Origin: Chitinophaga pinensis | GTDB lineage: Bacteria; Bacteroidota; Bacteroidia; Chitinophagales; CAMDFR01 | Assembly (NCBI GenBank): GCA_945860705.1 | Contig: CAMART010000021.1 | Location: 1-50,919 of the forward strand | DNA length: 50,919 bases | Direction: 5' to 3' | In this document: positions 1 to 50,919 of the stretch, in pieces | How positions within the stretch are numbered: position 1 is the stretch's first letter | Layout of the letters: every line of letters starts with the position of its first letter | The notes under the pieces: generated by a model | Databases searched by the model: none | What the model saw: only the letters and a program-made list of their open reading frames with translations | What the model was told of the DNA's origin: nothing | Program-made: the position numbers and the translations under genes

Positions 1-495
<495 letters not shown>

Positions 496-496
496 A

Positions 497-522
497 AATC
501 TTTTATTTCCACTCAAAAGATT
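497..522 (-). terminator. Possible terminator at the end of gldD
   Basis: Eight-base-pair inverted repeat (AATCTTTT / AAAAGATT) with a 10-nt loop. Read on the minus strand it is followed by TTTTTATC. It overlaps the last codons of gldD and the gap to the enolase stop. The stem is AT-rich, so this is a weak call. Confidence 0.35.
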
Positions 523-1099
523 CAATCATATGAGTCATGTCTTTACTCACAAAATTGATGATGGGTGCCATGCTATCTACATTTGGTTTTACATTGAAGT
601 AAAGCGCACCTCGTAGATAATGTTGCTCCATATCTGTGACATAAAACTGAACTGATGAAGCAGCATTGCCTTCTACATCATATATTAGACCATGCACCCC
701 ATTTTTTGTATTGATTTCTATTGGGTCTATCGCATCTGCTTTTTTAGAATGCTTATAAGTAAGTGTATGTGCATCATCTAGCAATTTTGCTATTTGCTCT
801 TTGTTGTGTACATCTTCGTAGGTCACATAAATAGTACCTCCAAATTGTGGATACTCTATATTCAACCAACAAGGATTTTCTATTTTTTCACTAAAAAAAG
901 TGGAGTCTTTTGTTGCTTGAGCATATATAGGATATTCAAAAGCAAATGGACAAGATTCACTGCTGTATTTTTGATAGGTATGAGTAGGAAAGATAACTCT
1001 TGGATAGGATTTTGGTTTAGGAGTATAGGTTTTTTCGCATGAAGAAAACATGACAACAAAAAGCGATAAAACACCAAAAACCACTAAGTTATTTTTCAT
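503..1099 (-). CDS. gldD: Gliding motility lipoprotein GldD
   Basis: GldD is an outer-envelope lipoprotein required for gliding motility and type IX secretion in Flavobacterium-type bacteria; its biochemical role is not established. The protein has 198 residues. It opens with a lipoprotein signal ending VVMFSSC, with the lipidated Cys at residue 21. The family signature follows: TPKPKSYPR, then an aromatic-rich stretch with CPFAFEYP, then NPCWLNIEYPQFGGTIYVTY. The start is an ATG. It lies 5 bp downstream of gldE on the same strand, in the order gldE-gldD typical of Bacteroidota, which strongly supports the name. The call rests on motif memory plus gene order. Confidence 0.85.
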   Translation of the reverse strand: MKNNLVVFGVLSLFVVMFSSCEKTYTPKPKSYPRVIFPTHTYQKYSSESCPFAFEYPIYAQATKDSTFFSEKIENPCWLNIEYPQFGGTIYVTYEDVHNKEQIAKLLDDAHTLTYKHSKKADAIDPIEINTKNGVHGLIYDVEGNAASSVQFYVTDMEQHYLRGALYFNVKPNVDSMAPIINFVSKDMTHMIESFEWK

Positions 1100-1104
1100 A
1101 TCAT

Positions 1105-2478
1105 TTATTCTTTATCAAGTATTTTTATCTCTATTCTTCTTATTCTATTTTTCTCAATATTGAGTACTCTAAAACTATAATTTTCAAAACTAAATACTTC
1201 ATTTTTTTGTGGCATTTTACCAGCTATTTCTAGTATCAAACCTGCAATAGAATCAGCCTCACCACGCACTTCTTCAAACTCATTTACATCTGCATTGATG
1301 ATTTTACATACATCATTGATTAATACTTTACCTTCAAAAATATAGGTATTATCATTTACTTTATTTGATGTAAATTCTTCATCATCATCAAACTCATCTT
1401 TTATCTCACCCAAAACTTCTTCTACTATATCTTCTAGAGTGATAATACCACAAGTTCCTCCATGTTCGTCTACTACAATAGCCAAATGCTTTCTGGTGCT
1501 TTGTATTTCTTTAAGCAAGTCATCTATCTTTTTACCCTCAGGTATATACAAGGCTTCATGTATCATAGAGTGCCAATCAAAACTCGCATCTTTGTCTATA
1601 TGTTGTAACAAATCTTTAACGTGCAAAACACCTTTTATATTGTCTAAACTATCTATATAAACTGGCAAACGTGAATAGCCTCCTTCTCTTACATATTCAA
1701 TAAGCTTTTCAAAATCCCATGAATAATCCAATGCGTAAATATCCATACGAGGTTTCATAATCTGACGAGCAGTGATTTCACCAAAATGCACGATTCCCTT
1801 GAGTACTTTTATATCTTCTTGTGTTGTATTTTTATCGGCGGTCATTTCTATTGCCTGCTCTATTTCATTGGTATCTATATCGGTATACCTTCTTATTTTT
1901 TTCTCTATAAAAGCAGAAGCATTCACCATAAAATAACTTAAGGGATAAAATAACTTAACCAAAATTGATAATGGAAGTGCCATGAAAGTGGCAACTCTGA
2001 TTTTGTTGCTCTGAGCAAATGTGATAGGAATCACATCTACAAATAATAAGATAAAAAAGATATCTATTGCTATGGTGATTATTTCCTCTATATAGTGTGG
2101 CACTATGGAATAAGAGCCAATCTGTATAGCACCCATATCTTCAGGAAAAAACTTTCCAATCACCAAGTGCGATAATAATACGATAGTGATATTTAATAGA
2201 CTAATCACGATAAGTACTGTAGATAATACATATCTAGGTTTTTCTAGCAAGTCTAGTATTCTATCATTACTTTCATTATCATCATTTTTTATTTCTTCTT
2301 TTTCTGCTGGAGACAATGCAAAAAATGCAACTTCAGAAGAAGCCACCATACCGTTTATCACTAATAAAATAAAAATGCTTAGTATTTCAAATAGTATAGT
2401 GCTATCAAACCCTGCAACAGGAACCTGCAGTATATGTATAAAGTTTAATAATTGTGAGGGAGGAATATCGCTACTCAA
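1105..2478 (-). CDS. gldE: GldE, CNNM/CorC-type transporter-associated protein
   Basis: Inner-membrane protein of the HlyC/CorC (CNNM) family, named GldE in gliding Bacteroidota, where it is linked to GldD function. It has 457 residues: an N-terminal DUF21/CNNM membrane domain with about four membrane segments (roughly residues 20-185), a pair of CBS domains (about 215-345, including RQIMKPRMDIYALD and EHGGTCGIITLEDIVEEVLGE), and a CorC_HlyC C-terminal domain (about 370-450). The only usable start in frame is a TTG at 2478; an in-frame stop lies 18 bases upstream and the next Met would cut the first membrane segment. It sits between ssb (39 bp) and gldD (5 bp), so one leftward transcript is likely. 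Confidence 0.88.
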   Translation of the reverse strand: MSSDIPPSQLLNFIHILQVPVAGFDSTILFEILSIFILLVINGMVASSEVAFFALSPAEKEEIKNDDNESNDRILDLLEKPRYVLSTVLIVISLLNITIVLLSHLVIGKFFPEDMGAIQIGSYSIVPHYIEEIITIAIDIFFILLFVDVIPITFAQSNKIRVATFMALPLSILVKLFYPLSYFMVNASAFIEKKIRRYTDIDTNEIEQAIEMTADKNTTQEDIKVLKGIVHFGEITARQIMKPRMDIYALDYSWDFEKLIEYVREGGYSRLPVYIDSLDNIKGVLHVKDLLQHIDKDASFDWHSMIHEALYIPEGKKIDDLLKEIQSTRKHLAIVVDEHGGTCGIITLEDIVEEVLGEIKDEFDDDEEFTSNKVNDNTYIFEGKVLINDVCKIINADVNEFEEVRGEADSIAGLILEIAGKMPQKNEVFSFENYSFRVLNIEKNRIRRIEIKILDKE

Positions 2479-2516
2479 GTGTCGTAGATTTAGTTAAGAA
2501 TATATTGTATATTGTA

Positions 2517-2915
2517 TTAAAATGGTAAGTCGTCAGCTATTTCATCATTAGATGCATATTCATTAGGCATACTAGTATTATCACCATCTTTTTTGCTATC
2601 TAGCATTCTAAAATTGTCTACGACTACTTCTGTTGTATATTTTTTCACTCCGTCTTTATCTTCCCAAGAGCGATTTTTAAGTCTGCCTTCTAAGTATACT
2701 TGCATTCCTTTTTTAAGGTATTTCACTGCTATATCAGCTTGTGGACCCCATATAGCTATATTGTGCCAGTCAGTTATTTCTTGTTTATTTCCTGCTTTAT
2801 CTGTGTATTTTTCAGTAGTAGCTATAGAAAAATTTGCTACTTTTCTATTGCCTTCAAATGCTTTCAATTCTGGATCTTTGCCTAGTCTTCCTATGAGTAT
2901 TACTTTATTTACCAT
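2517..2915 (-). CDS. ssb: Single-stranded DNA-binding protein
   Basis: SSB coats single-stranded DNA during replication, repair and recombination. The protein has 132 residues, with an N-terminal OB fold (about 1-105; MVNKVILIGRLGKDPEL, FSIATTEKY, GMQVYLEGRL) and a short linker ending in the acidic tip DDLPF, which recruits partner proteins. The linker is short compared with the enterobacterial protein (about 178 aa), as is common in Bacteroidota. The start is an ATG. It lies between mutY (32 bp upstream) and gldE (38 bp downstream), all leftward, so co-transcription with a DNA-repair gene and the gliding genes is likely. Confidence 0.96.
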   Translation of the reverse strand: MVNKVILIGRLGKDPELKAFEGNRKVANFSIATTEKYTDKAGNKQEITDWHNIAIWGPQADIAVKYLKKGMQVYLEGRLKNRSWEDKDGVKKYTTEVVVDNFRMLDSKKDGDNTSMPNEYASNDEIADDLPF

Positions 2916-2947
2916 GGTATATTTTTTAAAATTTGAGTACTAATATA

Positions 2948-3991
2948 TTAAAAATTATTTTGAATATACAAGTTTATTATTCTCGGAAATGCAAAGTTAG
3001 TCAATTTACTTTTGCTAATCTCTTCAAAATCATCAAACAATGGCTTATTCGCCAGTTCTATATAAAAAAACCGTGCATAAATTTTTCTATGACTTAGTTT
3101 TTGTGTCAAATCTTTTGTGTGTATCATGCTTGCATCATGGATATTTATTTTTTTCAACTCTTTTGCTACTTCTTTTTCAGAAAAAAGCTTCTCAGATTCT
3201 ATTAAATAAAACTGATACAAATCTCTCCAAAACTCAGCATTTCTCTTTTGTACATAAAACTTATTTTTATAAGTAAATACAAAATAATTAAAAAACCGTT
3301 CCTCTACTTTAGTTTTTTTTGCTCTATATGGCAATATATTTACTTCATCTTTTTTATATGCATAGCATGAATTACCCAATGGGCAAGTATCACACATAGG
3401 CAATGCAGGCTTACATACCAATGCCCCAAAATCCATTATTGCTTGATTATACTTGCTAGCCGCATCATTTGGTAAAAGTTTTTGTGCAGATTCTTCAAAA
3501 GTTTTTTTACCAGAACTTGTATCAAATGCTTCTTTGATACCAAAATATCTTGCTAAAACTCGAATCACATTGCCATCTACCACTGCATAAGGCAAATCGT
3601 AAGCAAATGAGGCAATAGCTGCAGCGGTATATTTCCCCACTCCTTTTAGATTTAATATTTCTACATAAGTTTTTGGAAAAACTCCTTGGTGCTCTTTTGT
3701 AATATACATAGCTGTTTCGTGCAGATTTCTTGCTCTTGAATAGTACCCGAGTCCTTCCCAATTTTTTAAAATCGTATCAATTTTTGCATTAGCTAAGTGT
3801 GAAATAGTAGGAAATAGCTCCACAAATTTTTCATAATATTTCCTTCCTTGTTCTACTCTAGTTTGTTGTAGTATAATCTCTGAAAGCCATATATAATAAG
3901 GATTTCGTATACCTTTCCAAGGCATATCTCTTATAATAGTACTAGACCATTCAATCAATGTTGAAACAAATACTTTATTCTTAGCAATCAT
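2948..3991 (-). CDS. mutY: A/G-specific adenine DNA glycosylase MutY
   Basis: MutY removes adenine mispaired with 8-oxoguanine. The protein has 347 residues, the usual length. The glycosylase domain carries SEIILQQTRV (catalytic Glu), the helix-hairpin-helix LKGVGKYTAAAI and the catalytic Asp in VVDGNVIRV. An iron-sulfur loop follows with Cys spaced C-x6-C-x2-C-x5-C (CKPALPMCDTCPLGNSC). The C-terminal NUDIX-like domain is present and contains the LSHRKIYARFF motif that reads 8-oxoG. The ATG start is 124 bp from the divergent HU gene, so the two share an upstream region. It is probably the first gene of the leftward mutY-ssb-gldE-gldD block. Confidence 0.95.
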   Translation of the reverse strand: MIAKNKVFVSTLIEWSSTIIRDMPWKGIRNPYYIWLSEIILQQTRVEQGRKYYEKFVELFPTISHLANAKIDTILKNWEGLGYYSRARNLHETAMYITKEHQGVFPKTYVEILNLKGVGKYTAAAIASFAYDLPYAVVDGNVIRVLARYFGIKEAFDTSSGKKTFEESAQKLLPNDAASKYNQAIMDFGALVCKPALPMCDTCPLGNSCYAYKKDEVNILPYRAKKTKVEERFFNYFVFTYKNKFYVQKRNAEFWRDLYQFYLIESEKLFSEKEVAKELKKINIHDASMIHTKDLTQKLSHRKIYARFFYIELANKPLFDDFEEISKSKLTNFAFPRIINLYIQNNF

Positions 3992-4022
3992 AGATTTAAC
4001 AAAAAAATTATTGCAAAAATGG

Positions 4023-4051
4023 TTGTTTTATTCTAAAGAATTATAACTTTG
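4023..4051 (+). promoter_or_regulatory. Bacteroidota-type promoter of the HU gene
   Basis: TTG at 4023-4025, an 18-bp spacer, and TAACTTTG at 4044-4051, a full match to the Bacteroidota -7 consensus TAnnTTTG. Transcription should begin near 4058, giving a leader of about 57 nt before the HU start codon. Confidence 0.7.
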
Positions 4052-4114
4052 CACATCATTATTATTACAAGATTATTACAATTTTAAATTAAAATATAAC
4101 ACACAAGAAAGCAG

Positions 4115-4405
4115 ATGAGAAAAGCAGATTTAGTAAACAAGATTTCAGACAAAACAGGTATCGCAAAAGTAGACGTGTTAGTATCTATTGAGGCATTATT
4201 CAAAGAAATCAGAGATTCATTAAAACAAGGCGAAAATGTTTATGTAAGAGGTTTTGGTAGTTTTATTACTAAAAAAAGAGCTAAAAAAATTGGTAGAAAC
4301 ATCAAGAAAAATGTAGCTATAGAAATACCAGAGCATTTTATACCAGCATTCAAACCTGCAAAAACTTTTGTTGAGTCGGTAAAGAAAAACAACTCAGGAA
4401 AATAA
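4115..4405 (+). CDS. HU family DNA-binding protein
   Basis: Small nucleoid protein that bends and compacts DNA as a dimer. It has 96 residues: the N-terminal helical pair (MRKADLVNKISDKTGIAKVD), the beta arm with VYVRGFGSFITKKRAKK, and IPEHFIPAFKPAKTFVESV near the end, matching the HU/IHF signature. There is no N- or C-terminal extension. A clear promoter lies upstream (4023-4051). The next gene, a TPR protein, starts 21 bp downstream on the same strand and is probably co-transcribed. HU and IHF cannot be separated on sequence alone; the position beside mutY and before rng matches the usual Bacteroidota HU gene. Confidence 0.93.
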   Translation: MRKADLVNKISDKTGIAKVDVLVSIEALFKEIRDSLKQGENVYVRGFGSFITKKRAKKIGRNIKKNVAIEIPEHFIPAFKPAKTFVESVKKNNSGK

Positions 4406-4426
4406 TTTTTCTAAAAATCATTTACA

Positions 4427-5251
4427 ATGAACTATAAACACTACTTAGCCATAGCGCTTATCTTTGTGGCAATACTTGTAGTGTACATTTTTGGCAATAC
4501 TACTAAACCTAAAGATTTATCTAAAATACCTGCTAAAACCGATCAATCATCTAGCGGTTCTATGGATATGCTTTCGGCTATTGATAATGTAAATAAGCAG
4601 TTAAATAAAGATACTTTATCACTTATTACTTCTTTATTAAATAATAAATCTGACTCAAAAAATATAGACAGCATAGCTACAATATATAATGTGGCAGGGT
4701 TTCCTGGAATAGCAGCCTATTATTTATATGAAAATGCTAAAGAGAAAAAAGAATTGAGTAGATGGCTGAAAGCTGGGGAACAAAATTATGAAACAGCACG
4801 AGTGCTCAATTCTCCAGAAACTAGCGAAGCATTATTTAAAAATGCATTAGAATGCTATAAAAAAGCTGTGGAATTGGCTCCAGAAAACACGAGCTATCAA
4901 GTAAAACTAGCGCAATGCTATATGGACGGAACGCCAGATGCCATGAGCGGTGTAGCTATTTTGAGAGATATCGTGAGCAAAGATTCTAACAACATAGAAG
5001 CTCAATTTACACTAGGTAGATTTGGTATTGTTTCACAACAATATGACAAGGCTATAAAAAGATTGGAAAAAGTTGTATCTTTGCAACCCTCAAATGCAGA
5101 TGCCTATTTATTATTGGGTGAAGCATATGAGAAAAGTGGAGATATAAAGATGGCTGTCAGTTCGCTAGAAAAAGCTAGAAAATTGATTAATGACCCTAGT
5201 TTCAACAAGGAAATAGCCAATTATATAGATCAACTAAAAAAGAATAAATAA
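4427..5251 (+). CDS. Membrane-anchored TPR protein
   Basis: A 274-residue protein with one N-terminal membrane segment (about residues 6-22, HYLAIALIFVAILVVYIFG) and no obvious cleavage site, so probably anchored with the rest in the periplasm. TPR-like helices cover roughly residues 120-270, with typical A-x4-Y/A-x2-A spacing in CYKKAVELAPENTSYQVKLA, AIKRLEKVVSLQPSNADAYL and LGEAYEKSGDIKMAVSSLEKA. It lies between HU and the 29-residue basic gene, both on the same strand. A TPR protein at this spot is common in Bacteroidota. Its partner is unknown. TPRs bind peptides or proteins, so a scaffold role is an inference. Confidence 0.8.
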   Translation: MNYKHYLAIALIFVAILVVYIFGNTTKPKDLSKIPAKTDQSSSGSMDMLSAIDNVNKQLNKDTLSLITSLLNNKSDSKNIDSIATIYNVAGFPGIAAYYLYENAKEKKELSRWLKAGEQNYETARVLNSPETSEALFKNALECYKKAVELAPENTSYQVKLAQCYMDGTPDAMSGVAILRDIVSKDSNNIEAQFTLGRFGIVSQQYDKAIKRLEKVVSLQPSNADAYLLLGEAYEKSGDIKMAVSSLEKARKLINDPSFNKEIANYIDQLKKNK

Positions 5252-5280
5252 TTTATTAACTAATATAAAACTTTATAATC

Positions 5281-5370
5281 ATGCCTTGCGGTAAAAAAAG
5301 AAAAAGACATAAGATAGCTACTCACAAGAGAAAGAAAAGACTTAGAAAAAACAGACATAAAAAGAAATAA
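5281..5370 (+). CDS. 29-residue highly basic protein, ribosomal (AURKAIP1/COX24-like)
   Basis: A complete ATG-to-TAA frame of 29 codons. About two thirds of residues are Lys, Arg or His (MPCGKKRKRHKIATHKRKKR at its start). It resembles the tiny AURKAIP1/COX24-domain proteins that are nearly universal in Bacteroidota and are thought to be ribosomal components related to mitochondrial mS38. The frame is bracketed by the TPR gene (29 bp upstream) and a strong terminator 23 bp downstream, which supports it being a real last gene of the HU unit. The ribosomal role comes from family knowledge; the sequence itself shows only the length and composition. Confidence 0.8.
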   Translation: MPCGKKRKRHKIATHKRKKRLRKNRHKKK

Positions 5371-5393
5371 ATTTCTTTTTATTCATATTATAT

Positions 5394-5430
5394 AAAACAG
5401 AACGCTTTTTATAAAAAGCGTTCTGTTTTC
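5394..5430 (+). terminator. Strong intrinsic terminator after the HU-TPR-basic protein unit
   Basis: Perfect 17-bp inverted repeat (5394-5410 with 5413-5429) around an AT centre. The GC-rich middle reads CAGAACGC / GCGTTCTG and is followed by a T-run. The A-rich left edge could let it act in both directions, but no leftward gene ends here. Confidence 0.85.
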
Positions 5431-5445
5431 TTAATTTCATATCTA

Positions 5446-5508
5446 GTCGCCTTATTATTTATTAACCCACCTTTAAAAAACATTAATACTGTTTTTTTAA
5501 TAAGCGAC
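5446..5508 (+). promoter_or_regulatory. Long imperfect hairpin in the RNase G leader region
   Basis: GTCGC-c-TTATTA (5446-5457) pairs with TAATAAGCGAC (ending at 5508), an 11-bp stem with one bulged C closing a loop of about 40 nt. It ends about 125 bp before the rng start codon. Since E. coli RNase E controls its own mRNA through leader hairpins, this could be a similar control element. That is only an inference, and the hairpin may lie upstream of the transcription start. Confidence 0.3.
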
Positions 5509-5633
5509 AAAGCTACTATTCTTATATAGTATCCTATTTACTTTTATACTAAACAGTATTAGATTATTGAACTTGCGTATTTACTTTGATAGTAGACATG
5601 CATATAAACTGTTTGAATGCATCATGCTATAAC

Positions 5634-7178
5634 ATGGAAAAAGAATTAATCATATATAACAACGCTAAAGGCGTGGATGTGGCATTACTAGAAAATAAAA
5701 AACTAGTAGAATATCATCAAGAAAAAACCAATAACCAATTTAATGTTGGTGATATATATCTAGGAAGAGTAAAAAAAATAATTCCTGGACTCAATGCAGT
5801 ATTTGTAGATGTAGGATGCGACAAAGATGCATTTCTTCATTATTCGGACTTGAGCCCACAAATACATACACTCAACAAAATCATCAGAAATGCTGTAGCA
5901 GGAAACTATACCGAACTTGCTCGAATGGACATGAGCGAAGAGCGAGAAATACATAAAGAAGGGAAAATAGCTGATGTACTCAAGCAAAAAGATTTAGTAT
6001 TAGTACAAATCACTAAAGAACCAATATCTAGCAAAGGACCACGACTATCTTGCGAGCTATCTATTGCATCTAGAAACATTATTCTTTCGCCTTTTGGAGA
6101 AAATGTAGGTGTATCAAAAAAAATAGCCAATGCTGAAGAACGCAAAAGATTGAAGGTATTAGTAGAAAGTTTGAAATCAAAAAACTTCTCTTTAGTAGTT
6201 CGTACAGTAGCCGAAGGCAAAACCGCTGGTGCACTGCACGAAGAAATCATTAACCTCAATGAAACTTGGAAAAATATACTCACAGAGCTGAAAGGTGCCA
6301 TCGCTCCTGTAAAAATACACAGTGAACAAAACAAAGCTAATTCAATACTGCGAGATATACTCAACGATAGTTTTAGTAAAATAGTGAGCAATAATGCACT
6401 TATCAGCAAAGAGATAGAAGAGTATGTGACTAAGATAGCTCCTGATAAAAAAAATATCGTGAGTTTCTACAATGACAAAGGACAAATATTTGATGAGTAT
6501 GGTATCACTAAACAAATAAAATCTTCTTTTGGTAAAACGGTGAGCATGGATGATGGAGGCTATCTAGTAGTAGAACATACCGAAGCACTGCATGTGATAG
6601 ATGTAAATAGTGGACATAAAGTAAGCACAACGGGCAATCAAGAAAGCATAGCGCTCAGTGTAAATACTGATGCGGCACGTGAAGTAGCTCGTCAGCTTCG
6701 ACTCAGAGATATGGGTGGTATCATAGTAGTAGATTTTATAGATATGAAAGTAGCAGCAAATAGGCTAGCTATATATGATCTAGTGAAAGAAGAGATGCAA
6801 AAAGATAGAGCCAAGCATAGTATACAACCGCTCACTAAACTGAATCTGATGCAGATCACACGTGAGCGTGTAAAACCACAAATAAATATTGTAACATCAG
6901 AAGTATGTCCAAGCTGTAATGGCACAGGTAAAGTTGATCCTACACTACTCATCACAGATGATATTTATAAAAACATAAAATACCTTTTAGGATTTCATAA
7001 AAAACTATCACTAGAAGTGCATCCATTTGTGCATGCATACTTGACTAAAGGCTTATGGTCTGTACAAGCAAAATGGTGGTGGACACATAAAAAATGGATT
7101 ACTATTCGCTCCAACAGCAATCTTGGATTGATGAATTTTATGCTTTTCGATGAACGTAATGAAGAAATAAAATTGTAA
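5634..7178 (+). CDS. rng: Ribonuclease E/G family endoribonuclease
   Basis: Cytosolic endoribonuclease for rRNA maturation and mRNA turnover. The ATG at 5634 (MEKELIIYNNAKGVDVALLE) is preferred; the longer frame from a TTG at 5586 adds 16 residues with no family resemblance. From 5634 it has 514 residues. It carries an S1 RNA-binding domain early on (FNVGDIYLGRVKKIIPGLNA, then VFVDVGCDKDAFLHYSD) and the DNase I-like catalytic region with metal-binding Asp in VIDVNSG and VVDFIDM. The zinc-link CPSC follows (EVCPSCNGTGKV), then a short RNase G-type tail without the long RNase E scaffold. It precedes mrdA by 95 bp on the same strand. Confidence 0.94.
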   Translation: MEKELIIYNNAKGVDVALLENKKLVEYHQEKTNNQFNVGDIYLGRVKKIIPGLNAVFVDVGCDKDAFLHYSDLSPQIHTLNKIIRNAVAGNYTELARMDMSEEREIHKEGKIADVLKQKDLVLVQITKEPISSKGPRLSCELSIASRNIILSPFGENVGVSKKIANAEERKRLKVLVESLKSKNFSLVVRTVAEGKTAGALHEEIINLNETWKNILTELKGAIAPVKIHSEQNKANSILRDILNDSFSKIVSNNALISKEIEEYVTKIAPDKKNIVSFYNDKGQIFDEYGITKQIKSSFGKTVSMDDGGYLVVEHTEALHVIDVNSGHKVSTTGNQESIALSVNTDAAREVARQLRLRDMGGIIVVDFIDMKVAANRLAIYDLVKEEMQKDRAKHSIQPLTKLNLMQITRERVKPQINIVTSEVCPSCNGTGKVDPTLLITDDIYKNIKYLLGFHKKLSLEVHPFVHAYLTKGLWSVQAKWWWTHKKWITIRSNSNLGLMNFMLFDERNEEIKL

Positions 7179-7273
7179 AAATATATTTTGAATTATTACA
7201 CGTATTGTCATTTAGCTTTTATAATTTTGGAGCTATAATATTCATTATTTTTTCATCGTATTTTATTAGCTAA

Positions 7274-9142
7274 TTGAAAGATTTATTCACAGGCCGAGCA
7301 ATGGTACTCAAAATAATATTTGGAGTAGTGGCTGTCATCTATTTTATGAGGTTATTTTACTTGCAGGTATGGAGTGACCAGTTTGATCAGCAAGCTAAAG
7401 ATAACGCTATAGATATAAGACGAATAGAGCCTGCTCGTGGTCTCATATATGATAGAAACGGGAAACTCATCGTATACAACGCACCTGTATATGATATCAT
7501 GGTAAACCCTCGAAATGTAAAGGAAATGGACACCTTAAAATTTTGTGAAATCCTATCTATCACTAAAGCAGATTTTATCAAAAACTTAACAAAAGCTCGA
7601 AACTATTCGAGGTATAAATCTTCTGTTTTTTTAGGACAAATGTCTATAGAAGATTTTTCAAAATTTCAAGAGTATATGAGTCAGTTTCCTGGCTTCTATG
7701 CCAATGTAAGAACGATGCGTCAGTATCCTTATAATTGTGGACCAAATCTTTTTGGATATATAGGTGAGGTAGACAAAAATCAAATAGAAAAATCTAATGG
7801 ATATTATGAACAGGGCGACTATGCAGGAAAATTTGCCCTAGAGCTTCAATACGATAATGAACTAAGAGGTCAGATGGGTATTTCGTATTTACTAGTAGAT
7901 AATAAAGGTAGAGAACAAGGCAGCTATGAAGATGGCTCACAAGATCAAAAACCTATTGCTGGCCAGAGTCTTATATCTACTATAGATATTGACTTACAAG
8001 TGTACGGAGAAAAACTAATGAAAAACAAAAGAGGGAGTATTGTAGCTATAGAACCTAGTACTGGTGAAGTTCTTTGTTTGGTGAGTAGTCCATCTTTTGA
8101 TCCTAATTTGCTGACTGGTAGAAAACGTGGCGAGAACTATATGAAACTATTGAACGACCCACAAAAACCGCTTATAAATAGACCGCTTACGGCTATGTAT
8201 CCTCCGGGTTCTACCTTCAAACCATTTACTGCATTGGCAGCTATGACCGATGGAGTGCTAGATGAAAACTATAGTTGGCATTGTACTGGTGGCTATTCTA
8301 TACCTGGCAAATTTCTGAAATGCTCACATGGACACCCCACACCAATCAATGTGATGGAAGGATTGAAGCATTCTTGCAATCCATATTTCTGGACCATGTT
8401 TAGAAGAACCATAGATGATGATACTTTTGGTTCAGTAGAAAAAGGATATCAAGTTTGGTGGCAACATATGCAAGATATGGGACTAGGACATAAAACCGGT
8501 ATTGATATGCCAGGAGAAAAAGGAGGAGGTGTTCCATCTACCACCTACTATAACAAAATATATGGTAAAGGACAATGGCACTCTACTACTATTATTTCAT
8601 TGGCCATAGGACAAGGAGAGATATTAGCTACTCCACTTCAACTAGCCAATTCGTATGCTAGTATAGCCAATCATGGCTACTATATCACTCCACACTTGAT
8701 AAAAAAGATAGGTGATGATAGTATTTCAATAAAAAGTAGGTATCCAAAAATATCTACGAAAATAAATCAGATATGCTATGCTTCTATTTGTGAGGGACTA
8801 AGACGGGTAGTAGAGAGCGGAACTGCTAGATCTTGTAAAATACCAAGCATAGAGCTCTGTGGCAAAACGGGGACTGCACAAAACTCACATGGAGAAAACC
8901 ACTCTATATTCGCTGGCTATGCACCCTATAATAAACCAAAAATATCTATAGCTGTAATCATAGAAAATGGTGGTTATGGCGCTGCGTACGCAGCGCCTAT
9001 TGTGAGTTTGATGGTAGAAAAATACATAAATGATACTATAGAAACTAGTAGATTAAAAATGGAGAAAAAAATGTTTGATGCAAATTTGCTAAATACTGGG
9101 GGGTATGGCAAAAAAACAACAGATACAAGTGCTGTAGATTGA
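7274..9142 (+). CDS. mrdA: Penicillin-binding protein 2 (elongasome transpeptidase)
   Basis: Class B PBP that cross-links peptidoglycan during cell elongation, anchored in the inner membrane with its catalytic part in the periplasm. It has 622 residues. One membrane segment spans about residues 10-30 (VLKIIFGVVAVIYFMRLFYLQV). The dimerisation domain begins RRIEPARGLIYDRNG. The transpeptidase domain has STFK (Ser313, Lys316), SCN in LKHSCNPYF, and KTG in LCGKTGTAQNS. The start is TTG at 7274; the first in-frame ATG, 27 bases later, would remove the short cytosolic tail. RodA follows after 38 bp, the usual SEDS-bPBP pair. Confidence 0.95.
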   Translation: MKDLFTGRAMVLKIIFGVVAVIYFMRLFYLQVWSDQFDQQAKDNAIDIRRIEPARGLIYDRNGKLIVYNAPVYDIMVNPRNVKEMDTLKFCEILSITKADFIKNLTKARNYSRYKSSVFLGQMSIEDFSKFQEYMSQFPGFYANVRTMRQYPYNCGPNLFGYIGEVDKNQIEKSNGYYEQGDYAGKFALELQYDNELRGQMGISYLLVDNKGREQGSYEDGSQDQKPIAGQSLISTIDIDLQVYGEKLMKNKRGSIVAIEPSTGEVLCLVSSPSFDPNLLTGRKRGENYMKLLNDPQKPLINRPLTAMYPPGSTFKPFTALAAMTDGVLDENYSWHCTGGYSIPGKFLKCSHGHPTPINVMEGLKHSCNPYFWTMFRRTIDDDTFGSVEKGYQVWWQHMQDMGLGHKTGIDMPGEKGGGVPSTTYYNKIYGKGQWHSTTIISLAIGQGEILATPLQLANSYASIANHGYYITPHLIKKIGDDSISIKSRYPKISTKINQICYASICEGLRRVVESGTARSCKIPSIELCGKTGTAQNSHGENHSIFAGYAPYNKPKISIAVIIENGGYGAAYAAPIVSLMVEKYINDTIETSRLKMEKKMFDANLLNTGGYGKKTTDTSAVD

Positions 9143-9180
9143 TTATATTAAATAAATGAGAAGTACAATATAGATAATAT

Positions 9181-10527
9181 ATGGAAAGAAAAAGAAACCC
9201 GCTGAGTGAGTTCGATTGGGGACTCGTGAGCATATATGCTGTACTACTGCTTTTTGGATGCTTCAGTATTTATGCCGCATCTTATAGAGAAATCATGGCT
9301 ACTTCATTTTTAGAAGTATTCAACCTTGACACTTCTTTTGGTAAACAGATGATGTGGGTAGGAGTTTGTATAGTGATGGTAGTAGTATGTTTGCTGCTCG
9401 ATAGTAAAATCTATACTACACTCGCCTATGTTAGTTATGGCGTGGCCATAGTTTTATTGATAGCAGTACTTTTATTTGGTAAAGATGTAAATGGAAATAA
9501 ATCTTGGTTTGGAGTTGGTTCTTTTGGTATACAACCTGCTGAATTTGCAAAATTTGCTACTGCATTGGCACTTTCCAAATTTATGAGTGGCATGAATATA
9601 GATATAAGAAACAATACTCGACACTTATTTACTGCTCTTGCTATCATTGGTATTCCAGCTTGTTTAGTAGTACTACAGGGCGATCTCGGTTCTACCTTAG
9701 TGTTTTGTTCTTTCATTTTCGTATTATTTAGAGAAGGTGCATCTCCTTTATTTTTGATAATACCTTTTGTGACTATGGTCATCAGCATCATCACTTTAAA
9801 ATATGGAGTCGTGACTATGCTGGTAGTAGATGCCTTATCACTTCTAGGGTTATTATACTTTTTTAGAAAAAAGAAATTCAATCCAAATTTATTGTTTGTA
9901 ATAATCATACATGTTGGAATAGCAATTTATGCTTTGGGTGTAAATACGGTATATATGAATGTATTTAAAGACTACCAACGAGCAAGGATAGACTATGTAC
10001 TAGGAAAATATAAAAAAGATAAAAAGAAACCTGCCATACAAGAAGTAGTGCCTGTTGTAGATAAAAACGCTAAGAAAGAACGAAAATTTGACGATTGGAA
10101 TGTGCGTCAATCGATGATAGCAATAGGTTCTGGAGGCATATTGGGTAAAGGATTTCTAAAAGGCACACAAACCAGATTTAGTTTTGTACCAGAGCAAACT
10201 ACCGATTTTATATTTTGTACCATTGGAGAAGAAGAAGGCTTTTGGGGCACCTCACTTATCTTAATTTTATACATTCTATTACTGTATAGGCTTATCAATA
10301 CAGCAGATAAACAACGCTCTACATTCAGTAGAATATATGGCTATAGTGTAGCAGGTATCTTATTTATTCATTTCATGATCAATATTGGTATGACGATTGG
10401 CATCGTGCCAGTGATAGGTATTCCACTACCATTTATTAGTTATGGAGGATCGTCTTTACTTGCATTTACATTACTTCTCATCATCATGGTAAAACTTGAT
10501 GCTGATAGGCTTCATGTTTTGAGGTAA
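9181..10527 (+). CDS. rodA: RodA, SEDS peptidoglycan glycosyltransferase
   Basis: Polytopic inner-membrane enzyme that polymerises lipid II into glycan strands during elongation, together with PBP2. It has 448 residues and about ten membrane segments. SEDS motifs include FGVGSFGIQPAEFAKFATAL, LVVLQGDLGSTLVF, GKGFLKGTQTRFSFVPEQTT, DFIFCTIGEEEGF and the late GIPLPFISYGGSS. The hydrophilic region before GKGF carries a lysine-rich insert (about residues 275-300, KYKKDKKKPAIQEV), longer than in proteobacterial RodA. The ATG is 38 bp after mrdA. The mreBCD genes are not adjacent but lie about 24 kb away in the opposite direction. Confidence 0.95.
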   Translation: MERKRNPLSEFDWGLVSIYAVLLLFGCFSIYAASYREIMATSFLEVFNLDTSFGKQMMWVGVCIVMVVVCLLLDSKIYTTLAYVSYGVAIVLLIAVLLFGKDVNGNKSWFGVGSFGIQPAEFAKFATALALSKFMSGMNIDIRNNTRHLFTALAIIGIPACLVVLQGDLGSTLVFCSFIFVLFREGASPLFLIIPFVTMVISIITLKYGVVTMLVVDALSLLGLLYFFRKKKFNPNLLFVIIIHVGIAIYALGVNTVYMNVFKDYQRARIDYVLGKYKKDKKKPAIQEVVPVVDKNAKKERKFDDWNVRQSMIAIGSGGILGKGFLKGTQTRFSFVPEQTTDFIFCTIGEEEGFWGTSLILILYILLLYRLINTADKQRSTFSRIYGYSVAGILFIHFMINIGMTIGIVPVIGIPLPFISYGGSSLLAFTLLLIIMVKLDADRLHVLR

Positions 10528-10620
10528 GTACTCTTAAAAAATATTTTATTTTTTGAATTATCCTTTTAGATAACAATTTACTTGTAAATAAGAAAATATA
10601 ATAGGATATGCGCATTTTTT

Positions 10621-10680
10621 GCCTTCGGCGATTTCTTTTGTCTTGAAACAAAAGAAACAATCTCGTCAACTATAGACGAG
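10621..10680. repeat. Clustered small hairpins between rodA and arginine deiminase
   Basis: Three back-to-back inverted repeats: GCC-TTC-GGC at 10621-10629; a 10-bp stem TTTCTTTTGT / ACAAAAGAAA at 10632-10657 with a 6-nt loop; and CTCGTC / GACGAG at 10662-10680. The middle one resembles a TTTGTCTTGAAACAAAAG-type intergenic motif that I associate with Bacteroidota genomes from memory. It could be a small repeat element or 3' processing and termination signals for rodA. No gene is seen in 10528-10777. Confidence 0.4.
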
Positions 10681-10777
10681 ACAAGTCTTTGAATCCTTTT
10701 ATCACAAAACTATTCAATGACGATATGCTTATACAAATAGGCATTTGTAAATTACATGGTTAGTCCAATTTATTTTA

Positions 10778-12013
10778 CTATCCTCTTAAAATAGGGAAAG
10801 TCATACAGTGAGGACCGCCTCTCGCTCTACTAAGTTCTGTACTTGGTGTAATGATGATGGTTCTTTTCACTTTATCTGGATGGAAAAGTCCTTGTTTATA
10901 TGCTTGTACTATAGATTCGGCATCTATGATACGGTATCCTTTATCTTCAAATGCTTCCTGAGTTTTTGGATTTCTTTCGTAAGCGATAGCTACACCATCT
11001 TTGAGTGCTACTAAATTACAACCATCTGTCCATTGCTCACGTTCGTCATATGGATACTCACCTCCTCCACAGATAATAAAATCTACTTTTGGATCTATGT
11101 GTTTTAAAAAATCTTTAAGATTGCTAAATACTTTTGGTTTCTTTTCACCATTGGTATAAAGTGTTACTTTACACTTACCATCATCTATTGTATAAGGCTT
11201 GTATACTACCCATTCGTGAGTGCTTACTTGCGTAAAAAGTGTATCTATATGCATACATGAACGCTCTTTTGGTATTTCTATTTTAGCTACAGAACTCACT
11301 ACATTTTTTTCAAATAATTTTGCTTTCAATACTTCAAAAGCTTCTTCTGTGCTTCTTTCACTCACTCCTACCATCAAAAGCTCCGAGCTATACGTCATCA
11401 CATCACCACCTTCAAGAGTTACTTTTTCATCATTTTCTTTTGTAAGGTCTATGATTTTATCATCTTGTACATTTTTAAAAAGTGGATGATTGTATATGAT
11501 ACATCTTGTGATTATATTTTCTCTTGTACGTGCATTTTTTGCAGCTTGGCAAATTATGACGTGGTCGTTGACCATGATACCAATATCACGAGTAAATACA
11601 TAATTTGGAAGTGGTGAGAAAATCTGTTTGTCTCTTTTTTCTAAGTAACCTGTAAACAATGTGTAGACTAAATCCTCATCTTTCAATCTATTCAATGCAT
11701 TTTTGATATTATCTTCACACTTTTCATGTATGCTTATTTGATTGACTAATTGAGTACGAGCTATTTTGTTTTTTTTAATTACTTCTAGTAATAGAACTTC
11801 AGTATCATATACATTTCTTCTTCCGATAAATGCTTCAAGTGTATTCCAAAATAATGTATGCTCTTCGCGCATACGATCTAGATATACGATATCGTCATAT
11901 AAAAACTCCAGTGCATTACTAGGTGTTACTATTTCTATTCCATCATCTGGAAAATGTACAATTACTTTTTTTAACGGAGCTACTTCTGATGGTACAAATA
12001 CTTTAGATCTCAT
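10778..12013 (-). CDS. arcA: Arginine deiminase
   Basis: Hydrolyses arginine to citrulline and ammonia (EC 3.5.3.6). It has 411 residues of the amidinotransferase (pentein) fold. Catalytic-site motifs are LEGGDVM (substrate-binding Asp), CMHIDTLFTQV (catalytic His) and, near the C-terminus, ARGGPHCMTFPIL with the nucleophilic Cys. FTRDIGIMVND matches the FTRD guanidine-binding motif. The ATG start follows a TAAATTTG -7-like box at 12075-12082 on the minus strand. CtlX, a second pentein-fold enzyme, lies just upstream on the same strand. No carbamate kinase or ornithine carbamoyltransferase is visible, so the usual ADI energy pathway is not clustered here. Confidence 0.9.
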   Translation of the reverse strand: MRSKVFVPSEVAPLKKVIVHFPDDGIEIVTPSNALEFLYDDIVYLDRMREEHTLFWNTLEAFIGRRNVYDTEVLLLEVIKKNKIARTQLVNQISIHEKCEDNIKNALNRLKDEDLVYTLFTGYLEKRDKQIFSPLPNYVFTRDIGIMVNDHVIICQAAKNARTRENIITRCIIYNHPLFKNVQDDKIIDLTKENDEKVTLEGGDVMTYSSELLMVGVSERSTEEAFEVLKAKLFEKNVVSSVAKIEIPKERSCMHIDTLFTQVSTHEWVVYKPYTIDDGKCKVTLYTNGEKKPKVFSNLKDFLKHIDPKVDFIICGGGEYPYDEREQWTDGCNLVALKDGVAIAYERNPKTQEAFEDKGYRIIDAESIVQAYKQGLFHPDKVKRTIIITPSTELSRARGGPHCMTFPILRG

Positions 12014-12085
12014 GATTATTAATATTATTTATATACAATATAGAATTTGTATATAGTCAAATTTCGAATTTATGCAAATTTACTA

Positions 12086-12109
12086 AAATTAAGGCATTCA
12101 GCCTAATTT
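12086..12109 (-). terminator. Possible terminator after ctlX
   Basis: AAATTAAGGC and GCCTAATTT form a stem with one bulged A and a 5-nt loop. On the minus strand the hairpin is followed by TTAG and AT-rich sequence. It lies between the ctlX stop and the arginine deiminase promoter region. Confidence 0.45.
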
Positions 12110-12132
12110 AGGATGACGATTATGTAAAAGCG

Positions 12133-13059
12133 TTACTTTTTTGCAGGTAAAAATATCTCAGCCATCATACACCTAGCGCTTCCTCCACCTATTTCTTCTA
12201 TCAAATAAATAGGCACAGAAAGTATATCGCAATGGTTTTGTATTTGGTCCAATTGTTCATCTGTTAGAGATTTTACCGCTCTTTCGCTCATCACTATATA
12301 TAAATCACCTTTTTTATTCATCACTTGTAACATATTGCCAGCATAGTGTTTTTCTAGTTGAGCTTTACTTATTTCTATGATTTCTTTTTTGCTAGATTTA
12401 ATAGTATCTTCCACTAGTTTTCTTTCTTTTTTATCTGTGATAGATTCTAGACACACTACCACAAAGGTTTTGCCTAAACACATCACTACATTGGTATGAT
12501 ATTGAGGTTGTCCATTAGATTTATACGAATTGAAAATAATTGGCTTATATCCAATCATTTTTGCATACTCTTCTAGTATAGCTTTATCTGTACGTGGAGA
12601 AAGACAAGCATATACCAGCTTTGCATCATGGTCAAAAATCATACTACCAGTACCTTCTAGCGCTCTGTCCTCATTTTCATAATGGCTCAAGTCCACCACA
12701 TCATTTACTTTATATTTCTTTTTTAGAGTTTCTATGATGTCAGCTCTTTTCTCTATACGTCTGTTTGGCGTTTTCATTGGGTAGATATATATAGTCCCAT
12801 TTTCGTGCATACTTATCCAGTTATTTGGAAATACTGCATCTGGCTTTACGGGAGTAGCTGTATCTTCTATTACCAGTACGTTTATATCATTATCTTCCAG
12901 TATTTCTACAAATTCATCAAATTCTTTTTGAGCTTTCTTTACTATTTCATTTTGAGAAATATCTGTAATGTTTTTTTGATAATCATTACTCTTAGCTGTT
13001 TCTACATTATATTGAAATGATGCAGGACGAATCATCATCACATGTGAAGTATTTTGCAT
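12133..13059 (-). CDS. ctlX: CtlX-type citrulline utilisation / amidinotransferase-fold hydrolase
   Basis: A 308-residue pentein-fold protein of the CtlX family (COG4874), implicated in citrulline use in Francisella. The exact reaction is unsettled. Visible motifs are an N-terminal HVMMIRPASFQYN, the substrate loop TPVKPDAVFPNNWISMH, ALEGTGSMIFD, YHTNVVMCLG (catalytic His region) and the C-terminal GGGSARCMMAEIF with the nucleophilic Cys. These match the family from end to end. The ATG at 13059 has its own promoter (13079-13112). It neighbours arginine deiminase, whose product is citrulline, which suggests the pair acts in sequence; that pathway link is an inference. Confidence 0.88.
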   Translation of the reverse strand: MQNTSHVMMIRPASFQYNVETAKSNDYQKNITDISQNEIVKKAQKEFDEFVEILEDNDINVLVIEDTATPVKPDAVFPNNWISMHENGTIYIYPMKTPNRRIEKRADIIETLKKKYKVNDVVDLSHYENEDRALEGTGSMIFDHDAKLVYACLSPRTDKAILEEYAKMIGYKPIIFNSYKSNGQPQYHTNVVMCLGKTFVVVCLESITDKKERKLVEDTIKSSKKEIIEISKAQLEKHYAGNMLQVMNKKGDLYIVMSERAVKSLTDEQLDQIQNHCDILSVPIYLIEEIGGGSARCMMAEIFLPAKK

Positions 13060-13078
13060 AATCTATTTTATTTGAGTA

Positions 13079-13112
13079 CAAAGGTAAAATAAAAAATGGT
13101 GGTCACACAAAA
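13079..13112 (-). promoter_or_regulatory. Bacteroidota-type promoter of ctlX
   Basis: On the minus strand a TTTTG at 13108-13112 (-33), a 21-bp spacer, and TACCTTTG at 13079-13086 (-7). Transcription should begin about 13 nt before the ctlX ATG. The -33 box lies inside the loop of the upstream terminator hairpin (13094-13128). Confidence 0.65.
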
Positions 13113-13128
13113 TGCGTGACCACCATTT
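13094..13128 (-). terminator. Intrinsic terminator after the DUF3078 gene
   Basis: Perfect 13-bp stem (AAATGGTGGTCAC / GTGACCACCATTT) with a 9-nt loop. Read on the minus strand it is followed by TTTATTTTACC. It ends the leftward DUF3078 transcript 23 bp after the stop codon. Confidence 0.85.
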
Positions 13129-13150
13129 ATATGATTAATATATTTTTATA

Positions 13151-14224
13151 TTATTTACTAGAAAATTTGTATCCAATACCTACTCCAATTGCTTCTCTGA
13201 ATTGAACTCTAGATTGTTTTGCTGAAGTTTGATATGAGCCATCTGCATTTTGAATATATTCACCAGATGTATTTTTATCTCTTACGTTTACTTTTTGATC
13301 ATGGTCATAAATCAATTGAGTGTATATATTAGCAGATAGATATTTATTTATTTTCATATCAACTCTTACTTGCCAGTTTACATCTATATTTCCTCTTAAT
13401 GATTTACCATTAAAAGCATCTCTTCTGTTATCTGTATAGTTGTTAAATAAGTCTAATTGTGTCCAAAGTGATACATTTTTTACGATATCTTTTTTCAATG
13501 TAGCTCTTATTAAAGCACCAAACTCGGGTCTGAATGTTTTACCAACAGCTAATCCATATGCTGTTTCATCTATCAATGGATCATTTTTTACAAAAGTAAA
13601 TTTACCTGCTGCTGGAGAGATGTATAAAGAGAAATAAGGAGTAGGTTTGTAGTCAATACCTAAAGAAAGATTTAACCAAGCTGGAGCTGCAAAGTATGAT
13701 TTCAAAGGATAGTTTCCGTTGTTGGTTGTGTAATCGTAAGTAGGAGTAAACTGAGATAAAAAGTTTCCTAATAAAGCTACATCTAAGTTTTTAGCTACAT
13801 TGTATCCAAGTTTAGAGTTGATTTCAAGCCTATCGTCATTTTTACGCATTCTTTTGTTTGCATATAAAAGACCCCACGTTGCATCTATACTGTTATTCCA
13901 ACTGATTTTTTTATGAGCATAGTTTGCAAATACGTTACCAACTAATGTACCTGAAACTGAATTGATACCACCTGGAGCCCAGTTTACAAATGCAGCTTGG
14001 TTAACGTTTAGTGCAGCAAATCCACCATATTTCCATTTTTTAACTGGTTTCATAGCAGTGATTTCTGCTTCTGTAGCTGCTATTTTTTTATCTATTTCAG
14101 CTTTATCGCCTTTTAGTTTGTCTAGTATTGAATTTTTTGCATCTAGCGAGTTATTTTCTTGAGCATTTGCAACAAAAGTAATTGTCACTAGTGCCGCCAT
14201 AAATAATTGTTTAAATTGTTTCAT
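13151..14224 (-). CDS. DUF3078 outer-membrane beta-barrel protein
   Basis: Predicted exported barrel protein of unknown function, 357 residues from the ATG at 14224. The longer frame to 14263 starts with a non-ATG codon and puts 13 residues before the signal peptide. The signal peptide is MKQFKQLFMAALVTITFVANA with cleavage before QE. A Lys/Glu-rich coiled stretch follows (about residues 25-60). The barrel then begins with KKWKYGGFAALNVNQAAFVNWAPGG, a signature I associate with DUF3078, and continues as amphipathic strands to the final GIGYKFSSK. It stands alone on its transcript, with a terminator downstream. No substrate can be inferred. Confidence 0.85.
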   Translation of the reverse strand: MKQFKQLFMAALVTITFVANAQENNSLDAKNSILDKLKGDKAEIDKKIAATEAEITAMKPVKKWKYGGFAALNVNQAAFVNWAPGGINSVSGTLVGNVFANYAHKKISWNNSIDATWGLLYANKRMRKNDDRLEINSKLGYNVAKNLDVALLGNFLSQFTPTYDYTTNNGNYPLKSYFAAPAWLNLSLGIDYKPTPYFSLYISPAAGKFTFVKNDPLIDETAYGLAVGKTFRPEFGALIRATLKKDIVKNVSLWTQLDLFNNYTDNRRDAFNGKSLRGNIDVNWQVRVDMKINKYLSANIYTQLIYDHDQKVNVRDKNTSGEYIQNADGSYQTSAKQSRVQFREAIGVGIGYKFSSK

Positions 14225-14399
14225 AATATAATTTTGGTTTAAAGAATAGAATTGTGTAAACAATTATAGTGCCAAAGATAGGTGTTTTTTAACTTATTTT
14301 AAGAGTCAAAAGGACATAAAACGTTTTTGGCAAAACCATAACTACTTGATTATATATTTATTATGATTTAAATATTATAATAAATAATAATGAATTACT

Positions 14400-14828
14400 T
14401 TAAAATTTCATTGAGTTTAAATACACCCAGAAGTAAAAATTCATGACTATATAGGGTATAAAAATTAGAAAAAAGAAGGTTTCTCGTAGCCATTTTAATA
14501 CAAACCAAGCTAGAAACATGACACTAATAAATATCACCAATTGGAATTCATAATCAAAATTTACTGCTGAAACAAATCCAGATCTTTTATTGATTATTTT
14601 TTTTGTATGTCTGAATAAAAAACTCTCTTCTATTTTGAGTGTATCAGACAACTCGATATCATAGTATATTGGATAATCTACTCTATGAGTTTTATTGTCT
14701 TCGTCTACAAGATTATAATATCCTCCTTTTTCTATACTTTTTCCGAGTATTACATAATTTGTATGTACTGGTGGTATACTATAAAAATCTAGGACAGCTA
14801 TCCATGCTATCAACACAAACACAGGCAT
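14400..14828 (-). CDS. Small membrane protein of unknown function
   Basis: A 142-residue protein not assigned to a family. Residues about 1-15 (MPVFVLIAWIAVLDF) form a hydrophobic start. A soluble middle of about 75 residues has KGGYYNLVDEDNKTHRVDYP, and two membrane segments follow near the C-terminus (FQLVIFISVMFLAWFVLKW and FFFLIFIPYIVMNFYFWVYL). The first segment is truncated-looking: the frame stays open about 12 codons upstream but offers no ATG, GTG or TTG. An ATG at 14868 lies in another frame, so a frameshift near the 5' end is possible. It lies between the porin and DUF3078 genes, all leftward. Confidence 0.6.
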   Translation of the reverse strand: MPVFVLIAWIAVLDFYSIPPVHTNYVILGKSIEKGGYYNLVDEDNKTHRVDYPIYYDIELSDTLKIEESFLFRHTKKIINKRSGFVSAVNFDYEFQLVIFISVMFLAWFVLKWLRETFFFLIFIPYIVMNFYFWVYLNSMKF

Positions 14829-14881
14829 TATAAATCTTATGATTTTTCTGGATTTTACCTTTGGTCATTTAGTAGTATCTA

Positions 14882-16825
14882 TTAATCTAAAAATCTCCAC
14901 GTGACACCAAATTTAAATGAGCGCTCATCACTTGGATAAAGAAATGCATTATAAGTGCCTCTGAGCCCAACTCCTTGCAATAAATTATTGCCTTTTAGAA
15001 ATATTCTTACCGTTTTTATTTTCATATTTATAAAAACATCTATCATAGGTGTGTATTTCATTTTTTGTTCGTCTTGTATATAAAACTGACCTATCAATGG
15101 ATTGTATGCATTGGCATAATAAGATGATATAAATCTAGAGTCTATGCCTATTCTTACAAGCATTGCTTTTTTGAAAGCCAATCTTTCATAATACAGACTG
15201 TTCTTTAAGTAAAATGTGGGATTTCTGATGATAGCATTATTGCTATTTTTTTGAAAGCAGAAATAATTATCTAAATGCACTTTGCCGTATGCTAAATTTA
15301 AACTAGCTTCTGTTTGAAATAAATTTATAGGAGTAGCTGTTTGATTTGGTTTTGAAGAAGCATCCCAATAGATATAATTATTTATCACATAATTTTTAAC
15401 CTGTATACCTCCATTTATCTGAAGTTTTTTTTGAGTATAAGAATTAAAATATGCAGCACTCAAATGAATTGTATTTACTTTACTAAAATCATTGTTCCAC
15501 GAATTAGCAAAACTATGATATTGGTTTTCAAGCCAAGTTGCAGCTCTTCTATTCCAAGTGGCCTGTATTGAGAGTAGCCCTATTTTCTTTAGGTCATAAG
15601 AAAATTTTCCTTTTATATCTATATCTCCTTGATTATATCCTGCTAAAAAAAATTGTGCATTGGCTAGATAATTCCATCGTTTATTTGCTTTTGCATTACT
15701 TCGTATATATCCAGATATGCTTAAATTATTAGTAGTAAATTCGTATCGATTTTGAACCAACTCTATATTTTCATGAAGAATACTAGCACCTGCAACTAAA
15801 TTAATGGCCTTCCCTTTTGCATTTTTTACTTTTTTATCGCCTAAAAAATTAACACTTATACTTTGAGTTATGGAGTTATATCTAAGCAAATGAGAAAGTG
15901 TATCAATCGCTTCATTATCTATTTTATTATAATAAAAATTTAAATAATATAAACTATCAATAGTAGTAGACTTATCTATATAATTTGATTTATTGCTTGC
16001 CAATTTGATTTGGTATTTGATATTAACTAATGGCTGATAGTTTTTAATGAGCGTAGTATCATTTATTTTTTCTTCATATTTATAGCCTATTTCATATGAT
16101 TGACTACCTTGCAAAGCTACTTCTCTGTAATTGTTTTGTGCAAGTAATAAGTTTGTAGGTATTTGTTCCTTTACTACAAATGTACCTTTGGGTATAGTAT
16201 CACTAAAAGCATCAAAGGCTAGTCCACCATTTTCTTGATTTTTAAATCCGTTGTAGACAAAAGAAATATAGCTTACAAATTTTTTATTTTTGGTAATATA
16301 TCTAGAATAAAAACTTGCTGAATTACCTACAGTGCGCTGTCTATCATAGTAACCTACCGAATTGATTCTATTGAAAGAAATACCATACTGAAATTGTTTG
16401 CCTAAGTTTTGACTATGCCTACCACTAAAATTGAGCTCTTGACGAAGACCCAGATTCATAGTAAGTTCGGAGAATGGACGTTTGATATCATACAATTTTA
16501 TACTATCCATATAAAGCCAATACAAATCATATTGTCTGATGCCATTTTGAAATCCTGTAGGCAAAAGTGGTTTGTTCATAATAGGAAAAGCGGCAGTACC
16601 TACATTGCCCAAATGCAAATATTCATCACTTGCTCTTTGTATAAAATTATATTCTTCTAGATTATTTATACTCGTATCTATAGCATATAGTTTTTCTGGT
16701 GCATTGGCATAAAAGTAAGTAGCTCTGAAAGCGGTAAAACTATCTAGATGCTCGCCAAGACGATGCTGTGCATGTGATGCAAAACATAGGAAAATAAAAT
16801 AAAATGCTGCAAATATTTTTTTCAA
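14882..16825 (-). CDS. Putative porin (Porin_10 family)
   Basis: Predicted outer-membrane barrel of 647 residues. The signal peptide is MKKIFAAFYFIFLCFASHA with cleavage before QHR. The plug-like N-terminal segment has GNVGTAAFPIM and FQNGIRQYDLYW, followed by long amphipathic strands; NLGLRQELNFSGRHSQNLGK and the late MIDVFINMKIKTVRIFLKG are typical of the Bacteroidota putative porin family. The terminal FKFGVTWRFLD ends in an aromatic-rich strand. The only start in frame is TTG at 16825; an in-frame stop lies 18 bases upstream. It starts 7 bp after the purine nucleoside phosphorylase stop and is probably translated from the same message. Uptake of nucleosides is a guess from context only. 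Confidence 0.85.
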   Translation of the reverse strand: MKKIFAAFYFIFLCFASHAQHRLGEHLDSFTAFRATYFYANAPEKLYAIDTSINNLEEYNFIQRASDEYLHLGNVGTAAFPIMNKPLLPTGFQNGIRQYDLYWLYMDSIKLYDIKRPFSELTMNLGLRQELNFSGRHSQNLGKQFQYGISFNRINSVGYYDRQRTVGNSASFYSRYITKNKKFVSYISFVYNGFKNQENGGLAFDAFSDTIPKGTFVVKEQIPTNLLLAQNNYREVALQGSQSYEIGYKYEEKINDTTLIKNYQPLVNIKYQIKLASNKSNYIDKSTTIDSLYYLNFYYNKIDNEAIDTLSHLLRYNSITQSISVNFLGDKKVKNAKGKAINLVAGASILHENIELVQNRYEFTTNNLSISGYIRSNAKANKRWNYLANAQFFLAGYNQGDIDIKGKFSYDLKKIGLLSIQATWNRRAATWLENQYHSFANSWNNDFSKVNTIHLSAAYFNSYTQKKLQINGGIQVKNYVINNYIYWDASSKPNQTATPINLFQTEASLNLAYGKVHLDNYFCFQKNSNNAIIRNPTFYLKNSLYYERLAFKKAMLVRIGIDSRFISSYYANAYNPLIGQFYIQDEQKMKYTPMIDVFINMKIKTVRIFLKGNNLLQGVGLRGTYNAFLYPSDERSFKFGVTWRFLD

Positions 16826-16832
16826 AGTATAC

Positions 16833-17663
16833 TTATACGTTTACTTCTTTGATTAAATCTTTGATGATAGCGGTCATTACTGGTTCTGCTGCACTAGCTT
16901 TTGCTAGTACTATATCGTGACTTATTTTTTCGTCCATCGTTTCAAAAGGATAGCCTATATCTGAAACAACAGAAATAGCAAATACTTTCATACCACCATG
17001 ACGTGCCACTATTACTTCGGGAACCGTACTCATGCCTACTGCATCTCCACCTATACGTGCAAAATATTGATATTCGCTTGGCGTTTCAAAAGTGGGACCT
17101 TGCACGCCTACATATACGCCTGTATGACATCTTGCATCGATTCGTTTTGCTATATTAAGGCCGATTTGTATCATTTCTTTATCGTAGGTATCTAGCATTC
17201 CAGGAAATCTTGGTCCAAGACGTTCGTCATTTTTGCCTCTCAATGGATGCTCTGGCTGTAGATTGATGTGGTCAGTAATAATCATCAAGTCTCCTACTTC
17301 CATTCCTACTTTCATGCCTCCACTTGCATTTGATACAAGTAGATGCGAAACTCCTAAAAATTTCATCACGCGCACTGGAAAAGTAACCGCTTCTATACTA
17401 TGCCCTTCATAATAATGAAACCGCCCACTCATACATACCACTTCTTTGCCATTGATTTTGCCAAACACTAAACTCCCACCATGCCCTTTGACAGTAGACT
17501 GTGAGAAATGTGGCAAATCATTATAACTAAGCGTGTGCGACACTTCTATTTCTTTAGCGAGATTGCTCAATCCACTGCCAAGTATGATGCCTATTTTAGG
17601 TTGAGTAGTTACTTTTGATTGAATGTAACTCACACATTCTTGTATCTTATCGTATAATTCCAT
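16833..17663 (-). CDS. punA: Purine nucleoside phosphorylase, trimeric type
   Basis: Phosphorolysis of purine nucleosides to base and ribose-1-phosphate (EC 2.4.2.1), cytosolic. It has 276 residues, the usual length. Motifs include IGIILGSGLSNLA (phosphate loop), TVKGHGGSLVFG, SGRFHYYEGHS, SNASGGMKVGMEVGDLM, GVQGPTFETPSEYQY and VGMSTVPEVIVARHGGM. At the base-recognition position, where mammalian PNP has Asn (LITNKV), this protein has Asp235 in VVSDIGYP. In human PNP the Asn-to-Asp change lets 6-aminopurines be used, so broader specificity including adenosine is possible. It overlaps lpxK by 17 bp and precedes the porin by 7 bp. Confidence 0.93.
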   Translation of the reverse strand: MELYDKIQECVSYIQSKVTTQPKIGIILGSGLSNLAKEIEVSHTLSYNDLPHFSQSTVKGHGGSLVFGKINGKEVVCMSGRFHYYEGHSIEAVTFPVRVMKFLGVSHLLVSNASGGMKVGMEVGDLMIITDHINLQPEHPLRGKNDERLGPRFPGMLDTYDKEMIQIGLNIAKRIDARCHTGVYVGVQGPTFETPSEYQYFARIGGDAVGMSTVPEVIVARHGGMKVFAISVVSDIGYPFETMDEKISHDIVLAKASAAEPVMTAIIKDLIKEVNV

Positions 17664-18759
17664 TTTGTTCTGTATTTATTTGATGTGTATTATTAATTTT
17701 TTGCAAAGTAACAGATAAATATTGAAGTATATCATTGTCAAATTTATTTTTATCTGTATCTAAAAATTTTACTTGCACTGGCAGTATGTGTATTGGTAAG
17801 TTTTTTGCCCAAAGCATTTCTTTTTCTAGTGCTAGTCTTGTGGCATCTTTCTCTGTAGTGAGTATTATTTTTTTCTCGTTTTTTATTTCAAAAAATAGTT
17901 CTGATACTTTCTCTATATCATATCTATCAAAATAATGATGATCTTTAAAATCTAATGCAAATATTTCTTTACAAAAACTTTTGCAATGGGTGATTATTTT
18001 TTGATTGTCTGCAATACCGGTGAGCAAAAGAATATCGTACTGTTTAAAATCTTTAATAGATTCTATATTATTAAACATAGGATATATTGCTCCATACTCT
18101 AATGTAGAAAAATACACATGCTGATATTTAAATGGTTTTATGTGAGCTATTATTTCTTGTTTTTCTACTTCACTGATAGACTTTGGACATTTACTAACTA
18201 CTATTATATCTGCTCTTTTGTAGCTACTTCTTGGCTCACGGAGCCTACCTGCAGGTATGATATAGTCTTTATAAAAAGGTTTGTCGTACTGAGAAATCAT
18301 GATAGTCAAGCCAGCACGTACACTTCTATGTTGCATAGCATCATCAAGTATTATCAATTCGTTATGCGGTACAGAACTCAAAATATCTGGTATAGCCAGC
18401 ATTCGATTTTCGCCTACAGCTACTACTATATCTGGATTTTTCATAGCATATTGCATAGGTTCATCTCCTATCAGTTGTGCTGTACTTTCTTCATTGGCGT
18501 ATATGAGTCCTGCAGATTTTCTTCCATATCCTCTGCTCAGCGTAGCTATACTATATTGATGCTTAAGTAGTGCTATCAAATACTCTACATGTGGAGTTTT
18601 GCCAGTGCCACCTACTGATAAATTGCCTACACAAATAATAGGATGAGCAAAGCGTATACTTATTAGCACCTTGTTATCGTATAGATAATTTCTTATGGTA
18701 TTGATGAGCCCATAAAGCAAACTAAAAGGCATCAATACAAATTGAATGATATAATTCAT
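17647..18759 (-). CDS. lpxK: Tetraacyldisaccharide 4'-kinase
   Basis: Inner-membrane-associated kinase that adds the 4'-phosphate to the lipid A precursor (EC 2.7.1.130). It has 370 residues. The N-terminal membrane-associated helix is IIQFVLMPFSLLYGLINTIR. The P-loop is CVGNLSVGGTGKTPHVEYL, followed by LSRGYGRKSAG, then IGDEPMQ and the LDDAMQHRSV motif. It is the first gene of the leftward lpxK - punA - porin group and overlaps punA by 17 bp. It shows that the organism makes lipid A and so has a Gram-negative outer membrane. The ATG start lies 54 bp from the divergent asparaginase gene. Confidence 0.94.
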   Translation of the reverse strand: MNYIIQFVLMPFSLLYGLINTIRNYLYDNKVLISIRFAHPIICVGNLSVGGTGKTPHVEYLIALLKHQYSIATLSRGYGRKSAGLIYANEESTAQLIGDEPMQYAMKNPDIVVAVGENRMLAIPDILSSVPHNELIILDDAMQHRSVRAGLTIMISQYDKPFYKDYIIPAGRLREPRSSYKRADIIVVSKCPKSISEVEKQEIIAHIKPFKYQHVYFSTLEYGAIYPMFNNIESIKDFKQYDILLLTGIADNQKIITHCKSFCKEIFALDFKDHHYFDRYDIEKVSELFFEIKNEKKIILTTEKDATRLALEKEMLWAKNLPIHILPVQVKFLDTDKNKFDNDILQYLSVTLQKINNTHQINTEQNGIIR

Positions 18760-18813
18760 AGTACGAAGTTAATTTACTAATTTTACTTTACAAATAAAAT
18801 CTAATAAAAGTAT

Positions 18814-19848
18814 ATGTCTAATCCGATACTTGTAGAAGCATGGCGTGGCGAAACTCTAGAAAGTTTTCATAGAGGAGTGATTTGCGTGGTAGACGAAATG
18901 AATAATATTATTTATTCAAAAGGAGATATTTATCAAGAGTGTTTTCCGCGTAGTGCTATGAAATTTTTGCAACATATACCACTGCTAGAAAGTGGTGCAG
19001 TAGAAAAATTTGGTTTTACACTCAAAGAAATAGCTATCATGTGTGGCTCACACAATGCTGAAGAAGAGCATATAGATACCGTCAACAGTATACTAGAAAA
19101 AATAAAACTTGATAGGTATGCACTACAATGTGGAGCTCACTATCCGATGCTTTCTAAAGATTTTGTACCTATGTATGCCTCTGGCAAAATGCCCAATGAT
19201 ATACATAATAATTGCTCTGGCAAACATGCTGGTTTTTTAGCCTTATGTGTTTTTAATAACTGGAATATAGAAGATTATCTATCGCCCGAACATCCTTCAC
19301 AATTGCTTATCAAAAAAACATGTGCGAGCATGTATGAAATAAGCGAATCATCTATGAACTATGCATTTGATGGATGCTCTGCGCCAATCTATAATGTATC
19401 TCCTTTTCATCAAGCAGTAGGATACAAAAATTTGATTTGCTTTGAAAAGTATAATGATGCGAGAAAAAAAGCTTGTAAAATGATCATAGATGCAGTGAGT
19501 CAATATCCAGAAATGGTAGCTGGCACAGATAGATATTGTACAGATATGATGCGAATTTGTGTTTCTGAAGTGATAGGAAAAACTGGAGCAGAAGGCATAT
19601 TCTGTTTAGGTTTTAAAAATAAAAAATGGGGCGTATGTATAAAAATAGATGATGGCAAAATGCTGCCACAATATAATGTAGCTCAAGCATTGATAAAAGC
19701 GACTGGATTATTTGATGAAGCTACACTTGCACCTCTCGAAAAATATATGCATGACGATATTAAAAATTGGAATCTAAAAAGTACTGGTAGACTAAAAGTA
19801 AGTGATGAGGTAATCGATGAACTGAAAATGCAGTTGAGTAAAGTGTGA
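18814..19848 (+). CDS. L-asparaginase II family protein (Rhizobium etli type)
   Basis: A 344-residue protein of the asparaginase II family (PF06089), distinct from the E. coli types I and II. Recognisable stretches are PILVEAWRGETLESFHRG near the start, FPRSAMKFLQHIPLLESGA, EIAIMCGSHNAEEEH (the SHxAE-type motif), LQCGAHYP, NNCSGKHAGFLALC and the DGCSAPIYNVS motif. The serine-lysine-cysteine features expected of the family appear in SGKHAG and DGCSAP. It presumably converts asparagine to aspartate and ammonia in the cytosol. It is divergent from lpxK and stands alone. Activity is inferred from the family. Confidence 0.88.
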   Translation: MSNPILVEAWRGETLESFHRGVICVVDEMNNIIYSKGDIYQECFPRSAMKFLQHIPLLESGAVEKFGFTLKEIAIMCGSHNAEEEHIDTVNSILEKIKLDRYALQCGAHYPMLSKDFVPMYASGKMPNDIHNNCSGKHAGFLALCVFNNWNIEDYLSPEHPSQLLIKKTCASMYEISESSMNYAFDGCSAPIYNVSPFHQAVGYKNLICFEKYNDARKKACKMIIDAVSQYPEMVAGTDRYCTDMMRICVSEVIGKTGAEGIFCLGFKNKKWGVCIKIDDGKMLPQYNVAQALIKATGLFDEATLAPLEKYMHDDIKNWNLKSTGRLKVSDEVIDELKMQLSKV

Positions 19849-20030
19849 TTGTATTATCAAACATATAATATCAATTTGACATTAGAAATGTTTTTTTCTA
19901 GTCTATTACCTGCCCTTAGGAACATTTTGAAGAATAGGTAATCTGAATTTTTGTAATACCATAATACATTCCGTAAAACACTGAGAGATAAATTTAAATA
20001 AAACCACTAAATGGCTTTATTATTTATTAC

Positions 20031-20072
20031 ACCAACTATAGCCCAAGGTTTAAACCTTGGGCTATAGTTGGT
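20031..20072. repeat. Perfect 42-bp palindrome (REP-like, left of RAYT)
   Basis: Positions 20031-20051 are the exact reverse complement of 20052-20072, with TTTAAA at the centre and no loop. The arm outward from the centre reads AAACCTTGGGCTATAGTTGG. The tail TATTCGATT follows directly at 20072-20080. The same core occurs in the copies near 20242, 20752 and 20796. Confidence 0.9.
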
Positions 20073-20133
20073 ATTCGATTTGTGACAAATGTTTTAATCA
20101 TGGTCAATATTACGAATTCGATGATACATTTAT

Positions 20134-20176
20134 TGTTTAAACCTTACTCTAAGTATGGTATTCGATTAATCATAAA
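20134..20176 (+). repeat. Degenerate REP-like half-copy
   Basis: GTTTAAACCTT at 20135-20145 followed, after a diverged stretch, by ATGGTATTCGATTAATCAT. The tail matches the tail of the palindrome copies at 20072 and 20778, but the GGGCTAT part is lost. A further weak copy (GGCTTAAACC) ends at 20220. Confidence 0.55.
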
Positions 20177-20241
20177 ATGATTTGAATCATTTTCATAATC
20201 TAAAACCAATGGCTTAAACCAATTCGTAATCAATAGCAATA

Positions 20242-20260
20242 GGTTTAAACCGTGGGCTAT
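20242..20260 (+). repeat. REP-like half-copy overlapping the RAYT stop codon
   Basis: GGTTTAAACCGTGGGCTAT, matching the palindrome core with two differences or fewer. The CTA at 20257-20259 is the reverse complement of the transposase TAG stop, so the repeat forms the 3' boundary of the coding sequence. Confidence 0.8.
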
Positions 20261-20688
20261 GATTGTATCGCATTTAATTTTAAAAAGGCATCATGCTCCT
20301 GCTGAAAAGTTTTTTTCTGATGATGTTGCTTTTGGTTTTTTATGTATTGAAAAACATTTTCAACTACCGATTCAGAAACAGAATATGATGCATAACCTGT
20401 TTGCCATGAAAATTTTTCTGTTGTCAAATTATTTTGATTGATAAAATACGAACTACTTCCTTTGATCTGCTTGATAACTTCTGCTATGGATTTTTCTCTA
20501 CTTAGTAAAAATAAACAATGAATATGATCAGGCATTCCATTCACAATTCTTACAGGACAGCCTTGTTCTCTCAATTGCTCCAAAATATATTGATATATTT
20601 TAGATTCAATATCGCTATGAATAAAAGGCGCTCTTTCTTTAGTCGCCCAAATAGCGTGTATCCAAATTTTTGTATATGAATGTGGCAT
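20257..20688 (-). CDS. REP-associated tyrosine transposase (Y1_Tnp / RAYT)
   Basis: A 143-residue single-strand DNA transposase of the Y1 (IS200/IS605 TnpA-like) superfamily. The HUH motif is MPDHIHCLF with His55 and His57. The likely catalytic Tyr is Tyr115 in VFQYIKNQKQHH. WIHAIWATKERAPFI at the start is typical of the family. The gene has an ATG start and looks intact. It is flanked by long palindromes of one sequence family (20031-20072, 20735-20778) and by half-copies, and no IS200/IS605 ends, TnpB or target duplications are evident. That context points to a RAYT acting on REP-like repeats rather than a self-mobile IS200. The stop codon lies inside a repeat copy. Confidence 0.88.
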   Translation of the reverse strand: MPHSYTKIWIHAIWATKERAPFIHSDIESKIYQYILEQLREQGCPVRIVNGMPDHIHCLFLLSREKSIAEVIKQIKGSSSYFINQNNLTTEKFSWQTGYASYSVSESVVENVFQYIKNQKQHHQKKTFQQEHDAFLKLNAIQS

Positions 20689-20734
20689 AGTGTTTTTATT
20701 TTATGTAAACCATACAAATGATTTATTGTATTTT

Positions 20735-20778
20735 TTTCGTTTATAGCCCACGGTTTAAACCGCGGGCTATAAACGAAA
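20735..20778. repeat. 44-bp near-perfect palindrome (REP-like, upstream of RAYT)
   Basis: Two 22-nt arms (20735-20756 and 20757-20778) that are reverse complements apart from one position, with TTTAAA at the centre. The inner core GGTTTAAACCGCGGGCTAT is shared with the other copies, while the outer arm (AAACGAAA) differs from the left palindrome (AGTTGGT). It starts 47 bp upstream of the RAYT start codon and may overlap its promoter. Confidence 0.9.
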
Positions 20779-20795
20779 TTCGATTAATCATTAAT

Positions 20796-20814
20796 GATTT
20801 AAACCATGGGCTAT
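20796..20814 (+). repeat. REP-like half-copy between RAYT and hmgA
   Basis: GATTTAAACCATGGGCTAT, one half-unit in the same orientation as the copies at 20242 and 20752. It is preceded by ATTCGATTAATCATTAATG, the tail sequence also seen at 20159, and ends 15 bp before the hmgA stop codon. Confidence 0.8.
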
Positions 20815-20829
20815 AAATGGTATGAGCTC

Positions 20830-21984
20830 CTACATCCAGCTTTTGTAATAATCCTTGCTTTCTATACCGAGTGCTTCTTCTGTCACCCATAGTGGCTTGA
20901 AGGTATCTACCATCACTGCGAGCTCGAGAGTTTCTTTTTTGCCAATGCTTTTTTCTACTGTACCTGGGTGAGGTCCGTGTGGTATACCTATAGGATGCAA
21001 AGTGATCATGCCTTTCTCTACATGTTTTCTACTCATAAAATCGCCATCTACATAGTACAATACTTCGTCGCTATCTACATTGCTATGGTTGTATGGAGCG
21101 GGTATAGCTTGTGGATGGTAGTCGTAGAGCCTTGGTACAAATGAACAAATCACAAAATTGTGCGCTTCAAATGTTTGATGTACTGGAGGTGGCTGATGCA
21201 CTCTACCTGTGATAGGCTCAAAATTGTGAATAGAAAATATATATGGATAGTGACATCCGTCCCAGCCTATCACATCAAAAGGATGCGATGCATAAGTGTA
21301 TGGATACATCATATCTCCACGTTTGATCATTACTTTAAAATCTCCCAACTCATCATGAGTCACCAGATTGCTTGGAGTGATGATATCTCTCTCACAAAAT
21401 GGCGCATGCTCTAGCAACTGACCAAATTCGTTTCTATATCTTTTTGGATATACTATAGGCGTAAAAGATTCTACGATAAACAATCTATTTTCTGGAGTAT
21501 CAAATTCTATTTGATATACTGTACCTCTTGGTATATTTATATAATCGCCATATTTAAAATTCAATTCACCAAAAACCGTTTTTACTTTTCCTGAACCCAC
21601 ATGTACAAATATAGATTCGTCTGCACCACTATTTTTATAGAAATAATCTTTCATGGAGTGACGAGGCGCTGCTAAGCTTATATGTACATCATTATTTACG
21701 AGCACAGGTTTTCTACTTTCCAAATAGTCATCTACAGCATTTATAGCAAATCCATTGTAGCATCTATGTTGCATATTGTATTTATCTACTAGCTTTGGAG
21801 CTACGTTAAAAGGCTTCCCAACTTCTTTGACCAATGTAGGTGGGTGACAATGATAAACATTGGAATAAACATTTGAAAATCCTTCTGTAGATACGAGCTC
21901 TTCGCTATATAAGTTGCCATCTGGCTTGCGAAACTGTGTATGTCTTTTTTGAGGTATATCACCTAGTTTGTAGTAATGTGGCAT
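20830..21984 (-). CDS. hmgA: Homogentisate 1,2-dioxygenase
   Basis: Opens the aromatic ring of homogentisate in tyrosine and phenylalanine breakdown (EC 1.13.11.5), using one Fe(II). The ATG at 21984 (MPHYYKLGDIPQKRHTQF) is preferred over a TTG three codons upstream, giving 384 residues. Cupin-type iron-site motifs are PPPVHQTFEAHNFVICSFVPR, PYNHSNVDSDEVLYYVDG (His and Glu ligands) and ITLHPIGIPHGPHPG (His). The length is shorter than the human enzyme (445), as in Bacteroidota homologues. A TAAATTTG box lies at 22051-22058 on the minus strand. No other genes of the pathway are next to it. Confidence 0.93.
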   Translation of the reverse strand: MPHYYKLGDIPQKRHTQFRKPDGNLYSEELVSTEGFSNVYSNVYHCHPPTLVKEVGKPFNVAPKLVDKYNMQHRCYNGFAINAVDDYLESRKPVLVNNDVHISLAAPRHSMKDYFYKNSGADESIFVHVGSGKVKTVFGELNFKYGDYINIPRGTVYQIEFDTPENRLFIVESFTPIVYPKRYRNEFGQLLEHAPFCERDIITPSNLVTHDELGDFKVMIKRGDMMYPYTYASHPFDVIGWDGCHYPYIFSIHNFEPITGRVHQPPPVHQTFEAHNFVICSFVPRLYDYHPQAIPAPYNHSNVDSDEVLYYVDGDFMSRKHVEKGMITLHPIGIPHGPHPGTVEKSIGKKETLELAVMVDTFKPLWVTEEALGIESKDYYKSWM

Positions 21985-22067
21985 GTTTTGCAATTTTTGT
22001 AGTGAATAAGTAGTAAGAGTATCGAACAGAATACCTTTACTTTTGCACTACAAATTTAACAATTATA

Positions 22068-22649
22068 ATGGAATATAATTTAAGTTGGAAAGAAATAATT
22101 ACCATATTTCTTACTTTGTTTGCTGTGATTGATGTTATAGGCACTATACCCATCATCATCAACCTCAAGAAAAATTTTGGTGAGATAAAAGCACTAAAAA
22201 CTACCTTAGTAGCAGGAGCACTAATGATATTGTTTTTATATTTTGGTAAAAACTTGCTAGGTTTATTGGACTTAGATATCAAATCTTTTGCCATAGCAGG
22301 TTCTATTGTTATATTTCTTATTGGATTGGAAATGATATTGGGTAGAAATATTTTTAATCCGGATACAGACTATAGCGATGTATCTATTGTGCCATTGGCA
22401 TTTCCACTTATAGCTGGTGCAGGAGTACTTACTACATTATTATCTATGAAAGCTCAATATAGAGATGGCAATATTTTGGTTGCAATAGTATTGAACTTAT
22501 TAGTTGTTTTTGTAGTCTTAAAATTTATACCGTATATCGAGAAAAAACTCGGTGTGAATGGACTTGGCGTATTAAGACGAATATTTGGAATTATACTTAT
22601 AGCCATCGCAATCAAAATATTTAAAACAAATACAGGATTGCTATCTTAG
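22068..22649 (+). CDS. MarC family integral membrane protein
   Basis: A 193-residue polytopic inner-membrane protein of the MarC/UPF0056 family with about six membrane segments. Family features are FAVIDVIGTIPIIINL near the N-terminus, LDIKSFAIAGSIVIFLIGLEM in the middle, and VPLAFPLIAGAGVLTTLLS, the conserved re-entrant-like loop. The function is unknown; the old link to antibiotic resistance in E. coli was not upheld. A TACTTTTG -7-like box lies at 22038-22045. The stop codon is 1 bp before the epimerase ATG, so the two are almost certainly co-transcribed. Confidence 0.88.
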   Translation: MEYNLSWKEIITIFLTLFAVIDVIGTIPIIINLKKNFGEIKALKTTLVAGALMILFLYFGKNLLGLLDLDIKSFAIAGSIVIFLIGLEMILGRNIFNPDTDYSDVSIVPLAFPLIAGAGVLTTLLSMKAQYRDGNILVAIVLNLLVVFVVLKFIPYIEKKLGVNGLGVLRRIFGIILIAIAIKIFKTNTGLLS

Positions 22650-22650
22650 T

Positions 22651-23670
22651 ATGAAGCTCAGCTATATAGATTATCCATTGGTATTTAAATATCCCTTTAA
22701 AATAGCACACGGAATCAGAACAGAAACTCCTTGCCTTTTTGTAAAATTGGAATTGGAAAACAACGTAGGATATGGCGAATGTACACTTCCACCTTATTTG
22801 AAAGATACTATAGAATCTTCCATCTCATTTTTAGAGAAAATTGATTTTTCTATTTATGAAAATATGGATTTTAATCCTACTGAAATCAGTAATGAAATCG
22901 ATAAAAATTATACTGAAAACTACCCAATAAAAGCCGCTATCAATATGGCGCTTTGGGATTTGAAAGGAAAAATAGAAAATAAATTAGTCGACACCTATTT
23001 TTATACAAATAAAAAAACGCCATATTGCACTTATACCATAGGTGTTTCAAATGAACAAGAAATAAAAGAAAAAATAGCTTCTTCCTCAAATTTTGAAATC
23101 TATAAATTAAAACTAGATGGCATTAATGATTTTGAAACTATAGAGTATTTTACAAAATATAGTGATAAGCCATTTGCCATTGATGCAAATCAATGTTGGA
23201 AAAGCATAGAAGAAGCATTAGAAATAGTAGCACTTTTAGAGCAAAAAAAATGTTTTTTGATAGAACAACCTTTTGATAAGCTGGATAGAGAAATGTCTCA
23301 ACTACTAAAAAACAAAACTAAAATTCCTATCATTGCAGATGAAGCATTTCAGCACATCAATCAACTAAGAGAATTATCAGAATCATTTGATGGCATCAAT
23401 ATTAAACTCATGAAATGTGGAGGAATCAGCAATGCTCTTGAAATCATAAAACAAGCCAAAGAATTAGACTTAAAAATATTGATAGGATGCATGAGTGAGA
23501 GTGCTTGTGGATGTGCTGCTGGTAGTATGCTGCAACATGATGCAGATTGGTTAGACTTAGATGGCCCTTATTTAATCAACAATAATCCATTTGATGGATA
23601 TAAAATACAAAATGGTAAAATAGAAATAGCTGGCAATATTGGAATAGGATTAGAAACTGGTTTATTTTAA
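22651..23670 (+). CDS. Dipeptide epimerase (L-Ala-D/L-Glu epimerase-like, enolase superfamily)
   Basis: A 339-residue enolase-superfamily protein of the muconate-lactonising subgroup. The barrel motifs are all present: KLKLDG (catalytic Lys pair), DANQCW, IEQPFD and IADEAF (Asp/Glu metal ligands), and IKLMKCGG (second catalytic Lys). The late LDLDGPYLI is the DxD that holds the dipeptide amino group in Ala-Glu epimerases. It most likely epimerises L-Ala-D-Glu released from peptidoglycan, allowing wall peptide recycling; other dipeptides are possible. It follows the MarC gene by 1 bp and converges on the next gene with a 9-bp overlap. Confidence 0.87.
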   Translation: MKLSYIDYPLVFKYPFKIAHGIRTETPCLFVKLELENNVGYGECTLPPYLKDTIESSISFLEKIDFSIYENMDFNPTEISNEIDKNYTENYPIKAAINMALWDLKGKIENKLVDTYFYTNKKTPYCTYTIGVSNEQEIKEKIASSSNFEIYKLKLDGINDFETIEYFTKYSDKPFAIDANQCWKSIEEALEIVALLEQKKCFLIEQPFDKLDREMSQLLKNKTKIPIIADEAFQHINQLRELSESFDGINIKLMKCGGISNALEIIKQAKELDLKILIGCMSESACGCAAGSMLQHDADWLDLDGPYLINNNPFDGYKIQNGKIEIAGNIGIGLETGLF

Positions 23671-24666
23671 TATACTCAATTCACTACTAGGAAACTTCTT
23701 CATTACCGATTCATTCAAGGAAAAATATACTACTTCGCTAACATATTTATTTTTAATAGATTTAATGTATTCAGTATAATTCTCTAATTTGTCTATAGTG
23801 ATTTCTTGAAATTCAATGCGAGAATTTTTCGCTAAAAACTCCTCACCAATTTTAGTATCATTATCTACAAAATACTTATCTTCTCCCTCATATACTATAT
23901 TGGCATTGTATTGTATATCATCTCTTGAAATAGTATAGTTAAAAGAATAAGAATTATTTGAAACGATAGCGCACCTGCTAAACACAGGTAAAACATACGC
24001 ATGATCATATGGAAAAACAATCAAATCTTTTTTGAAAAATAACATAGCAGCTTCATTATAGATTTTAATGCCATCATGCTGATGAAAATCGTATAGCATG
24101 ATATAATATTTATCTGCTTTTGGTATCACCACGGTATAAGCAACTCTGTATAGATTCAAAGTGATTTGCACATTCAGATGAAAATTGTTTTTAAGCCCAT
24201 CTATCAATAGCTGATAGACTTCTTTGTTTTTGTCTGAATAATCACAGTCTATTTGAATACAAGAAAGCTTTTTGTGAAAATGATTTTGATGAAATTCGTT
24301 TAGTTTATCAAATATCTTTATACATCTTTCAGCATTGCTCTCATTGTTTTCAAGAAATTGATTATCTATTCTCACCACTGGAATGATAGAGTCAAAAGAA
24401 ACATCATGTAAATTTGTATATATATATTTGTTGTTATAGATTTCTAAATACTTGATGTATAAAACTGGCGAATTCACCTCTTTTATATACTGTTTTTTTT
24501 CGGCAGAAAGAGAAATATTATTTTGCCAAATATAAAATGAAGGTCCGCACTTTTCAGAACTTTTAAGTTTACAACCATTAATAGCACTTAATAGAAATAA
24601 ACCAAAAAATAACATCAATATATTATTTTTTAAAAGTAAATAAACTATTTTTATAATACGATTCAT
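23662..24666 (-). CDS. Lipoprotein, possibly DUF3142-like
   Basis: A 334-residue exported protein. The N-terminus is long (MNRIIKIVYLLLKNNILMLF) before a lipobox-like AINGC at about residue 32, so translation may start at the internal ATG at 24615. FYIWQNNIS after the lipobox, a central CIQIDCDYS, and LLIDGLKNNFHLNVQITLNLYR recall DUF3142 proteins, which look like TIM-barrel glycoside-hydrolase relatives. This match is by eye only and tentative. Its start codon is 2 bp from the start of the divergent histidine kinase. It converges on the epimerase, overlapping it by 9 bp. Confidence 0.55.
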   Translation of the reverse strand: MNRIIKIVYLLLKNNILMLFFGLFLLSAINGCKLKSSEKCGPSFYIWQNNISLSAEKKQYIKEVNSPVLYIKYLEIYNNKYIYTNLHDVSFDSIIPVVRIDNQFLENNESNAERCIKIFDKLNEFHQNHFHKKLSCIQIDCDYSDKNKEVYQLLIDGLKNNFHLNVQITLNLYRVAYTVVIPKADKYYIMLYDFHQHDGIKIYNEAAMLFFKKDLIVFPYDHAYVLPVFSRCAIVSNNSYSFNYTISRDDIQYNANIVYEGEDKYFVDNDTKIGEEFLAKNSRIEFQEITIDKLENYTEYIKSIKNKYVSEVVYFSLNESVMKKFPSSELSILK

Positions 24667-24668
24667 TT

Positions 24669-26471
24669 ATGAAGCAACACTTAATAATATTATTAATACT
24701 GATAGTATGTAAAACTACATATTCTCAATCGTCCTTACAAAAGTATTTGCTAGACAGTACTAATAAATACCTATCGAGCGACGAACTTATAAGCAATATC
24801 TATAAAGACTCTTGTATTTATATTGCTACAAAAAATAATGATTATAAAGTTTTAGGTGAGCTATATAAAATGCTAGGCGTGCATTCATACCTAAATGGCA
24901 GTTATGAAGATGCATACAAGAACTATACACTTTCTATCACATCCTATGAAAAAGGAAAAGACAGCTTAGGCATGGCTACAACTTATCTTGAATTGGGTAA
25001 TTTTTACAAGAAAAAAAATCAACTGAATGAAGCTAAAAAATATTATGAAGAAGCATTAGTTATTGCTATTAAAAAAAAGGATAAAATATTAGAAGCTAAT
25101 AGTTACAATAATCTAGGTCTCTATTATGAGTCATTTAAATCTATGGATACGGCAAAAAGATTTTACGAAAAATCTCTAGAAACATATCAGTCTGTGAATA
25201 ATGATATAGGAATATCTTATAGTCTTGAATACCTTGCTGGCGTTTATAAAGACAAAAAAGATTTTACCAATGCTTTAGACTACTTGAAAAAAAGCCTTGC
25301 ATACAGACAAAAAGCAAATAATAAAAATGCACAATCGATATCCTTAGTTAATATTGGCGAATTGTATTTTGCACAAAATAAATATAGTGAAGCTATCAAT
25401 TATTTTAATCAAACAATAGAATTAGCAAAAGAAATTAAATATAAAGATTTGCTGGCATATGCATATCAAATGCAATCTCAATCTTATAAAAACATAAATG
25501 ATTATAAAAATGCTTATCTTTTCCAAGATTCAGCTATCATGTTGCAAGATGAACTGAGCGAAGAAATAAATTCAAAACAACTAAAAGAAATACAAACCAA
25601 ATACGAAACCGAAAACAAAGAAAAATTATTGCAAATAAAAGACTTAGAATTGACTAAGAAAAATTTGAAACTCACTAGAAACAATATTATTATTTTTTCA
25701 TTAATAATTTTATTTTTATTGAGTGCTATCACTTTTTATTTACTATACAATAGATACAAACTCAAACAAAAAACCATATTGAATGAGCAACTCCTAAAAG
25801 AACAAGATGCTAAAGCTAAAGCAGTAATAGAAGCTGAGGAAAATGAACGACAAAGAATAGGAAAAGATTTACATGATGGTATCGGACAACTACTCAGTGC
25901 AGTAAAATTGAATTTTTCTGGTATAGAATCTAATCTAATTAAAAACAATAGTAATGATATCTATCTTTTATCTAATGCTAAAAAACTTGTAGATGAAAGC
26001 GTGACTGAGGTAAGAAATATATCGCACAATATGATGCCATCTGTATTACTGCAATATGGTCTTGTAGCAGCCATTGAAGATTTTACAAACAACATAAACA
26101 ATAGCAATCAACTAAAAATAAATTTCACACATACAGGATTTGAGAATAAAAAACTTATATCTTCTCTAGAAATAGTACTCTACAGGGTAGTTCAAGAATT
26201 GGTAAACAATGCTATAAAACATGCACAAGCATCAAAGATGGAGATTCAATTTCTATTATTTGATCAAGAACTTACGCTTATGCTTGAAGATAATGGCAAA
26301 GGTTTCGACTATGAACAAACCGTTTTATCTAAAAATGGTATAGGCTTAAAAAATATTATATCTAGGATAAATTATATAAATGGAATCATTAACTTTGACT
26401 CGAGTAAGGGAAATGGCACTACAATTACTATTGAAAAAAAATTAACTGATGCAGATTATGAAACAAATTAG
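24669..26471 (+). CDS. TPR-containing sensor histidine kinase (HisKA_3)
   Basis: Two-component sensor of 600 residues. The signal peptide is about residues 1-20 (LIILLILIVCKTTYS). About six TPR repeats fill residues 55-300 in the periplasm. A coiled stretch precedes a single membrane segment at about 339-361. The cytosolic kinase then has ERQRIGKDLHDGIGQLLSAV with the phosphoacceptor His402, the ATP-binding N box ELVNNAIKHAQAS, and the G boxes EDNGKGFD, NGIGLKNI and GNGTTITI. This TPR-HisKA_3 layout is widespread in Bacteroidota. The signal sensed is unknown. It overlaps the response regulator gene, so the two form a cognate pair. Confidence 0.93.
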   Translation: MKQHLIILLILIVCKTTYSQSSLQKYLLDSTNKYLSSDELISNIYKDSCIYIATKNNDYKVLGELYKMLGVHSYLNGSYEDAYKNYTLSITSYEKGKDSLGMATTYLELGNFYKKKNQLNEAKKYYEEALVIAIKKKDKILEANSYNNLGLYYESFKSMDTAKRFYEKSLETYQSVNNDIGISYSLEYLAGVYKDKKDFTNALDYLKKSLAYRQKANNKNAQSISLVNIGELYFAQNKYSEAINYFNQTIELAKEIKYKDLLAYAYQMQSQSYKNINDYKNAYLFQDSAIMLQDELSEEINSKQLKEIQTKYETENKEKLLQIKDLELTKKNLKLTRNNIIIFSLIILFLLSAITFYLLYNRYKLKQKTILNEQLLKEQDAKAKAVIEAEENERQRIGKDLHDGIGQLLSAVKLNFSGIESNLIKNNSNDIYLLSNAKKLVDESVTEVRNISHNMMPSVLLQYGLVAAIEDFTNNINNSNQLKINFTHTGFENKKLISSLEIVLYRVVQELVNNAIKHAQASKMEIQFLLFDQELTLMLEDNGKGFDYEQTVLSKNGIGLKNIISRINYINGIINFDSSKGNGTTITIEKKLTDADYETN

Positions 26472-27111
26472 AATAATTATTGTAGACGACCACCAAATAA
26501 TGATTGATGGACTTTTGGCTATACTTCAAAGAGAAGAAAATATAAAGGTAGTAGGAGTAGCTTTGAACGGACTAAAAGCGCTAGAGCTAGCAAAAAATGA
26601 AGAAATTGATATTATACTCACCGATATATCTATGCCAGAAATGAGTGGAGTTCAATTGACTAAAGAAATCAAAAAGTATAATAAAAATATACAGGTGATA
26701 GCACTATCTATGTTTAACGACAGCCATAATATCAATCAAATGCTCGAAGCAGGTATTTCTGGATATTTACTTAAGAATACTGGCAATGAAGAATTGATGA
26801 TGGCTATAAATAAAGTATATAATGGTGGAATATATTATAGCGAAGAAGTTTCAGATTTGATACTAAAAAACTATACCTCATCCAATCAAAAAAGAGTTGA
26901 ACTTGAAAAAGTAAATATTACTGATAGAGAGCGCGAAATTATTATCCTTATTACAAAAGAATATAGCAATGCACAAATTGCTTCTGAGCTATTTATCAGT
27001 GAGCGTACAGTAGAAACTCATAGAAAAAATATCTATAGAAAAACCAACACTAACAATATTGTAGGACTTATCAAATTTGCCTACGAACATAATATATTAG
27101 AAAAATCATAA
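26458..27111 (+). CDS. LuxR/NarL-type response regulator
   Basis: A 217-residue DNA-binding response regulator, partner of the preceding kinase. The receiver domain has the acidic pair in IIIVDDHQ, the phosphoacceptor Asp in IILTDISMPEMSG, and the Lys in GYLLKNTG. The C-terminal LuxR helix-turn-helix reads ITDREREIIILITKEYSNAQ then SERTVETHRKNIY. The ATG at 26458 (MKQIRIIIVDD) is chosen over one three codons upstream because it gives the usual family N-terminus. Both starts lie inside the kinase gene, indicating translational coupling. No target operator is evident; the next gene has its own -7 box. Confidence 0.93.
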   Translation: MKQIRIIIVDDHQIMIDGLLAILQREENIKVVGVALNGLKALELAKNEEIDIILTDISMPEMSGVQLTKEIKKYNKNIQVIALSMFNDSHNINQMLEAGISGYLLKNTGNEELMMAINKVYNGGIYYSEEVSDLILKNYTSSNQKRVELEKVNITDREREIIILITKEYSNAQIASELFISERTVETHRKNIYRKTNTNNIVGLIKFAYEHNILEKS

Positions 27112-27210
27112 GTACTAGTACGTAGTTAATATCCCTTATTGTAATTATTTTAATTGATTGTAGCAATAGATATGTTTGCATCATTCAATAATTATTAAAA
27201 AATAAATACA

Positions 27211-27960
27211 ATGAACAGAAACAACATTTTCAAAACATCACTACTTGTAATCATATCATTAAGTACATTTATTATAAGTTGTAAAAAAGAAACGATTACT
27301 CCTACACCAACTACTCCTACACCTGGAGATGCAGATGGAGTATTGGCTGCGGTGAGAACAAAAATCTCAGTAACAAATCCAGTAATAGGTACCGTATCAT
27401 ATGATGTGGGAACAGCTGTAGCCTTATTTGGTAGCACTCCTGCAAACTTTGTAGCAGGAACATTCACTGATGCTGGTACTGTTACAAGCAATACTAAAAC
27501 ACTAACAAAACAATCAAACAATTCTTACGCATACCAGTTTGGAGCTACTGATTTAGAAGGAATTGACTATTCATCTAACGTGTCTTGGAATGTAACTGGT
27601 GCTGGATCTATACCTGCCATTACTAAAAATCTAGGTAATATTTTCCCTACTTTCCCTACTATGACAAATGGTAGTACAGTAAGCAGAACTGCTCCATTTA
27701 CGATTACAAATGATTATTCATCAAATGCAGATTCTGTTATTTATGTAATAGCTACAGGCAATAAACAAGTGAAAAAAACTTTATATGGTAGTTCAACTTC
27801 ATGCACATTTACTGCAAGTGAACTAAGCACACTTGATGCATCTGAGTCTGCACTTATTCAAGTAAATGCATACAACTTGACATCTGAATTGATTTCTGGC
27901 AAAAGAATCTATTATGTTAATATGGCTACAGATAATAAAATGCCTTCAAAAGTAGAATAG
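27211..27960 (+). CDS. Lipoprotein of unknown function
   Basis: A 249-residue predicted surface lipoprotein. The lipoprotein signal ends LSTFIISCKKE, followed by a threonine/proline linker (TPTPTTPTPGDADG) and a beta-rich domain with many Thr, Ser and Asn, resembling a putative carbohydrate-binding or adhesin-like module. No family is recognised. A TATGTTTG -7 box lies at 27171-27178, with a suboptimally spaced TTG upstream, so it is probably its own transcription unit. A terminator follows at 28011. Lying just after a two-component pair, it could be a target, but nothing in the sequence shows this. Confidence 0.75.
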   Translation: MNRNNIFKTSLLVIISLSTFIISCKKETITPTPTTPTPGDADGVLAAVRTKISVTNPVIGTVSYDVGTAVALFGSTPANFVAGTFTDAGTVTSNTKTLTKQSNNSYAYQFGATDLEGIDYSSNVSWNVTGAGSIPAITKNLGNIFPTFPTMTNGSTVSRTAPFTITNDYSSNADSVIYVIATGNKQVKKTLYGSSTSCTFTASELSTLDASESALIQVNAYNLTSELISGKRIYYVNMATDNKMPSKVE

Positions 27961-28010
27961 GAATTCACAATATTGAAGAAATGAAATAAGTGTGTTGTTT
28001 CAGGTCGTTA

Positions 28011-28039
28011 AGGGATGTACATCTGTGCATCCCTTTTTA
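28011..28039 (+). terminator. Intrinsic terminator after the 27.2-kb lipoprotein gene
   Basis: AGGGATGTAC / GTGCATCCCT form a 10-bp stem with one G-T pair and an ATCT loop, followed by TTTTTATTTTT. It lies 50 bp after the lipoprotein stop codon. Confidence 0.85.
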
Positions 28040-28042
28040 TTT

Positions 28043-28068
28043 TTGAGCAAATAAAATGAGTATCTTTG
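28043..28068 (+). promoter_or_regulatory. Bacteroidota-type promoter of the TauE gene
   Basis: TTG (within TTTTG) at 28043-28045, a 15-bp spacer, and TATCTTTG at 28061-28068. Transcription would begin only a few bases before the ATG at 28078, so a nearly leaderless message is expected. The spacer is shorter than usual. Confidence 0.5.
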
Positions 28069-28077
28069 TATTACAGA

Positions 28078-28923
28078 ATGGATATAAATCATATATTTAG
28101 CTTCGTAGCAGCTTTTTTCATCGGTATTACATTAGGCTTATTTGGTGGTGGGGGCACTATACTTACTTTGCCTGTATTAGCATATTTACTTAAATATGAA
28201 TACGAAGTTGCTATTTTATATTCTATGTTTATAGTCGGTGTTACTACTTTTGTTGGAGGTATCAATTCGTATATAAAAAGATTTTTAAATCTAAAAGCAG
28301 CTTATTCTTTTGGTATTCCTTCACTTATAGCAGTATTTATTACACGAAAAACACTCACTCCTTGGATAGAACAGATTACTTGGCACCTTTACAAATACGA
28401 ATTTACTGGCAATCATCTATTGATGTGTTTATCTGCAATACTTATGATTATCGTTGCGTTGTTTATGATTTTTAAAAAACAAAATGACACATTAGTCGAA
28501 AAAGAAAAAAAGAAAAAGTTTTATTTTGGCATCATACTAAAAGCTAGTATAGTGGGTATTATATCAGGTTTGATAGGGGCTGGAGGGGGCTTCATTATTG
28601 TGCCTTCTTTAATAGCTTTTTACAAACTAAAAATTAAAGAAGCCATAGGTACTTCACTAGTGATAATTGCATTAAATTCTTTTCTAGGATTTATAGGTGA
28701 CTTTGTGAACATTCAATTAAGCCCTTTTAAAATTTATTATGATATAAATTCTTTTCTAAATAATGATTGGTTATTTTTATTTGCTTTCACTCTCATTTCT
28801 ATTTTAGGGATAGTATTAGGTCTATGGATTTCTAGACGAATAGAAGCAACCCGACTCAAAATTGCTTTTGGCTATTTTGTATTACTTATGGGTATCTATG
28901 TCATGTTTAAGGAGTTGTTTTAA
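28078..28923 (+). CDS. TauE/SafE family permease (putative sulfite or anion exporter)
   Basis: A 281-residue inner-membrane protein with about eight membrane segments in two homologous halves. The half motifs are FIGITLGLFGGGGTILTLPV and GIISGLIGAGGGFIIVPSLI, the glycine-rich repeats typical of TauE/SafE. The family exports sulfur oxyanions or organosulfonates, but the substrate here is not shown. The ATG at 28078 (MDINHIFSFVAAF) is preferred over a TTG four codons upstream because that TTG lies within the -7 box. The gene converges on DinB with stop codons overlapping by 4 bp. Confidence 0.88.
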   Translation: MDINHIFSFVAAFFIGITLGLFGGGGTILTLPVLAYLLKYEYEVAILYSMFIVGVTTFVGGINSYIKRFLNLKAAYSFGIPSLIAVFITRKTLTPWIEQITWHLYKYEFTGNHLLMCLSAILMIIVALFMIFKKQNDTLVEKEKKKKFYFGIILKASIVGIISGLIGAGGGFIIVPSLIAFYKLKIKEAIGTSLVIIALNSFLGFIGDFVNIQLSPFKIYYDINSFLNNDWLFLFAFTLISILGIVLGLWISRRIEATRLKIAFGYFVLLMGIYVMFKELF

Positions 28924-29411
28924 GCCAAAGGTTCCTGTCCATAGGCAATCCATTCTTCTTTTGAAGGTCCATAAACTCCAGGCACTTTTAGTCCAGCTTG
29001 GCGCATGAGTACTGTGAATTGTCCTCTATGATGTGTTTGGTGTGTCACTAATATATGAAGTGTTGTCCCTTTATTCCAGTCCATGCCATACATTTTTATG
29101 ATATCTTCTAGATGATCATCACTCCAATTTGCTTCTACTATTTTTGCTACCTCATTAGCATCCGTTTGATATTGACTGATCAATTCTTCTACTGTAGTGC
29201 ATTTATGATTGTTTTCTTCTATCGGAAGACCCGCATGATGCATCATCTCTGTCAGTGTTTCATTTATATGATTGGCTAGTCTGAGCAAATCTCTACCTTC
29301 AGGATATATTTTTATATCCAATACTTCATTATTTAATTGCTTATAAAGTTTTATAGTGCCAGCGCTCTCGTACTTCCACACTTCCAAAAAATCTGCTATT
29401 TTTCTAAACAT
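28920..29411 (-). CDS. DinB family protein
   Basis: A 163-residue four-helix DinB/YfiT-type protein. The metal-binding His triad is suggested by LRLANHINETL (early His) and HILVTHQTHHRGQFTVLMRQ (two late His). The terminal GVYGPSKEEW is a common DinB ending. Many relatives are metal-dependent thiol transferases or hydrolases, but most are uncharacterised, so no substrate is offered. The DUF5684 gene starts upstream on the same strand, 1 bp away, so the two are probably co-transcribed. Confidence 0.87.
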   Translation of the reverse strand: MFRKIADFLEVWKYESAGTIKLYKQLNNEVLDIKIYPEGRDLLRLANHINETLTEMMHHAGLPIEENNHKCTTVEELISQYQTDANEVAKIVEANWSDDHLEDIIKMYGMDWNKGTTLHILVTHQTHHRGQFTVLMRQAGLKVPGVYGPSKEEWIAYGQEPLA

Positions 29412-29412
29412 C

Positions 29413-29841
29413 TTAATTAAATTTATTCATTGAATTTTCTTCTAAATAATTATTTACTTCACTATTTGGATCTGTATATACAGCATCACTAAATCCTAAA
29501 ATAGGTATAAAAATAAAACCTAAGAAAGCCAAACCTAAACCAAATCCCTCTGATTTACCAAAACGCTTTGCTAATTCCATATAAGCAATAATCAAAAATA
29601 CTATCCCAACTATATTTATACATGGCACCACAACAAATATCGTCCACCAACCTGGTTTGCCACATATTTCGAACAATACATAAATATTATAGATTGGTAC
29701 TATAGATTCCCATCCTTCTCTACCTGCTTTTTCATATATTTTCCATTGAGCTATTATTAAAATTACAAAATAAGAGAGTAATATTAAACCTCCTATCACC
29801 ATTGCTATTATTTCTCCGATTGATAATGGCTGATTTTCCAT
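29413..29841 (-). CDS. DUF5684 membrane protein
   Basis: A 142-residue inner-membrane protein with about three to four membrane segments. WKIYEKAGREGWESIVPIYN and ICGKPGWWTIFVVVPCIN and LAKRFGKSEGFGLGLAFLG are the characteristic run of DUF5684. Some relatives are fused to signal peptidase-like domains; this one is free-standing. The function is unknown. A TATATTTG box lies at 29856-29863 on the minus strand. It is followed by DinB after 1 bp and is divergent from the flavoprotein gene. Confidence 0.82.
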   Translation of the reverse strand: MENQPLSIGEIIAMVIGGLILLSYFVILIIAQWKIYEKAGREGWESIVPIYNIYVLFEICGKPGWWTIFVVVPCINIVGIVFLIIAYMELAKRFGKSEGFGLGLAFLGFIFIPILGFSDAVYTDPNSEVNNYLEENSMNKFN

Positions 29842-29900
29842 TTGTTACTTTTTTTCAAATATATAATATTTTTCAATAAGTATCTAGTAGTTTTGGGTCA

Positions 29901-31112
29901 GTGAAAGAAATAATAGTGATTATCGGTGGAGGTGCAGCAGGATTTTTTAGCGCAATAAATATTGCCAATAAAAAACCTAATGCACAAATAATGATACTTG
30001 AAAAAAGTGATAAGCTACTCTATAAAGTACAGATAAGTGGAGGAGGCCGATGTAATGTCACCCATAGCTGTTTCGAACCCATGCAACTGATAAAAAACTA
30101 TCCAAGAGGCGAAAAAAATTTAATAAATATTTTTCATCGTTTCCAGCCAAAAGATACCATAGCATGGTTTGCAGAGCGAGGAGTGCAAATAAAAACTGAA
30201 GCGGATGGTCGTATGTTTCCTATCACAGACTCTTCACAGTCTATTATAGATTGCTTTATGAAAGAAGCAAAAAAAAATCATATAGACATTCATATCAATA
30301 CAGCTGTAGATAGCCTACAAAAAACTAAAAATGATAAATGGCGCATCACCACAAGTAAAGGAGATACTATTGTAGCAGACAAAGTAGTAGTATGCACTGG
30401 GAGTCATCTACGCACATGGAAGGCTCTAGAAGAGCTAGGGCATCAAGTTGAAAGCCCCGTAGCATCGCTCTTTACATTCAATACCAAAGATACTCGACTA
30501 CGTGATATGATGGGAATCAGCCTACATCACGTGCAACTTAGTATAGCTTCTACCAAACTCAAAAGCGAAGGACCACTGCTTATCACACATTGGGGTCTTA
30601 GCGGACCAGCCATACTTAAACTTTCTGCTTGGGGAGCTAGAGAGTTAGCATCTATGCAATACAAGTTTGTTCTTAGAATAAATTTTACAGGATTACAAAC
30701 TGCCGAGGAAGTAAAAAACGAAATCCTCTCTATCAAAAATACAAATCCTAAAAAACAAATTTCAAACACTATATTATTTCATATGCCTACTAGGTTTTAT
30801 GAAAGCATGCTTCTCTATTCAAAAATTGATACTACAAAAAAATGGGCAGATTTCAGTAGCAAAGAAATCAATATTCTTACAGAATTATTTTTCAATTCAA
30901 CCTTAGATATACATGGCAAATCTACTAACAAAGATGAGTTCGTCACTTGCGGAGGCATCAGTCTAAAGGAAATTGATTTTAAAACTATGCAGAGCAAACT
31001 GCATTCAAATCTTTTTTTTGCAGGTGAAATTATGGATATAGATGCCATCACAGGAGGCTTCAATTTTCAAGCAGCTTGGAGCACCGCTTGGGTAGTTAGT
31101 GAAAGCGTATAA
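29901..31112 (+). CDS. BaiN/HI0933 family FAD-dependent oxidoreductase
   Basis: A 403-residue flavoprotein of the HI0933-like family (often called aminoacetone oxidase or BaiN). The N-terminal dinucleotide-binding loop is IIGGGAAGFFSAINIA. The family motif SGGGRCNVTHS follows. In the C-terminal part, CGGISLKEI, FFAGEIMDIDAITGGFNFQ and AAWSTAWV close the FAD site. The start is GTG at 29901, placing Met directly before the FAD loop. The physiological substrate is not established for most members. It is monocistronic between divergent DUF5684 and the glutathione peroxidase. Confidence 0.9.
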   Translation: MKEIIVIIGGGAAGFFSAINIANKKPNAQIMILEKSDKLLYKVQISGGGRCNVTHSCFEPMQLIKNYPRGEKNLINIFHRFQPKDTIAWFAERGVQIKTEADGRMFPITDSSQSIIDCFMKEAKKNHIDIHINTAVDSLQKTKNDKWRITTSKGDTIVADKVVVCTGSHLRTWKALEELGHQVESPVASLFTFNTKDTRLRDMMGISLHHVQLSIASTKLKSEGPLLITHWGLSGPAILKLSAWGARELASMQYKFVLRINFTGLQTAEEVKNEILSIKNTNPKKQISNTILFHMPTRFYESMLLYSKIDTTKKWADFSSKEINILTELFFNSTLDIHGKSTNKDEFVTCGGISLKEIDFKTMQSKLHSNLFFAGEIMDIDAITGGFNFQAAWSTAWVVSESV

Positions 31113-31413
31113 GAGATTTTTTCTTTGGGCACCAAATACACCCGCTACGTTAACTCTCTCGACTGAGGATAGAGTTACTAATCAGTTTAACTTGTTAACA
31201 TTCCATTTAATTAAAAGAAATCATCTTCGATTAAATCATAAATAATTTATTTATAGTTAAAACATTTAGTGGATAAAAAAGATGTCTATCCATATGATAG
31301 TAATATCATAGATGATATAAGTCATAGTTTTGTAAAACGTTAGTACAAAATAAATCATTATTTATATGAACGAATTCTCTACATTTGCGTTATACAATAA
31401 AACTATATAAAAA
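31113..31413. other. Intergenic region before the glutathione peroxidase gene
   Basis: 301 bp without a supported gene. It contains a 7-bp inverted repeat TAACTCT / AGAGTTA (31151-31177) with a 13-nt loop and no T-run, and a -7-like TACATTTG at 31380-31387 ahead of the peroxidase gene. No -33 TTG is at a good distance. The rest is AT-rich and featureless by eye. Confidence 0.6.
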
Positions 31414-31947
31414 ATGAAATATCTATTTGTATTATTAATGAGCGTTTTGATTCCTTCTAGCAAATCTATCTACGATTTCAAAGTGAAGGATATTGATAGT
31501 AAAGAAGTAGCCCTAAATGACTATAAAGGCAAAGTAGTGATAATAGTAAATGTAGCTAGCAAATGTGGCTTCACTCCACAATATGGAGATTTAGAAAAAT
31601 TTTATCAAAAATACAAAAGTAGAGGAGTCGTTATTTTAGGATTTCCTTGCAACCAATTTATGGGTCAAGAGCCTTCTAGCGAATCAGAAATAAAAACATT
31701 CTGTACCAAAAACTATGGGGTTACTTTTCCTATGTTTACCAAAATAGATGTGAAAGGCGATAATCAAGCACCCTTATATAAATACTTAACTTCTAAAACT
31801 GAAAATGGATTGATGGATAGCAAAGTATCTTGGAATTTTCAAAAATACATTATAGGAAAAGATGGTAAGCTTATCAAAACTTACAGCCCACCTACATCAG
31901 TATTTGATGCAGAGTTTATCAAAACAGTAGAACTAGCTTTAAACTAA
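31414..31947 (+). CDS. Glutathione peroxidase family thiol peroxidase, exported
   Basis: A 177-residue peroxidase of the GPx family with Cys in place of selenocysteine. The N-terminus (MKYLFVLLMSVLIPSSKS) looks like a signal peptide, suggesting a periplasmic location. Active-site motifs are NVASKCGFTPQYG (peroxidatic Cys), GFPCNQFMGQEP (Gln and resolving-type Cys) and VSWNFQKYI (Trp and Asn), completing the catalytic tetrad. It probably reduces peroxides using thioredoxin-like partners rather than glutathione, as is usual for Cys-GPx. It is followed by its own terminator. Confidence 0.92.
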   Translation: MKYLFVLLMSVLIPSSKSIYDFKVKDIDSKEVALNDYKGKVVIIVNVASKCGFTPQYGDLEKFYQKYKSRGVVILGFPCNQFMGQEPSSESEIKTFCTKNYGVTFPMFTKIDVKGDNQAPLYKYLTSKTENGLMDSKVSWNFQKYIIGKDGKLIKTYSPPTSVFDAEFIKTVELALN

Positions 31948-31969
31948 AAAAAATATTTTTTACATATTT

Positions 31970-32003
31970 ATACCATCTATAAATCAATAGGTGGTATTTT
32001 TTT
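31970..32003 (+). terminator. Intrinsic terminator after the glutathione peroxidase gene
   Basis: ATACCATCTAT pairs with ATAGGTGGTAT (one G-T pair) around a 6-nt loop, followed directly by a run of eight T residues. It separates the peroxidase from the LemA cluster. Confidence 0.85.
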
Positions 32004-32007
32004 ATTA

Positions 32008-32033
32008 TTGAAACTAAATATCTAGTATATTTG
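32008..32033 (+). promoter_or_regulatory. Likely promoter of the LemA-TPM cluster
   Basis: TTG at 32008-32010, a 15-bp spacer and TATATTTG at 32026-32033, matching TAnnTTTG. It lies 36 bp before the LemA ATG. The spacing is slightly short. Confidence 0.5.
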
Positions 32034-32068
32034 TTAAGAATCATTATTGAAAATCAATCTTTAAAAAA

Positions 32069-32656
32069 ATGAAAAAAATTAAAAATGGTTTAGCGTTTAT
32101 AGTTGCAGTTATTAGCATGTTGTCATTTACTTCTTGTGGCTACAATGGTGGCATACAAAAAGGCGAAGCTGTAGATGCAGCATGGGCACAAGTACAAAGT
32201 GCTTATCAAAGAAGAGCTGACCTAATACCCAATCTTGTGGAAACTGTAAAAGGACAAGCAAATTTTGAGCAATCTACCCTCACTGCAATAATAGAAGCTA
32301 GAGCAAAGGCATCTTCTATGAATGTAAATGCAAAAGATTTGACTCCAGAAAAACTACAAGAATTTCAAGATAATCAAGGTCAGTTGAGCCAAGCTTTAGG
32401 CCGTTTTTTACAAATAGTAGAAAACTATCCAGACTTGAAATCCAACCAAGCATTTATGGAGCTTCAAGCTCAACTAGAAGGATCTGAAAACAGAATCAAT
32501 ACTGAAAGAAATAATTTTAATGAGGCTGTAAAAGATTACAATGCTTATATAAAAAGTTTTCCAAATGTACTTTTTAGTAGCATGTTTGGATTTCAGAAAA
32601 AAGCTTACTTCGAAGCTGATAAAGGAAGTGAAAAAGCTCCTAAAGTAAAATTCTAA
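32069..32656 (+). CDS. LemA family lipoprotein
   Basis: A 195-residue LemA protein. The N-terminal signal ends LSFTSCGYNGG, with a lipobox Cys at residue 23, so it is predicted to be a lipoprotein instead of the usual N-terminal membrane helix. The LemA helical core has DAAWAQVQSAYQRRADLIPN, LVETVKGQANFEQSTLTAII, then LQAQLEGSENRINTERNNFN and FPNVLFSSMFGF. The function is unknown; LemA genes often sit beside TPM-domain genes, as here. It is the first gene of a three-gene rightward cluster. Confidence 0.92.
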   Translation: MKKIKNGLAFIVAVISMLSFTSCGYNGGIQKGEAVDAAWAQVQSAYQRRADLIPNLVETVKGQANFEQSTLTAIIEARAKASSMNVNAKDLTPEKLQEFQDNQGQLSQALGRFLQIVENYPDLKSNQAFMELQAQLEGSENRINTERNNFNEAVKDYNAYIKSFPNVLFSSMFGFQKKAYFEADKGSEKAPKVKF

Positions 32657-32683
32657 TTTTATTTTTATAATAAAAAACATCCT

Positions 32684-33127
32684 ATGAATCACAAAACTCT
32701 TTTGAGTGAAAGTGAAAAATCACAATTGGTAGCCGCTATAAAAAAAGCTGAAGACCATACTGTAGGCGAAATAAAAGTGCATATAGATAATCACTGTAAG
32801 GGCGATGTGATAGAAAAAGCAACTTCAATTTTTGATAAGCTAAAATTGTATGATACAAAAGAGCGCACAGGTGTGCTCATATATATGGCTTGTATAGATA
32901 AAAAGATGGCGATATTAGGCGATAAAGGAATACATCAAATAGTAAATGATGTTTTTTGGAATGATATAGTGACTCATAGCATATCGTTTTTTAAGCAAGA
33001 AAAATATTATGAAGGATTGGAATGTGCGGTAAATAGTGTGGGAACTGAGCTACACAAACATTTTCCTAGTACCCAAAATAACACCAATGAAATAAGTAAC
33101 GAAATAAGTTTTGGTGATGAAGAATAA
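32684..33127 (+). CDS. TPM domain protein, short form
   Basis: A 147-residue protein with a single TPM (TLP18.3/Psb32/MOLO-1) domain. ESEKSQLVAAIKKAEDHTVG and GEIKVHIDNHC open it, and KERTGVLIYMACIDKKMAIL and GDKGIHQIV carry the core. There is no signal peptide or membrane segment, so it may be cytosolic, unlike the next gene. TPM domains in plants have phosphatase-like or assembly roles; the bacterial role is unknown. It starts 27 bp after LemA and overlaps the next gene by 11 bp. Confidence 0.86.
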   Translation: MNHKTLLSESEKSQLVAAIKKAEDHTVGEIKVHIDNHCKGDVIEKATSIFDKLKLYDTKERTGVLIYMACIDKKMAILGDKGIHQIVNDVFWNDIVTHSISFFKQEKYYEGLECAVNSVGTELHKHFPSTQNNTNEISNEISFGDEE

Positions 33128-33899
33128 TAACAGATATATAGCGTCACTAAAACAACTATTGATACTTCTAGTAATAAGTATTTCTCAACTTAGTCTATTT
33201 GCTCAAACTCTTCCAGAGCAGAGTGATCCACCAAGATTAGTCAATGATTTTGCAAATATCATTCAATATAATGAGGAGATAGAAAGTGAACTAGTAAAAT
33301 ACAACAATACTACATCTAGTCAAATATCTATAGTAACTATATCTACTACTGAAGGCAACGATATAAGCGACTATGCTATAAAACTATTCAATAAATGGCA
33401 AATTGGTCAAGCTAAAAAAGATAATGGCGTATTGATACTAGTAGCTGTAGATGATAGAAAAACATTTATAGTAACCGGTAGAGGAGTTGAAGATAAACTC
33501 CCTGATATTATTTGCAAAAGAATCGTAGAAAACGATATGATTCCTAGTTTTAAAAATCAAAACTATGAACAAGGTATCAGAAACGCAATAGTAAAAATAC
33601 AAGGTTATCTTGATGGCACTTATAAAGTAGAAGAGGAAGATATAGTAAGTGGTGACAATGCTTCTTCTATTTCATTCACAAAAATTATTTTTATTATATT
33701 TTTAGTGATTATCATTCTGATATTTTTAAGCAGTATCAATGGTGGTGGTGGTTCTACGTATACACGTAGAGGGTATTATGGCGGTGGTGGTTTCTTTGGT
33801 GGTGGAAGTTGGGGAGGCGGAGGTAGCTCTGGTGGTGGTGGTTTCGGAGGCTTTGGCGGTGGTAGCTCTGGAGGTGGAGGTGCTGGTGGTAGTTGGTAA
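33117..33899 (+). CDS. YgcG-type TPM domain protein with glycine-rich tail
   Basis: A 260-residue exported membrane protein. It has a signal peptide (LLILLVISISQLSLFAQ, cleavage near residue 27) and a TPM domain at about residues 35-170 (PPRLVNDFANII, ISIVTISTTEGNDISDYAIK, KKDNGVLILVAVDDRKTFI). A membrane segment lies at about 190-210 and a terminal glycine/serine-rich tail ends GGGAGGSW. The ATG at 33117 overlaps the upstream gene; the TTG and GTG codons just before it are not needed. This layout is that of YgcG-like proteins paired with LemA. The function is unknown. Confidence 0.88.
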   Translation: MKNNNRYIASLKQLLILLVISISQLSLFAQTLPEQSDPPRLVNDFANIIQYNEEIESELVKYNNTTSSQISIVTISTTEGNDISDYAIKLFNKWQIGQAKKDNGVLILVAVDDRKTFIVTGRGVEDKLPDIICKRIVENDMIPSFKNQNYEQGIRNAIVKIQGYLDGTYKVEEEDIVSGDNASSISFTKIIFIIFLVIIILIFLSSINGGGGSTYTRRGYYGGGGFFGGGSWGGGGSSGGGGFGGFGGGSSGGGGAGGSW

Positions 33900-33901
33900 A
33901 A

Positions 33902-34363
33902 TTAGATTTTACTTTTTTGCCACAATTTTATAGCTCCATTAAAAAACTTCCAAGTCTGAGCACTATCTGCATCTACAAAAACATTAAATTGTTTACCTGT
34001 TTTATTTTTTATTTCAATTGACGAGGACAATGTCACAGCATTTAATCTCGGGTGGCAGATGATGGTATCAATATCTTCATAATATGCAAAATCATTACTA
34101 GTCCTTTCAGGATGATTTTTATCTATCCAGTAACTGGCTATTCGTTTCTTTGTATAAAAATTTCCTGATGACTTTAAGCCTAAAAATCCTCCTTGTGTAG
34201 TAAATAAAATTATCTCTTCATTTTTTTCTAGCAATCCCATTTTTTGTATATACATTATATCTTTTGAAGATAAACCTTTGCCTTTCATCAAATTTGGTTT
34301 ACAAGAAAAAAAGAAAGTAGAAATGAATAAAACAAATAAAAATTTTATCGAAAATTTTTTCAT
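33902..34363 (-). CDS. Lipoprotein of unknown function
   Basis: A 153-residue predicted lipoprotein. The signal ends STFFFSCKPN. The soluble part has two Gly/Lys-rich beta-like stretches and YWIDKNHPERTSNDFAYYED, without a family match I recognise. It converges on the TPM gene with a 2-bp gap and lies 4 bp after mreD on the same strand, so it is probably the last gene of the mre transcript. Its role in shape control would be guesswork. Confidence 0.75.
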   Translation of the reverse strand: MKKFSIKFLFVLFISTFFFSCKPNLMKGKGLSSKDIMYIQKMGLLEKNEEIILFTTQGGFLGLKSSGNFYTKKRIASYWIDKNHPERTSNDFAYYEDIDTIICHPRLNAVTLSSSIEIKNKTGKQFNVFVDADSAQTWKFFNGAIKLWQKSKI

Positions 34364-34367
34364 TTTA

Positions 34368-34892
34368 TTATGAAGAATATTTTGTACTGGATTTACTAGA
34401 TGTAAGAAATATATACAATACCATAGATAACAAAGAAAATATAGTACTCAATACTGTTTTTAAAAGTGTATAATGATATGCATGAAAATCACCTTTTTCT
34501 ATTCTAAAATAAACGAGATGATGTATAAAAGTAAGAATAGCTATATAAATAATAAACCAAGTAAATCCATGATAATTTATATCCATGATTTCATCGGCTT
34601 CTTGTTCTTTTGGATTCAATAATTTAAATAGATAAGGCCTAATAAACGCTATCAGAACCAATGAAAAGGCATGCATACCAAGAGTTTCTTGAAATATATC
34701 AATAGTAAATCCTAAACCAAAAGCAATAAACAGTAATAAATATTTGGGTGTATTGAGTGGCAATAAAAATATAAGCAATGGATATAAGTATGGATTGATA
34801 AATCCACTTATATTGATATAATTGAGTATTAGTATTTGTATTACTAATATCAAAACACAATGACTTATATATTTAATTACCTGCCTGTTCAT
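34368..34892 (-). CDS. mreD: Rod shape-determining protein MreD
   Basis: A 174-residue polytopic protein with about five membrane segments (VLILVIQILILNYINI, YLYPLLIFLLPLNTPKYLLL and others). The length, hydrophobic profile, FGLGFTIDIFQETLGMHAFS motif and position after mreC identify it as MreD, the least conserved elongasome part. It joins MreC in the inner membrane to control RodA-PBP2 activity. Its ATG lies inside mreC with a 20-bp overlap, indicating translational coupling. Identity leans partly on gene order. Confidence 0.85.
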   Translation of the reverse strand: MNRQVIKYISHCVLILVIQILILNYINISGFINPYLYPLLIFLLPLNTPKYLLLFIAFGLGFTIDIFQETLGMHAFSLVLIAFIRPYLFKLLNPKEQEADEIMDINYHGFTWFIIYIAILTFIHHLVYFRIEKGDFHAYHYTLLKTVLSTIFSLLSMVLYIFLTSSKSSTKYSS

Positions 34893-35724
34893 CTTTTACG
34901 GTTTCTTGTAGTGCTTCAATTTCGTTTTTGCGTAAATTATTTACAATATATACATGGTTGAGTGCTTGAAACTCTGCACTTAATCGTACCCTCAACTCTA
35001 ATAAATTAGAACCTTGTATTTCTTTAAAATCCTCAATTTTACCTACCATTAAATCTGCTGGAAAAAAAGATGAATACATACTTGTAACCACTGTGTCACC
35101 TTTTGCTACTTTCACATGATTGGGTATTTTGCTGAGTATACAATACTGACTACTTTTTTCATCCCACTCTAGATTACCAAAATATTCGTTCTTCTTTAGT
35201 TTTACACTCACTCTAGATTCAGTATTCAATAATGACATCACCAATGAAAAATCTTTTGAAACACCAACTACTATTCCCACAATTCCTTTGTCATTAAATA
35301 CACCCATATTTTTCTTTACACCATGTATACTTCCTCTATCAATAGTAATAAAATTTTTAGCTCTATCTGTAGTATTATTTACTACATAAGCATTCATGTA
35401 AGAATAAACTTGTTCCAGTTTTTGATCTATAGTATCCTTTGTGGAGTCAACAGAAATGGTATTATTTACAAAATTATGTTTTAGTTGTTCGTGAAGTTTT
35501 CTATTCTCTACCATCAAGCTATCATTTACTCTAGATAGAGTGAAGTATTTAAATACATTTGTTTGAGCAGTATAAATCTTTGAAGTCAATTGTCTGTTCG
35601 TATTCATAAAAGCACTATTATAATATCTATTATTATTGGAGATAAGCAATAGGCATATAAACTCCAAGATAAGAAATAGAAAGATAAAATAATTATCGCT
35701 AAGAAATTTTAATAGATAACGCAT
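34873..35724 (-). CDS. mreC: Rod shape-determining protein MreC
   Basis: A 283-residue elongasome protein: an N-terminal membrane segment (about residues 11-28, YFIFLFLILEFICLLLIS), a periplasmic coiled coil (about 55-85, VNDSLMVENRKLHEQLKHN) and two beta domains. ITIDRGSIHGVKKNMGVFND, GIVGIVVGVSKDFSLVMSLL and KGDTVVTSMYSSFFPADLMV match the MreC core. The protein binds PBP2 and activates it. It follows mreB by 29 bp and overlaps mreD by 20 bp. Confidence 0.93.
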   Translation of the reverse strand: MRYLLKFLSDNYFIFLFLILEFICLLLISNNNRYYNSAFMNTNRQLTSKIYTAQTNVFKYFTLSRVNDSLMVENRKLHEQLKHNFVNNTISVDSTKDTIDQKLEQVYSYMNAYVVNNTTDRAKNFITIDRGSIHGVKKNMGVFNDKGIVGIVVGVSKDFSLVMSLLNTESRVSVKLKKNEYFGNLEWDEKSSQYCILSKIPNHVKVAKGDTVVTSMYSSFFPADLMVGKIEDFKEIQGSNLLELRVRLSAEFQALNHVYIVNNLRKNEIEALQETVKDEQAGN

Positions 35725-35753
35725 GTTTGTATTCTATAATGAATAAATATTTA

Positions 35754-36776
35754 TTACATTAAGAAGGTAAACTTGTCCATGTTTTTGAGAGCAATACCTG
35801 TACCTCTTGCTACTGCTCTTAGAGGATCTTCTGCTACGTATACAGGAAGTTTTGTTTTTTGACTGATTCTTTTATCAAGACCTCTAAGCAAAGCTCCACC
35901 ACCTGTAAGATAAAGTCCAGTTCTATAAATATCTGCAGCTAACTCTGGAGGTGTAGTTTCCAATGCTTTTAATATTGCTTCTTCTATTTTAGCAATAGAT
36001 TTATCAATAGCATGAGCTATCTCACCGTATGATACTACTATTTGTTTTGGAATACCAGTCATCAAATCTCTTCCATTCACTGGATAATCATCTGGTGGAG
36101 AATCCAATTCTGTAAGTGCAGAACCAACTTGTATTTTTATATTTTCTGCTGTTCTCTCGCCTATAAGCATATTGTGTTGTCTACGCATATAGTCTACAAT
36201 ATCCAATGTAAACTCATCGCCTGCTACTCGTATAGATTGGTCACATACTATACCAGAAAGTGCTATAACAGCTATCTCTGTAGTACCACCACCTATATCT
36301 ATGATCATATTGCCTTGAGGCTCTTCTACATCTATGCCGATACCAATTGCTGCAGCCATAGGTTCGTGTATCAATCTTACTTCTTTTGCACCTGCTTGTT
36401 CAGCGCTATCACGAACAGCTCTTTTTTCTACTTCAGTGATGCCAGAAGGTATACATATCACCATGATATAGCTTGGAGGAAAAATAAACTTCTTGTCTTT
36501 GTATATCATTTTTATCATCTCACGTATCATGCTTTCTGCAGCATTGAAATCTGCTATCACACCATCTTTAAGTGGACGAATTGTTTTTATATTATCATGA
36601 GTTTTTTCATGCATCATCATAGCACGCTTACCTACTGCTATTACTTTATCAGTTTTTCTGTCAATAGCCACTATAGACGGCTCGTCTACTACTACTTTAT
36701 CATTATGTACGATCAAGATATTAGCCGTGCCTAAGTCTATGGCTATATGGTGAGTCATGAAATTAAATAAACCCAT
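35754..36776 (-). CDS. mreB: Rod shape-determining protein MreB
   Basis: Bacterial actin of 340 residues that forms membrane-bound filaments guiding wall elongation. Actin-fold motifs are IDLGTANILI (phosphate 1), IIDIGGGTTEIAVIAL (phosphate 2), LTGGGALLRGLDKRI (adenosine) and the FPPSYIMVICIPSG connecting region. MGLFNFMTHH is the short amphipathic start. The reverse strand carries a long open frame within it (36042-36734) that is a coding shadow. mreB leads the leftward mreB-mreC-mreD-lipoprotein group. No clear TAnnTTTG box was found upstream; TTACTTTG at about 36839-36846 is one base off. Confidence 0.97.
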   Translation of the reverse strand: MGLFNFMTHHIAIDLGTANILIVHNDKVVVDEPSIVAIDRKTDKVIAVGKRAMMMHEKTHDNIKTIRPLKDGVIADFNAAESMIREMIKMIYKDKKFIFPPSYIMVICIPSGITEVEKRAVRDSAEQAGAKEVRLIHEPMAAAIGIGIDVEEPQGNMIIDIGGGTTEIAVIALSGIVCDQSIRVAGDEFTLDIVDYMRRQHNMLIGERTAENIKIQVGSALTELDSPPDDYPVNGRDLMTGIPKQIVVSYGEIAHAIDKSIAKIEEAILKALETTPPELAADIYRTGLYLTGGGALLRGLDKRISQKTKLPVYVAEDPLRAVARGTGIALKNMDKFTFLM

Positions 36777-36908
36777 GTATTTTGTATGCTGTTATGTGGT
36801 GAAAATGTTATTATTCTAGTATTTTTCTAAATACAATGCAAAGTAAGTATAAAACATTGATAGCTAAAAGAAAAAATGAAAAATTATTTTCAAGTATATT
36901 TTAATTAT

Positions 36909-37448
36909 TTAAATAGAAACTCTGTAATGTAATTGATTTCTTTTCTGAAGTTCTTCTAAAATTATTTTAAACCAAAAAGAATAGGTATCCGGATTTGTTT
37001 TAATATCTACTAAAAGCTCTTCAACTGGCATCCATCTTACTGCCTCTATTTCATCTGTATTAAAGGTAAAATCTCCATCATAAATTCCCGTAAAAACAGT
37101 ATCAAACTCGTGCTCTGTAAGGCCACTAGCCTCATCTTTTGCTTTATAAATAAAATTAAATTCTTCTGTAAGTTCTGTACTAAATCCACACTCTTCCATG
37201 AGTCTTCTAGATGCTGCAGCTGCGTATGATTCGTTATCTCTAGGATGCGAACAACATGTATTGCTCCATATACCTGCCCAGTGATACTTAGTCAGAGCTC
37301 TTTGTTGAAGAAGCATATCGCCATTTGAATTGTAAATAATAATACTGATTGCTTTGTGCAACAAACCTTTTTCATGAGCTTCCTGTTTGCCCATCAGTCC
37401 TATTTGCTCACCTTGTTCGTTTACAAGTACTACTTGTTCTTCTGCCAT
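36909..37448 (-). CDS. idi: Isopentenyl-diphosphate delta-isomerase, type I
   Basis: Interconverts isopentenyl and dimethylallyl diphosphate (EC 5.3.3.2) for isoprenoid synthesis. It has 179 residues with a Nudix fold. Active-site motifs are HKAISIIIYN, the catalytic Cys in WSNTCCSHPRDNES, the Nudix-like RRLMEECGF, and EHEFDTVFTGIYDG with metal-binding Glu. The WFKIILEEL ending is typical. A TATTTTTG box lies at 37468-37475 on the minus strand. It is monocistronic by appearance, 132 bp from mreB and 94 bp from the next gene. Confidence 0.94.
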   Translation of the reverse strand: MAEEQVVLVNEQGEQIGLMGKQEAHEKGLLHKAISIIIYNSNGDMLLQQRALTKYHWAGIWSNTCCSHPRDNESYAAAASRRLMEECGFSTELTEEFNFIYKAKDEASGLTEHEFDTVFTGIYDGDFTFNTDEIEAVRWMPVEELLVDIKTNPDTYSFWFKIILEELQKRNQLHYRVSI

Positions 37449-37542
37449 ATCTATTTTAATTGTATGGCAAAAATAAGGCTAATTAGCTTAGAAATAGGAT
37501 ATTTCTATTTGAAGAAAAGTAAATAAATTCTTTAATAAAAAA

Positions 37543-37791
37543 TTATACTACTAACTCTTCTTGTCTTTCTTTATTGGAGTTTCTGCTATAGCTAAGTATA
37601 ATATCTATACTGCTTTTGTGCGGTTTTTTTGCGTCTGCATCTAAGTGATGAAGTACATGTTCTATGTCTTCGTATTCTTGATGTAGCTCTTCGTTTTCTT
37701 TCATTGCCAATTCTAACTGAGCTTGAGTAAAGGAATCAAGTTCATTATAAGCGTTTAGTAATAAATCGTTTGATGTAAAATTTTGGTTCAT
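37543..37791 (-). CDS. Small acidic protein downstream of the ECF sigma factor
   Basis: An 82-residue soluble protein, not assigned to a named family. It has a helical N-terminal half rich in Glu and Leu (AYNELDSFTQAQLELAMKEN, EELHQEYEDIEHVLHHLD) and a conserved-looking ending KPHKSSIDIILSYSRNS. It lacks the Cys/His pattern of a zinc anti-sigma factor and has no membrane segment. Similar short genes follow sigma factors in Bacteroidota, so an anti-sigma or accessory role is possible. A 16-bp hairpin (37969-38003) lies between it and the sigma gene, and direct repeats lie 27 bp upstream of its start. Confidence 0.65.
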   Translation of the reverse strand: MNQNFTSNDLLLNAYNELDSFTQAQLELAMKENEELHQEYEDIEHVLHHLDADAKKPHKSSIDIILSYSRNSNKERQEELVV

Positions 37792-37817
37792 ATGAATATT
37801 TTTTAAGTTTAAAGTTT

Positions 37818-37844
37818 ATCTAGTATCTAACATCTAGTATCTAA
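37818..37844. repeat. Two direct copies of ATCTAGTATCTAA upstream of the 82-aa gene
   Basis: The 13-mer occurs at 37818-37830 and 37832-37844, a 14-bp period. It lies 27 bp before the small gene start, where an operator could lie, but the AT-rich composition makes chance or slippage plausible. Confidence 0.5.
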
Positions 37845-37968
37845 AATCTTTTTCTTGTTTTCTGAATGTATAACGACACGATTTCTTAAGTATTATATTT
37901 TTGTGTCATATTTTAGTTAAAATAAACTAAATAATATCTAATATTTTGATTTTCATGGCTTTAAATCA

Positions 37969-38003
37969 ATCAAGGATTTTGAGCAAAGCTCAAAATCCTT
38001 GAT
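37969..38003 (-). terminator. Hairpin after the sigma factor gene (terminator or attenuator)
   Basis: Perfect 16-bp stem (ATCAAGGATTTTGAGC and its complement) with a 3-nt loop, 4 bp after the sigma gene stop. On the minus strand it is followed by only TTTAAAG, so the T-run is short and some read-through into the 82-residue gene is possible. Confidence 0.7.
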
Positions 38004-38007
38004 AATA

Positions 38008-38589
38008 TTAGAATTGTATTTGTTTTTCTTCTATCAATTTGCGTAGTTTGAGCAATCCATATCTCATTCTACCTAATGATGTATTGATACTCACTCCTGT
38101 CATTTCAGCTATTTCTTTGAAGCTAAAATTGAGGTAATGACGCATAACTACTACTTCTCTTTGCTCTTCTGGAAGCTCATCTACCAATGCTCGCAAGTGG
38201 CTTGCATACTGTTGATATTCCATTTTTGCATCTGCACCTGGCTCTGCAAATTTCAGCACATTGAAAATATCTTGTCCTTCATTATTTACTACCTTAGGAC
38301 TTCTTTTTACTTTTCTGAAGTAATCTAGACAAAGATTATGTGCTATACGAAGCACCCAAGGTAAAAACTTGCCTTGTTCATCATAGTTGCCTGCACGCAG
38401 GTTGTCTATTACTTTAATAAAAGTATTTTGAAAAATATCTTCTGCCAAAACGCTGTCACGTAAGGTCATGTTTATAGCAGTATAGACTTTGTCTTTGTGT
38501 CTATGAATCAATCTTTCAAGTGCAAACTCTTTGCCTTTAAGATATTGAGCTATAAGCTCTTGGTCTGTTGCTAAATGCGGTCTGTTCAT
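38008..38589 (-). CDS. ECF-type RNA polymerase sigma factor
   Basis: A 193-residue sigma-70 family factor. Region 2 has LIHRHKDKVYTAINMTLRDS and AEDIFQNTFIKVIDNLR, then FLPWVLRIAHNLCLDYFRK for promoter opening. Region 4 is LPEEQREVVVMRHYLNFSFK then EIAEMTGVSINTSLGRMRYG, a helix-turn-helix. Two-domain architecture with no region 3 places it in the ECF group; this version is broadly conserved in Bacteroidota. The promoter it recognises cannot be read. The 82-residue gene lies downstream, separated by a strong hairpin. Confidence 0.92.
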   Translation of the reverse strand: MNRPHLATDQELIAQYLKGKEFALERLIHRHKDKVYTAINMTLRDSVLAEDIFQNTFIKVIDNLRAGNYDEQGKFLPWVLRIAHNLCLDYFRKVKRSPKVVNNEGQDIFNVLKFAEPGADAKMEYQQYASHLRALVDELPEEQREVVVMRHYLNFSFKEIAEMTGVSINTSLGRMRYGLLKLRKLIEEKQIQF

Positions 38590-38840
38590 CTTCGTTTAGT
38601 TTTTGGTGAAGAATTAATAAATTAACTAAACGTATAGCTTTACTCAATAGCATTATTGTGTTTTTAATGATAAATAAAAAAAAGTAAAGTTATAGACCTA
38701 TGTATGCGATAAATTGATGAAGTAGAATTTTCTGTCTATATATAAGAGTTTTATAAAATTTTAACGAAGATAATACAAAAAATCGAAAATCCAAATTTTT
38801 GTTAAAAAAAATTTCAATCGTTCTATCTTTATACCATCAT

Positions 38841-40091
38841 ATGATACTAAATAGACAAATAGCTCCAAGCACTCAAATAGACAAAATAGATTTTCCAGAG
38901 GTACTTGTACAGGAAAACTTTCACTATATACAAGGTGCTACTCAAGAATACACTTTCTTACAACTCATCTTTGATGCAGGAAAAATACATACCGATAAAA
39001 AACTAGTGGCAGATGCCTGCTGTGATATGCTACTCTCTGGTACAAGCACTAAAATTGCATTTGAGTTGAATGAATTGTTAGATTACTATGGTGCCAGCAT
39101 AGAACCTATCATGGGCGAAGATGATCTCACTATTCGTATATATTGTTTAAATAAACAACTGCCAAATATACTTCCTATTATTCATGAGATACTAACTGAC
39201 TCTATCTTTCCAGAAGATGAAGCAAAAATAATACTAGCTAAATGGAAACAGAAACAACTCATCAACTTCAAAAAAACGGATTATCTAGCTAATAGAAAAT
39301 TTAAAAACTTGCTTTTTGGTGATGCGCATCCATATGGAGCTTTGATAAATCAAGCAGATTTTGACGAGGTGCAACTAAAAGATATTCTTGGTTTTTATGA
39401 GACTAATATTAAAAATAAAAATTGTAAAATCATACTTACAGGTAAGTTGTCAGATACGCTTATTCAATCTATAAAAAAGACTTTTGCCAATCAAAAAGAG
39501 AATGTAGATGTGGTATTTAATAATACTATTGATGACAATAAAAATTATAGTAATATTGAAAACATGGAGGATACTGTTCAGAGTTCCATAAGAGTAGGTA
39601 AATTGCTATGCAATATGAATCATGAAGACTATATGGGATTGTATACTTTGACATGTATTCTAGGTGGATATTTTAGCTCAAGGCTTATGAATAATCTGAG
39701 AGAAGACAAAGGATACACCTATGGTGTGCACGCTACTTTATATTCTAGAAAATTTGCTGGGGTGCTAGAGATTAGTACTGAAGTGAATAAGGAACATAGA
39801 GAAAATGCCATCAATGAAATAAAAAACGAAATTAATCGTTTAATAAATAAAGAAGTAGAGGAAGAAGAATTGGATAAAGTAAAAAACTATTTACTGGGGC
39901 AGATGATGCGAAGTATGGATGGGCCTATCAAAACAGGCAAAATATATAAAACCTTGCTAATGCAAAATTTAAGTTTTAACTTTAGTAAACAATTTGAACA
40001 AAAAATAAAAACTATTTCTTCAAAAGAATTGAACGAGTTAGCAAAAAAATATTACCAGATTGATACGATGCATATCGTATGTATAGGATAA
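38841..40091 (+). CDS. M16 family protein lacking the HxxEH zinc motif
   Basis: An M16 (pitrilysin-like) peptidase-fold protein of 416 residues. The ATG at 38841 (MILNRQIAPSTQIDKIDF) is preferred over the frame start at 38799, because promoter-like boxes (TTG 38799-38801; TATCTTTA 38824-38831, one base off consensus) lie between them. At the active site, where HxxEH is expected, it reads DACCD before MLLSGT, so it should be catalytically inactive. The second domain has GGYFSSRLMNNLREDKGYTY and the R/Y substrate-binding pair. Such proteins usually pair with an active M16 subunit, but none is in this window. It precedes the next gene by 3 bp. Confidence 0.85.
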   Translation: MILNRQIAPSTQIDKIDFPEVLVQENFHYIQGATQEYTFLQLIFDAGKIHTDKKLVADACCDMLLSGTSTKIAFELNELLDYYGASIEPIMGEDDLTIRIYCLNKQLPNILPIIHEILTDSIFPEDEAKIILAKWKQKQLINFKKTDYLANRKFKNLLFGDAHPYGALINQADFDEVQLKDILGFYETNIKNKNCKIILTGKLSDTLIQSIKKTFANQKENVDVVFNNTIDDNKNYSNIENMEDTVQSSIRVGKLLCNMNHEDYMGLYTLTCILGGYFSSRLMNNLREDKGYTYGVHATLYSRKFAGVLEISTEVNKEHRENAINEIKNEINRLINKEVEEEELDKVKNYLLGQMMRSMDGPIKTGKIYKTLLMQNLSFNFSKQFEQKIKTISSKELNELAKKYYQIDTMHIVCIG

Positions 40092-40094
40092 AAT

Positions 40095-41876
40095 ATGAAA
40101 AGAATAAAGCCAATTGTTTTTTTATTAATATTGATTGTATGCACTAGTTTTTCAGCACTACAAGCACAACAAATCATATGTGCTACCAATAATAATGTAA
40201 CTAATAATGTTTCCCTCATTTGGACACAAAGCTCCAATCCGTGTGGACCATTCGTAGCTTATTATGTTTTTGCATCTACTTCTAGTTCTGGCCCATTCAC
40301 TGCTATAGATTCTACTTTTACAATTACCGACACCACTTTCATACATACTGGAGCTTTGGCTGTGAATGCTAACTGGTACTACTATGTTGTAGCTATTTAT
40401 AATTGTGTAGGATTTGTACCAACACCTAGTGCTACTATACAAAATGCGGCACCTGCGGTGCCTACTATTAGCTATGTAACAGTGGGTCTAAATTTTGCAG
40501 AGATTCATTGGGATCCTAGCCCATCTCCTCAAACATGTTTTTATGTGATATATTATGATAGTATCAGAAATAATAGTGAAAGGCATGATACCGTTTGGGG
40601 AAGATTCAATACTACGTATATAGATTCATTTTTTACATATAACTCTAATCTAGATCCAATATTCTATACTATAGAGGCAAATGACTGTTGTGGAAATAAT
40701 AATGGAATCGTACAGCCTTCACACCGAACAATATTTGCAAAAAGCGAAGAACTTAAATGTGATGGAAAAGTACAGTATACTTGGAGTCCATATATTGGCT
40801 GGTCAAATATATATTCATATAGAATTTTTGCAAGTAATAATGGAGCTCCTTACGCTAAGGTAGCAGAACTACCCAATATTGCAAGAAGTTTTGACTATAG
40901 TGATTTTGGAGATTTTGACTCCGTATGTGTATTTGTAGAAGCGCTAAACGCTAGCGATACAAGTATTCATTCTCGCTCAAATATCGATTGTTCAAGACCA
41001 GCAGTCATTCAACAACCTAAGTTTTTTTATGTAGTAAATGCCACAGTCAATGACAATGAAGAAGTGGATTTGATTTGGGTGATAGACACAACTGCTGAAA
41101 TGTTTAGATATTATATTGAAACAAAATATTCAGGGCAACCTTTTTTAAGATTATTTGAAACTTTGGTTCAGCGACCATTTATAAGTGAAATAGATACTAC
41201 TTTAGATTCACTTTCTAATACTGCTTTACAGAGCTATACCTACAGACTACAAAGCGATGATAGTTGTGGAAATCGAGTAAAAAGCTCTGAAGTTTCTACT
41301 ATATTTTTAAAAGTGACTTTAAGCAATTACTATGAGTTTACACTCAACTGGACACCATTTGATATAGATTATGGAAGAGTGATTTCGTATGATATATATA
41401 GAAGACAAAATAATGAACCTTATGTTTTCATTACTACCGTAGACCCAAATTCTCTTGAATATATAGACAATGTAGAAGGTATTGTAAAAGACGGTGCGCA
41501 ATATTGCTATAAAGTAGTGGCGAAATACAACTTAAGATTGCCTAATGGAATTTCTTATAATAATCTGATCAGTAAATCAAATAAAGGATGTATCACGCAC
41601 AGACCTATTGTATATATACCCAATGCATTTGTACCTGAAGGAGTCAATAATATTTTCAGACCAGATATTACATTTAACGACCTTACAGGCTATAGTATGA
41701 GTATTTTTAATAGATGGGGTGAAGAAATATTTACAACTAGTGACTATGCAAGTGGATGGGATGGCAAGAAAAATGGCAAAGACTGCCCTGCAGGTGGCTA
41801 TGCTTATTTGATTCAATTTAATGGATTGGATGGTTTTAAAAATGAATATAAAGGTGTAGTGCTTTTAGTAAGATAA
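40095..41876 (+). CDS. Type IX secreted protein with gliding-associated C-terminal domain
   Basis: A 593-residue exported protein. The signal peptide is about residues 1-25 (FLLILIVCTSFSALQA, cleavage before QQ). Three or four fibronectin type III-like beta modules fill about residues 35-500, with paired Cys and repeated DSIRNN/YDIYRR strands. The C-terminus (about residues 505-593) is a gliding motility-associated (type B) sorting domain: IPNAFVPEGVNNIFRPD, YSMSIFNRWGEEIF, WDGKKNGKDCPAGGYAYLI, ending VVLLVR. It is therefore exported through the type IX system and probably kept at the cell surface. It is 3 bp after the M16-like gene. Confidence 0.9.
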   Translation: MKRIKPIVFLLILIVCTSFSALQAQQIICATNNNVTNNVSLIWTQSSNPCGPFVAYYVFASTSSSGPFTAIDSTFTITDTTFIHTGALAVNANWYYYVVAIYNCVGFVPTPSATIQNAAPAVPTISYVTVGLNFAEIHWDPSPSPQTCFYVIYYDSIRNNSERHDTVWGRFNTTYIDSFFTYNSNLDPIFYTIEANDCCGNNNGIVQPSHRTIFAKSEELKCDGKVQYTWSPYIGWSNIYSYRIFASNNGAPYAKVAELPNIARSFDYSDFGDFDSVCVFVEALNASDTSIHSRSNIDCSRPAVIQQPKFFYVVNATVNDNEEVDLIWVIDTTAEMFRYYIETKYSGQPFLRLFETLVQRPFISEIDTTLDSLSNTALQSYTYRLQSDDSCGNRVKSSEVSTIFLKVTLSNYYEFTLNWTPFDIDYGRVISYDIYRRQNNEPYVFITTVDPNSLEYIDNVEGIVKDGAQYCYKVVAKYNLRLPNGISYNNLISKSNKGCITHRPIVYIPNAFVPEGVNNIFRPDITFNDLTGYSMSIFNRWGEEIFTTSDYASGWDGKKNGKDCPAGGYAYLIQFNGLDGFKNEYKGVVLLVR

Positions 41877-41880
41877 ATTT

Positions 41881-41927
41881 AAATATTGAATTTTAAATGC
41901 TAAATGTTGAATGCTAAATATTGAATT
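41881..41927. repeat. Three copies of AAATRTTGAAT
   Basis: AAATATTGAATT at 41881-41892, AAATGTTGAAT at 41902-41912 and AAATATTGAATT at 41916-41927, separated by GCTAAAT-type spacers. They start 4 bp after the T9SS gene stop and run into the 5' end of the next small frame. It looks like a microsatellite-like intergenic repeat. Confidence 0.6.
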
Positions 41928-42234
41928 ATTAAGAAAAATAGTTAATAGAAAAATACTTGCAATCACTTTTCATTCAATAATTATTTTTTGTGTTGTATCA
42001 TTTCTAAGTGTTTTTTATTCGATTGCTAGTCGTAGTGGAGCGGATTATCCAGTTGCAAATATTGGATTTCCTTTTAAATATTATTCTCAGTTTTGGGTAG
42101 GAAACGGATATAATAAACATGGAGTTAGATTATGGGAAATACTTCATGGATGGATGCCCAATTATTTTTTTATCGATTTTAGTTTGGTATGGATTTTAGT
42201 TTGTATTATTTATTATTTTCTATTTTATAGATAA
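41911..42234 (+). CDS. Small membrane protein of unknown function
   Basis: A 107-residue frame with two membrane segments, about residues 17-38 (ILAITFHSIIIFCVVSFLSV) and 88-106 (SLVWILVCIIYYFLFY), and a soluble link with FPFKYYSQFWVGNGYNKHG. No family is recognised. Its first codons lie in the AAATATTGAAT repeats, so the real start could differ, for example a later codon. The stop overlaps the following convergent lipoprotein gene by 15 bp. The membrane pattern makes chance coding less likely, but this remains a modest-confidence gene. Confidence 0.55.
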   Translation: MLNIELLRKIVNRKILAITFHSIIIFCVVSFLSVFYSIASRSGADYPVANIGFPFKYYSQFWVGNGYNKHGVRLWEILHGWMPNYFFIDFSLVWILVCIIYYFLFYR

Positions 42235-42513
42235 TACTTCTATCCAGCCTTCATTAGTATGCAATAGTAAACAAACAGCCCCTTCATTTGCAGAGCCCTT
42301 GCATTTAATTATTTTTTTAAAAGAGGCAGTTATATTTTCACCATGGGGAATAGATTCAACTTTTTCTAAGTTGCATACTTTATAATCTTTATCATTAAAA
42401 CGGAGGTAAGTACCTGTACAATCTCGAATAAGTGTAACTGATTTATTTTCTTTTTTGCAAGCAGATGTTACTAGTATAATAAATATAATAAGTATCGAAA
42501 ATATTTTTTTCAT
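42220..42513 (-). CDS. Small lipoprotein, tandem copy 2
   Basis: A 97-residue predicted lipoprotein. Signal MKKIFSILIIFIILVTSACK with the lipobox Cys at residue 19. The mature part has DCTGTYLRFNDKDYKVCNLE, a second CKGSANEGAVC and a terminal NEGWIEVLSIK; four Cys suggest disulfides. It is about 60 percent identical by eye to the next upstream gene, to which it aligns without gaps, and the upstream 40 bp are also shared, so the two arose by tandem duplication. Function and family are unknown. Confidence 0.75.
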   Translation of the reverse strand: MKKIFSILIIFIILVTSACKKENKSVTLIRDCTGTYLRFNDKDYKVCNLEKVESIPHGENITASFKKIIKCKGSANEGAVCLLLHTNEGWIEVLSIK

Positions 42514-42540
42514 GTTTCAGATTTTATATGAAAATTAGGA

Positions 42541-42834
42541 TTATTTTATTTTAACTATTTCTATCCAGCCTTCATTAGCATGAAGTAGTTTACAAACAGG
42601 AATTCCATTTGCTGAGCCATTACATTTGTTTATTTTTATAAATGTAGCTGTTACTAATTCGTCATCAGCTATCATTTCTACTTTCTCAAGATTGCATACT
42701 TGATAATCTTTGTTATCTATTCTTAAATAGGTGCCAGTGCAATCTCGCACTACTTGTGCTGTGTTTTTTTCTTTTTTACAAGCAGATGTTACTAGTATAA
42801 CAAATACAATAAGTACCAAAAATATTTTTTTCAT
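42541..42834 (-). CDS. Small lipoprotein, tandem copy 1
   Basis: A 97-residue predicted lipoprotein, the paralogue of the gene 321 bp downstream. Signal MKKIFLVLIVFVILVTSACK, then DCTGTYLRIDNKDYQVCNLE, INKCNGSANGIPVC and the NEGWIEIVKIK ending. All four mature Cys are kept in both copies. The sequence TTTCAGATT...TATATGAAAATTAG upstream of both start codons is also duplicated. It is divergent from ctaA. Nothing indicates a function. Confidence 0.75.
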   Translation of the reverse strand: MKKIFLVLIVFVILVTSACKKEKNTAQVVRDCTGTYLRIDNKDYQVCNLEKVEMIADDELVTATFIKINKCNGSANGIPVCKLLHANEGWIEIVKIK

Positions 42835-42912
42835 GTTTCAGATTGTATATGAAAATTAGCTTAATAAAAATAGAACGAACAAAACCTAAATAAGTTGCCT
42901 AAAACTTATTTT

Positions 42913-42941
42913 TTGGCTAAACTATATTGTTTCTACCTTTG
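42913..42941 (+). promoter_or_regulatory. Bacteroidota-type promoter of ctaA
   Basis: TTG (in TTTTG) at 42913-42915, an 18-bp spacer and TACCTTTG at 42934-42941. Transcription should start about 15 bases before the ATG at 42964, which also decides that start codon. Confidence 0.75.
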
Positions 42942-42963
42942 TTATCGAATTATATTTAAAGTT

Positions 42964-44034
42964 ATGCAAAAAGAAATATATAAGCCACTAAAAATTTGGC
43001 TCATCATAGGTTTAGTAATGGTTTTGCTACAAGTGATGATAGGTGGCATCACCCGATTGACCAATTCTGGTTTGTCTATCACAGAATGGAATATCATTAA
43101 AGGCACCATTCCACCTTTGAGCAATGATGCTTGGGTACAAACATTTGAACAGTATAAAATACATGCAAAAAAACAATACGAATCACTTCATGCAGGCATG
43201 ACAATGAGTGATTTTAAATTTATTTATTTTTGGGAGTATTTTCATAGACTTTGGGCAAGGTTTATTGGGTTTGTATTTGTAATTGGGTTGGTTATTTTTC
43301 TTTTGATGAGAAAAATAGATATGAAATTATTTATTCAGCTAATGATTGTATTTGGCTTGGCTATGCTAGAGGCAGTATTTGGTATCATCATGGTATACAG
43401 TGGCTTGGGCGATGACACCCGCACTTGGGTAAGTGCATACAAATTAATTATTCACTTGATAATCGCTACACTTATTTTTGGCTATCTTTTTTATGTATAC
43501 TTATGTTATACTCAGAAAAATACGCATGATTTTGGGTTGAGTAAAAACCTAAAAATGATCAGTACAAGTATTATTGTTTTGCTCTTTATACAGATATTAT
43601 TTGGCGGACTTATGGCAGGCATGAGAGCAGGATTGATACATCCTCACTTTCCTATTTTTATTCATTCAGAAAAAATATTAGGCGCACTTCAAAGTCCTGC
43701 TCCACAGAGTATGGACGACCTCAACGACTATGAAAAAAGTGCCTATATAAAAGCAATTATACAAATAATACACAGAACACTCGCTACAACTATATTGATA
43801 TTAATAGCTTATTTAGTATATCTATTTAGTAAAAATAATATTTCAGCTTTTCTTAGAAGAGCGAAGAATAGTATGTTGTTTATGATACTTATTCAATTTA
43901 CCTTAGGAGTGATTACTATTATGCTTAGTATAGGGCGTATCCCTCCTTTTTGGGGCTCTGTACATCAGTGTGCTGCACTGATTTTATTACTCAGTGCTAT
44001 CTGGGTAAGGTATCAAATGATAGAGAAAAAGTAA
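42964..44034 (+). CDS. ctaA: Heme A synthase (COX15/CtaA)
   Basis: Oxidises heme O to heme A for cytochrome oxidase, in the inner membrane. The ATG at 42964 (MQKEIYKPLKIWLIIGLVMV) gives 356 residues with eight membrane segments in two four-helix halves; the upstream TTG start at 42895 is rejected because it precedes the promoter. Conserved elements are GGITRLTNSGLSITEWN, EYFHRLWARFIG and KLIIHLIIATL in the first half, and IIHRTLATTI and WGSVHQCAALILL in the second, giving the paired heme-ligand His. RAGLIHPHFP is typical. It converges on lpdA; ATAAGTA/TACTTAT at 44034-44051 could be a shared weak terminator. Confidence 0.94.
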   Translation: MQKEIYKPLKIWLIIGLVMVLLQVMIGGITRLTNSGLSITEWNIIKGTIPPLSNDAWVQTFEQYKIHAKKQYESLHAGMTMSDFKFIYFWEYFHRLWARFIGFVFVIGLVIFLLMRKIDMKLFIQLMIVFGLAMLEAVFGIIMVYSGLGDDTRTWVSAYKLIIHLIIATLIFGYLFYVYLCYTQKNTHDFGLSKNLKMISTSIIVLLFIQILFGGLMAGMRAGLIHPHFPIFIHSEKILGALQSPAPQSMDDLNDYEKSAYIKAIIQIIHRTLATTILILIAYLVYLFSKNNISAFLRRAKNSMLFMILIQFTLGVITIMLSIGRIPPFWGSVHQCAALILLLSAIWVRYQMIEKK

Positions 44035-44047
44035 TAAGTATTTTTAC

Positions 44048-45448
44048 TTATATATGCAAAGCTCTTTTGCCTGTTGCATCTAAGCATGCCTCTTTGAAAG
44101 CCTCTGTATATGTAGGATGTGGATGACTCATACGACTGATATCTTCTGCACTAGCTCTATATTCCATAGCTACTACACCTTCTATAATCAAGTCTGCAAT
44201 TCTTGGCCCTATCATATGCACTCCTAATATTTCATCAGTAGTAGCATCTGCAAGTATTTTTACAAAACCATCCGTATCCATGCTTGCTCTTGCTCTTCCA
44301 CTAGCTTTGAATGGAAATTTACCAGACTTATAAGCAATCCCTTTTTGTTTGAGTTCTTGCTCTGTAGCACCAACTCCAGCTGCTTCTGGCCAAGTATAAG
44401 CTACTCCAGGTATAAGATTATAATTGATATGTGGTTTCTGACCTGCTACATATTCTGCTATCATCACTCCTTCTTCCTCTGCTTTGTGTGCAAGCATTGC
44501 ACCTTTTACTACATCACCTATAGCATATATTCCTGGCACACTAGTTTCTAAATGATCGTTTGTAGGTATTCTTTTTCTTTCGTCTAGAGTTATTCCTATA
44601 TTTTCTATACCTAACCCTTCTGTATATGGAGTACGACCTACTGCTACAAGGCAATAATCACCTACTATAGTTACTTCTTTTCCGCTTTTGTCTTCAGCAG
44701 TCACTGTTACTTCTTTTTTCTTAACAGTAGCTCCTTTTACTTTATGACCTAGATTAAAAGTCATTCCTTGTTTTTTTAGTACACGCAACATTTCTTTACT
44801 CAAATCTTCATCCATACTTGGAATGATAGTATCTAAATATTCTATAACGGTCACTTGACTTCCTAATCTTTTATAAACAGAACCTAACTCTACACCGATG
44901 ATACCACCGCCAATCACAATCAAATGTTTTGGCACTTCAGGTAATTTTAATGCTTCTGTAGAAGTAATAATCCTTTCTTTATCTATAGGTAAAAAAGGCA
45001 ATGCTGTTGGTTTTGAACCAGTAGCAATAATAACTTTCTCTGCCTCTACTTCTTCTTTGCTTCCATCAGCTTTGCTCACTGCTATTTTATTTTTAGTGAC
45101 AAATGAACCCATGCCATGAAATACATCTATTTTATTTTTTTTCATTAAATAATCGATACCATCACAAGTAGCTTTTACAACACCTGCCTTACGATCTATC
45201 ATTTTTTTAAAATCTACTTTTGGAGGGTCTATGAGTATACCATGCTCTGCAAATTCATGAAGTGCTTTGTGATAATGCTCTGAAGAATCAAGCAATGCTT
45301 TTGAAGGAATACAACCTACATTGAGACAAGTACCACCGAGCGTACTGTATTTTTCTATCAAAGCTGTTTTCATACCCAACTGCGCGCATCTAATAGCTGC
45401 TACATATCCACCCGGACCTCCACCGATTATTGCTATATCGTATTTCAT
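44048..45448 (-). CDS. lpdA: Dihydrolipoyl dehydrogenase (E3)
   Basis: FAD-dependent enzyme that reoxidises lipoamide in 2-oxoacid dehydrogenase complexes and the glycine cleavage system (EC 1.8.1.4). It has 466 residues. The FAD loop is IIGGGPGGYVAAIRCAQLG, the redox pair is GGTCLNVGCIPSKALL, the NAD loop is IVIGGGIIGVELGSVY, and the active-site His-Pro-Glu-like region is SHPHPTYTEAFKEA near the C-terminus. The ending DATGKRALHI is typical. A TAAATTTG box lies at 45472-45479 on the minus strand. It is monocistronic here, so the E2 partner is elsewhere. Confidence 0.96.
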   Translation of the reverse strand: MKYDIAIIGGGPGGYVAAIRCAQLGMKTALIEKYSTLGGTCLNVGCIPSKALLDSSEHYHKALHEFAEHGILIDPPKVDFKKMIDRKAGVVKATCDGIDYLMKKNKIDVFHGMGSFVTKNKIAVSKADGSKEEVEAEKVIIATGSKPTALPFLPIDKERIITSTEALKLPEVPKHLIVIGGGIIGVELGSVYKRLGSQVTVIEYLDTIIPSMDEDLSKEMLRVLKKQGMTFNLGHKVKGATVKKKEVTVTAEDKSGKEVTIVGDYCLVAVGRTPYTEGLGIENIGITLDERKRIPTNDHLETSVPGIYAIGDVVKGAMLAHKAEEEGVMIAEYVAGQKPHINYNLIPGVAYTWPEAAGVGATEQELKQKGIAYKSGKFPFKASGRARASMDTDGFVKILADATTDEILGVHMIGPRIADLIIEGVVAMEYRASAEDISRMSHPHPTYTEAFKEACLDATGKRALHI

Positions 45449-45541
45449 ATAATTTATATATTTATGTAGTGCAAATTTAACTATTCCAAAAGAGTATATA
45501 TGAAATTTTTTTATTAAAATCTACAATATAACTTAATAGCT

Positions 45542-45549
45542 TAATTTTG
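45542..45549 (+). promoter_or_regulatory. -7-like box upstream of the interrupted gene
   Basis: TAATTTTG matches TAnnTTTG and lies 14 bp before the ATG at 45564. No TTG at a suitable -33 position was found. Confidence 0.4.
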
Positions 45550-45563
45550 TGATACCGTATACA

Positions 45564-46940
45564 ATGAAAAAAATCACACTTTACTATATTCTACTACTAT
45601 TGGTTTTGACAAACACTTGTTTTAGTCAAATATTTTCAGGTAAAATCAACAACAATAATCAAGCACTTGAAAATGTAAGCATCGATATTTTTGATTATTC
45701 TCAAAATATAATAAATAAAACAAGCGATAAAACTGGACTGTTTGATATAAGATTGGAGAACAATAAAGAATATATCATCTGCTTTTCAAAAGTAGGATAT
45801 ATCTCTTATGTTTTAAGTATAAATATTATAGGAGATTAAAATAAAAATATTTCATTAAACAAAGACAATAATATACCAAACGGAATGCTCAGCTCTATTG
45901 TAAGTGATAGAGTTTTTTATACTAGTATTGAAAAGAAAAACAGTACGCAACTTTTCGATTTTGCAAAAATAAACTCATTAAAAAAAGCAGACAGTATAAA
46001 AGTAATATTTAATAAAATACAAGTGTATCAATACAGATATATTTCTAATTATAATTTTGAGCAAGAAAAAAATGAAATAAATAATCTAGACTATACACAA
46101 ATACCTATAGAAAAAAATAAAATATATACTGAACTTTCTAAAATAGAAGTAGAAAAAACAAAAAGTATATCTATACAAAACCAACTAAAAACAATAGAAA
46201 ATACCAATATAGAAGAATCTAAAACCAAACAAGGAAATGCTCAAGTAAAAAGACTAGTAAACGCTCAAGAAGCATTATACAAAAGAGTGTATGAGGTAGC
46301 ACAAGAATATTTAAGCGATAAAACAAAAAATATATTAATGTATAAATTGAAGCTACTTGAATATAACGCACTACAAAAAGAAGAGAACAATGCAAAGGAT
46401 TATAATACTGTTTTGTATTATAAAAAAAACAAACTAAATACTTTGTCAAGCGCATACAACTTCTTATACCGCGCAAACAATAGTTATACTAAATATGAAA
46501 ACTACATTTCTCTTTATCAAAGATCATATCAAGAGTATATAGAACTTTTAAAATATTATAAAGGATTGGATGACAGCATACAAATTCAAACACTAATAAG
46601 CAGCACAAAAAATATAGAACCTATAACTAATCTACCAATCATAAATAAAGCTGATACACTGAGTAATATGGAAGATAACGAACGTCAAATACTTATAGAA
46701 AAAGCATTGCTAGAGGAAGAACGATTTAAAAACTATAGCATCAATAAATCTACTAAAAAAGAAGATGGTGAAGACGTGAATATCACAACCATAAAAATAG
46801 ATATAGATACTTATGAGATGATCAGCAACAAAAGAGGAATAGTGAAATACTTTAAAAATACAAAGCCAATCTCTGCAACAACCTATAAATTTGAAACTAC
46901 GAGAAAATATAAAGACATATTAAATTCGATAAATAGATAA
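45564..46940 (+). pseudogene. Exported regulatory-domain protein interrupted by an in-frame stop
   Basis: A single frame of 459 codons broken by a TAA at 45837-45839 (codon 92). Upstream are a signal peptide (YYILLLLVLTNTCFS) and a carboxypeptidase-regulatory-like domain (LENVSIDIFDYS, TSDKTGLFDIRLENNKEYII, FSKVGYISYVLSI). Downstream the same frame continues at once with NKNISLNKDNN, PNGMLSSIVSDRVFY and a long Asn/Lys/Glu-rich helical part. The two pieces look like one family protein known from Bacteroidota: regulatory fold, then a region with the LxxVGKI-like segment and a charged C-terminal half. Only one base change (TAA to GAA, AAA or CAA) is needed to restore it. It may be a pseudogene, a sequence error or two proteins; the downstream half also has an ATG at 45885. 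Confidence 0.75.
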
Positions 46941-46988
46941 AATTGTTCCTGAGAATCCACAGTTGAAATTTTGATATTCGGGGATTTT

Positions 46989-47798
46989 TTATTTAAAAAA
47001 CCAAGTAGGATTATACCTTTTATTTTTATTTTCCCAAGCACTTAGTATCCACAATGCCAATAAAGTTGGGTGTTGATGTGATACTAACTGAGTATCATCC
47101 CATTTCCAGCCTCCATCTTTTTGTTGATGAATGATGATCTCCTCTATCCATTGTTGTTTTACTAAATCTATTCTATCTAGCAATATAAACGTAAGTATAG
47201 CTTCCATTCCATCATCTGTATAGGATTTATTTTTTTCTAAATATTGAATTGATTGATTGATATAGATTTCTTTTAGAGAAGTATTATTAGGGATTTTATT
47301 CAACTCACCTAAATCACTCAGCCATTTTAGCAAAAGTGCTGCATGTGTTACGCCCCGTATATTTGCATTTTCTTTAGTGTATTCTAGTAGCAATGCATTT
47401 ACTTTTTCTGCTATATCACTATCTTCTATATTATCTGCATATATCGCCCACATGAGAGCTCTATCAAACATATCATGATTTGCTATATATGCTTTTACAG
47501 AATCAATGTTTAGTACTTTATTATCAATAAGTCGATTGTAGAATGGGTACATACTTTCTTCATCTGCATCATTTGGAGCATATTCTTTTGGCAATATTTT
47601 TTTGTGATTATATTTTATATTAGACAGCTGCTTGATGTATATATAAATTATTCTGTTTGGATAATTTAAAGAATTTTTATTATCAATAAGAGCATCAATA
47701 AATTTACTAGCTTCTTTTTTTGCATCCACAATATTTTGAGAAAAAGTTTCAAGCATTATGAAAACAAAAAATAATAAGACAATATTTTTTTTACACAT
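46989..47798 (-). CDS. Secreted toroid-like protein of unknown function
   Basis: A 269-residue exported protein. The signal peptide is MCKKNIVLLFFVFIMLETFS. The mature part is helical. Near the C-terminus HQQKDGGWKWDDTQLVSHQH and PTLLALWILSAWENK resemble the QxxDGGW repeat of alpha/alpha toroid proteins (prenyltransferase and squalene-hopene cyclase folds), so a helical toroid is suggested; catalytic DxDD motifs of cyclases were not seen. Its ATG lies at the end of the T-run of the terminator serving the upstream gene, so it needs its own promoter or read-through. Confidence 0.65.
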   Translation of the reverse strand: MCKKNIVLLFFVFIMLETFSQNIVDAKKEASKFIDALIDNKNSLNYPNRIIYIYIKQLSNIKYNHKKILPKEYAPNDADEESMYPFYNRLIDNKVLNIDSVKAYIANHDMFDRALMWAIYADNIEDSDIAEKVNALLLEYTKENANIRGVTHAALLLKWLSDLGELNKIPNNTSLKEIYINQSIQYLEKNKSYTDDGMEAILTFILLDRIDLVKQQWIEEIIIHQQKDGGWKWDDTQLVSHQHPTLLALWILSAWENKNKRYNPTWFFK

Positions 47799-47803
47799 AA
47801 AAA

Positions 47804-47835
47804 ATCCCTGATACGTTTTGAATTGTATCAGGGAT
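47804..47835 (-). terminator. Intrinsic terminator after the glycine-rich T9SS gene
   Basis: 11-bp stem ATCCCTGATAC / GTATCAGGGAT with a 10-nt loop. Read on the minus strand it is followed by TTTTTTATG, where the ATG is the start of the next gene. It ends the large type IX secreted gene 21 bp after its stop codon. Confidence 0.85.
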
Positions 47836-47856
47836 ATAAATATAAGTAGTAAAAAT

Positions 47857-50800
47857 CTATTTACTTACAACAATTTGTTTTTGAATAGTTTTATCATTTA
47901 TTATAATAGTAGCAATATATATTCCACTTGCTAAGTCATTTGTTTTTACTTGAATCTTATTGATACCTTTTGTTAAATATTTATTGGTATCTAAGACATT
48001 TTTACCTAAAGCATCTACTATAGAGACAGAAACATTTGTTTCGTTTTGAGTGAAAATTTCTAGTGTACTAATATCATAAGATGGATTTGGATAGAAATTG
48101 CCTACTATCACATCAGATGTAGCATTGAGCACAGCAGACACTATAGGTGTTTCTTCGTTTTGTCCATCAAAATCTACTTGATTGAGTTTGTAATAATACA
48201 CTACTCCTGGCAACACATTTACATCATCATAAGTATAATTTAGAGGAACAGTGCTATTGCCATGACCTTTTACTTCACCTATTTTTTCAAAATTAGTAGC
48301 GTCTGTACTTCTTAATACTTCAAATTTATCATTGTTGATTTCTGTGAGTGTACCCCATTTTACTTTGATAAATTTATTTTCTATTGGGTCTGCGGTTAAA
48401 TAGTTCATCTCAACTGGAAGTGGCACCGAATGCTCACTACCATGAAGCCAAAATTCACTAAACTCACTTACAGATAATTCTACATAATGATACCCTAATG
48501 AAGTATTATAAATAGGATCAAATCCTCCAATACTTTTTACCAATGAACCATCAGTGGGTGTAAGAGAAGTATTCCCATATACTTTGTACAAGCCAGAACT
48601 AGAGTTATTATTAAAGTCGCCATCTTCGTTAGTACCAGTGTATTTAGTCACATACAAATCTGATATAGACAAAACATCATCATCATCTGCACAGCCATCA
48701 GGATCATGTCCTCCAGGACCTGTTCCTATCATTCCCCCAGTAGATATAGAAGCATCTATTAGTTGATTCAACTCTGTATTAGTAAAATATAGTCTAATAG
48801 ATACTGGACTTGTAGGAGCATTGTCTGTAGTGATTTTGAAGTGTCGTTTCATCGCCGCTTGTGTTGTAACTGGACAACCTAATCCTGTTCCTGGAATTAT
48901 TCTATTTACAAGTGGTGTAGTCGCATCTACATAACTAGTCACATTTACATTACCAATATTATTTCCATTATCATTGATAGATACTAAAACTCTACTCTGG
49001 TCTGTAGTAAATCTATAATGTACCCATTCATTAAATCCTCTAGAAATACAATTGGCTGTAGCAGTTCCATTGCTTCCAGCATATGGAATATTTATTGGTT
49101 TGTTTGCTAAGGTATTAATTGCTGTATCATCTATACATCCAAAAGTATCTGTCACTCTAAATGTATGAGCACCACCTGTTGAGATTACTTTCATTATTGG
49201 ATTGATGCTGTCATTGTATACAAAACCTCCAGCTGGTCCTACAGATGTAATACTACTAAAAATATACTTACCTCCAAACAATGTAGTACCTCCTGTAGAA
49301 CTTAGTAATACATAATCATAATTGACTCCTGCACCACCAGAACCATTGATAAATGCGCAAGTATCTAGTACTGCGCTTAGTGTAGGATTTGGTTTAGTTT
49401 CAACTACTACTGTATCTATCATCGTGCAGAATCCTGTAGCAGGCACTCTATTAAAGCCATTGTCTGTTACAGTCAAATAATATGCTTGTATGCCTACAGT
49501 ACTAGCCGTGATGGTTTCTGTAGTAGCTGTGCCACCACTAGACCATAGATATGTCAAAGGACCTGTACCACCTGTAGCAGAAGGTGTACCACCAATGATA
49601 GAAGTAAGATTATGACAAACTAGTTTGTCAGCTCCTGCATTTATATTAATTTGTCCATTTACTGTCACTTTTATTGTATCTGAATAAACTATTTCTGGGC
49701 AATTACCGCTACTGAATTTTCTTCTATACCAAGTGCTTTGTGTCAATGCTGGTGCTGTATAAGTACTAGCATTGGAACTAGGTATGTCTGTCCAAGTTCC
49801 TGCATTATCTGTAGATTTTTGCCATACATATGTACCTGTACCTAAGCCACCGCTAGCATCTGTAACACTTGTAAATGTAGCTGGCACAGTATTGTAGCAG
49901 ATAGCTTGTGTATCTGGTGCTATATCACCGGGCTTCACACTTGGTTTTACACGTATAGTGTCATACACATATACACTCCATCCACAGCAAGCATCATTGG
50001 TTCTATATTTTACTTGATACAAATCTGTATTAGCAGTAGTATTTGTAAATGAAATATTACCTGGATCTTTTACTGTAAATGTATTGACTGGTGCTGGTGA
50101 ACTTGTGCTGATTACCGGCATTTTTTGAATACTCCATTCAAAGTTTACATTTTGTTCTGGGTTATTGGTTGTTGATCCAAGATTAATTGTTTCACCTGAA
50201 CAAACGGTATCATAAATACCTGTAATCACTGGTGGTATACGAGTAATTTTTATATCTATAAAACTATTGTGTGTATACGATACTGGGTTTCCAATACTAA
50301 CATTTTTTGTACCTACAGTAGAATAATAAACACCAACACTAGCTGTGTTCGAAGCGTTATTAGTACTTAGGCCATTCGAACCATATGAAGATAAATCAGG
50401 TCTAATATCGTGAACAAACATACCATCAGTACTATTAAATGCTGCTGAATTATAAATTGGCGAAGCAATACTTGTATTAAAATCTATTTGCGAATTGGTA
50501 CAACCTCTATTGTATGTAGCTGTGAGGGTATTAGCAGAAGTAGTAACCGCTCCTCCCGATGTTGAAGAATTGATTGTGATAGTTGGACTAATAGAAGTAA
50601 GTGTAGGTGCAGTACCTCCTCCCTGTTGAGCAACTGCAAAACTAACACCTGCATTTGCTGCTCCTCCAGCTCCTCCACTTCCTCCTTTTTGACCTGTTCC
50701 TCCAGCTGCCCCATCTCCTGATTCACCACATGAATTTCTACCTGATCCTCCACTACCTCCATTACCTCCTACTCCACCAGTTCCACCAGTTCTTGACAAA

Positions 50801-50919
50801 CTAGCAGAACCAGTGTTTATTTGAGATTGAATAATATTAGTTGATGTACCATTCGCCCATAGGAAAATACCAAATGAAGAACCACCACCTCTGGCACCAT
50901 ATGCACCTCCGCCACCGCC
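47857..50919 (-). CDS. Large glycine-rich type IX secreted protein (5' end outside window)
   Basis: At least 1,020 residues; the frame stays open through the right window edge, so the apparent TTG start at 50799 is not the true start. The visible N-terminal part is a glycine-rich run (GGVGGNGGSGGSGRNSCGES, GQKGGSGGAGGAANAG), also rich beyond 50799. The middle carries Ig-like or PKD-like modules with paired Cys (PPVITGIYDTVCSGETINLG, AICYNTVPATFTSVTDASGG, CHNLTSIIGGTPSATGGTGP). A fibronectin-like module (about 350 bp before the end, EINNDKFEVLRSTDATNFEK) precedes a type A sorting domain, FYPNPSYDISTLEIF to KQIVVSK. It is therefore exported by the type IX system and probably displayed at the surface as an adhesin or matrix protein. 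Confidence 0.92.
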   Translation of the reverse strand, partial: GGGGGAYGARGGGSSFGIFLWANGTSTNIIQSQINTGSASLSRTGGTGGVGGNGGSGGSGRNSCGESGDGAAGGTGQKGGSGGAGGAANAGVSFAVAQQGGGTAPTLTSISPTITINSSTSGGAVTTSANTLTATYNRGCTNSQIDFNTSIASPIYNSAAFNSTDGMFVHDIRPDLSSYGSNGLSTNNASNTASVGVYYSTVGTKNVSIGNPVSYTHNSFIDIKITRIPPVITGIYDTVCSGETINLGSTTNNPEQNVNFEWSIQKMPVISTSSPAPVNTFTVKDPGNISFTNTTANTDLYQVKYRTNDACCGWSVYVYDTIRVKPSVKPGDIAPDTQAICYNTVPATFTSVTDASGGLGTGTYVWQKSTDNAGTWTDIPSSNASTYTAPALTQSTWYRRKFSSGNCPEIVYSDTIKVTVNGQININAGADKLVCHNLTSIIGGTPSATGGTGPLTYLWSSGGTATTETITASTVGIQAYYLTVTDNGFNRVPATGFCTMIDTVVVETKPNPTLSAVLDTCAFINGSGGAGVNYDYVLLSSTGGTTLFGGKYIFSSITSVGPAGGFVYNDSINPIMKVISTGGAHTFRVTDTFGCIDDTAINTLANKPINIPYAGSNGTATANCISRGFNEWVHYRFTTDQSRVLVSINDNGNNIGNVNVTSYVDATTPLVNRIIPGTGLGCPVTTQAAMKRHFKITTDNAPTSPVSIRLYFTNTELNQLIDASISTGGMIGTGPGGHDPDGCADDDDVLSISDLYVTKYTGTNEDGDFNNNSSSGLYKVYGNTSLTPTDGSLVKSIGGFDPIYNTSLGYHYVELSVSEFSEFWLHGSEHSVPLPVEMNYLTADPIENKFIKVKWGTLTEINNDKFEVLRSTDATNFEKIGEVKGHGNSTVPLNYTYDDVNVLPGVVYYYKLNQVDFDGQNEETPIVSAVLNATSDVIVGNFYPNPSYDISTLEIFTQNETNVSVSIVDALGKNVLDTNKYLTKGINKIQVKTNDLASGIYIATIIINDKTIQKQIVVSK

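Follow-up and report, generated by a model that had tools for sequence, protein, structure and literature searches.

A small transposase gene framed by long palindromes raises the question of what kind of system, if any, the gene and its repeats form together. The gene (tnpA) lies in a stretch of 50,919 nucleotides from Chitinophaga pinensis (the window, in its full length), where the initial annotation had read the locus as a RAYT transposase accompanied by a lineage-specific, REP-like repeat family. The features of the locus are as follows:

20257..20688, minus strand: tnpA, encoding a 143-aa Y1/HUH transposase of the TnpA_Y1 subclass 1.2 type
20796..20820, minus strand: half-copy lying upstream of the 20735..20778 palindrome, 45 bp from its centre, from repeat and pairing searches
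20735..20778, minus strand: long loopless palindrome of the upstream unit (44 bp; 22-nt arms, 95% complementary, one mismatch)
20706..20725, minus strand: degenerate 3′ short palindrome of the upstream unit (7/9 pairs; ~41 bp from the long palindrome's centre)
20233..20260, minus strand: incomplete copy that overlaps the end of tnpA and keeps one arm intact
20174..20193, minus strand: perfect 5′ short palindrome, AAAATGATT-TG-AATCATTTT, of the degenerate third unit (9/9 pairs)
20135..20176, minus strand: degenerate third unit, first described as a half-copy, with a GTTTAAACC core and one arm decayed
20031..20072, minus strand: long loopless palindrome of the downstream unit (42 bp; two 21-nt arms, 100% complementary)
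19998..20022, minus strand: weak hairpin in the 3′ short position of the downstream unit, from folding; AATAAAGCCA pairs with TGGTTTTATT, with one G-T pair

The open reading frame is intact, and a motif reading of its translation located the HUH motif at D54-H55-I-H57, a WQ pair at W95-Q96, and Tyr115 within YIKNQKQHH, bearing out the earlier assignment of 20257-20688 to the Y1 transposases. A profile search matched TnpA to Pfam Y1_Tnp (8.9e-27); among the NCBIfam models, it passed the cut-off for IS200 (NF033573; 66 bits, cut-off 55) and failed that for REP_Tyr_transpos (36 bits, cut-off 80), and all 18 aligned relatives matched both models with a lower best E-value for IS200. Using an AlphaFold2 model of TnpA (pLDDT 87), Foldseek returned the TnpA of ISDra2 and IS608 as the top PDB folds, with the REP-bound RAYT structure ranking 30th; the NCBIfam score and the Foldseek result together give the TnpA_IS200 protein with a HUH-Y1 fold expected of the IS200/IS605 family. 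TnpA also carries the full subclass 1.2 motif set (DH[IV]H, WQ, Y---Q--HH), in which Y115, Q119, H122, and H123 are invariant across 18 aligned members. Judged by its motifs and profile scores, TnpA is an IS200/IS605-scoring protein with the Y---Q--HH signature of TnpA_Y1 subclass 1.2, and the name RAYT had to be dropped, as the NCBIfam scores and the presence of YIKNQ instead of the RAYT-type Y-x-x-NP motif rule out that identity.

Subclass 1.2 has been described as low copy, found mostly in Cyanobacteria and Bacteroidetes, and generally without IS200 terminal structures, with no REPs listed (Quentin et al. 2018; PMC6006769). TnpA and its relatives fit this description in their motifs (DH[IV]H, WQ, YIKNQ-x-x-HH), length (~148 aa), low copy number, and Bacteroidota hosts, but the one subclade treated here has conserved three-hairpin units at its flanks, in contrast to the ends 'generally without' IS200-type structures in that description (PMC6006769).

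At the locus itself, both long palindromes and their flanking half-copies proved to be as first described. Folding the two palindrome regions as single-stranded DNA gave structures 7.3 and 8.6 SD more stable than those of dinucleotide-shuffled sequences. The copies at 20135, 20243, and 20797 are direct repeats with 64–74% identity over 42 nt, some of them with a TATTCGATT/AATTCGATT tail, and the half-copy at 20796..20820 begins ~10 bp past the stop codon of a neighbouring dioxygenase gene. The short palindrome at 20174..20193 is centred 44 bp from the centre of the 20135 copy, the position predicted by the full unit described below, and its 9/9 pairing was reached by 6 of 5000 random window positions; the 3′ short palindrome at 20706..20725 likewise sits where the triad of other genomes predicts. 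The window's triad is otherwise degenerate, its remaining short palindromes standing at background, and the 19998..20022 hairpin was not above background by pairing count.

The 19-nt core, allowing ≤2 mismatches, has no occurrence outside this locus in the 2.94-Mb genome, and a 251-base DNA query returned no credible match elsewhere in it. Given that the core is confined to this locus, there is no REP-like dispersed family in the window's genome; the check proposed for REP-like dispersal, a count of the core, thus went against it. The locus resembles RAYT/TnpA_REP genes with their REPs or REPINs in that palindromes flank the transposase gene and solo copies occur in some genomes, but it differs in the failed model cut-off, the lack of a GTAG foot, the lack of dispersal in this genome, and units that are direct rather than paired in inverted orientation. 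Decay of the short hairpins and of several units, together with the lack of dispersed copies, makes the window's copy look old.

Two further Y1 genes of the same genome were noted. One (G000:C18:38681-39347; L013, L228, L229) has a YIHNNP motif and is flanked by inverted copies of GTCGGGTGTGCCACCCGCC, of which three more exact copies lie on contigs C1 and C19; by its motif and repeats, it looks like a true RAYT-REP pair. The other (G000:C2:159296-159562; L011) has a YIHLNP motif and repeated CGGCTAGAAACTTTGACTTAGTT-like stretches on both sides. The TIRYT genes of TIRtrons were also considered, being Y1 genes flanked by non-REP repeats, some of them self-complementary; their repeats are inverted, many with GGGGWSAS, and most of their proteins belong to subclass 2.1 (Di Nocera et al. 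2013; PMC3733652), unlike the direct repeats and subclass 1.2 protein seen here, which rules out a TIRYT identity.

Close homologues of TnpA (~48–78% identity) occur in Flavobacteriales, Bacteroidales, Sphingobacteriales, Cytophagales, and Chitinophagaceae, and within the window's own genus only 36–38% identical homologues of another subgroup were found. Units homologous to those of the window, matching the upstream palindrome at 20735..20778, were found beside other tnpA genes, and the palindrome recurs next to close homologues across many families of Bacteroidota. The gene is indeed bracketed by one non-GTAG repeat family, but this family is not lineage-specific. A complete unit spans ~105–110 bp and comprises three hairpins on the coding strand, namely a short palindrome (AATGGTT-NN-AACCATT), a long loopless palindrome (consensus CATAGCCCACGGTTTAAACCGTGGGCTATG, arms of 12–31 bp, the outer arms variable between units), and a second short palindrome (AACCGTT-NN-AACGGTT), with centres ~43 bp apart. 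Read in the orientation of the gene, many units have the 5′ short palindrome centred 42–46 bp before the long one and the 3′ short palindrome 41–47 bp after it; around 71 long palindromes, perfect stems of at least 6 bp numbered 24 at offsets −47 to −40 and 25 at +40 to +47, against 0.15 per offset elsewhere. The units on both sides of tnpA share one orientation, i.e., they are direct repeats, which places same-strand hairpins at the left and right ends as in IS200/IS605 elements. The upstream unit often lies −65 to −100 bp from the tnpA start codon, and many loci have a single detectable unit only. Long palindromes that are perfect although their outer arms differ between units may owe this to selection or to hairpin-templated correction in the course of replication.

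Two side observations concern the variation of these units. At L105, L113, L085, and L191, left palindrome halves (CATAGCCCACGGTTTAAAC) stand in tandem beside the full palindrome, resembling the half-copies of the window. L084 and L093 are 91% identical over 3.4 kb, with a 62-bp palindrome upstream of tnpA in L093 that is absent from L084; the difference amounts to ~89 bp and could be an assembly effect.

The units are strongly associated with the gene. Within 500 bp of close tnpA genes, we counted 46 palindromes in 77 kb (0.595 per kb), compared to seven in 275 kb (0.026 per kb; several of the same family) in DNA more than 1 kb away at the same loci, a 23-fold difference. A palindrome was present at 34 of 80 loci, comprising 34/56 outside a Flavobacterium clade and 0/24 inside it (the remaining 22/56 passed no strict palindrome test), counts to be read with the phylogenetic non-independence of the 80 loci and the possible loss of long palindromes from metagenome assemblies in mind. 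Parsing of ~17 loci from the more distant subclass 1.2 group yielded no triad-type units, the one palindrome there (L198) being weak; the units are thus restricted to one subclade of the transposase. Among 395 genomes of the class, a 24-nt pattern (≤3 mismatches) occurred in 43, with a palindrome in 22 of 37 genomes with a close gene versus 21 of 358 without (Fisher 6e-15, an exact value that is not reliable given that the 37 were set by a 48% identity line drawn post hoc). Those 21 comprise 16/153 genomes with the distant group only and 5/205 with no homologue, and complete solo triads were found in genomes without the close gene at L070 and L075. Copy number, which had been proposed as a check, thus follows the transposase only loosely, a few genomes without the close gene holding solo units. 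One genome, G277, has 25 palindrome copies, some in tandem at 126–131 bp and partly as mosaics with a second repeat, CAGGCTAATTGGCCTGCGCCGGGGCGCGTTAAGCTCCGTG (L177-L194).

These counts bear on the possibility that the palindromes are bidirectional terminators or insulators against read-through with no role in DNA processing. The palindrome at 20031-20072 does pass a loose terminator scan, and some pattern matches without the gene, such as the G171 loci with their A/T-rich flanks, look like ordinary terminators. A terminator, however, needs neither a fixed core, nor two extra palindromes at 43 bp, nor restriction to one transposase subclade, and the T-runs after the hairpins are inconsistent; we consider this account improbable.

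The gene is usually present once per genome, and homologues (E ≤ 1e-15) were detected in 113 of 197 sampled genera. No close relative was found in phage, plasmid, and viral collections, and in a literature search, which did not extend to ISfinder, no paper describing these repeats was found. Where measurable, dN/dS is ~0.05–0.28, low both with and without palindromes, which points to purifying selection on tnpA. In the Flavobacterium clade (24 rows), which has an SH-aLRT of 95 in a tree from a short search over few columns, the gene is retained with its synteny conserved and with no detectable palindromes (0/24). A domesticated, non-moving transposase, its palindromes acting as operators or mRNA hairpins in self-control or in some action on the chromosome, would fit the single gene per genome, the strong selection, the vertical retention in Flavobacterium, and the frequent position of the upstream unit close before the start codon. 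Yet the absence of palindromes from all 24 Flavobacterium loci means that control there cannot need them, and units also lie downstream of the gene and alone elsewhere. Distribution in Algoriphagus weighs against it as well: a DNA similarity search with the L088 locus matched 7 of 72 genomes, six within the tnpA element and one (G461) in flanking genes only, and this patchy presence, together with ~75% identity across orders, suggests transfer. Domestication of this kind therefore appears unlikely to us as a general account.

Alleles bearing on movement were found in Algoriphagus, where two genomes with flanks 91–92% identical differ at the site. G442 has one module, a short palindrome plus CCCCGGGTTAAAATCCGGGGCTA (one palindrome mismatch), and no tnpA; G130 carries two modules of this kind as direct repeats, one on either side of tnpA. 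This was the only clean solo-module pair found, and the alleles may reflect either insertion beside a resident unit or recombinational loss; a third genome (G441), from which the unit is missing, does not help to choose between the two. Empty sites were sought at three further places: in the window's genus, gene order around the neighbouring dioxygenase is not shared; in the case of the Algoriphagus formosus copy, the G461 flanks are rearranged; and in genus g22, the element is absent from G188, G127, G094, and G158, but these relatives do not share the DNA that adjoins it downstream.

A second kind of trace is the duplication of host sequence. At L018, L025, L026, and L085, a second copy of the upstream host gene's 3′ tail lies downstream of tnpA, and the same holds over 205 bp at L019 (identical to L086), compared to none of 63 control segments with a comparable duplication. 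In L025 and L026, both of g22, the duplicated stretch is the last 78–99 bp of the upstream gene, of which element-free relatives have one copy, and in L025, the host gene now terminates on the TAA of the palindrome core. We also noted that tnpA adjoins a tail encoding QIDQLVYQLYELTEEEIKIIE at L018, L019/L086, L082, L085, and L091, in some cases duplicated on both sides; this tail resembles the C-terminal end of type IIG restriction-modification enzymes from Bacteroidota.

Homologous recombination between the flanking direct repeats, by which the gene would enter and leave as a circle with TnpA incidental, predicts alleles such as those of G130 and G442, and the host-gene tails duplicated at five loci speak for it too. 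Such recombination would nonetheless leave unexplained why the three-palindrome unit is conserved and confined to one subclade and why solo units occur at unrelated sites, and we give it little credence.

On balance, we favour as reasonably probable that the locus represents a small IS200-like element, or what remains of one, and that the units are tnpA's own cis-acting sites, belonging to a low-copy, horizontally moving element or to a domesticated derivative of one. If it acts like the transposases of IS608 and ISDra2, TnpA would bind one or more of the unit hairpins in single-stranded DNA and, through Tyr115, would nick and rejoin nearby DNA; in this way units, and occasionally the whole gene, may be relocated, for the most part at low copy and from one species to another. 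The HUH-Y1 fold, the NCBIfam score, and the same-strand hairpins at both ends are shared with IS200/IS605 elements (IS608, ISDra2, and tnpA-only IS200), which differ from the present units in that the latter have three hairpins per end, long loopless arms, and usually one copy per genome. Known TnpA proteins bind hairpins of 20–25 nt, a size that the unit's 12–31 bp arms exceed. Counting against an IS200-like element with its own cis sites are these longer arms, the many loci with a single unit, the single gene per genome, unlike active insertion sequences, and the one solo-module pair, which could record recombinational loss instead of insertion.

A more far-reaching proposal, which we put forward tentatively and hold to be doubtful as a whole, is that the three-hairpin units are a new single-stranded DNA recognition site of subclass 1.2, and that solo units are both non-autonomous mobile elements and landing sites for the tnpA element, which would sometimes carry and duplicate the 3′ tail of the adjoining host gene.

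The three-hairpin unit is a real feature and a candidate cis site for subclass 1.2 transposases. Given that this subclass is common in Bacteroidota and that its substrate was previously unknown, a clade-restricted unit of this kind provides a concrete candidate substrate. The palindrome-bearing, patchily distributed copies and the palindrome-free, vertically kept genes of the Flavobacterium clade further constitute a natural experiment on transposase domestication.
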